Origin: Lachnospiraceae bacterium
GTDB taxonomy: Bacteria > Bacillota > Clostridia > Lachnospirales > Lachnospiraceae
Assembly (NCBI GenBank): GCA_910574865.1
Contig: CAJTDN010000004.1
Span: forward strand, 278,220-342,219
Reading direction: 5' to 3'
Length of the DNA: 64,000 nucleotides
In this document: positions 1-64,000 of the stretch, piece after piece
Position numbering within the stretch: position 1 is the stretch's first letter
How the letters are laid out: the number at the start of each line of letters is the position of its first letter
Notes under the pieces: generated by a model
Told to the model about the DNA's origin: nothing
What the model saw: only the letters and a program-made list of their open reading frames with translations
The model's database searches: none
Made by a program: the position numbers and the translations under genes

Positions 1-241
1 CGAGCGTGCTCTCGTTACGGGGGTTGTAAGGGATGAGGGCCGAAAGAAATCCTGTCAAAGGGTAGGTGCGTTTCCGGCCAAGTTGCTGGTAAAAGGCATT
101 GGTAAAGACAAGGGGAATAAATTCCTGGATGTCAAAATGCTCGTCAAGGAGTTGGAAGAAAGACGGGGATTCGTCCATGAACAAGTCCTGACAGTTTGAA
201 AAGGTATCCTTTAAAGTAATCTGACGGTATTTAGTAGCCAT
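1..241 (-). CDS. Transposase, N-terminal part (cut by window edge)
   Basis: Reading leftwards from an ATG at 241, the frame stays open to the window edge and gives about 80 residues. The start MATKYRQITLKDTFSNCQD, followed by a segment on 'SFFQLLDEHFDIQEFIP' and 'GRKRTYPLTGFLSALI', resembles the conserved N-terminus of a DDE transposase group common in Lachnospiraceae. A ribosome binding site (GGAGGAGAA in the minus sense) lies just upstream. The last visible residues no longer look like the family, so the copy may be frameshifted or truncated. Its catalytic part is outside the window, so activity cannot be judged. It fits the mobile-element debris that follows to 2770. Confidence 0.6.
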   Translation of the reverse strand, partial: MATKYRQITLKDTFSNCQDLFMDESPSFFQLLDEHFDIQEFIPLVFTNAFYQQLGRKRTYPLTGFLSALIPYNPRNESTL

Positions 242-401
242 AAATTTTCTCCTCCGTGAGTGGTATGGGGTTTGTTTGGTCACTTACATTATACCATGAG
301 CGGAGAGAAAATTTATATAAAAAATTCAAGAAACCCAATAAAATCAATGGGTTTTGGCATTTAACAAATGCCTAACCAATAGATACTGTAGGAGAAAAAA
401 T

Positions 402-1379
402 ATGGATAATTCAGCCGTTAACCAACCAACTCATGAGCGTATTTCTCAAATAGAGATGGAAAAACGTCTCAAGGAAGCCGACAAACAAGAACAATTTTAT
501 TCTATTGCTTTATTTGATATATTAGGATTCTCTAATTATGTCACCACTCACGGTAATCAAACAATTTTAGAATTATATAACAAATTGCTTGATATAGTTT
601 ATACGCCTGATATTAGCAAGGCTGTTCCTATACGAATGAGTGATGACTGGAAAGAGGGACAATATATTGCCAATGCAAATGGACACGTTAATGTTTGCCA
701 TTTTAGTGATACATTTATAATTTATGTTCATTACCTTTGCCGCAGAGAGGCTTATTGGCTGGCAACTCCCAAATATGAGCCTTACCCTTTATTGTTGGGA
801 GAAAAAGATACTCCCTATTGTCCCATTTTTTATCAAGAACATCAAATCTATTTATCGTTCTTACAGACTTGTATGGACTTTTTTTGCCAGTCAATTATTG
901 CGGGGATTCCTTTGCGTGGTTGCGTTTCTTCTGGCTTCGCATTGATGGATTCCAACAAATCAATATATTTTGGCACTCCCTTAGTAGAGGCTGCAAGAGG
1001 TGAGCCTGCACGTAAAGCGTTAGGAATTTCTTTCGGTAAAAGTTTCAATAACCATCACCCGGTATATAATGACTACTTTATTCCGTTTTGGGATTTTATC
1101 AAAACCGATGACCCTAAATCAAAATTTATTAGTCCGATGGTTTTGGATTGGCCAAGGTATTGGAGAATCTCACCAGATTATAAAGATTTTTCATTTGCTG
1201 ACTGCATAAAAAAAATGAATACTAATCCTGACTTTTCTGAATATTATAATAATACAATTAGCTTTTTTGATTTTTCCAACGGACATGAACACTGGTACGA
1301 AGAAATAAATAGAGATGGCATTAGCGATATTATTGATTATTATAAAAAGACAGAAGAATGGTTTAAATCTGTTACATAA
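402..1379 (+). CDS. Class III nucleotidyl cyclase-like protein
   Basis: This is a 325-residue soluble protein. The ATG at 402 is chosen over the upstream one at 354 because GGAGAAAAAAT lies directly before it. Three blocks match the layout of class III adenylate/guanylate cyclase domains. They are a first metal-binding block (ALFDILGFSNYV, near residue 36), a second Asp block (HFSDTFIIY, near residue 100), and a later G-x-P-x-RG-x-x-S-x-G segment followed by YFGTPLVEAARGEP, like the cyclase 'YYG-x-x-VNxAAR' region. Product and substrate cannot be read from this. The family relation is moderate; the enzymatic role is inference. The gene is clearly more AT-rich than the surrounding chromosome and sits between a transposase and TnpW/DnaC-like genes, so it probably arrived by transfer. 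No TIR or membrane effector gene is adjacent. Confidence 0.5.
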   Translation: MDNSAVNQPTHERISQIEMEKRLKEADKQEQFYSIALFDILGFSNYVTTHGNQTILELYNKLLDIVYTPDISKAVPIRMSDDWKEGQYIANANGHVNVCHFSDTFIIYVHYLCRREAYWLATPKYEPYPLLLGEKDTPYCPIFYQEHQIYLSFLQTCMDFFCQSIIAGIPLRGCVSSGFALMDSNKSIYFGTPLVEAARGEPARKALGISFGKSFNNHHPVYNDYFIPFWDFIKTDDPKSKFISPMVLDWPRYWRISPDYKDFSFADCIKKMNTNPDFSEYYNNTISFFDFSNGHEHWYEEINRDGISDIIDYYKKTEEWFKSVT

Positions 1380-1396
1380 CTTTGCACATTATAAAA

Positions 1397-1432
1397 TGAG
1401 CCGGAAATCAATAGAATATTTCCGGCTCATAA
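1397..1432. terminator. Terminator hairpin between convergent genes
   Basis: ATGAGCCGGAAAT and ATTTCCGGCTCAT form a 13-bp stem around a short loop. The site lies between the cyclase-like gene (plus strand, ending at 1379) and the minus-strand tnpW-like gene ending at 1445. AT-rich flanks on both sides would let it work in both directions. Confidence 0.7.
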
Positions 1433-1444
1433 ATTGTAATCTCT

Positions 1445-1627
1445 TTACATCTGCCATATCTCATTTTTCAGCATACGCTTGATTTTGTCGCTCATGGTTT
1501 CTTTGCTCGTCTTGCTGAAATGAACCCGCACAATGTAGGTAGTCCGGCCAATCTTCTTCACCAGTGCGGGAGCGTCCTTAGCCGGTGCTGTGGTGGTAGT
1601 GTCCTCTGTGATATTCTCGCTTCCCAT
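1445..1627 (-). CDS. Transposon-encoded TnpW-like small protein
   Basis: A 60-residue protein with a Thr/Ala-rich start and the conserved core 'ALVKKIGRTTYIVRVHFSKT', then SKETMSDKIKRMLKNE. This core is typical of small proteins annotated TnpW in Clostridia mobile elements; their biochemical role is not established. AAAGGAGAATTT precedes the ATG. It lies 30 bp downstream of the DnaC-like gene on the same strand, which is the usual order in such elements, so both probably come from one integrated and now decayed element. Confidence 0.65.
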   Translation of the reverse strand: MGSENITEDTTTTAPAKDAPALVKKIGRTTYIVRVHFSKTSKETMSDKIKRMLKNEIWQM

Positions 1628-1657
1628 AAATTCTCCTTTTCATGCAATCAGTTTATG

Positions 1658-2486
1658 CTATCCCTTACTCACAATCTCCTTCGCCGCCGCTTTGGTCGCC
1701 CCGGCTCCTTCCTCCCGGAAATTCTTTCCGGAAAAGAGAACCGGCGCACACCGTTCCAGTATGCGCTCATAAATCCTTGTGCGGGCAAGGTCAGGCGGGT
1801 TCTTGATTTCTTCCAGTTTCAGGTTTGTCGTGACAATCAGCGGCTTCTTGCTCCGATACCGGCTGTCAATGACGGTAAACATCTGCTCCATGGCGTACTC
1901 GGTATTCCTTTCTACGCCTAAATCATCAATGACAAGCAGGCTGTAATCGCCCAGGCTGGCGATAAAGGCCGCCCTATCCTCGGTAAACACGCCGGTCAGC
2001 CGGTTCGGGATAGACGGGAAATTTGTCATCAGTACCGGCACGTTACAGTCAAGCAGGGCGTTGGCGATACAGCCGGCAAAAAAGGATTTCCCGGTTCCCA
2101 CGTCACCAAAGAGCAGAAGGCCGGTATTGCCCCGGTATGCCTCCTTCCAATGCTCCACATAAGCGTGTGCCTTCTCCATGACTGGATTCTGGCCGTTATC
2201 ATTGGCGCAAGTGTAATCATAAAGGTATCTGTCCTGAAGCCCCTGCACCTTCCAGCGTTTGATACGCTCCATGCGTTCCCTCTGTTCCTCCATGGCTTTC
2301 CGTTCCTCCTGCGCCTTCTGCTGGCAGGGGCTTAAGGCAGCGGGGCATGAAATAGCCGGAGCCTCCAAACCTGGGTACAACGGTCTGGCGGCTACCACGG
2401 CATTTCTTACAGTGGATAAGCCCGTCAGCCGGTTCTATGTATTCGTCCCCGGCAAATTCCATATCCCCGGCGGCTCTGTCTATGGC
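1658..2486 (-). pseudogene. DnaC/IstB-like ATPase of a mobile element, frameshifted
   Basis: The C-terminal frame encodes an intact AAA+ core: Walker A in LLLFGDVGTGKSFFAG, Walker B in LLVIDDLGVE, and the sensor region IVTTNLKLEEI. This is the DnaC-like helicase-loader type carried by conjugative and transposable elements. The N-terminal zinc-ribbon part ([13 protein letters not shown] ... YFMPRC) is in a different frame and joins the ATPase frame only after a one-base shift near 2325-2340. Its first recognisable residues ([16 protein letters not shown]) begin immediately after a broken metY. A shortened ATPase could still be made from an internal Met, but the full protein cannot. It is followed by the TnpW-like gene. 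Confidence 0.65.
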
Positions 2487-2753
2487 CGCCCCATATTCAA
2501 AAGGCTTACACAGCACCGAAGTAGCAAACGTATTGTCCACAATCAGCGGCACTGTATGGCGGTGTGCAATATTTGCAAAACGCTCAATATCTAAAACCGT
2601 CAGCGCAGGATTTGCAAGTGTTTCCCCAAATACCGCCGCCACATCCTCCGTGGAATCATAAACATAAGTCGTACTCTGCACAATCGGCACCACCTTTGGC
2701 TCCGTATTCTTGGGTGTATAACCGGCGTGCAGGCATTTTGTTTCATCTCTCAT
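2487..2753 (-). pseudogene. metY: metY remnant (O-acetylhomoserine sulfhydrylase), truncated
   Basis: The start [19 protein letters not shown] is that of O-acetylhomoserine aminocarboxypropyltransferase, a PLP enzyme of methionine synthesis. GGAGGAGATTTTT precedes the ATG at 2753. After '[10 protein letters not shown]' the sequence jumps to [17 protein letters not shown] ... [11 protein letters not shown], so a large internal piece (more than 100 residues in the normal enzyme) is missing. It ends at FEYGA, where the DnaC-like sequence begins in the same frame. The PLP lysine region and the whole C-terminus are absent. The fragment is therefore dead, and the junction marks the end of a mobile element or a deletion. 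Confidence 0.75.
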
Positions 2754-3177
2754 AAAAATCTCCTCCATATCTATCTAAAATTGACGGAAGCACTTGCAGC
2801 GCAGGGCTTTACCGCAGCATAGGGAAGAATACCGGCCCCGCTTCGGCGGGGTCTTTGATACATACAAATTTTCTAGAGCAATCCCACACATAAAAATATC
2901 CGCTAAAATGTTCTTACGGCTCAATGCCGGAATTATACTTTTTAGCGGTTATTGATTTTTACCTCTGTTGCCCTCCGAGGGGTGTGCATCTGCCAGTATA
3001 ATACTTTCCCTGTGGTTTGAAGATTCATTATTCTATAGAAATTTGAAAATCCAGTACAAAACATTGAAAGAGATAAAATCCAAGAAAGTCCGCAGAATAA
3101 GGCTTTTTCAAGACTTGCAGAAAAATAGCCCTCCGAAATGGAAGGCTTATTTTGTATTAAAGTTTGTCCCTTTAGAC
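2754..3177. other. Non-coding stretch with a GC hairpin
   Basis: No convincing gene is seen here. At 2836-2851 a six-bp stem CCCCGC/GCGGGG closes a TTCG tetraloop and is followed by TCTTT, the form of a rho-independent terminator on the plus strand, although no plus-strand gene remains upstream. The rest is AT-rich and probably decayed mobile-element sequence. Confidence 0.4.
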
Positions 3178-3288
3178 AAGGGGCTGTCGGGTAATGCGGA
3201 AAACCCACAATATATGGTGGCAAATCCAGATGCGCCACGGCATATATTGTGGGCCTGCAGTCATTACCCGACAGCCCCTTGTTTTTTT
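3178..3288. repeat. Long interrupted palindrome with T-run
   Basis: Two blocks repeat in inverted order. AAGGGGCTGTCGGGTAATG (from 3178) pairs with CATTACCCGACAGCCCCTT (ending 3280), and nested inside, CCCACAATATATG pairs with CATATATTGTGGG. The central loop GTGGCAAATCCAGATGCGCCAC can form a further short stem. Seven T follow at 3282-3288. On the plus strand this looks like an oversized terminator, but no plus gene ends here, so it may also be the relic of a palindromic mobile element. Confidence 0.6.
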
Positions 3289-3305
3289 CTGGCATCCTGC
3301 TAATT

Positions 3306-3328
3306 AAAGGGGTGTCTTTCGACACCCC
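3306..3328 (-). terminator. Terminator of the solute-binding lipoprotein gene
   Basis: Read on the minus strand, GGGGTGTC and GACACCCC form an 8-bp stem around a GAAA tetraloop, followed by TTTAATTA. It starts 8 bp after the stop codon of the lipoprotein gene. Confidence 0.8.
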
Positions 3329-3336
3329 CGATCCAT

Positions 3337-5331
3337 TTATTTTGCCTCTCTTGCCGTGTTTGCCAGATCCACGTATTTCTGCAAATACTCCACCGCGGAA
3401 CCCGGATTAATATTTTCAAGGCCTTTTACATAATCCTCCCAGGACATCGTGCCTTTGATGACATTCGGCACGTTCTGGCTCTGATAATCCATGACCGCCG
3501 CTGACACCTTGCTGTAAGCTTCCGCCTCTTCCACGTTCAACAGCCCCGTATAATCCAACGCGCTACCGGTATTCGTATATTTCGTCCACTGCTCGACCGC
3601 CTTGCGGTTTAACGGCGGGATTCCCGTATCCAGCCAGTAATCGTCCGAACTTATCAAATTCAGGCCTACGGACATCCTCTGGCCGTTCAGCGCGTTATAC
3701 GCCGGATCCGAGGAACTCATGTTTCTCGTGTAAACGGTTCTCCCGTCCTCGTCTTCCGTTACCGAATATCCGCTTTTCAGATTCCGCTCCGCATAATAAT
3801 CCGGTTCAAATTCCATCGACGCGTACTGCTCCTCGTTCAAGCCGTCACGCAGCACCAGCGCGCCTTCACGCGTATAGGCCCAGTCAAAGAACGTGAACAA
3901 CGCCGCCAGATCCTTTCCTTCCGCCTTTTCCGTGATGCCGGTCGCCGTGCCCTTGCGGCTTCCCTGGTACAAAGCGTCCGGCTCCTTGTACATTTGCTCT
4001 TCCCCGCCGTACACGTCGTTAATCGGCAACGCCGCGCCTAATACGAACGCGTCCCTGGCGTCTTCCTCGTTCTGGCAGGTCTGACGAATCGACGTCCCGA
4101 TTTTATTGCTCTGTCCGTCCCACAAACCAAGCTTTCCTTGTGCGATGCCCGTCGGGTTGATATTATAAAACATGTCGTTCGCGCGCGTATTAAATTCCGT
4201 ATCCAGCCACCCCTTTTCAAACCATGCGTTCATGCATTCCAAATAAGTCTTGAAATTCTCGGAATCCCCGTCGAAGGAAACCTCCCCGTCCTTCACATAG
4301 TACTGGCCGGTACCACCGCCAAACGAGGAAACAAGGTCGCCGGTCTGCATAAATCCCTGGTAAAACACGGTCGTGCAGTACGCGCCGCTGTCGTTCGCCC
4401 AGCCCCGCTCGTCTATCGCCTTTTCAAATGCCTCGAACATCCACTCCCAGTCACTGATGGTCAGCGGGTCGGACGTGCCGCTGGGGAAAATGACATTGTC
4501 CTCGTACCCAAGTTCATTATCCGCGTTGTAATCTCCCTCAAAGGAGGTCACCTCGTTTTTCTTCCAGCCTTCCAGGTTCTTCTCTTTTTCAGCCTTGGCA
4601 AGCGGGGTCACGGCCGGATGGCCGTTCTCCTTCACATAGTCGCTCTCCCAATCCCACACGTATTTTGTCGGCTCGGCGTACTTGGCAACCCAGTCCCTGC
4701 GGTAGCATATCCCGTGCCACGGTTCCACGATACCTTCCACCAGTTCATAGATGGCATAGTAATGGACGCTTCCGTCCTCCTCCTGCACCTGGACAAGCGG
4801 CTTCAGTTCTGGATTGGCATCCAGATATGCCACATAATTCGGCATGTATTTTTCCACATACTCCGTAATGTCCATAAGCACGCCGTTCTCATACATGGCC
4901 TGCGGACTCTCGGAAGAAACGACCAAATCCATGATTTCCGGATATTCCCCGGTACCAATCATCGTGTTGAAGTTTTCATTTTCCGAACCGGCAATCGGTA
5001 CCAGATAGGAAAAGTCCAGCTTCCTGCCCGTATCCTCCTCGCTGATACCGCCATTTTGCACGTCCCAGTTCTGCGACCGGATCCACTGCGCCGTCACGCA
5101 ATCCTCATATCTCTCATAAAATTCCCCTTCCCCGTCGGTTTTGTAAATCCACCATGTGAACTCCGCGTTCTTGCCCGCGAATTCGTCCGTCCCCCCGCCT
5201 TCGTCACTGACCGTGCCGTTCTTCTCCTTGTCGCCCGAGTCCCCTTTGCCGCCACAGCCGGCAACCACGGTGACTGCCATCGCCGCCACGAGACCAACCG
5301 TCAAGATTTTCTTCCATAACTTGTTCTTCAT
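3337..5331 (-). CDS. ABC-type sugar-binding lipoprotein
   Basis: A 664-residue extracellular solute-binding protein of the large carbohydrate-binding type found in Lachnospiraceae. It starts with a basic, hydrophobic signal peptide and the lipobox VVAGC (lipidated Cys near residue 26), followed by a Gly/Asp/Lys-rich linker. The long, Trp/Tyr-rich mature part fits oligosaccharide binding. AAGGAGGAAAAAG precedes the ATG. No ABC permease or ATPase gene lies next to it, which is unusual because these are normally clustered; it may use a permease encoded elsewhere. The divergent AraC-type gene at 5511 shares its upstream region and is the obvious candidate regulator. The substrate cannot be deduced. 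Confidence 0.85.
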   Translation of the reverse strand: MKNKLWKKILTVGLVAAMAVTVVAGCGGKGDSGDKEKNGTVSDEGGGTDEFAGKNAEFTWWIYKTDGEGEFYERYEDCVTAQWIRSQNWDVQNGGISEEDTGRKLDFSYLVPIAGSENENFNTMIGTGEYPEIMDLVVSSESPQAMYENGVLMDITEYVEKYMPNYVAYLDANPELKPLVQVQEEDGSVHYYAIYELVEGIVEPWHGICYRRDWVAKYAEPTKYVWDWESDYVKENGHPAVTPLAKAEKEKNLEGWKKNEVTSFEGDYNADNELGYEDNVIFPSGTSDPLTISDWEWMFEAFEKAIDERGWANDSGAYCTTVFYQGFMQTGDLVSSFGGGTGQYYVKDGEVSFDGDSENFKTYLECMNAWFEKGWLDTEFNTRANDMFYNINPTGIAQGKLGLWDGQSNKIGTSIRQTCQNEEDARDAFVLGAALPINDVYGGEEQMYKEPDALYQGSRKGTATGITEKAEGKDLAALFTFFDWAYTREGALVLRDGLNEEQYASMEFEPDYYAERNLKSGYSVTEDEDGRTVYTRNMSSSDPAYNALNGQRMSVGLNLISSDDYWLDTGIPPLNRKAVEQWTKYTNTGSALDYTGLLNVEEAEAYSKVSAAVMDYQSQNVPNVIKGTMSWEDYVKGLENINPGSAVEYLQKYVDLANTAREAK

Positions 5332-5457
5332 CTTTTTCCTCCTTCTCTTGAAGCGATTTGATATTTAATTTTCCATTATTATAACAACAATTCCAATTCC
5401 AGGCCATTAAATTTTCTAGCTTTCTATCAGTATTTTCACGTCATCAAAAGATAACTG

Positions 5458-5486
5458 TTGAAAGCCCAGGCAAAAACAACTATAAT
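5458..5486 (+). promoter_or_regulatory. Sigma-70-type promoter for the AraC-type pair
   Basis: TTGAAA (5458-5463) and TATAAT (5481-5486) are separated by exactly 17 bp and lie 25 bp before the ATG at 5511. This is a near-consensus housekeeping promoter. Confidence 0.75.
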
Positions 5487-5510
5487 GAATATCAAAAGGG
5501 GGCTTGACAG

Positions 5511-6713
5511 ATGGAACCATCCACGAAGTTAGAAGTACTTGCGGAATTTTTAAAAAGCGCCGGAATTTCGTTCTGGCATTTTGACAAGGAAATGTCCTTA
5601 ATTTCTACCAATATAATAAAAACCGAACAGAATTTGCTCGCGCGATTTTTCGCCGTCGGCGGCAGGGAACAGACGCTCTACCAATACGGCCTGCAACACC
5701 GTGTTCCCGCTCTTTATTCTGATAAGGCGACCTTACTGTGGCTTGCCGTTCCAAAACACGCAAACGGCATGCTGGCCGACCTTTATGCCATCGGCCCCGT
5801 TTTCGGTTCAAAAACCTCGGAACAATCACTCCTGCAAGCCCTGCAGGCATTCCGCCTCCCTCCCGAATTGTCCTGCACGGCAGAGCGCCTGCGCTCCTCG
5901 ATTCCGGTAATTCCCCATGCCTTGCTGATGCAATACGGGGTAATGCTTCACTTGTGCCTGACTGGCGAACGGCTGGAACATACCGATTTCCAGATTATTT
6001 CTCCAGCCCCCCACTCCTTTGGCCTGCCGTCCACTAAAAAGCACGTTCCTTCCCGGAATGGCACCTATGCCCTGGAACAAAAGATTTTCCGTGCGGTTGA
6101 AGAAGGCGACGTCAACTATATCCATCCCATGGAAGCCTATAATCAGGAAACCGGTTTCCTGGCCAAAGGGAACCCCCTCCGGCACGCGAAAAACGAACTC
6201 GTCTCATGCCTGACGCTGATCAGCCGTGCCGCCATCCGTGGCGGGCTTCCGGAAGATACGGCATACGCGCTCTTTGACTGGTATGTCCAGACAGGGGAAG
6301 CATCAGAAAACGTGGCAGAAATTTACCAATATATCCAGGACGCGTTCCATGATTTTACCATGCGCGTCCACAAATACAAGACGGGTCACGGACGTTCCAA
6401 GGAAATCCAGGAATGCGTCAGCTATCTGGAACTCCACCCGAACCGCCATGTGACCTTGGACGAACTCGCCCGCACCCTCGGCTATAATAAAAGTTATCTG
6501 GGCGGCAAATTTTACCGGGAAATGGGAATGACCGTCCATCAATATGATTTACAGATAAAAATAAAACAGGCCGGTCTGTGGCTTTTGCACACGGACAAAT
6601 CTGTCCAGGAAATCAGCGACGAGCTGGGATTCAGTTCGTCGAGTTATTTTTCCGCGCAATTCCGTAAAATAACGGGGCAACCCCCTACGGATTACCGAAA
6701 CCAGGCTTCGTAA
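5511..6713 (+). CDS. AraC-family transcriptional regulator (copy 1)
   Basis: A 400-residue protein with a C-terminal AraC/XylS DNA-binding domain (about residues 297-398). The first helix-turn-helix is in VTLDELARTLGYNKSYLGGKF and the second in VQEISDELGFSSSSYFSAQF, ending with the family signature FRKITGQPPTDYR. The N-terminal 270 residues form a sensor-like domain (FWHFDKEMSL, 'LLWLAVPK', YAIGPVF), a type seen in two-domain AraC regulators of Firmicutes; its ligand is unknown. It is divergent from the sugar-binding lipoprotein, which it may control. A second, closely similar gene follows after 25 bp in the same direction. Confidence 0.85.
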   Translation: MEPSTKLEVLAEFLKSAGISFWHFDKEMSLISTNIIKTEQNLLARFFAVGGREQTLYQYGLQHRVPALYSDKATLLWLAVPKHANGMLADLYAIGPVFGSKTSEQSLLQALQAFRLPPELSCTAERLRSSIPVIPHALLMQYGVMLHLCLTGERLEHTDFQIISPAPHSFGLPSTKKHVPSRNGTYALEQKIFRAVEEGDVNYIHPMEAYNQETGFLAKGNPLRHAKNELVSCLTLISRAAIRGGLPEDTAYALFDWYVQTGEASENVAEIYQYIQDAFHDFTMRVHKYKTGHGRSKEIQECVSYLELHPNRHVTLDELARTLGYNKSYLGGKFYREMGMTVHQYDLQIKIKQAGLWLLHTDKSVQEISDELGFSSSSYFSAQFRKITGQPPTDYRNQAS

Positions 6714-6738
6714 AAATGCCAGCGAGGAGGAACCACAA

Positions 6739-7935
6739 ATGGAATTATCAACAAAATTAGAGGTGCTCGCGGAATTTCTAAGCTGTGCCAATGTCACGTT
6801 CTGGCACTTTGACAAGGAAATGTCCCTGCTTTCCACCAACACGGAAAGCGACAATTTATTTCAAGCGCTTTTTGCCATCAGCGACAACAAACAAACACTC
6901 CACCAATATAGCCTGGAAAACCAAATGCCGGGGTTCTGTTCTGATGCCGCCGCCTTATTATGGCTGGTCTGCCCCAGGCATGTAAACGGCGTACTGGCCG
7001 ACGTTTATGTCATTGGCCCCGTTTTCGGTTCGGAAACCTCGGAGCAATCACTGATTCAATCTCTGCAGGCACTAAACATCCCCCCGGAATGGTCCTATCG
7101 GACCGGTACCCTTCTTCGCATGGTACCGGTGGTTCCCCATACGCTGTTGATACAATATGGCCTGATGCTTCACTTGTGCCTGACCGGGGACAAATTAGAA
7201 CCCGCCGATTTCCAGGTCATTTCCCCCGGCCATCCCGCCCCACACCATCCCACCGCCAAAAAACAAGTCCATTTCCGCAGCGGTACCTATGCCTTGGAAG
7301 AACAAATTTTCCGCGCAGTCGAGGAAGGCAACATCAACCACACCTATCCCGCGGAAATCTATAGCCGCGAAACGGGTTCCCTGGCCAGCGTGAATCCCCT
7401 CCGCCACGCAAAAAACGAACTCGTCGTATGCCTGACGCTGATTACCCGTGCCGCCATCCGCGGCGGACTTTCGGAAGATACGGCTTACGCCCTCTCCGAC
7501 TGGTACATCCAAATGGGCGAAGCCTCTGAAAGTGTCGCGGAAGTCTACCAGTATACCCGCGAAGCATTCCAGGACTTTACGCGGCGCGTCCACAAATGCA
7601 AGCAAAACCAAGGGCGTTCCAAAGAAATCCTGGAATGCACCGGCTACCTGGAGCTGCACCTCGACCGCCAGGTAACCCTGGACGAGCTGGCCCGCGCCCT
7701 TGGCTATAACAAAAATTATCTTTCCACCAAATTCCGGCGGGAAGTCGGGATGCCCGCCAGCGAATATATTTTGCGCAGAAAAATAGAACAAGCCTGTCTG
7801 TGGCTTTTGCACACGGACAAGCCTGTCCAGGCTATCAGCGACGAGCTGGGGTTCAACTCGCCGAGCTATTTTTCCGCCCAGTTCCGTAAAATAACGGGAC
7901 AGACCCCCACGGATTACCGAAACCGGACGACATAA
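6739..7935 (+). CDS. AraC-family transcriptional regulator (copy 2, tandem paralogue)
   Basis: A 398-residue paralogue of the gene just upstream, alike along its whole length: it starts MELSTKLEVLAEFL against MEPSTKLEVLAEFL in copy 1 and ends in the same AraC double helix-turn-helix. The recognition helices differ (YNKNYLSTKFRREVG and FNSPSYFSAQF), so the two may bind different sites. GCGAGGAGGAACCACAA precedes the ATG. The 25-bp spacing and shared promoter mean the pair is co-transcribed. A recent tandem duplication that is diverging is the simplest explanation; heterodimer formation is possible but unproven. Confidence 0.85.
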   Translation: MELSTKLEVLAEFLSCANVTFWHFDKEMSLLSTNTESDNLFQALFAISDNKQTLHQYSLENQMPGFCSDAAALLWLVCPRHVNGVLADVYVIGPVFGSETSEQSLIQSLQALNIPPEWSYRTGTLLRMVPVVPHTLLIQYGLMLHLCLTGDKLEPADFQVISPGHPAPHHPTAKKQVHFRSGTYALEEQIFRAVEEGNINHTYPAEIYSRETGSLASVNPLRHAKNELVVCLTLITRAAIRGGLSEDTAYALSDWYIQMGEASESVAEVYQYTREAFQDFTRRVHKCKQNQGRSKEILECTGYLELHLDRQVTLDELARALGYNKNYLSTKFRREVGMPASEYILRRKIEQACLWLLHTDKPVQAISDELGFNSPSYFSAQFRKITGQTPTDYRNRTT

Positions 7936-7941
7936 GGAAAA

Positions 7942-8709
7942 TCAGCACATCGCCCCGCCGTCCACGACGAAGTCCTGCCCGGTCACGAACCTTGCCGCGT
8001 CGGAGGCCAGGTACAAGGCGCAATACGCGATATCGTCCACCTCGCCCAAAAGCCCCAGCACGGAGTCCGCGCGCATCTTCGCCTCCTGCTCCGGCATTTC
8101 ATGAATCCGCTCCGTCATCTCCGTCACGATGAAGCCCGGATAAATGGTATTGACGCGGACTCGTTTTTCTCCCAGACGCTTGGCCAGCGTGCGGGAAACG
8201 CTGCGAATCGCCCCCTTGGCCGCGCTGTAAACGATAGGCCCGCTGGCCCGAAGCGCCGCCAGCGACGCGATATTGATAATGCTGCCGACGCCGTGCTTCT
8301 CACATTGCGGATAGGCGTACTTTATCGCCAGGAACGTGGAATCAAAATCCATCGCCATCGTCTCGCGAAGGTTTTCCGTGGCAAATTCCTCCTCCAGCTT
8401 TCCGTGCGCCCCGCGTCCGCCCGCACTGTTAATCAGGATGTCGAGCCGCCCGAATTTCTCCACGCAGAAATCAACCATGGCCTTACAATTTTCTTCCACC
8501 ATCAAATCGGCGGAAAAACACTCGCAAACGCCGCCCGCGTCCCGTATTTCCCGTTGCACTTCCTCCAGCTTCGCCATCCGACGCCCGACGACCACCACGT
8601 TGGCGCCGGCCTCGGCCAGCACGCGGGCGCAGCCCTTGCCAATCCCGGAGCCGCCGCCGGTTACCAGGGCCACCCGCCCCGTCAAGTCAAACGCTTTTTG
8701 TATACTCAT
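7942..8709 (-). CDS. SDR-family NAD(P)-dependent oxidoreductase
   Basis: A 255-residue classical short-chain dehydrogenase. The cofactor motif TGGGSGIGKGCA lies near residue 17, followed by NSAGG. The catalytic Ser lies in IINIASLAA and the catalytic Tyr and Lys in YSAAKGA, with the later NTIYPGFIVTEMTE and C-terminal TGQDFVVDGG typical of the FabG-like branch. The start is set at 8709 (MSIQKAF) because AGGAGGATTCGTG lies before it. The VOC protein gene lies upstream on the same strand, with a minisatellite between them. Substrate is unknown; the class covers sugars, steroids, ketones and acyl carriers. In a bile-acid-metabolising gut bacterium a hydroxysteroid dehydrogenase is one possibility, not more. 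Confidence 0.85.
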   Translation of the reverse strand: MSIQKAFDLTGRVALVTGGGSGIGKGCARVLAEAGANVVVVGRRMAKLEEVQREIRDAGGVCECFSADLMVEENCKAMVDFCVEKFGRLDILINSAGGRGAHGKLEEEFATENLRETMAMDFDSTFLAIKYAYPQCEKHGVGSIINIASLAALRASGPIVYSAAKGAIRSVSRTLAKRLGEKRVRVNTIYPGFIVTEMTERIHEMPEQEAKMRADSVLGLLGEVDDIAYCALYLASDAARFVTGQDFVVDGGAMC

Positions 8710-8738
8710 CACGAATCCTCCTGAATACCTTTCCTATA

Positions 8739-8978
8739 CTCGCCGCTTCACGCCTTCTTCACGCTCGCCGTTACACGCCTTCTCCACATTCGCCGTTACA
8801 CGCCTTCTCCACATTCGCCGCTTCACGCCTTCCCTGCGCTCGCCGTTACACGCCTTCTCCACATTCGCCGCTTCACGCCTTCCCCACTCTCGCCGTTACA
8901 CGCCTTCTCCACATTCGCCGCTTCACGCCTTCCCTGCGCTCGCCGTTTCACGCTTTCCCCTCGCGCGCCGCTTCGTCG
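8739..8978. repeat. 25-bp tandem repeat (minisatellite)
   Basis: Nine 25-bp units and a partial tenth, each built on CTCGCCGYTWCACGCCTTC plus a variable tail. Two unit types tend to alternate: a GTTACA form ending CTCCACA, and a GCTTCA form ending CCCTGCG. The array fills the gap between the VOC protein gene and the SDR gene and would be transcribed if they form one unit. A 25-bp unit is not a multiple of three, in keeping with a non-coding location. There are no spacers, so it is not a CRISPR array. Confidence 0.9.
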
Positions 8979-8985
8979 TTACCTC

Positions 8986-9465
8986 TTACGCGTTTTCCAT
9001 GTTTGCGGGCATCCGCACTTCGCCGCCCTCGTGCAACTCGACCATGACCCCGTCCGGCCCGCGGAAATAAGTAAACTTAAATCCCTTGAGAGTCTTGCTC
9101 TCCACCACCGGGTTCATCAATTCATACCCCAGCTTCTGTACCTTTTCCACCACCGCGTAAATATCGTCCACCCGCAGCATGAAATGCATGGAGCCAAGGT
9201 CATTATGGTTCATCGGCGGGCACGGCTTCGCCGGCGGATCCACGTACTGGTGGATTTCCAAATCCACGCCGCCCTCCCCGTGCAGCATCAGGCAATGCAT
9301 CAGCTGGTGGTCCGTCCCCGACAGCCCGCTCGCCGGCTGAATCTGGTTCCTCGCCTCAAACACGACCTTCATTCCCAACGTGTCACAGAACAAACGCAGG
9401 CATTCGTCAATGTCGCTGACCATGATGCCCACCTGGAACACGCCGCTTGTCACTCCTTTTCCCAT
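8986..9465 (-). CDS. VOC-family protein (glyoxalase/dioxygenase fold)
   Basis: A small VOC-fold protein of about 159 residues with two beta-alpha-beta-beta-beta modules: VFQVGIMVSDIDECLRLFCD at the start and MHFMLRVDDIYAVVEKVQ in the second half, ending FRGPDGVMVELHEGG. His in MHFML and Glu in VELHE are at positions that usually bind the metal in this family. The start at 9465 (ATG) is preferred over a GTG four codons earlier because AAAGG lies at a better distance. Members include glyoxalase I, methylmalonyl-CoA epimerase and dioxygenases; length and context do not decide between them. Confidence 0.8.
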   Translation of the reverse strand: MGKGVTSGVFQVGIMVSDIDECLRLFCDTLGMKVVFEARNQIQPASGLSGTDHQLMHCLMLHGEGGVDLEIHQYVDPPAKPCPPMNHNDLGSMHFMLRVDDIYAVVEKVQKLGYELMNPVVESKTLKGFKFTYFRGPDGVMVELHEGGEVRMPANMENA

Positions 9466-9582
9466 ATCCGCACGCACCTTTCTTTTTCCTTATTTCTTCT
9501 TTAATTACCCGCACATCGGCATCAAGGTCATGCCTTTCAATTCTATCTGAAAAACATGACCTTTTGACGTGTACAATATTTT

Positions 9583-9634
9583 GCGTCGGTGTACAGAAGG
9601 CAGCACGCCCGTGTTGCCTTCTGTACACCGACGC
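9583..9634. mobile_element. Minimal hairpin copy of the TAGCGTCGG MITE
   Basis: Two 24-base arms starting GCGTCGGTGTACAGAAGGCA form an almost perfect hairpin (one G-T mismatch) around the loop GCCC. The arms are the terminal sequences of the 279-bp element at 38534-38812 joined end to end, with all internal sequence lost. It lies in the gap between the VOC gene and gene remnants. Confidence 0.75.
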
Positions 9635-9692
9635 TATAATATCATATTTCCCCACCGCGAGAAAGATACGGATTCGTCTTATAGGGAAAAAT

Positions 9693-9820
9693 TTAATCCA
9701 ATTTCCACTCATCCATCCACTCAATCTTTACCTTGTCCCCCTCGAACTTAAGCGGCAGCCACACATAATCCGCGACGGACGTGTTAGCCGTGTAAAGGTT
9801 CGGGCTGTTCTTCCAACGAG
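9693..9820 (-). pseudogene. C-terminal remnant of a glycosidase-like gene (possibly GH43)
   Basis: About 40 codons ending at a TAA at 9693-9695 read TRWKNSPNLYTANTS, ADYVWLPLKFEGD and IEWMDEWKLD. This ending resembles the C-terminus of GH43-type glycosidases, but the fragment is too short to be sure. Upstream it runs, in a different frame, into an unrelated fragment, so it is the stub of a deleted gene. Confidence 0.45.
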
Positions 9821-10000
9821 TGGATGCCCATGGAATTTGGAATGACCTTCCCGCTTTGCAGCCTGATTAGCTCACCCAGCGCCTTCACGTCCTCGCTGAC
9901 GGGAAACTCCAGCCCGTGTTCGAGGGGCATTCCACGAATTCCTGCAAATCCTTTATTTTCCTGATTTGAAACTCCCTGCTTACCTTTTTCATCTGTCATA
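9821..10000 (-). pseudogene. N-terminal gene fragment, possibly flavin oxidoreductase
   Basis: An open stretch beginning MTDEKGKQGVSNQ and running through DVKALGELIRLQSGKVIPNS to MGIHSL. The block around ALGELIRLQSGKVIPNSMGIH resembles the start of NADH:flavin oxidoreductase (old yellow enzyme) barrels, but it is too short for a firm call. It ends where the glycosidase-like remnant starts, showing that a deletion fused two broken genes. Confidence 0.3.
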
Positions 10001-10057
10001 CATCCATTTCTCTTATAATATGGCCAATGAAATCTATCATGACATATCCATAATGTT

Positions 10058-10495
10058 TCAAAACCCAATATCATAGGTAAAATAATCTTCATAGTCACCG
10101 CTGTCCTTCATCTTCTCCAGCAAGTCCTCCAGCACGCGGATGTCTTCCTCCGTCGCCTTCCTGCACGCAAACCGCACGCGCTCCGCCTGGATTGCTTTCA
10201 TGAACTGTAAAATGTTCACGCTGTCATGCTCGTCCAGAAAAAGGGACGGAACCACGAGGTTCAAATAGAACCCCACGTCCACCTTCCGCACGAAAGTCCC
10301 TTTCCCCTATTTGGATTCCAAAAGCCCCAGCGCGCCAAGACGCTTGATGGCCTCGCGTACCGTGTCACGACTTACGGACAGACTCGAGCGCAGCTCGTTC
10401 TCCGAGGGGATTTTCGAATCCGGCGGCCACTGCACGACATGGCCGCATACTTTTTTTAATTATTTCTCACATTTGAAAAATTCGTTGCTATCATG
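10058..10495 (-). pseudogene. GntR/FadR-type regulator, broken
   Basis: The winged-helix core of a FadR-subfamily GntR regulator is clear: IPSENELRSSLSVSRDTVRE, then AIKRLGALGLLESK, followed by GKGTFVRKVDVG. A TAG stop (10307-10309 on the plus strand) stands exactly where the family has Gln or Arg (ESK-stop-GKGTFV). The N-terminal end is also cut by stops in all nearby frames, and the FCD ligand-binding domain breaks off after 'FTYDIGF'. The gene is dead, and its remains lie next to two other gene stubs. Confidence 0.75.
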
Positions 10496-10558
10496 ATAAC
10501 CACACTCCTTTTTCTAAGTATATTTCCTACAAGCATTTTGTCAATATTTCATGCTCCC

Positions 10559-11533
10559 TTAATTCTGCATCCACACTTGTTCCCTTTGTATCGGCGGATA
10601 CTTCGTTAAGCGAACCCCGTCCAAATCCACATGGTGCATATTGACCGCCGTAATCTGGTGGTTGTCATACGTCGTGTAATAATAGATTCCCTTCTGCGTG
10701 TTACAACACGACGTATAGTGCGTGATGTCATACTTTCCCTCCCCCACGGAACAACATCCCCTAAGCTGCTCCACGGAACCGAGAATATGGAAAAACTGGC
10801 TGACGCTCTCCAACTCCGAATCCCCTGAAACCGAGTTCAGCTTCGCGAACGCCGCCTTGACGAAGCGCGACTGGGACGACCAGTCCCCCGGAAGTCCCAT
10901 CGCCCCCATCCCGTTGCTATAAGTCTTTAACGGCAATTTGCTGCAAAAATTATTCTGCGGTTCCCCTATCGACAAATACATGTAATTATTGAGTTGGAAC
11001 ATTTGCTCGCCAAACGTCGGGTTGTTCGTCAATATTCCCACTTCATTTTTAGAAACCTGAATGCCGCTTCTGGTCGATTCCAAAGTCACCGCCCCGTCTC
11101 CATCCGCAATCATCCAATGCAGTTCGGACGGCGGCAGTTCTGCGTTAAACGGAGTGTTGACAAGATTGAGGTTCTCTATCAACCCCTCCGCTTCCCCCAC
11201 AGTGGCACACTGTCCCAACAGCCACGGTATCAGTTCAAAGGGAGCCACGTTATACTTGCCATCCTCCGATTCGTTATAATACGCGTTTCCTATAAAGTTC
11301 AGGCCGGCAATTGCCAGTCCCTTCTCGTTCACCGCCTCGTAATACAATGGAACGCCATCCGCCACATGGGCCATGCCAATCATCGCGTAATGGCTGCGCA
11401 TCGCGCCCATCTCACGAAAATGGAAACTAAACCGGCGTGGCATGATGACGATTTCGTCCCCATAAGAAAAATCAAGATCCAACGTACGCCCAAAATAGAA
11501 ATCTTTCGTCATATACGTTGCCGCCGTGCACAT
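10559..11533 (-). CDS. Choloylglycine hydrolase family enzyme (probable bile salt hydrolase)
   Basis: A 324-residue linear-amide C-N hydrolase of the Ntn type, close in length to known bile salt hydrolases. The protein begins Met-Cys2-Thr, so removal of Met exposes the N-terminal Cys nucleophile. Arg16 and Asp19 (GRTLDLDF), the LTNNP asparagine and the SQSRFVKA arginine match the conserved active-site set. NEKGLAIAGLNF is also characteristic. These enzymes cleave glycine or taurine from conjugated bile acids in the cytoplasm; some relatives act on penicillin V or acyl-homoserine lactones, so the substrate is inferred. It fits a gut habitat. The thioredoxin-like gene starts upstream on the same strand. 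Confidence 0.9.
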   Translation of the reverse strand: MCTAATYMTKDFYFGRTLDLDFSYGDEIVIMPRRFSFHFREMGAMRSHYAMIGMAHVADGVPLYYEAVNEKGLAIAGLNFIGNAYYNESEDGKYNVAPFELIPWLLGQCATVGEAEGLIENLNLVNTPFNAELPPSELHWMIADGDGAVTLESTRSGIQVSKNEVGILTNNPTFGEQMFQLNNYMYLSIGEPQNNFCSKLPLKTYSNGMGAMGLPGDWSSQSRFVKAAFAKLNSVSGDSELESVSQFFHILGSVEQLRGCCSVGEGKYDITHYTSCCNTQKGIYYYTTYDNHQITAVNMHHVDLDGVRLTKYPPIQREQVWMQN

Positions 11534-11554
11534 AGACTGCCTCCCTTTCCCGCG

Positions 11555-11917
11555 CTACTGCTCGTATTCCGACTTTTTCGCCCCGCCCTGCTGTTCTTCC
11601 ATTACCGCTTCTTTTACCATTTCTTCCAACGTTTCCCTGTCACGCACCCCGTTTGCCGCCGCGATGGGCTTCGATTTCCAGAACACCACGTAAGTCGGCA
11701 CGATTTCCACCTCAAACGTATCTGACAAGTCCTTTGATTCTTCTATGTTAATCTGGCAGACTTTCATCCAGAAATCGTTTTCCCGCGCCAGTTCCTCCAT
11801 CACGTCCTCCATCATCGCGCATTTGGCGCACCATTCCGCATAAAATTCCACCAGTACCGGCTTTTTTGCCATGAGCACCTCGCGCGTGTAATTCGCCGAA
11901 GTCACTTTCTGTTTCAT
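11555..11917 (-). CDS. Thioredoxin-like protein
   Basis: A 120-residue thioredoxin-fold protein. The redox site is FYAEWCAKCAMME (Cys-Ala-Lys-Cys instead of the usual Cys-Gly-Pro-Cys), and the cis-proline region is EIVPTYVVF. The ATG at 11917 is chosen because GGAGGAAGG lies 9 bp before it; the longer open frame to 12046 has no such site and overlaps another small ORF. Altered residues between the cysteines normally change redox potential, so it may serve a specific partner. The C-terminal tail (EEQQGGAKKSEYEQ) is unusual and polar. It lies 22 bp upstream of the bile salt hydrolase and is probably co-transcribed. Confidence 0.8.
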   Translation of the reverse strand: MKQKVTSANYTREVLMAKKPVLVEFYAEWCAKCAMMEDVMEELARENDFWMKVCQINIEESKDLSDTFEVEIVPTYVVFWKSKPIAAANGVRDRETLEEMVKEAVMEEQQGGAKKSEYEQ

Positions 11918-11946
11918 ACCCTCGCACCTTCCTCCATCATCTTTCT

Positions 11947-12093
11947 TTATTTTCTTCCACAATGTTCGTCCGGGTTGAGCGCCTGGTAAACTTCGGCAAA
12001 TATCTTTTGTAATTTCAGCAACTTCCGGTTCAGTTCCGGCTTGCAATATAATGTCTCACAAATATAATTTTTCCACGTTTTTCGTCTTCTCAT
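11947..12093 (-). CDS. Small ORF, 48 residues, unknown
   Basis: A short frame starts with ATG at 12093 after GAAGGAAGATTGGC and encodes a basic, Lys/Arg-rich peptide. It begins MRRRKTWKNYICETLYCKPE, has a leucine/lysine helix (LNRKLLKLQKIFAEV), and ends NPDEHCGRK. It lies between trmB and the thioredoxin-like gene in the same direction. It carries three cysteines (positions 12, 17 and 45) and could form one amphipathic helix. Nothing is recognised in it. It is supported only by its ribosome binding site, position and composition. Confidence 0.35.
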   Translation of the reverse strand: MRRRKTWKNYICETLYCKPELNRKLLKLQKIFAEVYQALNPDEHCGRK

Positions 12094-12211
12094 GCCAATC
12101 TTCCTTCATATGCCCAGGTTTACGTCCGCCGAAAACACGCCTCGGAAACACCCTTTCACCCTTATCATATGCGGATGGCATCCATCTGGTTCCTGACATG
12201 GAAAATACACC

Positions 12212-13042
12212 CTATTTTTTGGCAAAAATCCCCTTATGGATGGCATTTCCCATGGCCGAAAATTTTTCCTCGTACTCGCTCATGACGTTCCCCCGGTTCA
12301 TCACCCCGTCGTGGTGCAGGTCGCGGGTCACTGCCAAAACTTCCCACCCGGCCTCTTTTGCCTGCTGCAGGGAAAAATCGAACAGCCCCACGTTGTCCGT
12401 CTTGAATTCCACCGTCCCGCCGGACGCCAGAATTTTGCCAAACACCGCCAGGAATTCCTTGGACACCAACCGCCGCCTGGCATGCTTGGCCTTCGGCCAC
12501 GGGTCGGAAAAATTCAGGTAAATTTTTTCCACCTCGCCCCCGGCAAACACGTCCGCCAAACGGCCCGCGTCCATGCAGACAAAACGGACGTTGCCGAGAA
12601 ACTTCGCCACGTCCGTCTCCCCCGGGACTTCCGTCGCCGGCATCCCGCCCGGATCTTTGGTCACGCCCGTCTCCCCTGGGGCTTCCGTCGCCGGCATCCC
12701 GCCCGGATCTTTGGTCACGCCCGTCTCCCCCGGCGAATTCTTCCCGCTGGCCACCCCCCTCGCATCTGTCGCTCCGTCCACCCCGGCCACAAGCGCGTCA
12801 TACCGCTCCACCGCCCGCAAGAGGACGCTCGAGTACCGCTCTATTCCCACATAATTGATTTCCGGGTGCGTCTGCGCCATCTTCGTCAGGAACTGCCCCT
12901 TCCCCATCCCGATTTCAATATGGACGGGGTTCTCGTTTCCAAACACGCCCCGCCATTGCCCCCTTTTTTCCCCCGGCGCGTTTACCACCGCCGCATGGGA
13001 CGAAATCACCCCGTTCGCCCTCGGTATGTTCCTTAATCTCAT
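12212..13042 (-). CDS. trmB: tRNA (guanine-N7-)-methyltransferase with in-frame repeat insertion
   Basis: A 276-residue TrmB, which forms m7G46 in tRNA using SAM. The SAM-binding motif IEIGMGKGQFLT, the family signature YLNFSDPWPKAKHARRR, and the C-terminal EFKTDN and MSEYEEKF are all intact. Between the SAM motif and the conserved NVRFVCMDA segment it carries an extra stretch of about 55 residues, including two exact-length 18-residue repeats on PGETGVTKDPGGMPATE. Without it the protein would have the normal length of about 215. The insertion lies in a surface loop region and keeps frame, so activity is probably kept. AAGGGGAAATC precedes the ATG. Confidence 0.9.
   Translation of the reverse strand: MRLRNIPRANGVISSHAAVVNAPGEKRGQWRGVFGNENPVHIEIGMGKGQFLTKMAQTHPEINYVGIERYSSVLLRAVERYDALVAGVDGATDARGVASGKNSPGETGVTKDPGGMPATEAPGETGVTKDPGGMPATEVPGETDVAKFLGNVRFVCMDAGRLADVFAGGEVEKIYLNFSDPWPKAKHARRRLVSKEFLAVFGKILASGGTVEFKTDNVGLFDFSLQQAKEAGWEVLAVTRDLHHDGVMNRGNVMSEYEEKFSAMGNAIHKGIFAKK
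12614..12735. repeat. 54-bp direct repeat inside trmB
   Basis: Units begin CGTCTCCCC at 12614, 12668 and 12722: two full 54-bp copies and a short third. 54 is a multiple of three, so the reading frame is kept. Confidence 0.9.
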
Positions 13043-13219
13043 GATTTCCCCTTTTCATGCACGCAAGCCAAACCATGGAACCTTCATAATTATTGTCGCG
13101 ATCCATGGGCACGTTTTCTTCATCGTTCAGTCAAAGCCGAACCGTAACAAGTTTTCTTCATTAAGTATAGCCCATGTCATTTGAACTTTCAACAAATAAA
13201 TTTCTGTTGCATTTTGCTC

Positions 13220-13247
13220 TTGCATTTTTCAAAAAAAGTAGTATGAT
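13220..13247 (+). promoter_or_regulatory. Promoter of the V-type ATPase operon
   Basis: TTGCAT (13220-13225) and TATGAT (13242-13247) with 16-bp spacing lie about 39 bp before the first gene of the ATPase operon. An A/T-rich tract fills the spacer. Confidence 0.6.
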
Positions 13248-13285
13248 ATAGGTCGGTGAAAAAATACTAAGGGAGGGGTTACATC

Positions 13286-13600
13286 GTGGACTCTATTGTA
13301 AAGAAATTGACCGAGATAGAATCTGCCGCGTCCGCCATCGTGCGCCACGCCGAATCGCAAAAAGAAGTCCTTGAACGCGAGTACCAGGCGAAGCGCAAGT
13401 CGTTCGACGAGGCCATGGAACGCAAGACCATGGCGCAAGTGGAGAAAATCCGCGGCGAGCTGGAGCGAAACCTCGGGAGTTTGTCCGTCGGCCAGGAAAA
13501 TTGCGGCGATGACTCCGTCGCGGCGTTGCAAAAGGAGTTTGAAGAGTCGCACACACAATACGCGCGGGACATCCTAAAACGGATAACAGAGGTGTCATGA
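13286..13600 (+). CDS. V-type ATPase subunit H/G (peripheral stalk)
   Basis: A 104-residue, highly charged, almost wholly helical coiled-coil protein (VRHAESQKEVLEREYQAKRK), as expected for the small stalk subunit that pairs with subunit E. It is the first gene of the operon. Translation begins at GTG 13286, placed after AGGGAGGGGTTACATC. Its stop overlaps the ATG of subunit C by four bases (ATGA), suggesting coupled translation. Sequence conservation in this subunit is low, so the call rests on length, composition and position. Confidence 0.75.
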   Translation: MDSIVKKLTEIESAASAIVRHAESQKEVLEREYQAKRKSFDEAMERKTMAQVEKIRGELERNLGSLSVGQENCGDDSVAALQKEFEESHTQYARDILKRITEVS

Positions 13601-14643
13601 TGGGAAATCTACTCACTTACGGCGGAATCGTGACCAAGATCCGCGCGATGGAATCCAAGCTCCTGACCTCCGGGGATTTCGAGGAGATTGCCGGGCTGCA
13701 CGGCGTTCCCGCCGTTATCGCCTGGCTGCGCGATAACGGGTTCTACCCCTTCGTCCTCGACGATTTGACCGACGAGCACCTCCACCGCGGGGACATCGAG
13801 AAGCTGCTGATTAACCAGCTTTACTACGATTACATGAAGATTTTCCGCTTTTGCGGGCTGGAACAACGGAAATTCCTCACCTTATATATCATGCGTTACG
13901 AGACGGACCTGATTGACTACTGCCTGCGCATCGTCATCAACCATTATCAGGAGCCGTTCGACTTAAACTACAAAAAAGACTTTTTTGACCGCTACTCGCA
14001 GATTTCCATTGAAAAGCTGATTACCTCGCGCACGACCGACCAGCTTATTGAAAACCTGAAAGATACCGAGTATTACAAGCCCTTGAGCGCGCTTCGGGAC
14101 AAAGCGGGCATCACGCTTTTTGACTACGACCTGGCATTGGACCAGTACCGTTTCCACAAATTATGGAAGAACCGCAAAAACATTTTAAACAAGACGGAAC
14201 GCGAAATTTACACCAGGTCCTATGGCTCCAAGATTGACCTTTTGAACCTGCAGTGGATTTACCGGGCCAAGAAATATTACGGCATGGAACCGGTCGACAT
14301 TTATAACATGCTGATACCGGTACACTTCAAGATTTCCACGGAACTGGTGAAGGAGCTCGTGGAAGCCCCCACGGCGGATGACTTTTTAAACGCCATGCGC
14401 AAGGTCTCCTACACGAAGGATCCTGATTTCCTGTCGTCCCTGACGTTGGAGCAGATGTATCGAAAATGCCTGAAACAGCTTTACGTCGCCGACGCGAGGC
14501 GCAACCCATACTCGATTGCCTCGATTTACGCTTACCTTTTTAAAAAGGAAGAGGAACTGGAACGGCTGACCGCCGCCATCGAGTGCGTCCGTTACGGGCT
14601 GCCGCCAAACGAGACGCTGGCACATTGCGGACTCGCGGTATAA
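13597..14643 (+). CDS. V-type ATPase subunit C (central stalk/rotor link)
   Basis: A 348-residue subunit C, homologous to archaeal AtpC and Enterococcus NtpC. It links the central rotor stalk to the membrane c/K ring. Typical features are the helical repeats with Tyr/Asp-rich contacts (LINQLYYDYMKIFRFCG, YRAKKYYGMEPVDIYN) and the near-C-terminal LEQMYRKCLKQLYVADARRN. The start overlaps the stop of the previous gene. A short GC hairpin (around 14673-14690) lies in the gap before subunit I and might tune expression of the membrane part. Confidence 0.85.
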   Translation: MMGNLLTYGGIVTKIRAMESKLLTSGDFEEIAGLHGVPAVIAWLRDNGFYPFVLDDLTDEHLHRGDIEKLLINQLYYDYMKIFRFCGLEQRKFLTLYIMRYETDLIDYCLRIVINHYQEPFDLNYKKDFFDRYSQISIEKLITSRTTDQLIENLKDTEYYKPLSALRDKAGITLFDYDLALDQYRFHKLWKNRKNILNKTEREIYTRSYGSKIDLLNLQWIYRAKKYYGMEPVDIYNMLIPVHFKISTELVKELVEAPTADDFLNAMRKVSYTKDPDFLSSLTLEQMYRKCLKQLYVADARRNPYSIASIYAYLFKKEEELERLTAAIECVRYGLPPNETLAHCGLAV

Positions 14644-14719
14644 TGGATGTAGGATGAGGTTACTTTTTGCACCCGCGTCAGCGCGGGCGTGAATCGTAAT
14701 ATAACGGGAGGTAGATTCA

Positions 14720-16678
14720 ATGATTGTTAAAATGAAATTCATCAATATTTCCGGGCCGCGCCAGGACATTGACCGCGTGACGGACCAGTATTTGTCCAAA
14801 TACGAGATCCAGCTCGAGTCGGCATTGTCCGAATTGAAAACGGTCGACAACCTGCGGCCGTTCGTGGAAACCAACCCCTACCGGGACGCTCTCGCCCAGG
14901 CGGAACAGTTCGCCGGATACGTGGAGCACCCGGACCAGGTCACGCCGGACGGGCGGCTGGCACTGAACGAAATGTTCGAGTTGATCCGCAACGTCTCGGA
15001 AGAATACCAAGGCCTGCAGGACAAGAAGGGGCGGCTGCAGAGCACGATTGACGACATGCGCGGCCGCCAGCAGGTTATCGCCCCGTTCCGGCCGCTGGAC
15101 TTTGACCTGCAGGACGTTTTGGGCTTCAAATTTATCGCTTACCGGTTCGGGAAGCTGCCGCTGGAATACTACCATAGGATGCAGAAATACCTGGAAGACA
15201 ATTTAAACGCCATTTTCGTGGAAGGCGAGCACGATGACAGCTTCGTCTATGGCGCGTACTTCGTCTCTCCCGGCGAGTCCACCCGGATTGACACGGTTTT
15301 CCGCTCCCTGCATTTCGAACGCATTTCGTTTGACGGGGAATACCACGGCACCCCGACGGAGGCTTACTTGAAGCTGGAGAGGGAGGTCGGAAAGACCGCC
15401 GCCCGCATGGAAGAATTGGAGGAAGAGGTGGCCGCCCTGATTAATAGGCACGCCCCGCAGCTTATCGCCACCAGGAACCGCCTGGAGGAACTGGCCAACA
15501 ACTTCGACGTGCGAAAGATGGCCGCCCGCATGGGCGACAGCCAGGAAGACTCCTACATTCTCTGCGGCTGGATGGCTGAGGACGACATCGCGAAATTCCA
15601 GGAAGAATCCAAGGACGACGACAATATTTTCATCATGGTGGAAGAAGACCGCGAGTCCTATTTCGGCACGCCGCCCACCAAACTGAAAAACCCGAAGCTG
15701 TTCAAACCGTTCGAGATGTACGTGCAAATGTACGGCCTGCCCGCGCATGACGAGATGGATCCGACCATGCTGGTCGGGCTTACCTACTCCTTCATCTTCG
15801 GGGCGATGTTCGGCGACGTGGGGCACGGGCTTTTGCTCTTCCTCGGCGGAGGGCTCTTATACTTAAAGAAGAAGATTCCCCTGGCGGGCATCATTTCCTG
15901 CGCGGGCGTCTTCTCCACGATTTTCGGTTTCCTTTTCGGCAGCCTCTTCGGGTTCGAGGACATTTTGCAACCCTTGTGGCTGCGCCCCATCGAACACATG
16001 ACGACGCTGCCGTTCATCGGCAAGCTGAACACCGTGTTCGTCGTCTCTGTCGCGTTCGGCATGGGCGTCATCTTGTTCGCGATGGTTTTGCACATTGTCA
16101 CGGCCGCCAAAAACCGTGACGTCGGGGCAACCTGGTTTGATTCGAACGGCGTGGCGGGACTCGTGTTTTACGGTGCGATCGTGGCCACCATCGTGCTTTT
16201 CATGACCGGCCACAAGGTGCCGGCCGCCGGGTTGCTGCTCGTGATGTTCGTGCTTCCGTTGATTTTGATTTTGCTCAAGGAGCCTTTGACGAGGATGATT
16301 ACCAAGAGTTCGGAAAAAATGGAAGAGGGCGTGGTCATGTTCCTCGTGCAGGGCATCTTTGAACTGGTCGAGGTACTTTTGAGCTATTTCTCCAACACGA
16401 TTTCCTTCGTGCGTATTGGCGCGTTCGCCATCAGCCACGCCGCCATGATGGAAGTCGTGCTGCAGCTGTCCGGTGCCGAAAGCGGCAGCCCCAACTGGGT
16501 GGTGGTCGTGTTTGGAAACATTTTCGTATGCGCCTTTGAGGGGCTCATCGTCGGCATCCAGGTACTGCGCCTGGAGTATTACGAATTGTTCAGCCGCTTT
16601 TATCGGGGCTCCGGGCGGGCGTTTACCCCTTATAAGAATAAAAACGGACAAAAAAAGAAAGCCGCCTCGAAGCGATAA
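14720..16678 (+). CDS. V-type ATPase subunit I (stator, membrane a-subunit)
   Basis: A 652-residue subunit I. The N-terminal half (about residues 1-350) is cytoplasmic with coiled coils. The C-terminal half carries about seven or eight membrane helices, starting with MYGLPAHDEMDPTMLVGLTY and the conserved FGAMFGDVGHGL. The late helix with SNTISFVRIGAFAISHAAM contains the arginine that works with the K-ring glutamate in ion transfer. AACGGGAGGTAGATTCA precedes the ATG. The C-terminus ends in a basic tail (KNGQKKKAASKR). Confidence 0.92.
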   Translation: MIVKMKFINISGPRQDIDRVTDQYLSKYEIQLESALSELKTVDNLRPFVETNPYRDALAQAEQFAGYVEHPDQVTPDGRLALNEMFELIRNVSEEYQGLQDKKGRLQSTIDDMRGRQQVIAPFRPLDFDLQDVLGFKFIAYRFGKLPLEYYHRMQKYLEDNLNAIFVEGEHDDSFVYGAYFVSPGESTRIDTVFRSLHFERISFDGEYHGTPTEAYLKLEREVGKTAARMEELEEEVAALINRHAPQLIATRNRLEELANNFDVRKMAARMGDSQEDSYILCGWMAEDDIAKFQEESKDDDNIFIMVEEDRESYFGTPPTKLKNPKLFKPFEMYVQMYGLPAHDEMDPTMLVGLTYSFIFGAMFGDVGHGLLLFLGGGLLYLKKKIPLAGIISCAGVFSTIFGFLFGSLFGFEDILQPLWLRPIEHMTTLPFIGKLNTVFVVSVAFGMGVILFAMVLHIVTAAKNRDVGATWFDSNGVAGLVFYGAIVATIVLFMTGHKVPAAGLLLVMFVLPLILILLKEPLTRMITKSSEKMEEGVVMFLVQGIFELVEVLLSYFSNTISFVRIGAFAISHAAMMEVVLQLSGAESGSPNWVVVVFGNIFVCAFEGLIVGIQVLRLEYYELFSRFYRGSGRAFTPYKNKNGQKKKAASKR

Positions 16679-16778
16679 GGGTACTATTATGCCACGGGCA
16701 TCCTTATCCAAGAACCGGATATGGCAGATATGACAAATTTATAAAACATATACATGACTTAAAAGGAGGATTTTTATC

Positions 16779-17210
16779 ATGACACTCGCAACAAAACTTA
16801 TTTTCATCGCGGCTTTGGCATTAAGCATCATCATTCCCTTTGGCTATTTCTTGTTGGGGGAAAAGAACAAAAAACGTTATAAAAAAAGTATTGGCGCGAA
16901 CGCCTTCTTTTTCTTCGGCGCGCTCGCCGTTGCATCCATCATGATGCTGGGCGGTCCTGACGCGAAGGCGGCCGGCGAGGAAGCGGCGGCGAGCCTTTCC
17001 ACCGGACTTGGTTACATCGCGGCCGCACTGGTTACCGGTTTGTCCTGTGTCGGCGGCGGTATTGCCGTTGCAAGCGCGGCGAGCGCGGCTCTTGGCGCGT
17101 TGAGCGAGGACGGCAGCATTTTTGGTAAGTCCATGATTTTCGTGGCCATGGCGGAGGGCGTGTGCCTGTACGGGCTGATCATCTCCTTCATGATCCTGGG
17201 ACAGTTATAA
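16779..17210 (+). CDS. V-type ATPase subunit K (rotor ring proteolipid)
   Basis: A 143-residue proteolipid with an N-terminal membrane segment (LIFIAALALSIIIPFGYFLL), then the two-helix hairpin GLGYIAAALVTGLSCVGGG and SMIFVAMAEGVCLYGLIISF. The glutamate in MAEG is the ion-binding carboxylate. Enterococcus NtpK is a fused four-helix protein; this one has a single hairpin and one extra N-terminal helix. H+ or Na+ use cannot be decided by eye. AAAAGGAGGATTTTTATC is a very strong ribosome binding site, in line with the many copies needed for a ring. Confidence 0.9.
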   Translation: MTLATKLIFIAALALSIIIPFGYFLLGEKNKKRYKKSIGANAFFFFGALAVASIMMLGGPDAKAAGEEAAASLSTGLGYIAAALVTGLSCVGGGIAVASAASAALGALSEDGSIFGKSMIFVAMAEGVCLYGLIISFMILGQL

Positions 17211-17211
17211 G

Positions 17212-17520
17212 ATGAAAATGTACCTTATCAGTGATAACGTCGATACCTATACGGGAATGCGCCTGGCGGGCGTGGACGGAGTGGTCGTCCATGAACGCGA
17301 GGAGCTTCGGGAGGAGTTGGAAAAAGTGCTGCATGACAAGAGCGTCGGCATCGTGCTCCTGACGGAAAAGTTCGGGCAGGAGTTTCCTGACATCATCGAC
17401 CGTTTCCGTCTGGAACGGAGCATCCCCCTCCTAATCGAGATTCCCGACAGGCACGGAACCGGCCGCAAGAAGGACTTTATCACCTCTTATATCACGGAAG
17501 CGATTGGATTGAAACTGTAA
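17212..17520 (+). CDS. V-type ATPase subunit F (central stalk)
   Basis: A 102-residue Rossmann-like subunit F (NtpG in Enterococcus). It starts MKMYLISDNVDTYTGMRLAG and contains VGIVLLTEKFGQEFPDII, 'SIPLLIEIPDR', and the C-terminal YITEAIGLKL. It binds subunit D in the rotor shaft. Its start is one base after the stop of subunit K, so translation is coupled. An intergenic repeat follows before subunit E. Confidence 0.88.
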   Translation: MKMYLISDNVDTYTGMRLAGVDGVVVHEREELREELEKVLHDKSVGIVLLTEKFGQEFPDIIDRFRLERSIPLLIEIPDRHGTGRKKDFITSYITEAIGLKL

Positions 17521-17550
17521 ACAAGGTATGTCGCACATAAGCCAGGACAG

Positions 17551-17658
17551 AGGAAACTCCGCATAGCTAGGCTCGAAAAAACCTCGCCAAGGTATGCGGA
17601 GTGCATTCACACTAAGCTCGTCAATACCTCGCTAAGTGTTCATGGCAAGTGCTCATAG
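17551..17658 (+). repeat. Intergenic structured repeat, copy 1
   Basis: The core reads AGGAAACTCCGC, then CTAGGCTCG, ACCTCGCCAAG and GCGGAGTGCATTC, so CTCCGC can pair with GCGGAG around the inner part. Then come short AAGTG-rich arms ending CAAGTGCTCATAG, just before the ribosome binding site of subunit E. The same core occurs at 21477-21530 and 54875-54940. This copy is the most diverged. Confidence 0.75.
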
Positions 17659-17676
17659 CAAAAAGGGGTGTATTTA

Positions 17677-18264
17677 ATGACTCTGGATGAAAAATTAGCG
17701 CATTTGCAGGCCACCTCGATGGAGGAGGCACGCTCGGAGGGGAATTCCATCATTGATTCCTACCGCGACGCGTTGGAAAAAGTTTTCCAAGAACATAAGG
17801 AAGAGATGACCAGGCAATCCGAACTGCGAATCAAGTCGGAAAACATGAATGCCAGGCAACAACTCAGCCAGGCAACGGCCAAGGCCCAATTGGAACTGAA
17901 ACGCCAATACGGCAAAGTTTCGCAAGAGCTCAAGGAGCGGGTCTTTGAAGAGGCGGGCACGCTGATCCAGGAATATATGAAGACCGACGAATACGTGGAT
18001 TTCCTGGTGGCCTGCATTCGCAAGGCGCTTATCTTTGCCAACGGGGAGCCGGTCACGATTTATATCAATCCGACGGACGAGACGCGCAAGGACGCGCTGG
18101 AGGCGGAGACCGGCACCAGCCTGACCGTCAGCAAGGAAGACTTTGTCGGCGGCGTGCGTTGCGTCATCCGCGGGCGCAACGTCCTGATTGACAATTCTTT
18201 CAAGACCCAGCTGCGCAATGAATTTGACAATTTTATGTTCCGGGGAGGTGAGGGCATTGTCTGA
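17677..18264 (+). CDS. V-type ATPase subunit E (peripheral stalk)
   Basis: A 195-residue subunit E with a long N-terminal coiled coil (EEARSEGNSIIDSYRDALEK ... RQQLSQATAKAQLEL) and a folded C-terminal part. The latter includes YINPTDETRKDAL and VGGVRCVIRGRNVLIDNSF, the latter being the family signature. It dimerises with subunit H/G to form the stator stalk. ATG 17677 is preferred to GTG 17668 because AAAAGGGG sits at the right distance. The stop codon overlaps the start of subunit A by eight bases. Confidence 0.88.
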   Translation: MTLDEKLAHLQATSMEEARSEGNSIIDSYRDALEKVFQEHKEEMTRQSELRIKSENMNARQQLSQATAKAQLELKRQYGKVSQELKERVFEEAGTLIQEYMKTDEYVDFLVACIRKALIFANGEPVTIYINPTDETRKDALEAETGTSLTVSKEDFVGGVRCVIRGRNVLIDNSFKTQLRNEFDNFMFRGGEGIV

Positions 18265-20035
18265 TAAAATGGATAAGCTTGGTACGATTTACGGCGTCAA
18301 CGGCCCCGTCATTTACCTGAAGGGGAACACGGGCTTCAAGATGGCCGAAATGGTCTACGTCGGCAAGGAAAAACTGGTCGGGGAGGTCATCGCGCTCGAC
18401 AAGGACATGACGACGATACAAGTTTATGAGGAAACTTCCGGGCTGCGTCCGGGTGAAGAGGTCATCGCGACCGGCGACGCCGTTTCCGTGACGCTCGCGC
18501 CCGGCATCCTGGACAACATTTTCGACGGAATCGAGCGCCCCTTGGAGCGCATCGCCGAGACCGGCGGCGCGTTTATCACGCGGGGTGTCAGCGTGGACTC
18601 CCTTGACCGCGTCAAACGGTGGCCGACCCACCTCACCGTTTCCGTCGGCGATTACCTGCATGGCGGCTCCATCATCGCCGAGGTGCCGGAGACGCGCGCC
18701 ATCTTGCATAAGTGCATGGTTCCGCCGGACGTGGAAGGAACCGTCCTAAGCGTCGTACCCGACGGGGACTACACGATTGACGACGTACTGGTCACCCTCC
18801 GACTGGCCAGCGGCGAAACGAAGGAACTTACGATGACCCAGCACTGGCCGATCCGCGTCGCCAGGCCGACGCACCACCGTTTCTCGGCCTCCGTCCCCCT
18901 GGTCACGGGACAGCGTATCATCGACACGATGTTCCCCATCGCCAAAGGCGGTACCGCCGCCATTCCGGGCGGGTTCGGCACGGGTAAGACGATGACCCAG
19001 CACCAGATTGCCAAATGGTCCGACGCGGACATCATCATATACATCGGCTGCGGCGAGCGCGGGAACGAGATGACACAGGTATTGGAAGAATTCGGGCAAC
19101 TGATTGACCCGAAGAGCGGCAATCCCCTGATGGACCGCACGACCTTGATTGCCAATACCTCCAACATGCCGGTGGCGGCCCGCGAGGCAAGCATTTACAC
19201 GGGGCTCACGCTGGCCGAATATTACCGCGACATGGGCTACGACGTGGCTATCATGGCCGACTCCACCTCCCGTTGGGCGGAAGCCCTGCGCGAGTTGTCC
19301 GGCCGCCTGGAAGAGATGCCGGCCGAGGAAGGCTTCCCGGCCTACCTGGCCTCAAGGCTGTCCGCCTTTTACGAAAGGGCCGGCATGATGCACAACTTGA
19401 ACGGAACCGACGGCTCGGTGAGCATCATCGGAGCCGTTTCCCCGCAGGGAGGCGACTTCTCGGAGCCGGTCACGCAAAACACGAAGCGTTTTGTCCGCTG
19501 CTTTTGGGGACTGGACAAAAGCCTCGCCTACTCAAGACATTTTCCGGCCATCCACTGGCTGACCAGCTACAGCGAATACCTAAGCGACCTGGCGCCATGG
19601 TACCAGGAGCACGTGTCCCCAAAATTCGTGGACTACCGAAACCGCATCATGGCGCTTTTGAATTCGGAGAGCAGCCTGATGGAAATCGTCAAGCTGATTG
19701 GCAGCGACGTGTTGCCCGACGACCAGAAGCTGGTCTTGGAAATCGCCCGCGTCATCCGCCTCGGATTTTTGCAGCAGAACGCCTTCCACAAGGACGACAC
19801 CTGCGTCTCCATGGAGAAGCAGTTCCTGATGATGGACACGATTTTATATCTTTATGAACAAGCGCGCGCCCTCGTGGCGATGGGTCACCCGATGTCCGTC
19901 TTGAAGGCGGAAAACATTTTTGACAAGGTCGTCGCCATCAAGTACGACGTGCCGAACGACCGGCCGGAAATGTTCGCCCAATATCACCAGGATATCGACG
20001 CGTTTTACCAGCGCGTACTGGAAAAGAACGCATAA
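18257..20035 (+). CDS. V-type ATPase catalytic subunit A
   Basis: A catalytic subunit of about 592 residues. The P-loop [11 protein letters not shown] lies near residue 237, the catalytic glutamate region is [16 protein letters not shown], and [19 protein letters not shown] is diagnostic. The V/A-type non-homologous insert (about residues 110-200) is present. TTG at 18257 is the likely start: GGAGG lies 8 bp before it and the following residues [17 protein letters not shown] match the family N-terminus. An ATG at 18269 is the alternative. It overlaps subunit E and precedes subunit B by 17 bp. Confidence 0.93.
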
Positions 20036-20052
20036 GGAGGGAAAATGATACC

Positions 20053-21441
20053 ATGTCAATTGAATATTTAGGCTTAAGCAGTATCAACGGACCCTTGATT
20101 GCGATTGAGGGCGTGCAGGACGCTTTTTTCGACGAAATCGTGGAATTCGTCGTGAACGGCAACGAGCGCAAGCTTGGCCGTATCGTGGAAATATACGAGG
20201 ACAAGGCAGTCATCCAGGTATTCGAGGGAACGGACAACATGTCCCTCTTGAACACGCACACGCGCCTGACCGGGCACCCGATGGAGATTTCGCTCTCCCC
20301 CGACATGCTCGGGCGCACTTTCAACGGCATCGGGCAGCCAATCGATGACATGGGACCGATTACGTCCAACTTGAAGCGCGACGTGAACGGCCTGCCATTA
20401 AACCCGGTGACGCGCGAGTACCCGCGTAACTATATCCGCACCGGGATTTCGGCCATCGACGGCCTGACCACGCTGATCCGCGGCCAGAAGCTGCCGATTT
20501 TCTCCGGGAACGGCCTGCCGCACGACCAGCTTGCCGCGCAAATCGTGAAACAAGCATCCTTGGGTGATGATTCGGACGAGCAATTTGCCATCGTGTTTGC
20601 CGCCATGGGCGTGAAGCACGACGTGGCCGACTTCTTCCGCCGCACATTTGAAGAAAGCGGCGTGGCCGACCATGTGGCGATGTTTCTGAACCTGGCCAAC
20701 GACCCGGTCGTGGAACGTCTCATCACGCCAAAGGTGGCGCTTACCGTCGCGGAATACCTGGCCTTTGAACAAAACATGCACATCCTGGTCATCCTGACGG
20801 ACATGACCTCGTTTGCCGAGGCCATGCGCGAGGTTTCCTCCTCAAAAGGGGAAATCCCCAGCCGAAAAGGGTTTCCAGGCTACCTTTACAGTGAATTGGC
20901 GACCATTTACGAGCGGGCGGGCATCGTGCAGGGCAAAAACGGCTCCGTGACACAACTACCAATCTTGACGATGCCCAACGACGACATTACGCACCCGATT
21001 CCCGACTTGACGGGATACATTACCGAGGGGCAGATTGTGCTCGACCGCGGACTGCACAGCCAGTCCGTTTACCCGCCAATCAACATCCTTCCCTCCTTGT
21101 CGCGTCTGATGAAGGACGGTATCGGCGAAGGATACACGCGCGAAGACCACCAGGATCTTGCCAACCAGCTTTTCTCCGCCTACGCGAAGGTGGGCGAGGC
21201 CAGGAACCTGGCATCCGTCATCGGCGAGGACGAACTTTCCCCGATTGACAAGAAATACCTGGAGTTCGGCAAGGAGTTCGAGGAACGCTACATCGGCCAG
21301 GGGCTCTTCGAAAACCGTAGCATCGAGACGACACTGGATCTTGGCTGGGAGCTGCTCGGGAAACTGCCGAGGGAAGAGCTCGACCGCGTCAACACGAAGA
21401 TACTGGACAAATATTACGTGCCCGCGCCAATAGAAGAGTAA
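20053..21441 (+). CDS. V-type ATPase regulatory subunit B
   Basis: A 462-residue non-catalytic nucleotide-binding subunit. In place of a canonical P-loop it has [17 protein letters not shown], as usual for B subunits. [39 protein letters not shown] and the C-terminal [13 protein letters not shown] are conserved. It alternates with subunit A in the A3B3 head. AAGGAGGGAAAATGATACC precedes the ATG. An intergenic repeat copy separates it from subunit D. Confidence 0.93.
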
Positions 21442-21444
21442 AAA

Positions 21445-21568
21445 CGGACACTAAGTGCTTATTGTGAGGAAACTCCGCCCTACTAGGCTCGAAAGCACCT
21501 CGCCAAGGAGCGCGGAGTACATTCGCACGTAAGTGTCCAAAACACGGACACTAAGTGCTCATTGTAGG
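21445..21568 (+). repeat. Intergenic structured repeat, copy 2
   Basis: The core GAGGAAACTCCGC ... ACTAGGCTCG ... ACCTCGCCAAG ... GCGGAGTACATTCGCACG (21475-21530) is flanked by a direct repeat ACGGACACTAAGTGCT (21445 and 21545). The right flank ends CTCATTGTAGGAGGG, running directly into the ribosome binding site of subunit D. Confidence 0.8.
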
Positions 21569-21579
21569 AGGGACTCGCG

Positions 21580-22203
21580 ATGGATCCAAAAACATTTCCC
21601 ACCAAGGGAAATCTCATGCTTGCCAAAAACTCGCTGGTTCTGGCCAGACAAGGCTACGAGCTGATGGACAAAAAACGTAACATCCTGATTCGGGAACTGA
21701 TGGATTTGATTGACGAAGCACGCGGCATCCAGGAGGAAATTGACGAGACGTTCACCTATGCGTATAAATGCCTCCAAAACGCCAATATCGAACACGGAAT
21801 CAACATGGTGGCACAGCTGGCTTACACTGTCCCGATTGAAAATTCCATCACGATCCAGACACGAAGTATCATGGGCACGGAAATCCCCCATGTGAAATAT
21901 ATCCCGTCGGGCGACCTTCCCACCTACTCCTTCAGCGGGACGAACGAGACCATCGACATGGCCACCAAGGCTTTCCAACGGGTGAAAAACTTGACCATCA
22001 AGCTGTCGATGGTGGAAAACGCCGCCTATCGGCTGGCAAACAACATCAAAAAAACGCAGAAACGCGCCAACGCCCTGCAAAACATCACGATTCCCATGTA
22101 TACCGACCTGGTACACGACATCACCAACGCGCTGGAGGAAAAGGAGCGTGAAGAGTTCACACGGCTGAAAGTGATAAAAAGGATGCAGGAAAAAAAGCGG
22201 TAA
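21580..22203 (+). CDS. V-type ATPase subunit D (central stalk)
   Basis: A 207-residue subunit D, the rotor shaft. The N-terminal helix (PTKGNLMLAKNSLVLARQGY, then ELMDKKRNILIRELM) and the C-terminal helix (KKTQKRANALQNITIPMYTD) are the conserved antiparallel coiled coil. AGGAGGGACTCGCG precedes the ATG. It is the last gene of the ATPase operon; a membrane acyltransferase follows after 75 bp in the same direction. Confidence 0.92.
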   Translation: MDPKTFPTKGNLMLAKNSLVLARQGYELMDKKRNILIRELMDLIDEARGIQEEIDETFTYAYKCLQNANIEHGINMVAQLAYTVPIENSITIQTRSIMGTEIPHVKYIPSGDLPTYSFSGTNETIDMATKAFQRVKNLTIKLSMVENAAYRLANNIKKTQKRANALQNITIPMYTDLVHDITNALEEKEREEFTRLKVIKRMQEKKR

Positions 22204-22278
22204 CAAGATACCCAAGACAACCGCAGGCCGGGAATAGTAGCAACGAGATGCCGGTGCGGCCCCGGCCGGGGAAGTGAA

Positions 22279-23220
22279 ATGATTGAAAAAAGGAACGTGA
22301 CCATGGCAAAGAACTCAATTGTAACAACACACTCCGATGATAAGAAGTCCCGTAACCCGGTGCTCGACCGGATAAAGGGATTTCTTGTCATCGGGATGGT
22401 TCTCTCGCACACGCTCAATTTCTTTCCGGTCGGTCCGCCCATGTTTTGCGTCGTCTTTTCCACCTATATTTCCACGATGACCTTTCCCGGCTTTTTGTTC
22501 GTGCTGGGTTACGTCTCGCAGTACGCCTATTTTTCCAAAGACCGGGACTATGCGGCCAAACGCATTTTTTTGGGCTTCGTCAAATCCATGCTCGCCTTGT
22601 ACGTGTGCGGGATTTTTTTCACGTTCTTCATGCAACGCGACTTTTCCCTGCGTGGCTTCCTTGACAAATTCCTATTGCAGGAATTACCATCCTATTCGGA
22701 ATTTCTATTAAGCTTCGCCTTGCTCTACCTCGTGATGCTTTTATTTTTCCCGTTCCTCAAAAACATGTCCGACCGCACGATTCTGGTACTATGCGCGTGC
22801 TCCGTCGCGATGACGTTTTTCCCTTACCACCTCGTCACACATCCCTTGCCCGCCAGCATTGTCGGATGTGAAAACCTCTGCACGTTCCCCCTTGCACAAT
22901 ACGGGATTTTTTTCCTGATGGGACTGTATTTCTGCCGCAAAAACATCGTTTTCCATAAATGGATCTGCCCCCTCGCGCTCCTTTGCACCGCGTGCTATCT
23001 GGCATACCACCTGGTTTTGTGGAAAGGCCCGATTCTCTTTCCGGCAACGTTTGACCGGGTACTTGGCACGACAGGAATTGTCTATGTTTATTACCTGGTT
23101 TCGCAAAAAAATCTCGGGAAATACGGGGATACCATGCTCACGTTCATTGGCAAACATACGCTCGTGATACTGGTGGTGCACAACGCGCTGCTCTTTGTGA
23201 GTAATTTCCTACTGAAATAA
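22279..23220 (+). CDS. Membrane acyltransferase (Acyltransferase_3 family)
   Basis: A 313-residue integral membrane protein with about nine or ten hydrophobic segments. The early block NPVLDRIKGFLVIGMVLSHT carries the position of the catalytic His/Arg region of acyltransferase family 3 (OafA/WecH-like). These transfer acyl groups, mostly acetyl, to surface sugars or glycans; the acceptor here is unknown. The start at 22279 follows GGGGAAGTGAA; an ATG at 22303 is a second option. It lies 75 bp behind the ATPase operon and could be read through from it, but no functional link is evident. Confidence 0.7.
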   Translation: MIEKRNVTMAKNSIVTTHSDDKKSRNPVLDRIKGFLVIGMVLSHTLNFFPVGPPMFCVVFSTYISTMTFPGFLFVLGYVSQYAYFSKDRDYAAKRIFLGFVKSMLALYVCGIFFTFFMQRDFSLRGFLDKFLLQELPSYSEFLLSFALLYLVMLLFFPFLKNMSDRTILVLCACSVAMTFFPYHLVTHPLPASIVGCENLCTFPLAQYGIFFLMGLYFCRKNIVFHKWICPLALLCTACYLAYHLVLWKGPILFPATFDRVLGTTGIVYVYYLVSQKNLGKYGDTMLTFIGKHTLVILVVHNALLFVSNFLLK

Positions 23221-23230
23221 CAACAACTAT

Positions 23231-24417
23231 ATGGTTGATTTGACGACACGGTTGCAGGAAATAAAGCAAATGGTAGACAGCGGGCAATATTTCACCATTA
23301 ATCGCGCCAGACAATATGGAAAAACCACGACACTCGGGGCACTGGAAAGATATTTGGAAGGGGAGTACATGATAATCAGCCTAGATTTTCAAGGGATAAG
23401 TCATGCGTCCTTTGAAAATGAGAACACCTTTGTATCTGCGTTTGTCTATGAATTGGTAGATGCCGCAACAAACAACCAAATATTTCTAGACTTTTTAGCA
23501 TTGTCACGTCGTAATTATATTACCAGGCATAAGAGACCTACGTTTCAGTCCGTGATTTTAGCTGGCGTATATGATATAAAAAACATCAAAAGAAAAATAC
23601 GTCCCGACGCGGAACAGAAAAGGAACCGCCCGTGGGATTATAAGGCGGAAACGCCTTATAATATCGCGGCCGACTTCCTCGTCGACATGAGCTTTTCCCC
23701 GAAAGACATCGCTGGAATGCTGGCAGATTATGAGAGGGATTACCATACGGGCATGGATATCGATGAAATGGCCCGGTTTCTTCATGAATACACATCCGGA
23801 TACCCGTTTTTGGTATCCCGCCTATGCAAATTAATTGATGAACGAATTGCCGGCACGACGGATGGAGTGGACAAAAAAGCGCGTGGACAAAGGAAGGATT
23901 TTTAGAAGCGTTAAAATTATTGTTGGATGAACGAAACACATTATTCGAATCCCTCGTCAACAAACTTTATGATGCCGCGGCAATCGACAAAAACCAGTTT
24001 GTCCATGACGGGCATTTAGACATGACTTTGGTCTTGGAGAAATTCGTAAAGCATTTCCATGAATTGTACGGGAACGAAGAACCTGCTTTCTTGGAAGAAG
24101 TCGGAAGGAGGTATTTCCTTCTATATCTCAAACCGATTATTAACGGGGTGGGAAATTACTATATTGAGGCCGAGACCCGGAACCGCGAACGCACGGATGT
24201 CATCGTGGACTACCGGGGGGAACAATTCGTCGTGGAACTGAAAATCTGGCGGAGCGAAGCCTATAACACGAGAGGCGAAAAACTACTGACAGATTACCTC
24301 GATTACTACCAGCTCAAGAAAGGGTACATGCTGAGCTTCAATTTCAACCAGAAAAAGGAAATCGGAATCAAAGAAATCACACTGGGGGACGAGGTGCTGG
24401 TAGAGGCGGTCGTATGA
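23231..24417 (+). pseudogene. AAA-ATPase with PD-(D/E)XK domain, frameshifted
   Basis: Two frames make up one gene of the AAA-ATPase_like plus DUF1703 family. Frame 1 (23231-23905) has the Walker A variant NRARQYGKTTTL and the family blocks 'TFQSVILAGVYDIKN' and 'IAADFLVDMSFSP'. Frame 2 (from about 23890 to 24417) has the nuclease motif DVIVDYRGEQFVVELKIWR (D ... E-x-K). They join if two bases are removed near 23881 (GCGCGTGG to GCGTGG). The first 15-20 residues usual in the family are also missing and no ribosome binding site is seen. A 24-base perfect palindrome adds eight codons at 23638. Intact members are common in gut Bacteroidota and Clostridia; their role is unknown. Confidence 0.75.
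23638..23661. repeat. Perfect 10-bp-stem palindrome inserted in coding sequence
   Basis: TTATAAGGCG and CGCCTTATAA flank a GAAA tetraloop. It adds eight codons (DYKAETPY) between two residues normally adjacent in the family, keeping frame. Confidence 0.65.
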
Positions 24418-24425
24418 CCGCCCTC
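24402..24425 (+). terminator. Terminator after the AAA-ATPase remnant
   Basis: AGAGGCGGTC and GACCGCCCTCT pair around GTAT across the stop codon of the nuclease frame. A T-rich stretch follows a few bases later (ATTTCGCATTTTT). Confidence 0.5.
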
Positions 24426-24587
24426 TCCCCATTTCGCATTTTTCTGCTTGGCAACAATAATAAATTTAATTATTCCTACAAATTCATCATAGCCGACCGT
24501 CTTTACAAATTTCCTAAAATGCCACAAGGGGCACTTCCTCAAATGAAGTCCCCCTTCGCTCCACCCATCCATCATTTCCGACCACTA

Positions 24588-26576
24588 TCAATACTCAAAC
24601 ACCGCCACCCCATACGGCTGCAGCGGGTACGCAAACGAATATTTCTGCCCGTCACACTCTTCCTTCACGGGCTTGTACATCTGCGGGCGTTCGACACCCT
24701 TCCCGCCATACCTCGGGTTGTCGCTGTCAAGTATCAGCTTGAACTGTTTGCGCTTCGGCACGCCCACGCGGTAATCCGGCCGTTCCATCGGCGTGAAGTT
24801 ACAGACGAACAGCAGGTTCTTCTTATTGTCCTTCGAGTGTCTTACAAAGCTGAAAATGCTGCGGAAGGTGTCATCCTTGTTAATCCACTCAAACCCCTTC
24901 TCGTCCGTGTCAAGCTCGTACAGTGCCTTGTTCTTCTGGTACAAATGCAGCAAATCCTGATACCAGTTCTGAATCTGGCAGTGCTCGTCCTCGGCCAGCA
25001 AGAACCAGTCTATCTCGCGCTCCTCGCTCCATTCGCGCAACTGGGCGAATTCTTGTCCCATGAACAAGAGCTTCTTGCCCGGATGTCCCATCATGAAGGC
25101 ATATGCCACCTTCAAATTGGCAAACTTATCGAACCCAAGTCCCGGCATCTTGTTGAGCATCGAGCACTTGAGATGCACGACCTCGTCATGCGAGAGCACC
25201 AGGACATAATTCTCGCTGTAGGCATATTCCATGGAAAATGTCATCATGTAATGCGCGTTCTTGCGGAACAGCGGATCCAGCTTCATGTACTCCGTAAAGT
25301 CGTGCATCCAGCCCATGTTCCATTTCAGGGAAAAGCCCAGGCCGTCGTCCTCCGGCTTGCCCGTCACCTTCGGCCATGCCGTGGACTCCTCGGCAATCAT
25401 CAGCGCGCCCGGATTCCTGCCCAACAACACGGAATTCAAATGTTTGAAAAACTCGATTGCGTCCAAGTTCTCCTTGCCACCGTATTTATTCGGCAGCCAC
25501 TGTCCCTCCTGCCTTCCGTAGTCTAAATACAACATGCTCGCCACCGCGTCCACGCGAAGCCCGTCCACATGGTAATGCTCTACCCAGAACAAGGCGTTTC
25601 CAATCAGGAAAGTGCGCACCTCCGGCTTTGAGTAATCAAAAATCTTCGTCCCCCAGTCCGGATGTTCGCCCCGGCGCGGATCCGCGTACTCGAACGTCGG
25701 CGTGCCGTCAAAGTCGGCCAGCCCGTGCGCGTCCCGTGGAAAATGCGCCGGCACCCAGTCCAGGATGACACCGATTTTGTTACGGTGCAAATAATCCACC
25801 ATGAACACGAAGTCCTCCGGCGTGCCATAGCGCGAGGTCGGCGCGTAATATCCGGTTACCTGGTAGCCCCAGGAGCCATCAAACGGATGCTCCAGGATGC
25901 CCATCAGCTCGACGTGCGTGTAGCCCATCTTCTTTACGTAATCCGTGATGGCCACCGCGAATTCGCGGTAATTGTAGAACCCGTCCCACTCGACTTCCGC
26001 CGCCAACGAATCCGGCCTCGGATGGCGCATCCATGATCCCGGATGCACCTCGTAAATGGCCATCGGGCTTTCCTTATGGTTCCACTTGTCACGCGCCGCC
26101 AGCCATGCCTTGTCCGTCCATTTGAAATTCGTGATGTCCGTCACCCGTGAGGCGTTCCCCGGCCGCTTCTCCGTGAAATTGGCAAAGGGGTCGGCCTTGT
26201 CGATGCGTTGGCCCTTCATCGTCTCGACGCTGAACTTGTACATCGTCCCTTGTTCCACGCCCGGCACGAAACACGTGTAAATGCCTACCGGCTCCTGCCG
26301 TTCCATCGGCGTGGCCGTAAAATCCCAATTGTTGAACTCGCCAATCACGGACACGCTTTTCGCGTGGGGAGCCCATACGGCAAAATAAACGCCCTCCACG
26401 CTATTTACCGTCACTTTGTGCGCGCCCATCTTCTTATAAATCTCGTAATGGTTGCCCTTGCCGAACAGATACTGGTCCAGTTCGCCGATCTCATGGGGGA
26501 GAAGCGCCTTTTTCCCCTTTTTCCCCCTCCTTTCGGCTTTCTTTTCTACTTTTTTTATAGGTTTCTTCTTTTCCAT
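24588..26576 (-). CDS. glgB: 1,4-alpha-glucan branching enzyme
   Basis: A GlgB of about 662 residues that makes alpha-1,6 branches in glycogen. It has an N-terminal CBM48 domain (VYFAVWAPHAKSVSVIGEFN) and then the GH13 barrel. The conserved regions are VILDWVPAHFPRDAHGL, VDGLRVDAVASMLYLDYGR (nucleophile Asp), LMIAEESTAWP (acid Glu) and LVLSHDEVVH. The N-terminal extension (KKPIKKVEKKAERRGKKGKK) is very basic and unusual, possibly nucleic-acid or glycogen binding. Met at 26576 is chosen since GGAGGGTAGCTTT precedes it. No other glycogen gene is nearby. It is the last gene behind the ligase/ior cluster and may be transcribed with it. Confidence 0.93.
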   Translation of the reverse strand: MEKKKPIKKVEKKAERRGKKGKKALLPHEIGELDQYLFGKGNHYEIYKKMGAHKVTVNSVEGVYFAVWAPHAKSVSVIGEFNNWDFTATPMERQEPVGIYTCFVPGVEQGTMYKFSVETMKGQRIDKADPFANFTEKRPGNASRVTDITNFKWTDKAWLAARDKWNHKESPMAIYEVHPGSWMRHPRPDSLAAEVEWDGFYNYREFAVAITDYVKKMGYTHVELMGILEHPFDGSWGYQVTGYYAPTSRYGTPEDFVFMVDYLHRNKIGVILDWVPAHFPRDAHGLADFDGTPTFEYADPRRGEHPDWGTKIFDYSKPEVRTFLIGNALFWVEHYHVDGLRVDAVASMLYLDYGRQEGQWLPNKYGGKENLDAIEFFKHLNSVLLGRNPGALMIAEESTAWPKVTGKPEDDGLGFSLKWNMGWMHDFTEYMKLDPLFRKNAHYMMTFSMEYAYSENYVLVLSHDEVVHLKCSMLNKMPGLGFDKFANLKVAYAFMMGHPGKKLLFMGQEFAQLREWSEEREIDWFLLAEDEHCQIQNWYQDLLHLYQKNKALYELDTDEKGFEWINKDDTFRSIFSFVRHSKDNKKNLLFVCNFTPMERPDYRVGVPKRKQFKLILDSDNPRYGGKGVERPQMYKPVKEECDGQKYSFAYPLQPYGVAVFEY

Positions 26577-26674
26577 AAAGCTACCCTCCGCTCCTATTTT
26601 TTCAACTACGTCCATTATACTGTAAATTGCAGGAAAAAAAAAGAGAAAACAAAAAATTGTTTTCTCTTTTTCCA

Positions 26675-28309
26675 TCATCCCTTGTTTTGCTGTTCCACCA
26701 GCTTGTCCGCCCCATATATCTTTCGCAGCAGCGGCTTCTCGATTTTCCCGGTGGCATTCCTCGGAACCTCGGCAAAAATGACCTTCTTCGGCCGCTTATA
26801 ACGCGGCAGTCCCTTGCAGAACTCGTCAATCTCCTCCTGCGTGCATTCCATGCCCTCCTTGATGGAAACAATCGCGCCCGTAATCTCGCCCAACCGCTTG
26901 TCCGGCAGGCCGATGACCGCCACGTCCCTCACCTTTTCATAGGCGCTCATGAAATTCTCAATCTGCACCGGATAAATATTTTCACCGCCGCTGACAATCA
27001 CGTCTTTCTTCCTGTCCACGAGGAAAATGAAACCGTCCTCGTCCTGCATCGCCATGTCCCCGGTATACAGCCAGCCATTTTTCAACGTTTCTGCCGTCGC
27101 CGCCGGGTCGTTGTAATAACAACTCATCACGCCCGGCCCCTTGACGCAAAGCTCGCCAACGTCGCCACGCGCGACCTCGCCGTCATTTTCATCCACGATC
27201 TTGCATTTCCAGCGGTAACCCGGAACGCCAATCGCGCCTACCTTGTGTATATTTTCCACGCCCAGGTGCACGCACCCCGGCCCCGTCGATTCCGACAATC
27301 CATAGTTGGTGTCGTACAGATGATGCGGGAAATACTCCTTCCAATGGCGGATCAAGGACGGCGGCACCGGCTGCGCGCCGATGTGCATCAGCCTCCACTG
27401 ACCCAGTTCATAATCTTCCAACTTCAGGTCGCCGCGATCCAGCGTGTCCAAAATGTCTTGCGCCCACGGCACCAGCAGCCAGACAATCGTACAATGCTCC
27501 TTGGAGACGGCATCCAGGATGATTTCCGGCGTCGCGCCCTTCAACAACACCGCCTTGCTGCCCGCGCAGAGGCTCCCCATCCAATGGAACTTGGCTCCCG
27601 TATGGTAAAGTGGCGGAATGCACAAGAACACGTCGCCACGGTCGGTCAAGTGATGCTTCTGCTCCATCTGCGCCGCCTGCATCAGGCTTTCGTGGTCATG
27701 CAGGATTGCCTTGGGAAATCCCGTCGTCCCGGACGAAAAATAAATCGCCGCGTCATCTTCCTCCTCCAGCCGGACGAGCGGCGGCTGGCTGGAGCAGTCG
27801 GCCACCAGTTCCCGATAGCTCTCGGCGAACGTAGGACACCCGTCCCCCACGTAAATGAGCAGCCGCCCCTTGCTCAGGTCGTCGGCAATCGACTCGATAC
27901 GTCCGATGAACTCCGGCCCGAAAAACAACATGTGCACTTCCGCCAAGTCCGCACAATACTTGATTTCCTTCTCGTCAAATCGGAAGTTAAACGGCACCGC
28001 TATCGCCCCGGTCTTCAAGATTCCAAAATAAATCGGCAGCCATTCCAGGCAGTTGAACATCAAGATTGCCACCCGGTCGCCTTTCTGGATGCCCCTCGAG
28101 AGCAGCATGTTCGCCACGCGGTTCGCCTTTTCGTCAAAAATCCCCCACGTGATTTCCCTCCGATACGGAACCGCCGAGGTCTGTTGGACGAGGTCGTACT
28201 CCTTCCACGTCGTGCGCCTGGTGTCCTTCATCGTCGGGTTGAGCTCGACCAGCGCCACCTCGTCCCCGTACAATTTATGATTCCGTTCCAATAAATCTGT
28301 AACCGGCAT
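26675..28309 (-). CDS. AMP-forming acyl-CoA synthetase
   Basis: A 544-residue adenylate-forming enzyme of the acyl-CoA synthetase type. The AMP-binding motif is YFSSGTTGFPKAILHDHE, followed by YGLSESTGPG, the hinge-region motif WLYTGDMAMQDEDGFIFLVD and the C-terminal lysine in NATGKIEKPLLRK. It would activate a carboxylate with ATP and CoA. The chain cannot be told from sequence, but the gene lies directly behind the phenylacetate-CoA ligase gene and iorBA, so an aromatic or branched acid from amino acid breakdown is plausible. GAGGGAATAAAT precedes the ATG at 28309; the longer frame upstream has no start signal. Confidence 0.85.
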   Translation of the reverse strand: MPVTDLLERNHKLYGDEVALVELNPTMKDTRRTTWKEYDLVQQTSAVPYRREITWGIFDEKANRVANMLLSRGIQKGDRVAILMFNCLEWLPIYFGILKTGAIAVPFNFRFDEKEIKYCADLAEVHMLFFGPEFIGRIESIADDLSKGRLLIYVGDGCPTFAESYRELVADCSSQPPLVRLEEEDDAAIYFSSGTTGFPKAILHDHESLMQAAQMEQKHHLTDRGDVFLCIPPLYHTGAKFHWMGSLCAGSKAVLLKGATPEIILDAVSKEHCTIVWLLVPWAQDILDTLDRGDLKLEDYELGQWRLMHIGAQPVPPSLIRHWKEYFPHHLYDTNYGLSESTGPGCVHLGVENIHKVGAIGVPGYRWKCKIVDENDGEVARGDVGELCVKGPGVMSCYYNDPAATAETLKNGWLYTGDMAMQDEDGFIFLVDRKKDVIVSGGENIYPVQIENFMSAYEKVRDVAVIGLPDKRLGEITGAIVSIKEGMECTQEEIDEFCKGLPRYKRPKKVIFAEVPRNATGKIEKPLLRKIYGADKLVEQQNKG

Positions 28310-28349
28310 ATTTATTCCCTCGTTACTATGAATAGTAGCTTTCCCTTTC

Positions 28350-29651
28350 TTATTTATACAAATGTCTCTTGTCAATGACGCGCACCGCCTTGCCCTCGCT
28401 GCGCACGATGCTCTTCGGCTCGAGGATTTTCACGTCCACCCGGATGCCGAGCATGGATTTCAAATCTTTCACGATTTCCTTCTTCCTCAACTCGACAGGC
28501 ATGCCGCTTACCGCCATCGCCGGTGTCAACTCCACTTGTACCTCGCAAATGTCGCTGTTGCCGACACGGTCGACGACGATTTGATAATTGGCCTGATAAC
28601 CAAGATTTAACAACACGGTCTCTATCTGGGACGGGAACACGTTGACGCCCTTGATAATCAGCATGTCGTCACTGCGCCCTGTCGGCTTGTGCATGCGGAT
28701 GTGCGTACGCCCGCAAGAACAAGGCTGCCTGGTCAGGTAACAGAGGTCACGCGTGCGATAACGAAGCAACGGGAACGCCTTCTTCGTGATACACGTAAAC
28801 ACCAGCTCGCCCACTTCGCCCTCCGGCAACACCTCGCCCGTGTCCGGATTGATAATCTCCGGAATGAAGTGGTCTTCCTGAATGTGCATCCCGGCCTGCT
28901 CCTCGCACTCAAACGACACGCCCGGGCCGGAAATCTCCGTCAGCCCGTAAATGTCATACGCCTTGATGCCAAGCGCCTCCTCGATATTGTGGCGCATTTC
29001 CTCCGTCCACGGCTCCGCGCCGAAAATGCCGGCCTTCAGCTTGATTTTATCCTTCAGCCCCCTTTCGGCAATGGCCTCCCCGAGGTTGGCCGCATAGGAC
29101 GGCGTGCAACAAATAATCGTGGAACCCAAATCCGTCATGAACTGCAGCTGCCTCTCAGTATTTCCCGAAGACATCGGGAGCGTAAGGCAGCCGACCTTGT
29201 GGGAACCGCCGTTGAGTCCCGGGCCGCCCGTGAACAAGCCGTAACCGTAGCAGACATGGCACACGTCCTCCTTCGTGCCTCCCGCCGCCACGATGGCCCT
29301 CGCGCAGCACTCTTCCCAAACGTCAATGTCCTCCTGCGTGTAAAACGCCACCACGCGCCGTCCCGTCGTCCCGCTGGTAGATTGAATCCGCACGCAGTCA
29401 CTAAGCGGCACGCCCAGCAGGCCGTACGGATACTGGTCACGTAGGTCGTCCTTGGTAATAAACGGCAGCTTATGTAAGTCCTCGATTCCCTTTATGTCCT
29501 CCGGCTTCACGCCCGCCTCGTCCATCCGGTTACGATAGAATTCCACGTTTTCATAGACAAATTTTACTTGCCGCCCCAATCTTTCACTCTGTAACTTTTG
29601 CAGTTCCTCGACCGGCATCGTCTCAATTTCCGGCTGATAATAATTCCCCAT
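28350..29651 (-). CDS. paaK: Phenylacetate-CoA ligase family enzyme
   Basis: A 433-residue PaaK-type arylacetate-CoA ligase. Diagnostic blocks are RIQSTSGTTGRRVVAFYT (AMP loop), KAYDIYGLTEISGPGVSFEC, LCYLTRQPCSCGRTHIRMHK with its metal-binding cysteines, and DDMLIIKGVNVFPSQIE. In anaerobes this enzyme next to an indolepyruvate ferredoxin oxidoreductase can run from aryl-CoA to free acid and ATP. The start follows GAAAGAAACCG, a weak ribosome binding site. It lies 22 bp behind iorB on the same strand, so the two are co-transcribed. Confidence 0.9.
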   Translation of the reverse strand: MGNYYQPEIETMPVEELQKLQSERLGRQVKFVYENVEFYRNRMDEAGVKPEDIKGIEDLHKLPFITKDDLRDQYPYGLLGVPLSDCVRIQSTSGTTGRRVVAFYTQEDIDVWEECCARAIVAAGGTKEDVCHVCYGYGLFTGGPGLNGGSHKVGCLTLPMSSGNTERQLQFMTDLGSTIICCTPSYAANLGEAIAERGLKDKIKLKAGIFGAEPWTEEMRHNIEEALGIKAYDIYGLTEISGPGVSFECEEQAGMHIQEDHFIPEIINPDTGEVLPEGEVGELVFTCITKKAFPLLRYRTRDLCYLTRQPCSCGRTHIRMHKPTGRSDDMLIIKGVNVFPSQIETVLLNLGYQANYQIVVDRVGNSDICEVQVELTPAMAVSGMPVELRKKEIVKDLKSMLGIRVDVKILEPKSIVRSEGKAVRVIDKRHLYK

Positions 29652-29673
29652 CGGTTTCTTTCTCCTTATCTTC

Positions 29674-30246
29674 TCATTCTCCTCTTCCCAACGCGAAGGC
29701 CTTCAAGTTGAGTTCCACATATTTTTCCGGCACACATTCCCTGATTGCCTGCCGCCACTTTTCTGCCGGAATTTCGTCAAAATATTTTGACAGCCTGCCC
29801 ATCAGCACGATGTTGACCGCCTTGGCCGAACCCGCTTCCTCTGCCAGAGACAGACAGTCCATGGCGTCCACCTGCACGCCGGCACCTTCCATCTTCCCCA
29901 CGAGGTCTTCCGGATACCGCGCCGCCCCGGTAATGACCGGCATCGGGTCAATTTCCTGCGTGTTTACCACGATTCGTCCGTCTTTCTTCAAATACTCCAC
30001 GTAACGGGCCGCCTCCAGCTTTTCAAAGGAAACGATAAAGTCCGCCTCGCCCTTGTCAATGACCGGGGAGTACACCTTTTCCCCGAACCGCACGTACGTC
30101 ACCACGCTCCCGCCGCGCTGGCTCATGCCATGCACCTCGGACACTTTCACGTCATATCCCTGCGTCAAAAGCAAATGCCCAAGCAGCTTGCTCGCCAAAA
30201 GCGAACCCTGCCCGCCGACGCCGACAATCATAATATTCTTCGTCAT
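29674..30246 (-). CDS. iorB: Indolepyruvate ferredoxin oxidoreductase, beta subunit
   Basis: A 190-residue gamma-domain subunit of 2-oxoacid:ferredoxin oxidoreductases. It starts with IMIVGVGGQGSLLASKLLGH, then HGMSQRGGSVVTYVRFG and the late NIVLMGRLSKYF. Together with the IorA subunit it oxidises aryl pyruvates (from Trp, Phe, Tyr transamination) to aryl-acetyl-CoA and reduces ferredoxin. AAGGAGGTACATAAAA precedes the ATG. It follows iorA after about 50 bp. Confidence 0.92.
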   Translation of the reverse strand: MTKNIMIVGVGGQGSLLASKLLGHLLLTQGYDVKVSEVHGMSQRGGSVVTYVRFGEKVYSPVIDKGEADFIVSFEKLEAARYVEYLKKDGRIVVNTQEIDPMPVITGAARYPEDLVGKMEGAGVQVDAMDCLSLAEEAGSAKAVNIVLMGRLSKYFDEIPAEKWRQAIRECVPEKYVELNLKAFALGRGE

Positions 30247-30295
30247 TTTTATGTACCTCCTTGGTTAGCAGTCACTTTGCATGGTAACCTGCTTG

Positions 30296-32026
30296 TCAGC
30301 CGTCCTGCAATGCGTCGAACTTGCACATCTGCTGGCAGACGCCGCAGCCCACGCACAACGTCGTGTCGATGACGGCCTTCCCGTCCCGGATGCTGATTGC
30401 CGGGCACCCGAGGCGCATGCACGACTTGCAGCCCACGCACTTGTCCTTCTCCACCTTTAACGGGGGATTTCGCTTCACATATTTTAACAGTGCGCACGGC
30501 CTTCTGCTGATGATGACGGAAGGCTCCGCCGCCGCCAATTCTTCCTTAACCACGCGGTCACATTCTGCCAGGTCATAAGGATCCACCACGACCACCCTTG
30601 AAAAGCCCATCGCCCTGCATAATGCCTCGAGGTCAATCTTGCCCGCCGGATCGCCCTTGATGTCGTACCCGGTCGTCGGGTTCTGCTGGTGACCGGTCAT
30701 GCCCGTGATGGAATTGTCCAAAATCACCACCGTGGAATTGCTCTGGTTATATGCAATGTTGGCAAGCCCGGTCATTCCCGAATGCATGAACGTCGAGTCG
30801 CCGATGACCGCCACGGTCCGCCGCTCGCCCTCGGCTCCCAACGCCTTGTTAAATCCGTGCGTCGCGCTGATGGAAGCACCCATGCAGAGCGTCATCTCCA
30901 TCGCGGAAAGCGGCGCCACGGCACCGAGCGTGTAACAGCCGATGTCGCCAAGCACGGTACATTTATTTTTTGCCAACGTGTAAAACAAGCCCCTATGCGG
31001 ACATCCCGCGCACATCACCGGCGGCCTGCCCGGAATCGCCTCGTCAAGCTTCCGGCCTTCCGGCACGGCCTGACCAAGCTTTTTTGCAATCAGGTTCTGG
31101 GAAAATTCTCCTTCAATTGGCAACACGTCCTTGCCCGTCACTTCAAGCCCCAGCCGCCTGCAATGGTTCTCGATAATCGGATCCAGTTCTTCGACCACCA
31201 CCAGCCTTTGCACCTTGGCGGCAAAATCAAGAATCAATTTTTCCGGCAACGGATTGACCATGCCCAATTTCAAGACGGAAGCCTTGCCGCCAAACACTTC
31301 CTTCACGTACTGGTAACTCGTGGAAGAAGTGACGATGCCAAACGCGGTATCGCCCATCTCCACGCAGTTGAGCTCGCTCGTCTCGGCATATTCCACCAGC
31401 TTGCGCATGCGCTCCTCGACGACGGGATGACGGCGGATGGCATTGCCCGGCATCATCACGTATTTCGCGATATTTTTCTCATAAGGAATCGTCTCCGGCA
31501 CGACGCGCCCGCCCGTCTCCACCACGCTCTGCGAATGCGCCACGCGGGTACACATCTTGATGATGACCGGCGTGTCAAACCGTTCCGAAATCTCAAATGC
31601 CAGCTTGGCAAAGCGGTACGCCTCCGAAGAATCCGAGGGTTCCAACATCGGAACCTTTGACGCGATGGCATGGTGGCGCGAATCCTGCTCGTTCTGGGAA
31701 GAATGCATCCCCGCGTCATCCGCCACGCAGATGACCATCCCCGCGTTGACCCCCGTGTAAGAACAAGTGTATAACGGGTCGGCCGCCACGTTCAGTCCGA
31801 CGTGTTTCATCCCACAAAAGCTGCGCTTCCCCGCCAGCGACGCGCCAAAGGCCACCTCCATGGCCACCTTCTCGTTCGGCGCCCACTCACAATATATCTC
31901 GTCATATTTCGCGGCTTCCTCGGTCACCTCGGTGCTCGGCGTCCCCGGATAGCTGGACACCACGCAGCAGCCGGCCTCGTACAAGCCCCGGGCGAGAGCC
32001 TTATTGCCTAACATTAATTGTCTCAT
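30296..32026 (-). CDS. iorA: Indolepyruvate ferredoxin oxidoreductase, alpha subunit
   Basis: A 576-residue subunit with pyrimidine- and pyrophosphate-binding TPP domains (CCVVSSYPGTPSTEVTEEAA; AVIGDSTFMHSGMTGLANIA) and a C-terminal ferredoxin domain with two 4Fe-4S motifs, CVGCKSCMRLGCP and CVGCGVCQQMC. The 'MCAGCPHRGLFY' block near residue 340 is the family signature. It is cytoplasmic and oxygen-sensitive. It heads the iorA-iorB-paaK-acyl-CoA synthetase-glgB gene row, with AAAGGATTTTTGGGTT before the ATG and an AT-rich promoter region upstream. The enzyme is typical of archaea and amino-acid-fermenting Clostridia. Confidence 0.94.
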   Translation of the reverse strand: MRQLMLGNKALARGLYEAGCCVVSSYPGTPSTEVTEEAAKYDEIYCEWAPNEKVAMEVAFGASLAGKRSFCGMKHVGLNVAADPLYTCSYTGVNAGMVICVADDAGMHSSQNEQDSRHHAIASKVPMLEPSDSSEAYRFAKLAFEISERFDTPVIIKMCTRVAHSQSVVETGGRVVPETIPYEKNIAKYVMMPGNAIRRHPVVEERMRKLVEYAETSELNCVEMGDTAFGIVTSSTSYQYVKEVFGGKASVLKLGMVNPLPEKLILDFAAKVQRLVVVEELDPIIENHCRRLGLEVTGKDVLPIEGEFSQNLIAKKLGQAVPEGRKLDEAIPGRPPVMCAGCPHRGLFYTLAKNKCTVLGDIGCYTLGAVAPLSAMEMTLCMGASISATHGFNKALGAEGERRTVAVIGDSTFMHSGMTGLANIAYNQSNSTVVILDNSITGMTGHQQNPTTGYDIKGDPAGKIDLEALCRAMGFSRVVVVDPYDLAECDRVVKEELAAAEPSVIISRRPCALLKYVKRNPPLKVEKDKCVGCKSCMRLGCPAISIRDGKAVIDTTLCVGCGVCQQMCKFDALQDG

Positions 32027-32235
32027 AACCCAAAAATCCTTTCTTATGTAAAATGCGCTTTTTCTATCATATCATTTTTTTTATGAGAAGTAAATGAAAA
32101 ATTTTAGCAATTTAGCGATTTAAAGTGAAAAAGATTACTTTTTCCTCTTCCCCTTGCGCCTTCCCCGGATTGCCACGCCAAAGAAAAGTGCCGTGACGAA
32201 TAAGACAAAAATGCCAAACATGTGCCAATCCACAC

Positions 32236-32262
32236 AAAAAAGGGGACATTTTTGTCCCCACT
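32236..32262 (-). terminator. Terminator hairpin, minus strand
   Basis: GGGGACA and TGTCCCC pair around a short AT loop. In the minus sense the hairpin is followed by TTTTTTGTG. It lies just behind the 3' end of the remnant at 32267. Confidence 0.65.
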
Positions 32263-32266
32263 CCTT

Positions 32267-32598
32267 TTATTCCGTCACTTTCTGCACGTTTCCTTCCATG
32301 ATTCCCACCTCGTTAAAGGCATCCTCCAGCGGTTCAATCTCCATCACCATGTCGAGAGTACCCACCCTGGTCGCCTTGAACTTCGGCGGTGCCGCCTTCT
32401 CCCCCGTTCCGATACCGAACGCGCGCCCTTTATGTCTGGCATGTTCGTGAACATCCCTTTTGGAATTGCAACATTCCGCAAAGGTTCCAGGCAACATCGA
32501 AACAATCGACTTTTATTCATGGTGGTGTTTGTGTAGGCAAACATATACGTCTTATTAAAATTTTCAGGCACATTGACGGCTTGTTCCCCAACATTCAC
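32267..32598 (-). pseudogene. C-terminal remnant of an unrecognised gene, frameshifted
   Basis: Two overlapping frames together look like the end of one protein. One gives NVPENFNKTYMFAYTNTTMN and later 'PKGMFTNMPDIKGAR'. The other continues RAFGIGTGEKAAPPKFKATR and then VGTLDMVMEIEPLEDAFNEV to a stop at 32267. A shift near 32420 would join them. I do not recognise the family. The tail is acidic and could be a regulatory or metal-binding domain. No start or ribosome binding site is seen, so it is not a working gene. Confidence 0.4.
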
Positions 32599-33258
32599 TT
32601 TCCATACTCATACTCAAAGGACGCCCTCTCCGTCTCAAACGCGAAAAGCGTCCTTCCCCCGACGCGGAAACGATACGCCGCTCCGCAAGCCGGGCTCTCA
32701 TGGATGGTCCTGGTCATGTCTCCCCCGACCGAAGCCTTGAGCAGATGCCATTCCGCCTTTCTCGCCCCTTCCTTCGCCAAACCTTCCCCACTCCGTTTCA
32801 TCCTCGCGTCCAGCACCATGTCGCCTTGCACGATTCGAAGTATCCCGTTTCGGTTCACCACCACCCGCGCCCCCAGATACGTGGCCAGCCGGTATTCCCG
32901 CCCTTTCCAAAGCACGACGCCTATGATGCCGGTAAAGTGCATTTTCGCCATGGGAATGTCGGCCACGGACAGCATCAGCGAACCGCCTTTAAAAAGGCAC
33001 TGGGTCCATGCATATTCTTTGGGAAACGACCGTCCCCTGTCTCCTTCCCAATATCCCACCCCTCTTGAAAAATCAAACAGCTTCCCGTTCACCTCCACGC
33101 GCCCGCGTACCTCGTGGCGCATGCTCCACACGCCGTGTCGGCATTCCATGAAGGGAACAAGTACGCCTTTTTCCCGCCTGGTGCACCGCCGGTATCAACG
33201 CCAGCGTCTGAGACACGGACTGACATTTAAAATACCATCCATAGAAAAAATTTTGCAC
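32595..33258 (-). pseudogene. Tocopherol cyclase-like protein, internally deleted and frameshifted
   Basis: The N-terminal piece (33258 to about 33170) reads MQNFFYGWYFKCQS and QTLALIPAVHQ, the usual start of this family (F-x-GWYFK ... LALIPG). After a frame change, the C-terminal piece begins VPFMECRHGVWSM and contains GVGYWEGDRGRSFPKEYAWT, the family signature, then a beta-rich end. The middle 60 to 100 residues are absent. Intact bacterial members are about 300 residues and of unknown function. The C-terminal frame might still be translated from an internal Met but lacks a good ribosome binding site. Confidence 0.65.
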
Positions 33259-33399
33259 GATTCACTACCTCCTCGCCCGCATGGCCGATATGCGATTCGA
33301 AACGGCCACGTGTCTAAGAACTTGTGCTTATTTTTTCCATGGATGGTTCAAATTATTCGCCACGATTCACGCCAACGAGATTTATAACGGATATCACCC

Positions 33400-34548
33400 T
33401 CACTTATTTGGAATACCCTTAAGCTGCGCGTCAATCTGTTCCACCGCCTCTTTCGGAACCTGCCCAAACCGCAGCATGTCCCCAAGAATCATGTGGTCCA
33501 TCATGTGCTGCATCGCTTCTGGCGACATCGCGGCTGCCATGTCCTTCGCATTACCCGCGCCGCCCGCATCCGTGCCTTGTCCTTCCGCTTTTGCCGCGCC
33601 GCCCGCGTTTTCATGCACGCCACTTGCGCCGCCCGCGGCCTCATCCGCACCTCCTGCGCCGACCACGGCCTGCATGCCCTGCATCAAGCCGCCCAAAACC
33701 GCCGCGGCCTTCTCATTTTTCATCAAATATCCCATCGTGCAGCCGATAGACAGATATTCCTCGTTGTTTCCATTTACAAAGCGGCCAACCGCCGGCTCGG
33801 TCATCACGCCGTCCCCCAGCGCGCCGAACACGTCCTTCAGCCACTCGACGCTGTCCTCCACCCAGTGCGGCGCACGGTTGCAAATGTGCGTCCCCGGGGT
33901 CAAAAGGTTCGCGTCCGCCGTGGAAAACCCGTGCGGGCCGTACGCGTAAATATGACTCTCAAACGTGATGCCGTTCGCCGCCAGGGCGCTCAAAAACTGC
34001 AAGGAATTTTCAACCGGAACCGTGGTATCGTTACAAGTCGCGAACACGAAGCACGGGCAAGTTTCCTTATCCACCGCGCCCACGGTGTCGGGAGCGGTTC
34101 GCTCCCAAATTTTCGCATTCTCTTCGTTGATGACCGGATAACCGAGGATGGCCGCATTCGGACGGTTTTTTGACATGGTCGCCGCGCTCGCCGCCAAATG
34201 TCCTCCCGCCGAAAATCCGATGACGGCGACCTTGTCCGCATAGAGCTTCCACTCATCCGCCTTCTCACGAATCAACGCCATCGCCTGGTCATAATCGTTC
34301 AACGGATTCGGCCAGGTCGCGTCCTTCTGCAACGAATAACGCAGGATGAACACATGGTATCCGGCCTTCAAATACGGCATCGCCACCGGATCCGCCTCGC
34401 GGTCGGAACACATCTGGTAACCGCCGCCGGGCAGAATCAGTATCGCCGGACGTTTCGGGATGTTTGCAAACTCCCCGCCAACCTGCAACAAATACGCCGT
34501 CAAAGTGACGTTACGTTCCTCATTTAACACGATTACTTCTGTCTTCAT
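33400..34548 (-). CDS. Alpha/beta hydrolase, acetyl-xylan-esterase-like
   Basis: A 382-residue serine hydrolase. The catalytic Ser is in VAVIGFSAGGHLAA, the oxyanion block is AILILPGGGYQMCSDREA, Asp lies in FATCNDTTVPVENS and His in YAYGPHGFS. This pattern is that of BD-FAE-like carbohydrate esterases, which remove acetyl groups from plant xylan oligosaccharides. The C-terminal 120 residues are an addition, containing a long Ala/Gly-rich low-complexity run (around 33540-33700) followed by SPEAMQHMMDHMILGDMLRF. There is no signal peptide, so it acts in the cytoplasm. It lies beside a sialate O-acetylesterase gene on the same strand. Confidence 0.85.
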   Translation of the reverse strand: MKTEVIVLNEERNVTLTAYLLQVGGEFANIPKRPAILILPGGGYQMCSDREADPVAMPYLKAGYHVFILRYSLQKDATWPNPLNDYDQAMALIREKADEWKLYADKVAVIGFSAGGHLAASAATMSKNRPNAAILGYPVINEENAKIWERTAPDTVGAVDKETCPCFVFATCNDTTVPVENSLQFLSALAANGITFESHIYAYGPHGFSTADANLLTPGTHICNRAPHWVEDSVEWLKDVFGALGDGVMTEPAVGRFVNGNNEEYLSIGCTMGYLMKNEKAAAVLGGLMQGMQAVVGAGGADEAAGGASGVHENAGGAAKAEGQGTDAGGAGNAKDMAAAMSPEAMQHMMDHMILGDMLRFGQVPKEAVEQIDAQLKGIPNK

Positions 34549-34605
34549 TTTGAATGATGCCCCTTCTTATTTTTTATTATGAATTGATTGCCACGTGTCC
34601 CGCAT

Positions 34606-36186
34606 TTATAAATCCATCTCGAACGGTGTCGCCGGGATGCCCGCCTCATTATAAAGATTCACCAGATACCAGCTCGTCCTGGCGAACGCCACCTTCACTT
34701 TCTTGTCCGTTTCCTCTTCCAACGTCAGCACCAGCTTGTCTTTGTCCGCCTCCGCCGTAAACGCGAGGCCTTCCACGCCGTCCATTTCATCTTCTCCCAC
34801 TGAAAGCATGGCTTCCTCCGGAATGACCCGCATCGCGGACAATTGCTCACCCTTGATATGTAATCCGGCTCCGGCATTTTCAAAGGTAATCGTAATCTGC
34901 CCGCCCTCTCTCGTGGCCGACTTCGCCACCGGCGCGTCACACAAAACCTCCTCGCCGTACACGTAATGGCGCGCCAACAAAGACAAACGCTCCCCGACCG
35001 TCTTCTTGTCCTTCGGATGGATGTCAAACTCCTCGCCCACGTCGGCGATGGAACAAAGGTGCGCGCCCGCGACCGTCTTCGCCACGTCCTCCTGGCATTT
35101 GCGGATGATGGGATAATGATTCTTCTTCGTATTGTGGAGCCACCGCTCGTAACCCGGAAGCTGCACGAACAAGAACGGCAGTTCCTCGCCCCACAGCGCC
35201 CGCCAATCGCCAATCAGCCCCGTCAGCATGTCCTTGTACAAGACGTTCATGCCCGGCACGTCGTCATCGCTCTCCCCCTGATACCAAAGGATGCCGCGAA
35301 CCCCGTAAGGTGCGATTGTCTTCAGCATGTGCTCGTATAGGCAGCCCGGGAACGTCTTCGCATCCAAGCTGTTCGCCATTATTTCCTCGAAATCGACGCC
35401 CTCCGGCAGGTCGGCAAGCATTTTGCTAAACAGCTGCCAAACCTCCTCGTCGCTGAGCGTCCTCGGCAGAACCATTTCCGAAAACTGGTCGAACGGGTTG
35501 CCCTTGTCATTCATCGGGTTGCCACGCTGGCCCGCCCAGTATTCCTCCATGTCGCGCCCCTCGCACTTCTGCTCAAACCAGCGTATCCACGGCTCACCTA
35601 CGCGCTCCAACGTTTCCCTGGACATCCACACGCTGGCCGTCGTGCCGCCCCAGTTGCATCCGACGATGCCTACCGGCACGTCCAAATCCCGCTCCAGCTC
35701 TTTCTGAAAATAATATCCGACCGCGCTGAAATAGTCCAAGTCCTCTTTCGTCGCCTTGCGCCAGACAGCCATCCGGCTGTAATCGAACTCCTCACGCTGG
35801 CCGTCATAGCAAACCTCCGGCACATCGTAAAAACGAACCCGGGCATCCTCACAATTCTCAAGAGCCTCCGCCTTATGCTTCTCGTAGCGCATCGCGAACT
35901 CCATGTTCGACTGCCCGCCGGCCAGCCACACTTCCCCGACCGCCACGTCCTCGTACATGAGCGCCTCGTCTCCCGCCTTGACCGTCATTGTCTCTGATGC
36001 CGATGCCGCAAGTGCCGGAACGGACACGCTCCACGCCCCGCTCTCGTCCGCTTTCGCCTGCGCACTCCGCCCTTGAATCTCCACCGTCACCTGTGCGCCC
36101 GGCTCTGCCGTTCCCCACACGGCGACGGCCTTCTCCCGTTGCAAAATCATCCCACTCTGAAAAATCTCTGCCACTTGCAACATCAT
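34606..36186 (-). CDS. Sialate O-acetylesterase family protein (SGNH/SASA)
   Basis: A 526-residue protein of the sialate O-acetylesterase family. Block I is VWLAGGQSNMEFAMRYE (Ser nucleophile), block II IVGCNWGGTTASVW, and block III ILWYQGESDDD. The first 100 residues form a beta-sandwich domain (LQVAEIFQSGMILQREKAVA). No signal peptide is present. It removes acetyl esters from sialic acid or from plant-type sugars, and its neighbour, an acetyl-esterase-like hydrolase, supports work on acetylated oligosaccharides taken up by the cell. Start 36186 follows AGGTGGATT. Confidence 0.88.
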   Translation of the reverse strand: MMLQVAEIFQSGMILQREKAVAVWGTAEPGAQVTVEIQGRSAQAKADESGAWSVSVPALAASASETMTVKAGDEALMYEDVAVGEVWLAGGQSNMEFAMRYEKHKAEALENCEDARVRFYDVPEVCYDGQREEFDYSRMAVWRKATKEDLDYFSAVGYYFQKELERDLDVPVGIVGCNWGGTTASVWMSRETLERVGEPWIRWFEQKCEGRDMEEYWAGQRGNPMNDKGNPFDQFSEMVLPRTLSDEEVWQLFSKMLADLPEGVDFEEIMANSLDAKTFPGCLYEHMLKTIAPYGVRGILWYQGESDDDVPGMNVLYKDMLTGLIGDWRALWGEELPFLFVQLPGYERWLHNTKKNHYPIIRKCQEDVAKTVAGAHLCSIADVGEEFDIHPKDKKTVGERLSLLARHYVYGEEVLCDAPVAKSATREGGQITITFENAGAGLHIKGEQLSAMRVIPEEAMLSVGEDEMDGVEGLAFTAEADKDKLVLTLEEETDKKVKVAFARTSWYLVNLYNEAGIPATPFEMDL

Positions 36187-36351
36187 AATCCACCTTTCCG
36201 TGCGCCACACGCGGCATCCACCATAAATGGAGCCGAATATTCACTCCCATGTCAGGAACATCGCATTTGTGTTAACGCACCGTTAATTGTATTAATGATA
36301 TATTAACACCGTTTTTGCAAACATGCAATAGAAAATAGTAGAAATATGCAA

Positions 36352-36380
36352 TTGACCCGAACAAGATAGAAACTTATAAT
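36352..36380 (+). promoter_or_regulatory. Consensus promoter of the nitroreductase gene
   Basis: TTGACC (36352-36357) and TATAAT (36375-36380) are spaced by 17 bp and lie 41 bp upstream of the ATG at 36422. Confidence 0.8.
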
Positions 36381-36421
36381 GATGATACCAAAGTCAAGCG
36401 CATAAAACGGAGGGAATTGAC

Positions 36422-37219
36422 ATGGTTGAAATCATGAAAGAAATTTGTATCGGATGCGGCGCATGTGTACGGGAATGTCCGGTAAGAAATCTGACAATGG
36501 AAAATGAGAAAGCGTCCGTGAAAAGAAGCTGCATGGAATGCGGACATTGCTTTGCCATCTGTCCCCAAAAAGCGATAAACATCTCAGGCTACCCTTCGGA
36601 TGGAATTATCGAATTTGTAAATCAAACATCCCTTGTTAACGGAGAGGAATTTTTGCGTCTTATCAAGAGCCGGAGAAGCATCCGCGATTATCAGGAAAAG
36701 AGCATTGCTAAAGAGACATGGGAAAAAATATTAGAGGCCGGACGTTTTACGGCTACCAGCGGTAACGGACAGGATTTAAAATATGTCGTGGTTCAAGACG
36801 AACTGGAAACGGTAAAGAAATATGTCTGGGATGGCTTTGCGGCTCTGATAGAGCAGCTAAAAAAATCAAGAGGGGACACAAGCCCCCTGGTACGGCAGCT
36901 TCGTTCCATGAACGCCGTCCACCTGGCGTCACAGGATGACCGATTGTTCTTCAACGCGCCGGCTTTGTTGGTCATTACATCGGCATCCCCCCTGGATGGC
37001 GGTCTCGCCGCCTCCAACATTGAATTGATGGCACATGCAGAAGGGCTCGGCGTCTTATTCAGCGGCTTCATTCAACGGGCGCTTGCGTTGAACGAGGATG
37101 CATGTGATTATCTGAAAGTCGAAAAGACACAAATTTGTGCTTGTATGTTGCTTGGATATCCAAACGTGGAATATCGCCGCTCCGTACCTAGAAAGGCAGC
37201 ACAAATCACATGGAAATAG
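36422..37219 (+). CDS. Ferredoxin-nitroreductase fusion protein
   Basis: A 265-residue protein: an N-terminal domain with two 4Fe-4S motifs (CIGCGACVRECP and CMECGHCFAICP) joined to an FMN nitroreductase domain. The latter runs from RSIRDYQEKSIAKETWEKI through AGRFTATSGNGQDLKYVVVQ to ICACMLLGYPNVEYRR. Such fusions are common in anaerobes and take electrons directly from ferredoxin; the natural substrate is unknown. GGAGGGAATTGAC precedes the ATG. It is monocistronic, with its own near-consensus promoter. Confidence 0.9.
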   Translation: MVEIMKEICIGCGACVRECPVRNLTMENEKASVKRSCMECGHCFAICPQKAINISGYPSDGIIEFVNQTSLVNGEEFLRLIKSRRSIRDYQEKSIAKETWEKILEAGRFTATSGNGQDLKYVVVQDELETVKKYVWDGFAALIEQLKKSRGDTSPLVRQLRSMNAVHLASQDDRLFFNAPALLVITSASPLDGGLAASNIELMAHAEGLGVLFSGFIQRALALNEDACDYLKVEKTQICACMLLGYPNVEYRRSVPRKAAQITWK

Positions 37220-37329
37220 CGAGGGAACCTTTGGAATCCAACACGCGCCCCAATGACTGCAAAGAAGCGCCGCGATTGCACATCACGATATCTTTTAACA
37301 CCACCGTGAGCAACCGAAACAAGAAGATG

Positions 37330-37358
37330 TTGCGAGAGCGCGTAATTCGTGGTATTAT
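37330..37358 (+). promoter_or_regulatory. Promoter of the DUF2164 gene
   Basis: TTGCGA (37330-37335) and TATTAT (37353-37358) with 17-bp spacing lie 41 bp before the ATG at 37399. Confidence 0.65.
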
Positions 37359-37398
37359 GGATGGGAGCAAAAGACCACGCACGCGAGGAGGAACTTTT

Positions 37399-37662
37399 AT
37401 GGGACGCAGGGATTCTTTCTTACAAGTCAAATTATCAGACAAGCAGAAAGAAAAGCTAAAGGCCGAAATCAAGGCCTTCTATTTAGACGAGCGGGGCGAG
37501 GAAATCGGTATGATCGAGCAGATGCAGTTACTGGATTTGTTCGAGCGAAAAATGGCGCCCCTGATTTACAACAAGGCGCTTGACGATGCCAAAAGATGGC
37601 ACGCGCAGATGATGGAGAATTTTGAGGCCGATTATTACGCCTTATATAAAAATGAAGATTAA
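37399..37662 (+). CDS. DUF2164-family small protein
   Basis: An 87-residue, mainly helical protein starting MGRRDSFLQVKLSDKQKEKL. The block IKAFYLDERGEEIGMIEQMQ and the later YNKALDDAKRW match DUF2164, a small family with no known function. ATG 37399 is preferred over the long upstream extension since CGAGGAGGAACTTTT precedes it and its promoter lies inside that extension. It is followed by a strong terminator. Confidence 0.75.
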   Translation: MGRRDSFLQVKLSDKQKEKLKAEIKAFYLDERGEEIGMIEQMQLLDLFERKMAPLIYNKALDDAKRWHAQMMENFEADYYALYKNED

Positions 37663-37680
37663 ACTTTTTGTCTTTCCACA

Positions 37681-37710
37681 ACGCCCCGGGAAAACAACCC
37701 CGGGGCGTTT
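37681..37710 (+). terminator. Terminator after the DUF2164 gene
   Basis: ACGCCCCGGG and CCCGGGGCGT form a perfect 10-bp stem with a 7-base loop (AAAACAA), followed by TTTG. It is shared with the convergent minus-strand gene ending at 37721. Confidence 0.8.
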
Positions 37711-37720
37711 GTATGCATAA

Positions 37721-38497
37721 TTATCGAATACCTTTCTCCATTCTTTTTTCATATGAATTTGTTCGTTCCAAGCTTTTTCCGCTTGCACTTCCGTCATTTT
37801 CCAACAAACCTTTGAAACCCAAATAGGAATCAAAACCAAGCATGTATATTGCGACGGCCATGGACATGTCATCCATCTCCCGGCCTGACGCGGCAACTAC
37901 TTCTTCCAACTGTTGCAGTACCGTGTCATGCGGAACCTGCACTTTTCCACCTTGCTTTACCACTGTTTCTATCACGTCCGGAAGAACCATGCACATGTCG
38001 CGAAACGCGTTTTTCTCTCCCGTCGTCATCGCATAAAACTGATCCAGGCTTACACGCCTTATCCTTTTGTGGGATACGCGTGTTTTGTTGTTTAAAGCAA
38101 ATCCTAACTCTATGTTTTGTTGCTTCTGGGCCGCCATTTCCACAAGAAAACAAGCTGAATCTTCATCATTTAATAATTGATTTTGCATTCTAATGTATGC
38201 TTTTCTTATTAACGATGGAGACATTCTATCATATCTGTTTTCTATCTCTGCACATATCATGTGAATAACATCCCCATCTGGTAATACAATTCCCTGCTTA
38301 TCTTGATAAACCACATCCCAATCGCCTTTATTCCCTTTTTCAGATACATTACAATTATCTATGCATCGAAATATTTCCTTATGGAAATATTTTCTTCTAT
38401 CATTAGTCAGTATTTCATCATAGCCGTACTCTTCTATCGTTATCACTACACATTTTGCCAAATCTTCCTCAGATATAAAATTCAAGGGCCATTCCAT
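37721..38497 (-). CDS. Eco47II-like restriction endonuclease, probably inactive
   Basis: A 258-residue AT-rich gene. Blocks near residues 37-75 (YFHKEIFRCIDNCNV, GDWDVVYQDKQGIVLPDGD), then AYIRMQNQLLNDEDSACFLV and KTRVSHKRIRRVSLDQFYA, match the Eco47II family of type II endonucleases (GGNCC-type in studied members). The region between about residue 25 and 36 is shorter than normal. In the nuclease motif, Asp61 (WDV) is present, but where the family has Glu-x-Lys the sequence reads Glu84-Ile-Glu86, so the catalytic Lys seems lost. No methyltransferase gene is nearby. The start is set at 38497 (GGAGGAATTATGTT before it); the longer frame runs into the MITE upstream. Confidence 0.7.
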   Translation of the reverse strand: MEWPLNFISEEDLAKCVVITIEEYGYDEILTNDRRKYFHKEIFRCIDNCNVSEKGNKGDWDVVYQDKQGIVLPDGDVIHMICAEIENRYDRMSPSLIRKAYIRMQNQLLNDEDSACFLVEMAAQKQQNIELGFALNNKTRVSHKRIRRVSLDQFYAMTTGEKNAFRDMCMVLPDVIETVVKQGGKVQVPHDTVLQQLEEVVAASGREMDDMSMAVAIYMLGFDSYLGFKGLLENDGSASGKSLERTNSYEKRMEKGIR

Positions 38498-38533
38498 AAC
38501 ATAATTCCTCCAACAGATTATCATCAATATCTC

Positions 38534-38812
38534 TAGCGTCGGTGTACAGAAGGCAACACGGTCGATGAAGGGCATATTTCCCCCTTTTCGTCGTTACTTT
38601 CACTCCGCGTACGTCCTTGTACGCGTCGCTCAAGTGCCTTGAAAGGGGGGAAATATGCCTCTTCACGACTCTGCGACCTCACCCATAGGGATTTCAAGGG
38701 TTTTCAAGGAAGATGAATGAGGCGTACAAGGACGTACGCCGACTGAAGATGACGCTGAAAACCCTTGAAATCACATGGGCTGAGGCGTGTTGCCCTCCGT
38801 ACACCGACGCTA
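38534..38812. mobile_element. 279-bp MITE with TAGCGTCGG terminal inverted repeats
   Basis: The element begins TAGCGTCGGTGTACAGAAGG and ends with its inverted complement (CCTCCGTACACCGACGCTA, two differences). Internal sequence is rich in nested palindromes, such as CGCGTAC-GTCCTT-GTACGCG, and blocks of the left half recur inverted in the right half. It carries no transposase. The left half recurs at 62841-62956, and the two ends alone at 9583-9634. TA at each end may be part of the repeat or a TA target duplication. The insertion lies 37 bp before the start of the endonuclease gene and probably affects its expression. Confidence 0.85.
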
Positions 38813-38999
38813 ACAAATGCTATTGTACCAGAAATATTCGAATCTCACAATCTTATTTTTCACTGAATATCTCACCACAAAAAAAGGATGGAAGAACGTC
38901 CTCTCATCTCGCTCTTCCATCCTGTCACATTATGATTCACTTACATTTCTCAACCACGGCAAGGCACTCAAATCCCTCTGCCAACGCGTTCTTAACCCC

Positions 39000-40106
39000 T
39001 TACATCCATTCCTCCGGCGACGTCCAGCCGCGTTTCCCCAAAAACTTCTCCAAATCCATCTTTGCCATTTCCTCCTTCGACAAATTCGAATTCATCATTC
39101 TCGCCCAGCCGCTCTTCGGCGCGTCGCCCGTCACGGCCATCTCCGGCCGCAAACGGTTCATCATCGGTTCCCCGGCCTCGAACCTGCGGGCGTTTTCCCT
39201 GATGATTTCAAGGCTCCGTCCCGTCCGATGCGGCACCTGCGGCGTGCAGTGCGGCGTGATGTACACGTTCTTCTGTTTCCAAAGCGGGCTGTCGGCCCCC
39301 AGCGGCTCCTCCTCACATACGTCCAGGCCCGCGCCGCCGATTTCCCCGTTCTCCAACGCCCAAATCAAGTCCTCGGTACAAACGACGCCGCCCCTGGCCA
39401 TGTTGACCAAAAACGCGTCCTTTTTCATCTTTTTAAATGCCTCGGCATTCATCAGGTGGTGCGTCTCGTCCGTCAAGGCAAGGGTCAAAATGACAAAATC
39501 CGACTCTTCCAGAAGCGAATCCACCCCGTCCCCTTCCGATGCCACAAGCTTGCGCGTAACATAGTCATAGCCATTTATCGGGTATTTGTCATAAGCTATA
39601 ATTTTCATGCCAAACGCGTGCAGGCGGTCGGCAAGCATTTTTCCGTTATTCCCCATCCCGATAATGCCTGCCGTGCGCCCATAAAGCCCGCGCCACGCAT
39701 TCGACCCTTCCACGCCCCAATGGCAGGCCTCCTGCGCCGCCAGAAGTTCTTTCGTGTGATAGCAATATTGCATCATGAAATAAATGCAGTGCTCGGCCAG
39801 CACCGGAGCGGAACGCCCCGCGGCCCCCGTCACGAAACAACCCTTGGCGAACACCTCCGGGCGGGCGGAACCATTCAACCCGGCATGGTCACAATGAATC
39901 CATTTTAACGTATTTTCACCGAGCAGGCAATCATCCACGTCCCCCATGATGATGGCCGCATCCGCGTCCTTAACCTCCTCGGCCAATTTCTCCTTGTCAT
40001 AAAAATCCACGTAGACGAACTTGGCGTCCGGGAATATGTAACGCAACGTGTGCATGTCCTCCTTGTTGTACCAGACGGTCGTCACGACCTTGTTAAGCTT
40101 CGGCAT
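39000..40106 (-). CDS. D-isomer-specific 2-hydroxyacid dehydrogenase
   Basis: A 368-residue NAD-dependent dehydrogenase. The NAD-binding block is GRTAGIIGMGNNGKMLADRL, with the catalytic Arg in VNMARGGVV, Glu in DVCEEEPL and His in YITPHCTPQ. Substrates in this family include glycerate, phosphoglycerate and D-lactate. The C-terminal 40 residues (GDAPKSGWARMMNSNLSKEE ... TSPEEWM) go beyond the usual end. GGAGAACTTTACG precedes the ATG 40106. The divergent TetR-type gene at 40365 is the likely regulator. Confidence 0.85.
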   Translation of the reverse strand: MPKLNKVVTTVWYNKEDMHTLRYIFPDAKFVYVDFYDKEKLAEEVKDADAAIIMGDVDDCLLGENTLKWIHCDHAGLNGSARPEVFAKGCFVTGAAGRSAPVLAEHCIYFMMQYCYHTKELLAAQEACHWGVEGSNAWRGLYGRTAGIIGMGNNGKMLADRLHAFGMKIIAYDKYPINGYDYVTRKLVASEGDGVDSLLEESDFVILTLALTDETHHLMNAEAFKKMKKDAFLVNMARGGVVCTEDLIWALENGEIGGAGLDVCEEEPLGADSPLWKQKNVYITPHCTPQVPHRTGRSLEIIRENARRFEAGEPMMNRLRPEMAVTGDAPKSGWARMMNSNLSKEEMAKMDLEKFLGKRGWTSPEEWM

Positions 40107-40282
40107 CGTAAAGTTCTCCTTTCCATCCTTCCTTTTTACAGACACGTCCCTATTTGGAACTATCCATTTCCCGACAGCCCCAACATCATGATATATTTAT
40201 AGAAGATTTTCCGTTTTCACGCAAGCACGTTTTTGATATCGTCTGCCTTATTTTGCCCTGTTCGCCTTTCCAAAATCACCAT

Positions 40283-40311
40283 TTGCCAAATCTCAAAAAA
40301 ACTGTTATACT
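40283..40311 (+). promoter_or_regulatory. Promoter of the TetR-family gene
   Basis: TTGCCA (40283-40288) and TATACT (40306-40311) are spaced by 17 bp and lie 53 bp before the ATG. Confidence 0.65.
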
Positions 40312-40364
40312 GTCAAAGACACAATTCATTTATTTTTAAACGTAAGAAATAATGGTGAACAATA

Positions 40365-41012
40365 ATGGACAAAGCAGCTTATTTTGAACAACTCCGCCAA
40401 AAAAGGCGAAACGACATTCTTGATGCCGCCCAGGACATGATTTTGCAGCAAGGGATGGATGACTTCAACATCCAGCAGCTTGCGCGCAAGCTGGATCTTT
40501 CCACGGTGACATTGTACAAATATTTTAAAAACAGTGAGGACATCGCGCTGGCATTACAAGAACGCATCCTTGAAACGCAAAAGCCCCCACTGCCCAAACT
40601 CGTGTCAGACTGCAACCCACTGACCCTTTTTTCGGATTTTCATCGGGTACTTTACCGGGACGTGCTTAAAAACCGGGAGCGCGTGACGTTGCTCGCGCTT
40701 TTCGAGACATACCTGCGCAACAAGCCCCACCCCACCGGGGAGCGGTCGGCATTTTGGACTTACGCTTCACAAATAAGGCACTTCATGGAACAACTGTTGG
40801 AAAAAGCACAATCGCAAGGCTTGATTTTCGGCTCCGTCTCCACGGATGACGCGTTCGATTTTATCATGAGCCTAAATGTCGCATTCATTCGGCAAATCGG
40901 GCTGATGGAAGACGAATGCTTTAAGCTCGAAGAAAAAACGATTAAACGGCAGATTGAACAACTGCTGGACTTATTCCTCTTATATTTAAAAACTGGCGGC
41001 ACCACGCCATAA
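40365..41012 (+). CDS. TetR/AcrR-family regulator
   Basis: A 215-residue TetR-type repressor. The DNA-binding domain is at residues 10-60: RRNDILDAAQDMILQQG and then FNIQQLARKLDLSTVTLYKY, the usual helix-turn-helix. The rest is helical with no recognised ligand domain. It is divergent from the 2-hydroxyacid dehydrogenase gene, which it may repress. The ribosome binding site is weak (GGTGAACAATA). Confidence 0.85.
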   Translation: MDKAAYFEQLRQKRRNDILDAAQDMILQQGMDDFNIQQLARKLDLSTVTLYKYFKNSEDIALALQERILETQKPPLPKLVSDCNPLTLFSDFHRVLYRDVLKNRERVTLLALFETYLRNKPHPTGERSAFWTYASQIRHFMEQLLEKAQSQGLIFGSVSTDDAFDFIMSLNVAFIRQIGLMEDECFKLEEKTIKRQIEQLLDLFLLYLKTGGTTP

Positions 41013-41052
41013 AACTTATTCACCCCATATTTAAAGAACGACGCCACCCGCT

Positions 41053-41361
41053 TCACGCCAGTATGTGGACCAGCCACTCCGCCACGAACACCGTCACGCA
41101 AGCCCCCGCGGCCACGGCCACCAGGCCGCGTTCCTTCAGCGCGAGGACGACCGCCACGACCATCCCTGCGGCCGCGCTTAGCAGGCTCCCGGTAGCGTAA
41201 AATACCGCCGGAAGCGTCATGGCCGTCAGGCAGGTATACGGCACATAATAAAGAAACGACTTAATATACTTGTTCTTAATCTTTTTTCGAAACGCGGTCA
41301 ACGGAATCATGCGAATCAAATACGTCACGATTGCCATCACCGCGATATACACGTAAATCAC
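41053..41361 (-). CDS. azlD: AzlD-type small subunit of branched-chain amino acid exporter
   Basis: A 102-residue, four-helix membrane protein with the family pattern YLIRMIPLTAFRKKIKNK, FLYYVPYTCLTAMTLP and a Gly/Ala/Val-rich C-terminal helix. AzlC and AzlD together export branched-chain amino acids and analogues. It probably begins at GTG 41361, which follows AAAGGAGTAAAAGTC; no good ATG is present. It lies about 100 bp behind azlC. Confidence 0.8.
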   Translation of the reverse strand: MIYVYIAVMAIVTYLIRMIPLTAFRKKIKNKYIKSFLYYVPYTCLTAMTLPAVFYATGSLLSAAAGMVVAVVLALKERGLVAVAAGACVTVFVAEWLVHILA

Positions 41362-41457
41362 GACTTTTACTCCTTTGTCACAATTTTCCTTGTTCTTCGT
41401 TTCACTGCACGATAGCGTACCGCCGACTTCCAATACGCCCACTGCAAGACCATTTCT

Positions 41458-42180
41458 TCATGGTTGCGCCTCCTCCCTCACCGGGAACAATACCGCCCCC
41501 AGGGCGGCCGCCACCGCCGTACAAATGATGATGGACATCCCCGCCGAGATGCCCGAAAATATCGGCACGTAATAAATCACACAGCTTAACGCCGCCGCCA
41601 AAATGACCACGAACAACACCGGCCGCGCCTTTTTCGCCACCGGCACCACCACCGCGACAAACATTCCATACAAGGCCACGCTCAATGCATTGCCCAAGGG
41701 CTTCGGCAGAATGCCGCCCGCCACCGCCCCGAGGATGGTGCCAAGCGTCCAACCAAGTATCGGCAGGATTTGCAACCCGGCCATGTAAGGAAACGTCAGG
41801 CTCTTTGCATGGCCCATCGCCACGGCGAAAATCTCGTCCGTGTTGGCGAACGCCACGACAAGCCGCTGCCACAGCGTCATTCCCTCCGATAATTTCTGCG
41901 AGAGCGACAGGCTCATCAGGGCATATCGCAGGTTGATGATAAACTGCGTCAAAATCAATTCCAAAATCGTGCCGCCCGCCGCTATAATCTGAATTCCGGC
42001 AAACTGCCCCGCGCTCGTCACGTTCGTCAGGCTCATCAAAGCTCCTTGAAACACGGAAAGCCCGCCGGACACCGCCATGATTCCCACGCTAAAACTGACC
42101 GAAAGATACCCCAGCGCGATGGGGACGCCGTCCTTCAGCCCCTTTTTAAATTCGCCGTTTATTAGAATATTCTTTTCCAT
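41458..42180 (-). CDS. azlC: AzlC-type branched-chain amino acid exporter
   Basis: A 240-residue membrane protein with about seven or eight helices. It begins with GLKDGVPIALGYLSVSFSVG, then LTNVTSAGQFAGIQIIAAGG and ELILTQFIINLRYALMSLSL, which is diagnostic for the AzlC family. It works with AzlD. The gap of about 100 bp between them could encode a 19-residue peptide starting at ATGA overlapping the azlC stop, but I see no support for it. Confidence 0.88.
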   Translation of the reverse strand: MEKNILINGEFKKGLKDGVPIALGYLSVSFSVGIMAVSGGLSVFQGALMSLTNVTSAGQFAGIQIIAAGGTILELILTQFIINLRYALMSLSLSQKLSEGMTLWQRLVVAFANTDEIFAVAMGHAKSLTFPYMAGLQILPILGWTLGTILGAVAGGILPKPLGNALSVALYGMFVAVVVPVAKKARPVLFVVILAAALSCVIYYVPIFSGISAGMSIIICTAVAAALGAVLFPVREEAQP

Positions 42181-42314
42181 TTACTCAAACCGCTTCCATC
42201 CTTTTCGTCTAACTTTGAACAAAAAACTGATAACCTATGCCACTCACACACATTATACTCTCCCCCCTTTTAAAACACAATAAAAACCTTCCCCATCCCA
42301 CAAAGTTTAATACC

Positions 42315-42346
42315 GTTCACGCTCCGAAACCGACGGATTATGCAAA
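42315..42346. promoter_or_regulatory. 32-bp element shared with the GH78 promoter (copy 1)
   Basis: GTTCACGCTCCGAAACCGAC and the following 12 bases match 47259-47290 with one difference. Both copies lie shortly upstream of a TATAAT box (here 42381-42386). No good -35 box is found here, as expected if an activator bound at this element. Confidence 0.6.
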
Positions 42347-42427
42347 CAAACACGATTCCCGCTTGCTATTTTTAACGATTTATAATAGGATTAAGGAAGA
42401 AAACTCTGCACACATGAGGAGGGCCTT

Positions 42428-43138
42428 ATGATTCGGATAGCCATAGTGGACGACGACCCGCACGACAGGAAGGTCTTACGGGAGCATTTAATAACCTACG
42501 AAACGAATTCCAAGGAAAAATTTGAAATATCCGAATTTGACGACGGCGAAAAGCTTGTAAAAGACTACCAGCCCGCTTTCGACATCATCCTTCTGGATAT
42601 CGAGATGGAAAAGATGGACGGGATGACGGCCGCGGAGCACGTCCGCGAGATTGATAACAGCGTCGTCATCATCTTCCTCACCAACATGCCGCAGTACGCC
42701 ATTCGCGGCTATGCCGTGGAGGCGTTGGACTACGTGCTAAAGCCCGTCTCCTATTACGCGTTCGAACAGTGCCTTTCGCGCGCCCTGAAGCGGCGGCAAA
42801 AGCGCGGCGATGCCTTTTTGCGCATTTCCGCCGGAAAAGGAACCCTGCGAAGGATTCGCCTTTCCTCGATTTACTATGTGGAAATACAAGGCCACACGCT
42901 GATTTACTACACGAAGGACGGCGAATTTTCAACCACGGGCGCCATCCGTGACATCGAACAGCAAGTAAATGACCGTTTTTTCCGTTGCAATAAATGTTAC
43001 CTTGTAAACCTTGAGCATGTGGAAAGTCTCAAGGGCAATTTTGCCATGGTCGGCGGGTACGAGGTGCAAATCAGCCGCGCCAAGAAAAAGGCCCTTCTGG
43101 ACGCGCTGAACAATTATCTGAAAGAGGTGTCAAAATGA
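42428..43138 (+). CDS. LytTR-family response regulator
   Basis: A 236-residue AgrA/VirR-type regulator. The receiver domain has acidic residues IAIVDDDPHD, phospho-acceptor Asp57 in IILLDIEMEKMDG, and Lys in YVLKPVSY. The C-terminal LytTR DNA-binding domain has the signatures IYYVEIQGHTLIYYT and FFRCNKCYLVNLEHVES. AGGAGGGCCTT precedes the ATG. It overlaps the kinase gene by four bases. It could act on the shared element at 42315 and 47259, but LytTR proteins normally bind direct repeats, which I did not identify there. Confidence 0.9.
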   Translation: MIRIAIVDDDPHDRKVLREHLITYETNSKEKFEISEFDDGEKLVKDYQPAFDIILLDIEMEKMDGMTAAEHVREIDNSVVIIFLTNMPQYAIRGYAVEALDYVLKPVSYYAFEQCLSRALKRRQKRGDAFLRISAGKGTLRRIRLSSIYYVEIQGHTLIYYTKDGEFSTTGAIRDIEQQVNDRFFRCNKCYLVNLEHVESLKGNFAMVGGYEVQISRAKKKALLDALNNYLKEVSK

Positions 43139-44463
43139 GTAACGAGCTCCCCAACATCCCTCCCTTATTTAACGCGCTGTCCATCTGGATGTGCGGCATG
43201 CTTTTCATTTATTTCCTCCCCCGGCGGAAACATTTCACCCCGGCGGCATTCTCGATTACCGCCTGCGCTTTTCTTATCGCGGAATTCTTATTGATGTGGG
43301 CGACCACCGCCTTCGACGGGATGGCGTTCAATCTGGTCATGCTGGCATTTGCCCTATTGACCCTGGTCCCATTCTTGCTTTTGAGCCAGGCCAACCTGGC
43401 GAACTGCCTGACCTATTGCGCTTATTCCTTCATATTTGGCAGCTTCGTCGTCTCCCTCATCTGGCAAATTTGCATATACCTGGAAGCCATTTTCCCGTTT
43501 TGGCGCAAGCCGCTTTTGCAGCTTCTCATTTTTATTTTCTTTTTTTCCGTTTTCTACACGGTACTTTACCTTCTCGAACGCCAGCACCAAGTGCAATTGC
43601 AGGAAATGCAGGTGTCCCTCATTTCTTGTGCGGGAACCATCTTCATGGCCTTCCTCATCTACATCGTGAGCAGCTTAAGCTTCGCCTCCGTGGAGCTTCC
43701 TTTTACCGTGACCACCTACGCGGACGCCTACACGCTGCGCACGATGGTCTACCTGGGCGGCTTCGGGCTTCTCTACAGCCAGCATGCCCTGCAATGCGAG
43801 TCCTTCATCGGCCTGGAGCGCGACACCCTGCAATCCATGCTGAACCTTCAATATGAAAATTTTAAGTTAAGCCAGGAGTCCGTTGACATGGTCAACCAAA
43901 AGTACCACGACCTGAAGCACCAGATTTCTCTCCTTCGAAATGAATTCGACTCCAGCACGCAGCTTTCGCACCTCGACCAGTTGGAGCAGGACATCCGCAT
44001 TTACGAGACGCAAAACAAGACCGGCAACCGCTTCCTGGACACGATTTTGATGACGAAGAGCGTCCACTGCCAAAATGCCGGCATCAAGCTGACCTGCGTC
44101 GCAAACGGTCATGCACTCGACTTCATGGACGTCATGGACTTAAGCTCTTTGTTCGGAAACGCCTTGGACAATGCCATCGAGGCCGCCAGCCAGCTTGAAG
44201 ACCCGGAACAACGTTTGATACGTCTCTCCGTCTCCTACCAAAAGGGATTCCTTTGTATCTGGATTGAAAATCGCTGCCGGGAAACGCTGACCATCGCCAA
44301 GGGAATTCCCTTCACGTCCAAAAAGGACACGAGATATCATGGCTTCGGGGTCAAGAGCATCTACAAGACCGCCGAGAAATACGGCGGCACGGCCTCGGTC
44401 CACGCGGAAAACGGGTGGTTCGAGCTGCGGGTGCTTATCCCGCGGGAAATCCGTGAACGGTAA
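43135..44463 (+). CDS. GHKL-type sensor histidine kinase
   Basis: A 442-residue kinase of the AgrC/VirS type. The first 200 residues contain six hydrophobic segments, followed by a dimerisation helix with the phospho-acceptor region QKYHDLKHQISLLRNE (His258 or His263). The GHKL ATP-binding domain shows DLSSLFGNALDNAIEAAS (N box) and HGFGVKSIYKTAEKYGG (G box). Such kinases sense peptides or cell-wall stress; no signal peptide gene (agrD-like) is seen nearby. It is translationally coupled to the regulator (ATGA). Confidence 0.9.
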   Translation: MSNELPNIPPLFNALSIWMCGMLFIYFLPRRKHFTPAAFSITACAFLIAEFLLMWATTAFDGMAFNLVMLAFALLTLVPFLLLSQANLANCLTYCAYSFIFGSFVVSLIWQICIYLEAIFPFWRKPLLQLLIFIFFFSVFYTVLYLLERQHQVQLQEMQVSLISCAGTIFMAFLIYIVSSLSFASVELPFTVTTYADAYTLRTMVYLGGFGLLYSQHALQCESFIGLERDTLQSMLNLQYENFKLSQESVDMVNQKYHDLKHQISLLRNEFDSSTQLSHLDQLEQDIRIYETQNKTGNRFLDTILMTKSVHCQNAGIKLTCVANGHALDFMDVMDLSSLFGNALDNAIEAASQLEDPEQRLIRLSVSYQKGFLCIWIENRCRETLTIAKGIPFTSKKDTRYHGFGVKSIYKTAEKYGGTASVHAENGWFELRVLIPREIRER

Positions 44464-44476
44464 GGCTTTCTAAAGA

Positions 44477-44522
44477 TGAATTCAGAGCCATGCACCGACA
44501 TACGTGCATGACCCTGAATTTT
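44477..44522 (+). terminator. Terminator after the two-component operon
   Basis: GAATTCAG and CATGCAC on the left pair with GTGCATG and CTGAATT on the right, leaving a small internal bulge; TTTT follows. Confidence 0.65.
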
Positions 44523-44594
44523 CTGCATCGTGATGATGCCCACGAATTGTTACAATTCAGGCCCGCGCCAGCGCAGGGCCGAATTGCAACGGGC

Positions 44595-44684
44595 ATCAAA
44601 GTTTCGACCGTCGCCCTCTATTCCGGTGTCACCGAAACCGGCAGCTTTTCCTGCTCTGATGAAATGCTCAACCAGTTGCCTTGA
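44595..44684 (+). pseudogene. Short GH78 rhamnosidase fragment
   Basis: About 28 codons (KVSTVALYSGVTETGSFSCS then DEMLNQLP) closely match residues 396-423 of the intact GH78 gene at 47401, with diverged DNA. It stops at the TGA after 'NQLP'. It is the only trace of a second copy of that gene. Confidence 0.75.
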
Positions 44685-45222
44685 CGTTGATGAAATCAAT
44701 CTAATCTATCAGTTTGGGGAACAAAGCAAAGCGGAAACGTGCTCCAGTTTATCTGCTATTCTTCCGCGGGTAAAGGACAGCGGTAAAAAACAGCAACGCA
44801 AAATTTAGTGGAATTGTGTGTGCGTTTATGGTAAAATAATGGCATTGGACAATTTAACAAACTTGGAATTGAATGAACATCATTGAGAACATAAACAAAA
44901 GCTGATTTTTGACAAAGATGAAATTTGTGCTGGTGGCGAACAAATCGTTCCTGCTTGTGAGGGCGCAAACAATTTGAGCTTTAAAATAAAGCAGTTTGAT
45001 GCATTGGTCAGTATAGATTCCTATCACCGGAGGACTATGATTTAGCGAACGAATGGTAGGATAAATTTTGTGCGCTTTCGGATGAAAAATTAGAAAAGGC
45101 TAAATCAATTATTTCCCCGAATAAATTTAAAGAGGAAGATTATGAGTGTACTGACCCGGAAATTCTTGAAATATTATCGTATTATAGAATTACAAGAGAC
45201 ATTGCAGAAAGAAATAACTAGG
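44685..45222 (+). pseudogene. Decayed small genes of unknown function
   Basis: A stretch without a usable frame but with recognisable coding traces. 44679-44808 reads LDVDEINLIYQFGEQSKAE and SAILPRVKD, similar in style to small transposon-borne proteins of Clostridia. 45020-45222, across a stop and a missing start, reads LANEW, DKFCALSDEKLEKAKSII and ECTDPEILEILSYYRITRD. AT content is high, unlike the chromosome to the left. It looks like remnants of mobile-element cargo. Confidence 0.4.
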
Positions 45223-45235
45223 AGGGACTTCGTTT

Positions 45236-46567
45236 ATGGTAGAAAGCCAAAATATTGAATGGAAAGGATCGTGGCGTGACGATTATTTGAAATGGATATG
45301 TGGATTTGCTAATGCTCAGGGTGGAAGAATTTATATTGGTGTAGATGATACAGGTAAGGTTGTCGGTGTACAGAATGGGAAAAGGCTCTTAGAAGAAATA
45401 CCAAATAAGATTCAAACAAATCTGGGATTAATTACAGATGTGAATTTGTTTTCAAAAAACGGATTGGACTATATTGAAATTAATGTAAGTCCCAGCAGTT
45501 ATCCAGTAAGTCATAAGGGAGAGTATCATTTTCGGAGCGGCAGCACTAAGCAAATATTGCGAGGTGTGGCATTAACGGAATCTATATCCTCAAAAACCGG
45601 TATACGGTGGGAAGATTCTGTGATTGAAGGAGTGACGGCAGATGACTTGGATAAGGAAAGCTTTGATATTTTCCGCCGGGAAGCAATCCGAAGCAAACGT
45701 ATGACAAAAGATGATTTGAATATGAGCAATGCAGAACTCTTGGACAGTCTGGATTTGTTAAAAGATGGAAAACTTACTAGAGCTGCAGTTCTTCTTTTTC
45801 ATCGGACACCACAAAAATGGATGTTTGGAACTTATACAAAAATTGCAAAATTTGGGAAAGGTTCTGATTTGCAGTATCAGGACGAAGTGATAGGATCATT
45901 ATTTATGCAGGCCGAACGAGTAATCGAATTGATTTATTTGAAATATTTAAAGGCACCTATTACTTATGACAATCTAACTAGAGTAGAAACATATCCTTTT
46001 CCAAAAGACGCAGTGCGGGAAGCACTTTATAATGCACTTGTGCATTCTCGTTGGAGTGCCGGAATACCGATACAAGTCCGTATTGAAGACGATGCAATGT
46101 ATATTAGTAATGAATGCGTATTCCCATCCGATTGGACGATGGAGTCCTTGTTACAAAGGCATCAATCCCGACCATATAATCCCAAAATTGCGAGAGCGTT
46201 TTTTAGGGCAGGCTACATTGAAAGCTGGGGACGAGGGATTCAAAAAATCTTCGAAGTGTGTAACGAATACGGAACTTTACAACCGCAGTATGTGGTACAT
46301 TCACAAGATATTATGATAAAGTTAGCTGCTGTTTCAATATCTGATAAACAATTTTCAAAGCTGGATTCTAAAGCTGAAGATACAGCTTTGAAAATTAAAA
46401 TAGTGGAATATTTACAAAATCAACCAGCAGCAACGCAAAAAGAGTTGCAGGAAGCTTTCAACGAAACAAGGACACACATACAAAAAAATATGAAAGAATT
46501 GGTGAATGAGGGAAAAATAGAACGCAAAGGCGGAAAAAGATTTGGATATTGGGAAATCAAAAAGTAG
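45236..46567 (+). CDS. Schlafen/AlbA_2-domain ATP-binding protein (RecG-like regulator)
   Basis: A 443-residue protein. The N-terminal AlbA_2 domain starts ESQNIEWKGSWRDDYLKWIC and has FANAQGGRIYIGVDDTGKVV, typical of this putative nucleic-acid-binding fold. The middle HATPase-like part has PKDAVREALYNALVHSRWS and FFRAGYIESWGRGIQKI. The C-terminal part is a winged helix (QPAATQKELQEAFNETRTHI). Such proteins are frequent on mobile elements and may act as regulators or in defence; function is not known. The gene is AT-rich and starts after AGGAGGGACTTCGTTT, in a region of decayed genes, so it was probably acquired. Confidence 0.8.
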   Translation: MVESQNIEWKGSWRDDYLKWICGFANAQGGRIYIGVDDTGKVVGVQNGKRLLEEIPNKIQTNLGLITDVNLFSKNGLDYIEINVSPSSYPVSHKGEYHFRSGSTKQILRGVALTESISSKTGIRWEDSVIEGVTADDLDKESFDIFRREAIRSKRMTKDDLNMSNAELLDSLDLLKDGKLTRAAVLLFHRTPQKWMFGTYTKIAKFGKGSDLQYQDEVIGSLFMQAERVIELIYLKYLKAPITYDNLTRVETYPFPKDAVREALYNALVHSRWSAGIPIQVRIEDDAMYISNECVFPSDWTMESLLQRHQSRPYNPKIARAFFRAGYIESWGRGIQKIFEVCNEYGTLQPQYVVHSQDIMIKLAAVSISDKQFSKLDSKAEDTALKIKIVEYLQNQPAATQKELQEAFNETRTHIQKNMKELVNEGKIERKGGKRFGYWEIKK

Positions 46568-46830
46568 CATTTCTCCAAAGCTGTTCTAATGCTCTATTTC
46601 AGCTTTGGAACAGCTATTTTGCCCTTATGAGGGTTCGTAACATTGGGAAAAGGATACAACGCAAGGGAAAGTCTAAGGGCAAACACACTTGCTATAAATT
46701 TAGCATTTTCAAAGGTTTGCGAACTTTTTGGAGATAAGATATAACAGTTATTAAATGCTATAAAAAGTGTCTTATCAGAATTCCAGTTTACTGGCGCAAA
46801 AAAGATGACGGTGATGGTGGGAGGCAAAGT

Positions 46831-47091
46831 ATGGAGTATGTGTTAGAGTTTATTTTGGAATTCATCTTCGAGGCTGGCATGGAAGCAAGTAGGAGCAGCA
46901 AAGTGCCTAAATATATACGGTACTTGTTAATCGTATTGATATCCTTGTTTTTTGTTTTTGTTATCGGGTTTATAATTTTTACGGGAATCTTATCCTTAAA
47001 GGAACATGTGATTGCAGGAATACTGTTGATTTCCATTGGGGTGTTCATGCTTGTGGTGTGTATCAGAAAGATGATGAGGAAAGATAGATGA
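46831..47091 (+). CDS. Small two-helix membrane protein, unknown
   Basis: An 86-residue protein with an acidic amphipathic N-terminus (MEYVLEFILEFIFEAGMEAS), a basic hinge, and two membrane helices (YLLIVLISLFFVFVIGFIIF; 'VIAGILLISIGVFMLVV'), ending basic (RKMMRKDR). GGGAGGCAAAGT precedes the ATG. I do not recognise the family. It shares the AT-rich codon use of the gene before it. Confidence 0.55.
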   Translation: MEYVLEFILEFIFEAGMEASRSSKVPKYIRYLLIVLISLFFVFVIGFIIFTGILSLKEHVIAGILLISIGVFMLVVCIRKMMRKDR

Positions 47092-47258
47092 GACGATTCA
47101 TCGACTATTTGATTGTCGCAATGCGGGAGCTTTGGGACTGAAATGGACGAGAAAATCGTTTTTAATTAGTTAATTGGTTGCATAACAATAATTCTTCAAA
47201 CATATCAGATGTGGAATGACTCCCGCCTCTACAAGCGGTTAGGCCGTGAATCGTGACA
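47092..47258. other. Intergenic, nothing recognised
   Basis: AT-rich sequence with no frame, repeat or hairpin of note before the regulatory element of the GH78 gene. Confidence 0.4.
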
Positions 47259-47324
47259 GTTCACGCTCCGAAACCGACGGATTGTGCAAAGGGTCTTGAT
47301 ACCTCCCTTTTCATCTTGTATAAT
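47259..47324 (+). promoter_or_regulatory. 32-bp shared element (copy 2) and GH78 promoter
   Basis: 47259-47290 repeats the element at 42315 with one difference. It ends five bases before a near-consensus promoter, TTGATA (47296-47301), 17 bp, TATAAT (47319-47324). An operator overlapping or next to -35 is the simplest reading. Confidence 0.7.
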
Positions 47325-47400
47325 TCCCACAACGCAACGGACTATTGTAAAGGAATTTTCGTAATAGTTCCCATAAAGATGAAACAGGAGGTACTTCATC

Positions 47401-49968
47401 ATGTTGACCATTTCACGATTCGTGGTAGAGAATCTAGAAAAGGCCTGCGTCACGGACGTGGCCAGCCCCCGCTTTTCCTTTTCCCTCTCAAGCGATCAAA
47501 ACCATACCACTTTGAAACAAGCGACGTTGTCCGTCGGTGACTGGCACATGGAAACGACAGAGCAAATCGCCATTCCCTATGGCGGCCCTGCCCTTTCGCC
47601 TTTTACCACGTATACGGCCCGCCTGACCGCCACCGACTCAAACGGCGAAACCGCGACAAAGGAGCTCTCCTTTGAGACCGGACGCTTGGATGAGCCATGG
47701 CAGGCAGAGTGGATCAGCGACGCGGCGTATCATTTCACGGAAAAGAAGGTTTCGCCAATCCCCATGACTTTCCGCAAAACGATTTCCCTCAAAAAGGACA
47801 TCGCCTCGGCCAAATTGTACGCCACGGCCCTTGGCATTTACGAGCTGGCCTTAAACGGCCAAAAGGTAGGAAGCCAATATTTTGCCCCCGGCTTTACCTC
47901 CTACAAGTCGCAGCTCCAGTACCAGGTTTACGACGTGACGGAAATGCTCTCAAAGGATTCCACGCTAATCGCGATCGTGGCGGGAGGCTGGGCGGTCGGT
48001 TCCTTCGTCTTCACCAGGGTCAACCGGCATGACGGCGACCGTCAGGCGTTCCTCTGCGAGTTGCGCGTCACCTACGCGGACGGCACCAAAGAAATCATCG
48101 GCACCGATTCTACATGGGACGTGACCGAGGACGGCAATTACCGCATGGCCGACATTTACGACGGGGAAACCTACGACGCCACCATCGACTTGAATCGCGT
48201 CACCTGGCGCAAGGCCGCGAAGGAGACGCTTCGCATTTCCCCAAAACTTCTGGCCGATTACGGAAGCCCGGTGCAGGAGCATGAGGTGTTCACGCCGATT
48301 TCATGCAACACGCTGGCCGATGGCACGCTGATTTATGACTTTGGCCAGAACTTCGCCGGGGTCGTCAAATTGGAGTTAAACGGCAAAGCCGGGCAGGTCG
48401 TCACCGTCAAGCATGCGGAAATTTTAAACCCGGACGGCAGCCTGAACGTCTCGTTCCTCCGCACCGCCAAGGCGACCGCGACCTACACCTGCAAAGACGG
48501 GACGCAAACTTACCAGCCTCGTCTATCTTACATGGGATTTCGCTATGTCGGCGTAAACGGCATAAAGGAGGAGGATTTAAAGATATCCGCCGTCGCCCTT
48601 TATTCCAGCGTGGCCGAAACCGGAAGCTTTTCCTGCTCCGACGAAATGCTAAACCAATTGCAAAGCAACATCCGCTGGGGCGCGAAATCGAACTTCGTGG
48701 ACATTCCCACCGACTGCCCGCAGCGCGACGAACGAATGGGCTGGACCGGCGATATCGCGGTATTTTCGCCGACGGCCTGCTACAACTTCGACATGAGCCG
48801 TTTCCTTGAAAAGTGGCTTCTGGACGTGGCTGCCGAGCAGCTCCCGACCGGCGGCATCCCGAACACCGTTCCGGTACAAGGCTACGGTTTCCCGGCCACC
48901 ATGCCGGCCATGGCCATTGATTTCTGGGGCGACGCCTGCGTCATGGTTCCCTGGGCAGAATACCAGGCACGGGGCGATATCAGCATTTTGCAAAAAATGT
49001 ACCCCGTCATGAAAAAATACGTGAACGCCTGCAAGTTTTGGGCCGGGCTGCTTAGTTTCGGAAAAAACCGTTACATTTGGAACACTCCCTCCGTCCTCCA
49101 TTTTGGCGACTGGGTGGCTCCCGACGTGCCGCAGATGTCACAATGGCAGAAGCGCAGCAAATGGACGGCGACCGCCAGCCTCTGCAACACCAGCGCGCTG
49201 ACCGCCAAAGTGGCCGAAATCCTCGGGGAGGGCGCGGACGCCTCCTACTATAAGGAGTTGAGCGACCATGTGGCCGACGCCTACTGCTCCGTGTTCACCG
49301 ACGGGAACGGCAAAATGAAGGAGGAATTCCAGACGGCCTACGTCCTGCCCCTACAATTTCACATGTTCCCCGACGGCGTACAAAAAGAAGCGGCGGCAAA
49401 CCTGGCTGAAATGGTAAAGAAAAACGATTACTGCATCGGCACGGGATTTCCCGGCACGCCCTACATCCTTTTCGCGCTGGCGGACAACGGTCATGCGGAT
49501 ACCGCGTTCGAAATGCTTTTGAACACGAAATGCCCTTCCTGGCTCTACGAAGTCAAGTCCGGGGCGACGACCATCTGGGAACGCTGGGACGGACTCGACG
49601 AAAACGGAGTGTGTCCGATAGGCGACGACGGGACGGACATGATGATTTCCTACAACCATTACGCCAGCGGCGCGGTCGGGGCCTTCCTCTACCAGCGGAT
49701 TGCCGGCATCGAGGCCACGAAGCCCGGCTACAAGGAATTCCAGATCAAGCCGCTCGTGGGCGGCGGACTGGCGAGCGCAAGAGGGAGCGTCATCACCCCC
49801 TACGGCGAAATCATTTCCGACTGGAAGGTCGGGGGCGAAACCTTCACTATTGGCGTCCAGGTTCCGGTCGGAAGCACCTGCACGCTGACGCTGCCGGACG
49901 GGGAAACAAAAACGTGCGACAGTGGACATTACCAATTTCAGTGTCAAATGCAAGGGTTACTACACTAG
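47401..49968 (+). CDS. Alpha-L-rhamnosidase (GH78)
   Basis: An 855-residue intracellular GH78 enzyme with no signal peptide. It begins with beta-sandwich domains (TISRFVVENLEKACVTDVAS; 'FRKTISLKKDIASAKLYATA' is the substrate-recognition domain). The (alpha/alpha)6 barrel has the conserved acidic block VDIPTDCPQRDERMGWTGDI, then TSALTAKVAEILGEG and TTIWERWDG. It ends in a C-terminal beta domain. It releases rhamnose from plant or flavonoid glycosides imported by the symporter gene that follows after 45 bp. AACAGGAGGTACTTCATC precedes the ATG. Confidence 0.92.
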   Translation: MLTISRFVVENLEKACVTDVASPRFSFSLSSDQNHTTLKQATLSVGDWHMETTEQIAIPYGGPALSPFTTYTARLTATDSNGETATKELSFETGRLDEPWQAEWISDAAYHFTEKKVSPIPMTFRKTISLKKDIASAKLYATALGIYELALNGQKVGSQYFAPGFTSYKSQLQYQVYDVTEMLSKDSTLIAIVAGGWAVGSFVFTRVNRHDGDRQAFLCELRVTYADGTKEIIGTDSTWDVTEDGNYRMADIYDGETYDATIDLNRVTWRKAAKETLRISPKLLADYGSPVQEHEVFTPISCNTLADGTLIYDFGQNFAGVVKLELNGKAGQVVTVKHAEILNPDGSLNVSFLRTAKATATYTCKDGTQTYQPRLSYMGFRYVGVNGIKEEDLKISAVALYSSVAETGSFSCSDEMLNQLQSNIRWGAKSNFVDIPTDCPQRDERMGWTGDIAVFSPTACYNFDMSRFLEKWLLDVAAEQLPTGGIPNTVPVQGYGFPATMPAMAIDFWGDACVMVPWAEYQARGDISILQKMYPVMKKYVNACKFWAGLLSFGKNRYIWNTPSVLHFGDWVAPDVPQMSQWQKRSKWTATASLCNTSALTAKVAEILGEGADASYYKELSDHVADAYCSVFTDGNGKMKEEFQTAYVLPLQFHMFPDGVQKEAAANLAEMVKKNDYCIGTGFPGTPYILFALADNGHADTAFEMLLNTKCPSWLYEVKSGATTIWERWDGLDENGVCPIGDDGTDMMISYNHYASGAVGAFLYQRIAGIEATKPGYKEFQIKPLVGGGLASARGSVITPYGEIISDWKVGGETFTIGVQVPVGSTCTLTLPDGETKTCDSGHYQFQCQMQGLLH

Positions 49969-50013
49969 AAAAAAATTTACCAAGTGTTCATTTCAAAGGA
50001 GGAGAAACACACC

Positions 50014-51582
50014 ATGAGTTTCAGCAAATTTTTTGACAACCCGCTTGTCAAGACCAAAATCACCTCGGCGAACGTCAAGCCGCCGGAAATGATCCTCGGG
50101 TACTTGCTCGGACCGTTCTGCGCCTTGATTTCCAATGCCACGTTCGGTTCCTACCTGAATCGTTACTATTCGGACATCCTGGGCTGGACCGACGCCACGC
50201 GTTTCGGCGTGTTCTCGGCGCTGCTGCCGATGATTTCCGTCATCTTCGTCATCATCGGAAATCTGTTCGTCGGCCGCCTGCTTGACAAGACCCGCACCTC
50301 GCAGGGCAAGGCACGCCCGTACCTTTTATTGTCCGCGCCGCTTGTCATGGTTGCCATCGTGACTTTGTTCATCGTGCCAAAGGACGCTTCGCCAATATTA
50401 CAGATGGCATGGATTGCCATTTCCTACAACCTATACTACGCGGTGTCCTACCCGTTTTACTACACGGCACACAGCTCGCTGGTCGCCCTCTCCACGAGAA
50501 ATTCCAACGACCGCGGACTGTTGGCGACGCTTTCCAACGCCTCCGGCGTGGCGGCGGTGGGAATCGGCGCAAGCATCCTGATTCCGATGCTGTTAAACGA
50601 CTTCCTCTTCGTCCCCAAGGCGGACGGCGGCATCGACGCGGCGGCCAGCTACGGAAACTGGAAAATCGCCATGGTCGTTTTGTGCATCACCACGTTGATT
50701 GGCATCTTAATCGAGTATTATTTCTCCCGCGAGCGTATCACGGAAGAAACGATGAAGATGGATGCCGAGGAAAAACAAGTGTCCATGGTCGAACAAATCA
50801 AGGCCTGCACGGGCAACAGTTACTGGTGGATCATCATTCTTTACTTCCTGCTCTTCCAATTTGGCGGGCTGGTAAAAAATGGTTCCATGACCTACTACTG
50901 CACGTGGGTGTTTGAAGGCATCGCCCCCGGCACGGCACAAGGGTTGTTAGGCGCGATTGGCGGCATCCCGACCGCCGTCGGCATGATCCTGGCCTGGCCA
51001 ATCGCGAACAAGCTGGGCAAACAACGTTCGGTCGTGCTCGGACTGGCCATCTCCGTCATCGGCGGGTTGGTAAGCTTCTTAAACGTCCACAGCTTCGTCA
51101 TTGTCTGCATCGGCATTATCCTGAAGGGAATCGGGTCCATCCCGGCCATGTACGTGACGCTGGCACTTTTATCCGACGTTTTGGACCACCTGGAGGCGAA
51201 AAACGGCTTCCGCTCGGACGGCTTCACGATGAGCGTCTACGGGGCCATCATGGTCGGCATGACGGGACTGGGAAGCGGCGTCATCAACATGCTGCTCTCC
51301 TCCGCCGGTTACGACGCCAGCCTGGCCACGCAGCCCGGCAGCGTGGAAACGATGCTTGTGGTGTGCTATCTGGCCATCGAGCTGGTGTGCTACGCCGTCA
51401 TCGTCGTGCTGATGAGCTTCTTGAAGGTGGAAAAACATATCGACGAAGACCATAAGACAATCCTGGAAAACCAGAAGGCGGCGGTACTGGCCGCGGGCGG
51501 CGAGTGGATTGATCCCGAGGAACGGCTAAGACGCGAGCAGGAAGAAGCCGAACGGTTGGCCGCGGAAAGCAAGAAAAAATGA
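50014..51582 (+). CDS. GPH-family sugar:cation symporter
   Basis: A 522-residue glycoside-pentoside-hexuronide symporter with about twelve membrane helices. Typical blocks are RYYSDILGWTDATRFGVFSA, FVGRLLDKTRTSQGKARPY, the YPFYYTAHSSLVALSTRNSN signature, and LALLSDVLDHLEAKNGFRSD. The C-terminus is a long charged cytoplasmic tail (RLRREQEEAERLAAESKKK). It likely imports the glycosides cut by the GH78 and GH3 neighbours. AAAGGAGGAGAAACACACC precedes the ATG 50014. Confidence 0.9.
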   Translation: MSFSKFFDNPLVKTKITSANVKPPEMILGYLLGPFCALISNATFGSYLNRYYSDILGWTDATRFGVFSALLPMISVIFVIIGNLFVGRLLDKTRTSQGKARPYLLLSAPLVMVAIVTLFIVPKDASPILQMAWIAISYNLYYAVSYPFYYTAHSSLVALSTRNSNDRGLLATLSNASGVAAVGIGASILIPMLLNDFLFVPKADGGIDAAASYGNWKIAMVVLCITTLIGILIEYYFSRERITEETMKMDAEEKQVSMVEQIKACTGNSYWWIIILYFLLFQFGGLVKNGSMTYYCTWVFEGIAPGTAQGLLGAIGGIPTAVGMILAWPIANKLGKQRSVVLGLAISVIGGLVSFLNVHSFVIVCIGIILKGIGSIPAMYVTLALLSDVLDHLEAKNGFRSDGFTMSVYGAIMVGMTGLGSGVINMLLSSAGYDASLATQPGSVETMLVVCYLAIELVCYAVIVVLMSFLKVEKHIDEDHKTILENQKAAVLAAGGEWIDPEERLRREQEEAERLAAESKKK

Positions 51583-51718
51583 GTTGCCATTCACGGCCGG
51601 CCAGGACGTGAACGTAACAAAAATGATTCAACCAGGGGATACGTCCCTTGATGAATATAGTAACCATTCAATCTATCCGAATCGTTACGGCACACAAATC
51701 TAAAGGAGGTTTCGTACC

Positions 51719-54700
51719 ATGAAAGCAACAAAAAGTAATCGAACCGCGATGCGCCGCTGGCGCGGCGTCACGACCCTCACCGCGTCCGTCCTCGCCCTGG
51801 CGGTAGCGGCCGGCCCCATCGTCAATTCGTTCCGCACGGACATTGACAAGTTCCTCGGAACGTCCAGCACGAAGCTGGTACACGACGGTGACGAGAACAT
51901 TTCAGAGGTTTACACCTACACTTCCGACTATGAAAGCACGACGGAATTGGTAAAGGCCATCGAAGACCTGGGCGAGCGCATGAACGAAGAGGGCAGCGTC
52001 TTGCTGAAAAACAACGGCGCGCTGCCCCTGACGGCCGACGAGACGCAAAAGGTGTCCCTGCTCGGATTTTCCAGCTATTATCCGGTCATGGGCGGCGACA
52101 TGGGATCCTCCCTCACGCCAAACGTGGGAACCGACGCGGACACGATCGACTTCGTTCAGGCATTGTCCGCGAAGGGTTTCAAAATCAACGGCAAGATACA
52201 GGATTTATACAAAACCTTGGAACCACAGTTTACGACAGAAATTGACAACTGGGGAAACAAATCCATTTTCACGAGAATCACGGCCCCGTCAATTGGGAGC
52301 ACGTTCTCCAGCAAGGAGCCATCGCAGGCCATCATGGACGAGACGGACGCGGGCTGGAAGGATAGCTTGAAAGAGGACAACGTCATCATCGTCACCCTCG
52401 CCCGCGCGGCAGGCGAAAACCGTACATACCTGCCAGGCACGGACGGCGTGGACGCGTCCCAGAACTTAAACCAGACCGACCCGCTGGGACTCTCCGATGA
52501 CGAGCGCGACCTCGTTGCCGCTGCCGTGGAGAACAAAAAGGCCAACGGCGGAAAGGTCATCGTGCTTTTGAACAACGCGAGCGCCATGGAAATCGACGAG
52601 TTGAAAAATAATGACGACATTGATGCCATGCTGCAAATCGGCTTGCCGGGCGGCTACGGCTTTTACGGCGTGGCAGACATCCTCTCCGGCGAGGCCAATC
52701 CGTCCGGACACCTGACCGACACCTACGCGGTGGTCAACGCGAACGCCCCGTCGGCACAAAACTTTGGCGATTTTCCATATACGAACGGAAATCCGGCATA
52801 CAGCATCAACTCCGTACAAGTGGAGGCCGAAAACATTTACATCGGGTACAAATATTATGAGACGCGCTACATGGACTGCGTACTGGGAGAAGGCAACGCC
52901 TCCGCGGCGGTCGGCAGCACCGATGGCAATGCGTGGAGCTACAATAACGAGGTGTCCTATCCATTTGGATATGGCCTAAGCTACACGACCTTCGAGCAAA
53001 AGCTTGACAGTCTGGACGTGGATTTAGAAAATAAGACCGTCACCGCCAAAGTGACCGTTAAAAACACCGGCGACGTGGCTGGCAAGGACGTGGTGCAATT
53101 GTACGTTTCCACCCCGTACACCAGCTATGACAAGGAACACGGCATTGAGAAAGCCGGCGTACAGCTCTTGGATTACGCGAAGACCGACGTGCTCGAAGCC
53201 GGCGCGTCCGAAACCGTGACCATCGAGGCCGACATGCAATACATGGCAAGCTGGGACAGTTCTTCTGACAATGCCGCCGGCACGAAGGGCTGCTACATTT
53301 TGGATGCCGGAACGTATTATTTCTCCTTGGGAAACGGGGCGCACGAAGCAGCCAACAACGTGCTTTCCGCGCAGGGCAAGAGCACGGCAGACGGCATGAC
53401 CGGGGCCGGGGATGCCGCCATGACCGCGACGTGGAACCTTGAGTCGCTTGACAACGAAAGCTTCGCCCTCACCAAGAACGGCACGGCCGTGGAAAACCAG
53501 TTGGAAGACATGGATTTGAATTACTGGATGCCAGGCACGGTAACGTACATGACCCGCAGCGACTGGGCGGGGACTTTCCCGAAGACTTACGAGAATTTGA
53601 CCGCGACGGACGAAATGCTGGCCGTCCTGGACAATGACAATTACGAAATTTCCGCTGACAACGGCGATACGTCCGCCATCACCTTCGGCGCGGACAACGG
53701 GCTGACCCTGGCACACTTGAAAGGTGTCGATGACATTGACAATCCAGACTACGCCAAATTGCTAGACCAGATTACGTTGGAAGAATGCCTGATTCGCACC
53801 GGCTTTGGCGGCACAAGCACGAAGGCCATCGACTCCATCCATTCCCCGGAGGCGGTACAAAACGATGGGCCGAACGGCATTTACTCTTATCCGCTTGGAC
53901 AATATGCGAACACCGACGCGTCAACGGGCGACCCGTGCGCGATTGACGCGAACGACAAGAACGCGGGCTACATGGCCGGTGTCATGAGCAACGAGACCGT
54001 GATTGCCCAGACATTTAACAAGGATTTGGCAAAGGAATTCGGCCAGGTGATGGGCAACTACTCCTTGTGGGCGAACCTGCCAATTTACTGGGGTTGTGGC
54101 ACGAACCTGCACCGTTCCCCATACAACGCACGTAACCACGAATATTATTCCGAGGACGCGATTCTGACCGCGTACCAAGGCGCGAACTTCGTGGAAGGCG
54201 GCATGGAATATGGCTGTCTGATTGCTCCGAAGCACTTGGCATTTAACGACTCGGAAATCAACCGTACCGGCATCAGCGTGTTCATGACCGAGCAACAAGC
54301 GCGTGAAAATGAATTGCGTGGCACGCAGGCCGTCATTGAAGACGCGGGCGCGCTGGCCGTCATGACCGCTTATAACCGTGTCGGCGTGTACACCGACAAC
54401 TCCCATACGGGACTGTTAATCAACATCCTGCGCGGCGAGTGGGGCTTTAAAGGACTGATGAGCGAAGACTTCATCATGGACGCGAATTACGTTTGTCTGA
54501 AAGAAGCCATCTTAAACGGCGTGACGATGAGCTGCAATACCGGCGACAACACGATGGACGCCATCACCGAGAAATATGGATACTGGACCGTGGAAAACGT
54601 CGGAAAGGACGCACGGCTTTTGACCGCCTTAAAGCAGGCAATGACCTACCAGGCATACGCATTGGCAAATTCCAACGCGATGGACGGCTACACCCCGACC

Positions 54701-54820
54701 ACGCACCTGGTTACCGTGAACACGTGGTATGACAACTTGATTCTCGGACTGCAAATCGCGTTCGCGCTGCTGACACTCCTTGGCGTCGTCATGTACATGC
54801 GTTCCGCCAAGAAGAATTAA
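51719..54820 (+). CDS. Membrane-anchored GH3 glycosidase with permuted domains
   Basis: A 1033-residue GH3 enzyme whose domains are in reverse order. The (alpha/beta)6 sandwich is first (MNEEGSVLLKNNGALPLT), then a fibronectin-III-like domain (DVAGKDVVQLYVSTPYTSYD), then the TIM barrel (about residue 680 onward). In the barrel, FKGLMSEDFIMDANY carries the likely nucleophile Asp917. Reversed GH3 enzymes are known from ruminal Clostridia. There is a hydrophobic helix at residues 16-36 and another at the C-terminus (LILGLQIAFALLTLLGVVMY, basic end), so the protein seems anchored at both ends, with the catalytic part outside. TAAAGGAGGTTTCGTACC precedes the ATG. Glucosidase or xylosidase specificity cannot be told. 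Confidence 0.9.
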   Translation: MKATKSNRTAMRRWRGVTTLTASVLALAVAAGPIVNSFRTDIDKFLGTSSTKLVHDGDENISEVYTYTSDYESTTELVKAIEDLGERMNEEGSVLLKNNGALPLTADETQKVSLLGFSSYYPVMGGDMGSSLTPNVGTDADTIDFVQALSAKGFKINGKIQDLYKTLEPQFTTEIDNWGNKSIFTRITAPSIGSTFSSKEPSQAIMDETDAGWKDSLKEDNVIIVTLARAAGENRTYLPGTDGVDASQNLNQTDPLGLSDDERDLVAAAVENKKANGGKVIVLLNNASAMEIDELKNNDDIDAMLQIGLPGGYGFYGVADILSGEANPSGHLTDTYAVVNANAPSAQNFGDFPYTNGNPAYSINSVQVEAENIYIGYKYYETRYMDCVLGEGNASAAVGSTDGNAWSYNNEVSYPFGYGLSYTTFEQKLDSLDVDLENKTVTAKVTVKNTGDVAGKDVVQLYVSTPYTSYDKEHGIEKAGVQLLDYAKTDVLEAGASETVTIEADMQYMASWDSSSDNAAGTKGCYILDAGTYYFSLGNGAHEAANNVLSAQGKSTADGMTGAGDAAMTATWNLESLDNESFALTKNGTAVENQLEDMDLNYWMPGTVTYMTRSDWAGTFPKTYENLTATDEMLAVLDNDNYEISADNGDTSAITFGADNGLTLAHLKGVDDIDNPDYAKLLDQITLEECLIRTGFGGTSTKAIDSIHSPEAVQNDGPNGIYSYPLGQYANTDASTGDPCAIDANDKNAGYMAGVMSNETVIAQTFNKDLAKEFGQVMGNYSLWANLPIYWGCGTNLHRSPYNARNHEYYSEDAILTAYQGANFVEGGMEYGCLIAPKHLAFNDSEINRTGISVFMTEQQARENELRGTQAVIEDAGALAVMTAYNRVGVYTDNSHTGLLINILRGEWGFKGLMSEDFIMDANYVCLKEAILNGVTMSCNTGDNTMDAITEKYGYWTVENVGKDARLLTALKQAMTYQAYALANSNAMDGYTPTTHLVTVNTWYDNLILGLQIAFALLTLLGVVMYMRSAKKN

Positions 54821-54980
54821 GTACATTCGCACGTAAGCACTCAATATACGAGTGCCAAGTGCTCTTGACTCTTGGAAACTCCGCACGGCTAGGCTCGTGC
54901 AATACCTCGCCAAGAAGTGCGGAGTACATTCGCACGTAAGCACTCAAAATACGAGTGCTAAGTGCTCATAGTAGGGAGGT
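54821..54980 (+). repeat. Intergenic structured repeat, copy 3
   Basis: The core GGAAACTCCGCACGGCTAGG ... ACCTCGCCAAGAAGTGCGGAG (54874-54923) is flanked on both sides by GTACATTCGCACGTAAGCAC arms (54821 and 54922) with small AGCACTC/GAGTGCT hairpins. The right arm ends CTCATAGTAGGGAGG, running into the ribosome binding site of the next gene, as in the V-ATPase copies. Confidence 0.8.
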
Positions 54981-54986
54981 TTCATT

Positions 54987-55415
54987 ATGAAAAGAAAAAC
55001 ATCTGCCGGTCTGTTTATGACCGCGATTTCCATCATTGCCGCCGTCGTTGGTTTCATCTATTATATGATGAACTGTAACACGGCCTACTTTGCCAACTTG
55101 GGCGTAAACCCGGTCGTAATCGGCTGCATCGTCGCCGCCATCGTTTTGCAGGTCGTCCTAATCATTGTCGGAATGAAAGGCCAGCCGATGTGGATCGACA
55201 TTTTGCCCATCGCCATTTCCGTATTTCTGATGCTTGGCACCATCAATTTCGTAAGCGCCCGCGTCAATGGCTTCGCAGCCATCCTCACGTTTGAGAACAA
55301 CGCGGAAAACATGGCCGACCTAAGTAGCGCGATTATCGGCATTGCGGCATGCCTGATTGCCACCGTCGTGAGCATCGTGGCATCCTTCTTCGATGTCACG
55401 AAAGAGGCGGCGTGA
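54987..55415 (+). CDS. Four-helix membrane protein next to GH3
   Basis: A 142-residue protein with four membrane helices: LFMTAISIIAAVVGFIYYMM, GCIVAAIVLQVVLIIVG, WIDILPIAISVFLMLGTINF, and AIIGIAACLIATVVSIVASF. TAGGGAGGTTTCATT precedes the ATG. Small membrane proteins of this type often follow membrane-bound GH3 genes in Lachnospiraceae; they may be a partner of the glycosidase, but nothing is established. Confidence 0.7.
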   Translation: MKRKTSAGLFMTAISIIAAVVGFIYYMMNCNTAYFANLGVNPVVIGCIVAAIVLQVVLIIVGMKGQPMWIDILPIAISVFLMLGTINFVSARVNGFAAILTFENNAENMADLSSAIIGIAACLIATVVSIVASFFDVTKEAA

Positions 55416-55836
55416 TGAAAAAACTCCAAGCTTTCGACATTGTACCGATTCAGCAAAATACGTTAAATTGTGCAATATTTCGAAGCGAAAAAACTTCAAA
55501 ACAACATGGCAACCTTGGTTTTTAAAGGGGTTACGCTACATGTTTCGAGGCCGGAGAACAAGATAGGCAATTCCCCGGCCTCAAACCATATACAGAGTAT
55601 TACTTTTTCGGGCTTGAAATTAGGGAACCGCAAGAAAGTATTTTATGTAAATTGCTAGTGTACTGACACGTTGGTTTTTGATAAAACCACGCTGAATATT
55701 TGTACATCGATAAGGCGGATGAAAGAGGCGATGTGGACATTTTCCTCCCATTTAAACTTGCCATCATCCCTTGTTAAGGATAGCAGTTAGCATTATATTA
55801 GGAAATGCAACAAACAAATGCTTTGGAGGCTTGCGC
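55416..55836. other. Gap with a hairpin terminator and coding traces
   Basis: At 55547-55582 GAGGCCGGAGAA pairs with TTCCCCGGCCTC around a 12-base loop, probably ending the GH78 operon. Between 55600 and 55770 a broken frame reads YFFGLEIREPQESILCK and later LYIDKADERGDVDIFLPFKL, so a small gene once lay here. No intact gene is seen. Confidence 0.45.
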
Positions 55837-57969
55837 ATGAAAAGGATAAATCAAAAAATATCCGGCAGTTTATTATTTAGAACCTTTACTTTTTTGATAC
55901 CGATTTTATTGTTCATGTTTTCCATGGCATGCCTTGTCTCCTGCGCACAAAGTGAAAAACGCACCTCTGATTCCTCACAAGACGACGTGCAGTTTTGCCA
56001 AGTCGTTCTGGAAGACAATGAGGCTTTTGTAGCAAAAGAATCGGTTCTGCGCGTTCCGCGCGGCGGGACGGCCGTATTTTCCTTGCGCGTAAATGAAGGG
56101 TACACGCTTATCGGTACTGATTTTTCCGATTCTGCCAATGCCATGCTCCAAATGGACGGTACAAGCGCAACTTTGACAATCCACAACGTGATTTACCCCG
56201 CCGTGGTTTCCATCATGGCAGACAAAACCCCCATAACAATACAATATGCCGCCAATGGCGGGACGCGCCTGGACGGTTTAGACGCGTCCATGCCCATAAG
56301 CATCGATGTCACTGACTCCAAGCTACGCCACAACACGTCTGTCGGCATTGACTTGTTTTCCCGCGACGGCTTCACGCTGATTGGTTGGAACACCGCCCCC
56401 GACGGAAATGGAACCGCCGTGGGACTAGGCAGCCGCGTCGCCTGGGAAGAGGGCCTGACATTGTATGCCCAGTGGAGCAAGTGGACGGACGACTCCTTCT
56501 TTTCCTTTGAAATCCGTGGCGACGGCGCGATCATTACCGGGTTTCGAAGTACAGAATTCCACACTGGTGCAAATACGTCAGTAACTGGTGCAAATGCGTC
56601 AGTAACTGGCGGTTCACCAGATTCGCGGATTGCGGATGCGACTGGCGATTTGCCAGACTTACGGGTCGCGAATGTGGAGGCAGGCAGTGACATACTGACG
56701 ATTCCGGCCAATTTAGGCGGCCATCCCGTGCTTTCCATTGACGAATATGCCTTTCAGAATTGCCCGGCCAAGACCGTCATTTTGCCGCCCGGCCTTAAGA
56801 GCGTCCGTGCCTACGCCTTTTGCGGCTCCGCGCTTGAGACCCTCTATCTGTCTGATGACATTGTAAGCGTGAGCGACTACGCCTTCAAAGATTGCCCTGA
56901 TTTTTCCACGCTTCACGTCAACGCGGTGGAAGCTCCCGTGTACGGCACGAATTATTATGCGACGTTCCAGGACAAATTCGACCGTCTCGTCTCTTTGCGG
57001 GACGAAAAGAAAATCGTACTCTTTTCCGGTTCTTCCACGCGTTTTGGTTATGACAGCGAAATGATTGACGACGCTTTTCCCGATTATGAAGTAGTCAACA
57101 TGGGCGTTTTTGCTTATACGAATGCCTACCCGCAGCTTTTGCTGATTCTTGACAATATGCAAAAGGGCGACATTTTGTTGCATTCCCCGGAATTTGATGC
57201 CGCACAACGGCAATTTTGCGTCCGCACGGAATTAGACGCCCCCTTCTTTTGCATGATGGAGGCAAATTATGACACTCTCGCCTTGCTGGATTTACGGGAG
57301 ACCACCCTGGTTTTCACGGCGTTCAATTCCTATTTAAAAACAAAGGAATCCCTGCCGCCGCAAAACTATTCCCTCTCCCCCGCCGATTATGACGAGGACG
57401 GAAACCCGCTCGCGGCGAATGGCCATGAGGATGGCACGCATTCCAGCACGGCGAACGATTACGAAAATGGCGCAAATCCCAATGCGGCGAACGATTGCGA
57501 AGATGGCACAAGTTCCAACGCATGCAAGAGCTACAATGAATATGGGGATTATGTTTTGTACCGCCCGAATGCCGATACGGACGAACCCGTTTATGGCCTG
57601 GGCGTAGAATACACCGTGTCCGCCTTTCCCGCCAATTTTATCGAATCCTTGAACCAAGCGTACTCCCGTTTCCTGCAAAATGGCATTACCGTCTATTTTG
57701 CCTACGCGCCGCGCAACCGCCTCGCCCTCTCCGAGGAAAGCACGGAAACAGAACGTGAAAAATTACACGCTTACTTTCAAGAAACGCTCCTCGTCCCCGT
57801 GATTTCCGAATTGGAGGACTCACTATATCCGGGCCGCTATCTTTACGGCACGGACAACCACCTTTCCACCGAAGGGGTCGCGATGCGCACGGAAAGCATT
57901 ATAGAAGATTTACAAAAACAAATGGAGCGAGACAAGCTGGAAGACACGAACACGAATCGGAAACAATGA
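55837..57969 (+). CDS. Lipoprotein with InlB-type repeat, LRR and SGNH-like domain
   Basis: A 710-residue lipoprotein. A signal peptide ends in the lipobox LVSCAQ. Domains in order: a Listeria-Bacteroides (InlB B-type) repeat around residues 125-210 (TIQYAANGGTRLDG ... GFTLIGWNTAPDGNGTAV), then BspA-like LRR_5 repeats (VLSIDEYAFQNCPAKTVILP, SVSDYAFKDCPDFSTLHV). The C-terminal SGNH-like domain has Ser399 in VLFSGSSTRFGYDS and Asp673-x-His675 in GTDNHLSTEG. Tandem repeats interrupt it at 56563 (21-bp units) and 57415 (36-bp units). GGAGGCTTGCGC precedes the ATG 55837. With the MBOAT gene behind it, an O-acyl-transfer role at the cell surface is likely; the acceptor is unknown. Confidence 0.8.
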   Translation: MKRINQKISGSLLFRTFTFLIPILLFMFSMACLVSCAQSEKRTSDSSQDDVQFCQVVLEDNEAFVAKESVLRVPRGGTAVFSLRVNEGYTLIGTDFSDSANAMLQMDGTSATLTIHNVIYPAVVSIMADKTPITIQYAANGGTRLDGLDASMPISIDVTDSKLRHNTSVGIDLFSRDGFTLIGWNTAPDGNGTAVGLGSRVAWEEGLTLYAQWSKWTDDSFFSFEIRGDGAIITGFRSTEFHTGANTSVTGANASVTGGSPDSRIADATGDLPDLRVANVEAGSDILTIPANLGGHPVLSIDEYAFQNCPAKTVILPPGLKSVRAYAFCGSALETLYLSDDIVSVSDYAFKDCPDFSTLHVNAVEAPVYGTNYYATFQDKFDRLVSLRDEKKIVLFSGSSTRFGYDSEMIDDAFPDYEVVNMGVFAYTNAYPQLLLILDNMQKGDILLHSPEFDAAQRQFCVRTELDAPFFCMMEANYDTLALLDLRETTLVFTAFNSYLKTKESLPPQNYSLSPADYDEDGNPLAANGHEDGTHSSTANDYENGANPNAANDCEDGTSSNACKSYNEYGDYVLYRPNADTDEPVYGLGVEYTVSAFPANFIESLNQAYSRFLQNGITVYFAYAPRNRLALSEESTETEREKLHAYFQETLLVPVISELEDSLYPGRYLYGTDNHLSTEGVAMRTESIIEDLQKQMERDKLEDTNTNRKQ
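56563..56604. repeat. 21-bp tandem repeat in coding sequence
   Basis: ACTGGTGCAAATRCGTCAGT units start at 56563 and 56584, with a partial third at 56605; they encode TGANxSV. The frame is kept. Confidence 0.85.
57415..57522. repeat. 36-bp tandem repeat in coding sequence
   Basis: Three 36-bp units begin GCGAAYG and encode variants of ANDxEDGxxxxx, in a loop of the SGNH-like domain. The frame is kept. Confidence 0.85.
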
Positions 57970-57974
57970 CAAGC

Positions 57975-58157
57975 CGACCACCTAACAAAAAGTACACACC
58001 GGCAAACTTACCGCCCAACAAAATGTGCACGACGGCAAACTTACCGCCCAACAAAATGTGCACGACGGCAAACCCGCCGCCCAACAAAATGTGCACGACG
58101 GCAAAACGCCGTCCAACAAAATGTACACGACGGCAAACCGTCGTCCAACAAAATGCA
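57975..58157. repeat. 33-bp tandem repeat leading into a ribosome binding site
   Basis: About five and a half units of 33 bp (one is 32) on CCGCCCAACAAAATGTGCAC plus GACGGCAAAC. The last unit is broken at CAACAAAATGC and continues AGGAGGTAACC, the ribosome binding site of the next gene. Six copies of AACAAAA precede candidate ATGs, but none has a ribosome binding site. It is not a CRISPR array since no spacers are present. Confidence 0.9.
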
Positions 58158-58167
58158 GGAGGTAACC

Positions 58168-58338
58168 ATGAAGCAAAAAATAATTGCCCTCGCCACATTT
58201 TTAATCGCTCTCCTTGTCGTTACGGGACTTTTCGTGGCACTCGTCATGGGAGCGACCTTGCAGGAATTATTGACTCCCCTGCTCGTGCTCCTTGTCGGAT
58301 ATCTGATTATATTCTTACGTCAGGAAAAAGGGGGCTGA
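58168..58338 (+). CDS. Two-helix mini-protein of the acyltransferase locus
   Basis: A 56-residue protein with two membrane helices, IIALATFLIALLVVTGLFVA and LTPLLVLLVGYLIIFL. AGGAGGTAACC precedes ATG 58168; it ends 3 bp before the MBOAT gene. Its position before an MBOAT is like that of the DltX/small helper peptides, though the sequence is not the DltX type. Probable helper or assembly factor of the MBOAT. Confidence 0.7.
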   Translation: MKQKIIALATFLIALLVVTGLFVALVMGATLQELLTPLLVLLVGYLIIFLRQEKGG

Positions 58339-58341
58339 AAA

Positions 58342-60120
58342 ATGAACTTTACTTCATTGGATTTTTTACTTTTCCTTCCCGCCACGCTCCTGCTCTGCCG
58401 TCTTTTTCCCGCGCGTTTTCGTTGGCCGCTTTTACTTGCGGCAAGCTATTTTTTCTATATGCGATATACGCCATGGGTCGGTCTGCTGCTTTTCGGGGCG
58501 ACCTTCGTCTCCTGGTTCTGCGCGGGAAAAATCGCTGTTGCACACGAGGGCGATTCGATAACGCGAACGGCCAAAATGACGGCACATGAGAACGACGCGA
58601 CATACGGATCGCGGCATGCGAACATGCGGACGATGACATCAAAACATTCCCGACCGGGGAAACGTTTCTGGCTGACGCTTGGTATCGCGACCCCGCTCGC
58701 CTGCCTTTTCATTTTTAAATACATGGGCTTTTTGGGACAGATAATCGAGTCCGTTTTCGGGCTTTTTTTCGGGAAACCCATGGATTCCTTATGGGGTAAA
58801 TCCGCAGGCTTCTCATGGGACATTCTGCTACCGGCCGGAATCTCATTTTACACGTTCCAGACGTTGTCCTACGTCATCGACGTCTACCGAAAGAACCTGA
58901 AGCACGAGACGCACTTTGGCTACTACGCGCTTTACGTCTCCTTTTTTCCACAGCTCGTTGCCGGGCCAATCGAACGCCCCGGAAACCTATTGCCGCAATT
59001 AAAACGGGAGAACGCCTTTTATCCAGAAAATCTGCTTCCCGGCTTTTGTCAAATGCTAATTGGATTCTTCAAGAAACTGGTCGTGGCGGACTACCTCGCC
59101 CGCTTTGTTGACGTTGCCTTTGCCTCCCCCAAACTCGTACAAGGACCAGGAGTCGCTCTGGCCGCCTGCCTTTTCGCGATACAAATTTACTGTGATTTCT
59201 CCGGGTACTGTGACATTGCGGCAGGAGTCGCCGGGATGCTCGGTATCCGCCTGGTGAAAAATTTCGACCGTCCATATTCAGCGGGCAGCATTCGTGAATT
59301 TTGGCATCGGTGGCACGTCAGCCTGACAAGCTGGTTCACTGATTATATTTACATCCCCCTCGGCGGAAGCCGCAAGGGAATTTGGCGGCAAACATGCAAC
59401 GTGCTAATCGTATTTTTCATCAGCGGACTGTGGCATGGAGCGGCGTGGCATTATGTTCTGTGGGGATGCATCCATGGAATGTACTTGACGGCCGGCATCC
59501 TCTACCATAAGTTCATCACGCGCCATGTGACACGCACCGCAACCGGTTCACGCAGAACGAATGGAGACGCAGCCGGTTCGCGCCAAACCAACAACCGCGA
59601 CAAGCGCACGTCCACTCCACACCAAGACGATAAACACGACAAACACGCGCCTTTTTGCTACGGCTGCAACGTCCCCATACAGTTCGCCCACAAGCTTTGG
59701 ACGTTGACCCTCGTCTGTTTCGCCTGGATTTTTTTCCGGGCGCAGACCGTTTCCGACGCCTTCGCGATGGTGTCACATCTGGGAAACGGCTGGAACGCAA
59801 ACGGCATCGCGGCCACCGTGAACCTCCTACAAATAACGCCGCTCGACATAGGGCAGACCGCGCTCATATTGCTCGTGCTTGAACTTTTGGAAAAATTCGG
59901 AAAAATTATGGAACACGAAACAACGCACGATGAGGGGTACAGCACGGGACATGGCACGGGACATGGCGCGACTCGCGACGCGCAAAACTCGTCTCATCAA
60001 ACGAATTCCTCCCCCCTGCAGGCCGCCATCATTTTTTACCTGATTTTAACCATCTGCACTGCGTGGCTAACGTTGTTATCACAAAACGCGGCAGGAACGT
60101 TTATATATTTTCAATTTTGA
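58342..60120 (+). CDS. MBOAT-family O-acyltransferase (AlgI/DltB type)
   Basis: A 592-residue membrane-bound O-acyltransferase with about eleven helices. Signatures: PAGISFYTFQTLSYVIDVYR, SFFPQLVAGPIERPGNLLPQ, DFSGYCDIAAGVAGMLGI, FWHRWHVSLTSWF and the catalytic His365 in SGLWHGAAWHYVLWG. AlgI relatives pass acyl (usually acetyl) groups from the cytoplasm to an SGNH partner outside. Two cytoplasmic loops and a third C-terminal loop carry extra low-complexity stretches (HEGDSITRTAKMTAHEND; TATGSRRTNGDAAGSRQTN; STGHGTGHGATRDAQNSS). AAAAAGGGGGCTGAAAA precedes the ATG. It is flanked by the two SGNH/LRR genes. Confidence 0.9.
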   Translation: MNFTSLDFLLFLPATLLLCRLFPARFRWPLLLAASYFFYMRYTPWVGLLLFGATFVSWFCAGKIAVAHEGDSITRTAKMTAHENDATYGSRHANMRTMTSKHSRPGKRFWLTLGIATPLACLFIFKYMGFLGQIIESVFGLFFGKPMDSLWGKSAGFSWDILLPAGISFYTFQTLSYVIDVYRKNLKHETHFGYYALYVSFFPQLVAGPIERPGNLLPQLKRENAFYPENLLPGFCQMLIGFFKKLVVADYLARFVDVAFASPKLVQGPGVALAACLFAIQIYCDFSGYCDIAAGVAGMLGIRLVKNFDRPYSAGSIREFWHRWHVSLTSWFTDYIYIPLGGSRKGIWRQTCNVLIVFFISGLWHGAAWHYVLWGCIHGMYLTAGILYHKFITRHVTRTATGSRRTNGDAAGSRQTNNRDKRTSTPHQDDKHDKHAPFCYGCNVPIQFAHKLWTLTLVCFAWIFFRAQTVSDAFAMVSHLGNGWNANGIAATVNLLQITPLDIGQTALILLVLELLEKFGKIMEHETTHDEGYSTGHGTGHGATRDAQNSSHQTNSSPLQAAIIFYLILTICTAWLTLLSQNAAGTFIYFQF

Positions 60121-60224
60121 CGATGCCGGATCAAAAGATCATGCTTGCATAAAGAACACGACTTTGAAACCCGCAAAAAGGCACCAAAAAGTATCCGTTT
60201 TTCAACGAAAGGACAAACCCAGCC

Positions 60225-61757
60225 ATGAAACCGAACCGCAAAATCCTCATTTACATGAACATGTTCCTTCTGCCGCTTCTGCCGCTGGCGTTATGTTTCT
60301 GCGCCTTTTTCCTGCCCCCGCAGTACGAGGAAAGTTTTATGGGCGAATTGAAATATAAATGTAACCGCCTAAATAAAACCGATGGGAACCGCATTATTTT
60401 CGTCGGCGGCAGCGGTGCGGCGTTCGGCATCGACTGCGCGTTGGTGGAAAATGCCTTTCCAACCCGAAAGGCCGTCAACTTTGGAATGTACGCGGCACTT
60501 GGCACGACGGTCATGCTGGATCTGTCCGAGGATGACGTGCGCGAGGGCGACATCGTAATCGTCATGCCGGAACAAGACCCGCAAACGCTCAGTTGCCATT
60601 TTAACGGCGAATACATGTGGCAAGGCGCGGACGGCGCGTTTCATTTACTTTTCCAACTCAATCGGGAACATTTACGTGCCATGATTGGACAGTTTCCTTA
60701 TTTTGCCACCAAAAAATGTGCCTATGTGCTTTCCGGACAGCCTCCGCAACCAGATGCGATGTACCGCCGCAATTCCTTTAACGAATATGGCGACATCGAC
60801 CTTTCTGCCTGCTCTGCCAATATCATGCCGAACGGATATGACTCAAACACGCCCATCCGTTTTGACGAGGCCGTATTGTCGGACGATTTCATAAAAGAGC
60901 TAAACGAATACACGGACACGTTGACACGGCGCGGTGCCACCGTCTGGTATTATTTTTGTCCGATAAATAAATTGGCCGTTGCAAATGATGCCGATATTGA
61001 CGTATACTATGACTATCTGCAGTCCCGCCTCCATTGCCAGATTATAGGCAATCCCCATGACTGCATAATGGAATCCGGCTGGTTTTACGATACCAACTTC
61101 CATTTGAATAATAGCGGGAAAATCGTCTACACCCGCAATTTGATTCGCGCCATCAAGGCGGCGCTCGGCGACAGCACGCCCACGCGAATCACCTTGCCGC
61201 AGATGCCACTATTAGGCGATTCCTCTAACGTGGACTCCGGCCTGCACGATGACGCTTCAAACACGGGCTTCAACCTGCACGATGACGCTTCAAACGCGGA
61301 CTCCGGCCTGAACGGGGATGGCCCAAACACAGGATCCGACCTGCATGGCAATGGCTTAAACGCGGATTCCGACTGCTTCACCTGGGAAATCAAGGACGGC
61401 GCCGCCGTCCTGACGGGATTGACCGCAGAAGGGCTCACTCGCGAAGAACTGACGGTTCCCGCCAATTTGGACGATTGCCCGGTCAACCGGCTTCCTGCCG
61501 ACATTTTTGCAGGCAATACCGTCTTGCGCGTCGTCACGATACAAGAAAATATTCGCGCCATTGACGACTATGCCTTCTCGGGATGCGACACATTGGAAAC
61601 CATACGCATGCTTCACGTATTGCCACAACATTGCCTGGCGGGGCAACATTTATTGGATGGGACAAACGCCATCCTCGCGGTCGATGCGGACTTGCAAACA
61701 CAATATCTTTTAAACTACACATGGTCAACATACGCGGAACGAATTCGCGGAGAATGA
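60225..61757 (+). CDS. SGNH-like protein with C-terminal LRR domain
   Basis: A 510-residue membrane-anchored protein. One N-terminal helix (MFLLPLLPLALCFCAFFLP) is followed by an SGNH-like domain with Ser63 in IIFVGGSGAAFGID and D289-TNF-H293 in YDTNFHLNNSGKIV. Then comes an Asp/Gly-rich linker of four 33-bp-encoded repeats (SGLHDDASN type), and a C-terminal LRR_5 domain (TVPANLDDCPVNRLPADIFA, IRAIDDYAFSGCDTLETIRM). Domain order is the reverse of the first SGNH gene of the locus. CGAAAGGACAAACCCAGCC precedes the ATG. Probable extracellular acyl-acceptor partner of the MBOAT. Its stop overlaps the start of ybaK. Confidence 0.8.
   Translation: MKPNRKILIYMNMFLLPLLPLALCFCAFFLPPQYEESFMGELKYKCNRLNKTDGNRIIFVGGSGAAFGIDCALVENAFPTRKAVNFGMYAALGTTVMLDLSEDDVREGDIVIVMPEQDPQTLSCHFNGEYMWQGADGAFHLLFQLNREHLRAMIGQFPYFATKKCAYVLSGQPPQPDAMYRRNSFNEYGDIDLSACSANIMPNGYDSNTPIRFDEAVLSDDFIKELNEYTDTLTRRGATVWYYFCPINKLAVANDADIDVYYDYLQSRLHCQIIGNPHDCIMESGWFYDTNFHLNNSGKIVYTRNLIRAIKAALGDSTPTRITLPQMPLLGDSSNVDSGLHDDASNTGFNLHDDASNADSGLNGDGPNTGSDLHGNGLNADSDCFTWEIKDGAAVLTGLTAEGLTREELTVPANLDDCPVNRLPADIFAGNTVLRVVTIQENIRAIDDYAFSGCDTLETIRMLHVLPQHCLAGQHLLDGTNAILAVDADLQTQYLLNYTWSTYAERIRGE
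61224..61376. repeat. 33-bp tandem repeat in coding sequence
   Basis: Four 33-bp units and a partial fifth encode 11-residue variants (xNxDSGLHDDA) between the SGNH-like and LRR parts of the second SGNH gene. The frame is kept. Confidence 0.85.
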
Positions 61758-62263
61758 AAGCGAAAGGGATGAACAAAGTCATGAAAAAGAACATGGAAAA
61801 GACAAACGTCATGCGGATTCTGGACCAGAAGAAAATACATTATACAAGCCATTGTTACGTCGATACCGGTGTCATCAGCGGCATCGATGTCGCCACGGTC
61901 TTAAACCAAAACCCAAGCCAGGTGTTCAAGACACTCGTCACGCTTGGAAATTCGAATACGAATTACGTGTTCCTGGTTCCCGTTCTAAAAGAACTTGATT
62001 TGAAAAAGGCCGCCAAATCAGTCGGGGAAAAGAGCATCGGCATGCTAAAGTCAAAAGACTTGTTGCCATTGACCGGATACGTTCACGGCGGCTGTTCCCC
62101 CATAGGGATGAAAAAACAGTTCAAGACCGTAATCGACGTATCCGCCTCGAATTACGATGCCATCATTTTCAGCGCGGGAAAAATCGGCTACCAGGTCGAA
62201 ACCACCCTGAAGGAATTAAAACAAGTCTTACGGTTTGAGTTGGAGGATGTCATTGTGGATTGA
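61754..62263 (+). CDS. ybaK: Cys-tRNA(Pro)/Cys-tRNA(Cys) deacylase
   Basis: A 169-residue YbaK/EbsC protein, which hydrolyses mischarged Cys-tRNA(Pro). Signatures are VLNQNPSQVFKTLVTLG, the LTGYVHGGCSPIGMKKQF block and the catalytic Lys in the first of these. The first 14 residues are an addition; Met at 61769 or 61781 could also be the start. ATG 61754 overlaps the stop of the previous gene. Confidence 0.9.
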   Translation: MKAKGMNKVMKKNMEKTNVMRILDQKKIHYTSHCYVDTGVISGIDVATVLNQNPSQVFKTLVTLGNSNTNYVFLVPVLKELDLKKAAKSVGEKSIGMLKSKDLLPLTGYVHGGCSPIGMKKQFKTVIDVSASNYDAIIFSAGKIGYQVETTLKELKQVLRFELEDVIVD

Positions 62264-62282
62264 CGCGGCAACCGAACTTTCA

Positions 62283-62304
62283 CGAGGGGGATTCATCCCC
62301 CTCG
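62283..62304. terminator. Bidirectional terminator
   Basis: CGAGGGGGAT and ATCCCCCTCG form a 10-bp stem around TC, between the converging ybaK and the minus-strand gene at 62293 (it includes the latter's last codons). Confidence 0.7.
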
Positions 62305-62571
62305 CGCTTTCCTCGCCCACTCCATCGCCTCATCCTTGCTCATCTGGTATCTTTCCATCAATTGCGCCTCTATCGTCTCGTCCGGAATCGACAACGACTT
62401 AAGACTTGCAACCAACGCACGAATGCCCATCCCTTTCTGTACGTTAAAACACATCCCGATGTCCGTGCATCCGTCCGCGACGAGCGTGTTGATGATACAC
62501 CATGCCTGGAAGTCACTGAACGCCTTTCTTGTCACCAGTCTACCGTTGTACCTTGCCGTGATAATCTTCAC
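62293..62571 (-). CDS. Small protein of unknown function
   Basis: A 92-residue protein starting at GTG 62571, after GAGGGGAGCGATATC. It reads MKIITARYNGRLVTRKAFSD, DGCTDIGMCFNVQKGMG, and a helical C-terminus (ALVASLKSLSIPDETIEAQL, then DEAMEWARKARGG). I do not recognise a domain. Its 5' neighbour region holds remnants of a helix-turn-helix gene. Confidence 0.55.
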   Translation of the reverse strand: MKIITARYNGRLVTRKAFSDFQAWCIINTLVADGCTDIGMCFNVQKGMGIRALVASLKSLSIPDETIEAQLMERYQMSKDEAMEWARKARGG

Positions 62572-62589
62572 GATATCGCTCCCCTCTTT

Positions 62590-62840
62590 CTTAGTCCTCG
62601 ATGATTTCGGTCACATCCACGCCCAGAACGGCGGCAATCCTGCTTTTACATGTGTTCAAATTTGAAAGGATGTGATATAGTAAATCCGAGATGATTTAGA
62701 CATAAGTGTCGCCGAGAACATAAATATCTGCGCAAACAAAAAAGATGACCCAAAAATAATTCCCTCTATAAATTACGTAAAGCTCTTGATTGTAATATTA
62801 ATGAAATATTAGACAAACCTTTTGATTTAACGGATGGAAT
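62590..62840 (+). pseudogene. Remnant of a Cro/CI-type helix-turn-helix gene
   Basis: A frame from about 62763 reads LYKLRKALDCNINEILDKPF and DLTDGI, the second half of a Cro/CI-type HTH domain. Its front part (around 62700-62760) is broken by stops. The MITE copy starts directly after 'DLTDGI'. No antitoxin or phage gene partners are left. Confidence 0.5.
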
Positions 62841-62956
62841 TAGCGTCGGTGTACAGAAGGCAACACGGTCGATGAAGGGCATATTTCCCCCCTTTCGTCG
62901 TTACTTTCACTCCGCGTACGTCCTTGTACGCGTCGCTCAAGTGCCTTGAAAGGGGG
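62841..62956. mobile_element. Truncated copy (left half) of the TAGCGTCGG MITE
   Basis: The first 116 bases of the 279-bp element at 38534 recur almost unchanged, beginning TAGCGTCGGTGTACAGAAGG and ending CTTGAAAGGGGG. No right end is found in the following 300 bases. The final G-rich run serves as the ribosome binding site of the toxin ORF that follows. Confidence 0.85.
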
Positions 62957-62965
62957 TTGGTGCTT

Positions 62966-63052
62966 ATGGTTACATATTCGGAGTTAATTCAGTTTGTGAT
63001 TATGCTTTGCGCCGTTGCAACTCTTGCGATTTACGCGACACGCAAAAAATAG
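62966..63052 (+). CDS. Type I toxin-like peptide (putative holin-like toxin)
   Basis: A 28-residue peptide beginning MVTYSELIQFVIML, continuing as one membrane helix (FVIMLCAVATLAIYA) and ending TRKK. The MxTYxxL start, single helix and basic tail are those of the Hol_Tox peptides of Firmicutes type I toxin-antitoxin systems, thought to damage the membrane when overproduced. AAGGGGGTTGGTGCTT precedes the ATG. Its stop lies in a bidirectional terminator, and an antisense promoter lies about 100 bp downstream. The gene is too short for ordinary gene finding. Confidence 0.7.
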   Translation: MVTYSELIQFVIMLCAVATLAIYATRKK

Positions 63053-63148
63053 CGCCCTCGCTCTGGTAAAGTAAGGCGCTACTTTTCGTAACAAATTATT
63101 TTGCCGACGGCTAGGCTCCATCTAGCTTTCGGCTCTCTTGCTAAGCAT
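63050..63148 (-). ncRNA. Probable antisense antitoxin RNA
   Basis: On the minus strand, a near-consensus promoter (TTGAAA at 63177-63172, 17 bp, TATAAT at 63154-63149) points at the toxin. The transcript would contain a hairpin GCCGAAAGC/GCCGTCGGC region (63103-63130). It would end at an AGCGCC/GGCGCT stem (63051-63078) followed by ATTTTTT, overlapping the 3' end of the toxin mRNA. This is the usual design of a type I antitoxin RNA. Its length of about 95 bases is estimated. Confidence 0.6.
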
Positions 63149-63177
63149 ATTATATATCAAGTGCACGGTTTTTTCAA
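63149..63177 (-). promoter_or_regulatory. Promoter of the antisense RNA
   Basis: TTGAAA and TATAAT with 17-bp spacing on the minus strand. It is among the best promoters in the window, as antitoxin RNA promoters usually are. Confidence 0.7.
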
Positions 63178-63241
63178 GCCCCAATTTACAAAACCGCCCG
63201 GTGTTACCGGCATGGACACGCTTTCATGCAAAGTCCAATAA

Positions 63242-63281
63242 AAATACCCCGGAGCAAGTTTCCCCCGCCCCGGGGTATTTC
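63242..63281 (-). terminator. Terminator of the JetD-like gene
   Basis: AAATACCCCGG and CCGGGGTATTT form an 11-bp stem around a longer loop; in the minus sense it is followed by TTTATTGG. It abuts the stop codon of the JetD-like gene. Confidence 0.75.
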
Positions 63282-64000
63282 ACTGGTACATCTCCCATAT
63301 ATTTTCCTGATATCCCGCCACGCCCGCATGCCGAACCGCCTCCACGGTTCCCCCCAGTTCGTCGTCCTTGATTCGTCCCAGCATTTTCATCCGTCTCGGG
63401 GAAATACTTTTCCCCGACTTACTTTTTTCATAATCTTCCACGGACATGTGCCAATATGCAAATTCCCCCTTGTAATACCGCCTTATCTTCCAGGCAATCA
63501 AAAGCCCCTCCGGGTCGAAGTCGCCCCCATAATATACCTTGATTCCCGATGCCGCAAGCAAATCCAGCATAAGCACCGCGCTTAACCTGGGCTGCCCGTT
63601 CATGCACATGCAAGACTTTTCGCCTTTCCATTTTCCACAAAGCATCGCGTACACCGATGGATTCTCCACGATATAAATCTCATTTCGCGGGCAAGCCACC
63701 CGTCTCCACTTGGCAATTACCGACAGCGGCACGCGCACCATGTCACCCTCCGCCAAAAAACCCGCCATTCCCGCATGGGAACTTTCATCTGCACCATGGG
63801 CAAGAATGCCGGAAAGCATCACGTCATTTGAAACGTCATCACGCAAAATTCCCGCCTCCAAATACAACCGGTTCTTTTGCAAAGCGGGAAATATCGACGG
63901 TTCCCCGTCATTCGCCCTGGGTTCTGCGCCATCGTCCCCACCATCGCACCGCTCCTCATCCTGCCCGGACTTCCCCGCTTGCACTTCCTCTCGCCCGACT
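63280..64000 (-). CDS. DUF2399/TIGR02679-type protein, Wadjet JetD-like (5' end outside window)
   Basis: The last 239 residues of a gene that stays open at the right edge. The C-terminal DUF2399 domain is Toprim-like: EIYIVENPSVYAMLCGKW, MNGQPRLSAVLMLDLLAASG, and the acidic YYGGDFDPEGLLIAWKI motif. In type II-like Wadjet defence systems this protein (JetD) is the nuclease that cleaves DNA loaded by the SMC-like JetABC. The partner genes would lie to the right of the window. An extra polar stretch (SGQDEERCDGGDDGAEPRAN) precedes the domain. The domain call is good; membership in a complete Wadjet locus is inference. Confidence 0.7.
   Translation of the reverse strand, partial: VGREEVQAGKSGQDEERCDGGDDGAEPRANDGEPSIFPALQKNRLYLEAGILRDDVSNDVMLSGILAHGADESSHAGMAGFLAEGDMVRVPLSVIAKWRRVACPRNEIYIVENPSVYAMLCGKWKGEKSCMCMNGQPRLSAVLMLDLLAASGIKVYYGGDFDPEGLLIAWKIRRYYKGEFAYWHMSVEDYEKSKSGKSISPRRMKMLGRIKDDELGGTVEAVRHAGVAGYQENIWEMYQ

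Follow-up and report, generated by a model that had tools for sequence, protein, structure and literature searches.

A set of four genes on the + strand (55837-61757 of the window, the 64,000-nucleotide stretch of Lachnospiraceae DNA analysed here) probably encodes an MBOAT-SGNH system for extracellular O-acyl transfer to a glycan, with two SGNH partners. MBOAT-SGNH systems add acyl groups to bacterial envelopes. The genes encode a lipoprotein (A), a mini-protein, an MBOAT and a membrane-anchored protein (B), and our reading draws on gene content, folds, conserved residues, a C-terminal tail motif, co-conservation, B-A fusions and purifying selection, all computed here; the Tyr and Ser acyl intermediates are taken over from published PatAB and Dlt work. 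The original prediction described a surface O-acylation locus in which an MBOAT and a mini-protein accompany two proteins that join SGNH domains to leucine-rich repeats (LRRs). Open reading frames, predicted models, fold matches and the MBOAT His confirm that such a locus is real, and its reading as a surface O-acylation system is well supported by the MBOAT His, an FxYxxF tail, SGNH folds and conserved linkage. Features that we add to the prediction are the FIYFQF tail, a GH3/transporter/kinase neighbourhood, conservation of the mini-protein, B-A fusions and a branch with acyl-CoA ligases. What is unusual in the gene set is the LRR-bearing SGNH partners with opposite domain order, a mini-protein devoid of the shuttle motif, and an association with GH3 and other sugar-catabolism genes.

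The MBOAT (58342..60120, + strand) matches PF03062 (7.3e-33). H325 and H365 are invariant in 24/24 aligned sequences, bearing out the predicted catalytic His (H365). The alignment comprises 24 of 27 MBOATs and omits L065, whose MBOAT lacks the tail motif, and L069 and L091, which are cut by contig ends. The protein ends in FIYFQF (60100..60117, + strand, by alignment), a form of the FxYxxF 'acyl-shuttle' motif known from PatA and DltX; according to the accessible text of the source, the PatA motif is auto-acetylated and, as a peptide, feeds the SGNH partner (PMC12148441). F587, Y589, F590 and F592 of this tail are likewise invariant in the 24 sequences. The motif is not peculiar to this gene set: most other MBOATs that we examined from the genus end in it. 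In a midpoint-rooted tree, 28 MBOAT rows group together (support 92/87), and those of L116 and L059, which also adjoin LRR-SGNH proteins, fall outside; a single origin of the whole set is accordingly set aside, though with uncertainty, given the midpoint rooting and the long branch of L059. In a second MBOAT branch, all eight loci scanned for an acyl-CoA-ligase-like gene have one (8/8), those of L085, L089 and L094 having been checked with Pfam or NCBIfam. Such genes fit an acyl-CoA donor.

The mini-protein (58168..58338, + strand) has the two hydrophobic helices predicted for it and is preceded by AGGAGG five bases 5' of its start. A small hydrophobic frame is kept 5' of the MBOAT in 26/27 loci, and dN/dS for the mini-protein is 0.26, indicating purifying selection. 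FxYxxF is absent from the end of the window protein and of the relatives inspected.

A and B have the opposite domain order that was claimed for them, as judged by models and fold matches: repeat-LRR-SGNH in lipoprotein A and SGNH-LRR in membrane-anchored B. A (55837..57969, + strand), delineated by its open reading frame, Pfam, model, fold match and lipobox pattern, has a lipobox (LVSC), a beta-rich N-terminus, a List_Bact repeat, a BspA-type LRR and a C-terminal SGNH domain. The List_Bact_rpt / Flg_new match (residues 134-212, 56236..56472, + strand) is sub-threshold at 24.1 bits; this repeat is found in 26/32 relatives of A, which were gathered partly via the same repeat. An LRR_5 match follows (residues 298-361, 56728..56919, + strand; 8.7e-11) and recurs at E 0.01 in 31/32 A proteins. 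The SGNH domain, placed by fold match and residue conservation, spans about residues 371-700 (56947..57936, + strand). B (60225..61757, + strand), recognised from its open reading frame, model, fold matches and helix, has an N-terminal membrane helix, an SGNH domain and C-terminal BspA-type LRRs (residues 377-510, 61353..61754, + strand). LRR_5 is matched by 23/25 B proteins at E 0.01, and the B of the window itself lies below the Pfam cut-off. In predicted structures, the SGNH and BspA-type LRR folds were recovered for both proteins: the models of A (m9650c529560c, mean pLDDT 84) and B (m9fc7f8ea480a, mean pLDDT 87) each match BspA-type LRR proteins as well as SGNH enzymes. The SGNH profile of each protein also matches the other, indicating that A and B are related, and the two are fused in a single open frame in two loci, L080 and L116.

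At the sequence level, the Ser/Asp/His set expected of an SGNH domain is borne out in part. The putative nucleophile of B, S63 (60411..60413, + strand), and its D289-x-N291-x-H293 (61089-61103, + strand) are kept in all 25 separate B rows, every one of which was selected for alignment. The putative nucleophile of A, S399 (57031-57033, + strand), is Ser in 27 of 32 A proteins and Cys in the other five, a substitution restricted to A (Ser in 25/25 B). A D673-x-H675 motif (57853-57861, + strand) has its His in 32/32 and its Asp in 31/32. The A alignment holds 32 of 36 rows, L069, L078, L080 and L083 being omitted as cut or fused. Asn replaces the D-x-H Asp in the A of L089, and the A half of the L116 fusion has Cys at the nucleophile position and Ser in place of that Asp. 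The third catalytic residue is less certain in B, whose His has Asn at -2 and a nearby Asp at -4 in 25/25, with no Asp at -2 or -3. Throughout the aligned A and B proteins, the Ser block comes before the His block.

At E 0.01, no Pfam SGNH family (DltD and others) was among the matches of the 25 B and 32 A proteins; DUF1574 reaches E 0.056 and 13.2 bits against the A of the window (cut-off 29.1). In a sequence search of solved structures, none of the chains listed (47/47 matches for A; best 60 of 90 for B) was named as an SGNH enzyme. By their names, these chains are LRR proteins or LRR-bearing constructs, the sole exception being a phage collar protein at chance level (E 0.88). Among the best 50 rows of a second aligner, alginate proteins were missing for A, and DltD and PatB for B, which says nothing against kinship.

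Given the irregular B triad, and given that BspA-type LRRs occur in cell-surface proteins, as solved examples show, we considered whether the SGNH domains are inactive scaffolds, with A and B serving as LRR adhesins that lie beside an ordinary MBOAT by chance. We regard this as very improbable, since Ser and His are kept despite strong divergence, the LRRs are very short, and the shuttle-tailed MBOAT stays linked. An A homologue flanked to either side by no less than 5.5 kb was available from 21 loci, several of them close kin, so that the counts are not independent; an MBOAT is present in 18/21 and B in 18/21. The genes are kept together in relatives, and the separation that had been set beforehand as the refuting outcome was not seen. 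Chance linkage is rejected because of these counts together with the B-A fusions. Two of the three misses are L071, in whose genome MBOAT and B lie side by side on another contig, and L092, whose genome has several copies. In the genome of L072 (1.9 Mb assembly), A is present and no dedicated MBOAT or B was detected. As a control, we looked at seven other MBOAT loci of the genus with at least 10 kb (L029-L034 and L036) using the same profiles, which are blind to an unrelated partner, and found an LRR-SGNH partner in 0/7. Carriers of the conserved set are some gut and digester Clostridia, including four named strains: Schaedlerella arabinosiphila DSM 106076, Eubacterium plexicaudatum ASF492, Blautia schinkii DSM 10518 and Blautia sp. 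MSJ-19.

In the mechanism that we favour, cytoplasmic acyl-CoA would donate its acyl group, with H365 assisting, to Y589 of the MBOAT tail at the outer membrane face of the cell's envelope-spanning MBOAT, outside the cytoplasm. Membrane-anchored B would accept the group from the tail on S63 and pass it to, or act alongside, lipoprotein A (S399), which would put it onto a cell-surface glycan. The short LRR domains and the beta modules of A may keep A, B and the acceptor together, and the mini-protein may be an assembly subunit. We infer the acyl-CoA donor, the glycan acceptor, the role of the LRRs and that of the mini-protein; the order B then A is suggested by analogy with AlgJ then AlgX. Counting against this mechanism are the irregular B triad, the variants of A at the nucleophile and D-x-H Asp positions, the lone A of L072, the absence of the tail in L065, the wide occurrence of the tail motif in the genus, the lack of DltD and PatB among the 50 second-aligner rows for B, a Foldseek match of B to DltD whose superposition is poor (TM of 0.27 to 0.28, by query length), and the lack of polymer-synthesis genes among the neighbours scanned with Pfam. 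A and B could instead be parallel transferases, both charged from the MBOAT tail, each acylating an acceptor or position of its own and neither passing the group to the other. The two proteins are related, each has a conserved Ser/His and its own LRR, and only A has a Cys nucleophile; nevertheless, the B-A fusions and frequent pairing suggest joint work on one substrate, without excluding parallel action, and we consider the parallel arrangement unlikely.

The neighbourhood is rich in sugar-related genes. A GH3 enzyme whose two ends each carry a hydrophobic helix (51719..54820, + strand; Pfam and helices) has counterparts, on either strand, in 20/21 loci. A GPH-type sugar:cation symporter (MFS_2; 49984..51582, + strand; PF13347, 5.5e-68) is found in 14/21, and a 142-aa protein with four hydrophobic helices (54987..55415, + strand) is a neighbour in 13/21. 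GH43 occurs in 8/21 and GH2 in 5/21. No polymer-synthesis genes were seen among the neighbours scanned with Pfam; hence, the context points to no acceptor. These hydrolases could also be read with B as the transferase and A as an esterase that deacylates sugars before GH3, GH43 and GH2 act, amounting to surface acyl editing, and esterases, lipases or thioesterases make up most of A's best SGNH fold matches. However, esterase and transferase are indistinguishable by fold, and A is kept with the MBOAT and fused to B in two loci; we therefore think an esterase role for A quite improbable. Returning to transfer by both SGNH proteins, a more speculative and in our view unlikely reading is a two-stage acyl relay within a sugar-utilisation locus, in which the LRRs would clasp A to B and the acylated glycans, the cell's own or captured, would be those handled by the membrane-anchored GH3 and hydrolases; in one branch, a dedicated acyl-CoA ligase might activate a special acid as the source of the acyl group. 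If this is true, acylation decides which sugars the linked hydrolases may cut.

To our knowledge, the need of one MBOAT for two SGNH proteins has been worked out mainly for alginate. The natural B-A fusions, the motif-less mini-protein and the steady tie to GH3 and other catabolic genes make both SGNH-SGNH hand-over and a coupling of acylation to sugar use testable in gut bacteria. Our literature search, with most subscription papers outside its reach, returned nothing joining MBOAT, SGNH/BspA and leucine-rich repeat, and nothing on SGNH, leucine-rich repeat and acetyltransferase in Lachnospiraceae. Among the literature matches listed (20 of 74 that combine any two of SGNH, BspA and LRR), none paired SGNH with BspA, and the four co-mentions of SGNH and LRR were plant or fungal by title.

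The gene set shares features with several known systems. As in Dlt, a small membrane protein is encoded beside the MBOAT; the nearest solved structures of the MBOAT by sequence profile are of DltB (6bug/8jem), and Foldseek ranks DltD first for both A and B. In contrast to Dlt, FxYxxF lies on the MBOAT itself and not on the mini-protein. Plain Dlt D-alanylation was set aside: with the DltB equivalog TIGR04091 the MBOAT reaches 148.9 bits (cut-off 375), the mini-protein lacks the DltX motif, and a Pfam scan of 12 window proteins showed neither DltA nor DltC. The few proteins scanned in the second MBOAT branch included no carrier protein. PatA-PatB likewise combines an MBOAT that has a catalytic His and a C-terminal FxYxxF with a separate extracytoplasmic SGNH protein; it has one such partner as against two here, and the accessible text mentions no LRR in PatB (PMC12148441). 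PatA-PatB-like pathways are said there to be without a DltX-like microprotein (PMC12148441), whereas a mini-protein, free of the motif, is encoded here. AlgI-AlgJ-AlgX also pairs one MBOAT with two SGNH-like proteins, and its D-x-H spacing is common to A; in the accessible text, AlgX has an extra carbohydrate-binding module and binds polymer, binding by AlgJ is weak or undetectable, and AlgJ is circularly permuted with His before Ser (PMC4148444). The Ser-before-His order of all aligned A and B led us to reject membership of AlgJ/AlgX; the present set has LRRs in place of the carbohydrate-binding module, and no alginate genes were seen here. AlgX is already an SGNH partner with a binding module, and the suggestion that the LRRs make the acylation 'targeted' is not supported, each protein having only two or three repeats. 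A and B share LRR_5 repeats and fold with BspA-type LRR surface proteins, and differ from them in this small number of repeats and in their fusion to SGNH domains.

The gene list of the original prediction, an O-acylation locus with two SGNH-LRR proteins, was borne out when we read the window: all four genes lie on the forward strand, encoding protein A (55837-57969), a two-helix mini-protein (58168-58338), an MBOAT (58342-60120) and protein B (60225-61757). The source genome (5.33 Mb, 82 contigs) belongs to the same genus as G002, one of the genomes compared. Pfam matches and models place in A, in order, a lipoprotein-type signal (LVSC), beta-rich modules with a List_Bact repeat, the LRR and the SGNH domain, and in B a membrane helix, the SGNH domain and the LRR. 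Of the 25 B sequences 23 match LRR_5, as do 31 of the 32 A sequences. A lipobox-like pattern was present in 23 of 36 A rows, 6 of the 13 rows without it beginning within the protein owing to the first residue chosen.

Tandem-repeat segments lie within the A, MBOAT and B genes (56563-56609, 57431-57519, 59942-59967 and 61287-61373), and a 33-base tandem array, of which no second copy was found in the genome, separates A from the mini-protein (57984-58155). Relative to the closest orthologous locus, L025, the window carries 14 insertions of at least 18 bases, 10 of them with a length divisible by three; L025 has no insertion of that size relative to the window. Elsewhere in the window we noted arrays at 8738-8974 (25-base unit, 9.5 copies) and 12608-12733 (54-base unit, 2.3 copies), and a Schlafen/AlbA_2 protein (45236-46567) that also carries a winged helix and a C-terminal domain of RecG type.

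We scanned 84,980 species genomes with the A alignment by a pattern-based method, obtaining 41 loci, of which 35 (L062-L096) were taken as A relatives; both peptide patterns sit in the List_Bact repeat, so that relatives lacking it escape. Six-frame profile searches across all 35 loci detected the MBOAT in 26, B in 25 and GH3 in 27. Among the 21 loci with at least 5.5 kb either side of A, the MBOAT and B were each found in 18 and GH3 in 20 (the exception being L065), together with an MFS symporter (14), a 142-aa membrane protein (13), a histidine kinase (9), GH43 (8), an acyl-CoA ligase (7) and GH2 (5); these counts are not independent, since several loci are close kin, five Clostridiales MAGs, for example, clustering tightly in the MBOAT tree. 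The well-flanked loci without MBOAT and B are L071, whose genome has the two genes adjacent on a different contig, L092, whose genome has several copies, and L072, in whose 1.9 Mb genome neither was detected. The gene set is rare: among 397 genomes from the family, 7 gave a match, including its own and one (G284) with just an LRR-less SGNH protein beside an MBOAT, and when 398 genomes sampled across the phylum were searched with a strict threshold, its own was the one match. Within the genus, 4 other genomes of 12 carry the set; the G009 contig stops ahead of the expected B position. Genome G007 retains a broken locus (L035:1923-3892), with the MBOAT split over two frames and B fragments. In G002, an MBOAT and an LRR-less B-like SGNH protein form an LRR-free relative (L031:8274-10683), in what looks from the ORF list like a polysaccharide gene cluster.

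Joint action of A and B is most strongly indicated by their fusion: L080 and L116 each have a single open frame (1,027 and 1,116 residues) in which B precedes A, in the order SGNH-LRR-List_Bact-LRR-SGNH. All 25 B sequences share S63, D289, N291 and H293; among the 32 A sequences, H675 occurs in all 32, D673 in 31 and S399 in 27, with Cys in the remaining 5. The alignment to TesA (1j00) begins at residue 54 in B and at residue 390 in A, and we take TesA Ser10 to coincide with S63 and S399, provided the alignment is ungapped there. The SGNH nucleophile Ser is replaced by Cys in the A relatives L085:5705-7540, L086:2003-3898 and L091:8289-9830, and also in L093:9292-11127, L095:7926-9761 and L116:6786-10133.

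H325 and H365 of the MBOAT are invariant, as is its F-x-Y-F-x-F tail (24/24 each); the tail motif is general and also stands at the end of the majority of the genus's other MBOATs that we inspected. According to a study of the MBOAT PatA (PMC12148441), PatA auto-acetylates on the Tyr of its tail motif, which requires the catalytic His, its SGNH partner receives acetyl from the acetylated motif peptide, and DltX carries the same FxYxxF motif. In the mechanism that we consider most likely, Y589 of the MBOAT would be acylated from cytoplasmic acyl-CoA, B would receive the acyl group from Y589, and A, richer in modules, would then pass it to a glycan. Because no shuttle Tyr motif is present in the mini-protein, it is probably an assembly subunit. 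At 26 of 27 loci a small hydrophobic open frame terminates at most 40 bases from the MBOAT start, a count favoured by picking the most hydrophobic candidate per locus; many of these frames share a G-x-[ST]-[LM]-x-E-like stretch, and by profile alone the mini-protein was found at 15 of 35 loci.

In a 36-row MBOAT tree, the window falls in a 17-row branch (96/99) whose loci often hold GH3, the 142-aa protein and the symporter; among its loci scanned for a ligase, only L067 gave a ligase-like match, about 4 kb past A. A second branch has 10 rows (100/99), with a ligase-like gene in 8 of the 8 loci scanned among the ten; L060 was not counted, and no ligase was found in 14 kb at L117. Neither branch includes L116 or L059. 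The ligases that we checked belong to PF00501 and are closest to acyl-CoA ligases; their scores fall short of the cut-offs set for the specific NCBIfam models listed. The best solved relative of the L094 ligase is a feruloyl-CoA synthetase. At L091 the ligase and the MBOAT have a short-chain dehydrogenase between them, and at L089 a GtrA-like membrane protein adjoins the ligase.

The window neighbours include GH78, a GPH symporter and a GH3 carrying a helix at both termini, with a GHKL kinase and a LytTR regulator further upstream; GH43, GH2, GH5 and kinases occur at other loci. Among the neighbours scanned with Pfam, a subset of the total, we saw no polymer synthase, and the acceptor could therefore be a self-glycan or a captured glycan.

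Our literature search found no report of an MBOAT with LRR-bearing SGNH partners in opposite domain order, nor of a motif-less mini-protein or a sugar-catabolic setting for such an MBOAT system; neither 'leucine' nor 'LRR' occurs in the main text of a review of SGNH families (PMC9487903). The acylation chemistry itself is of a known kind.
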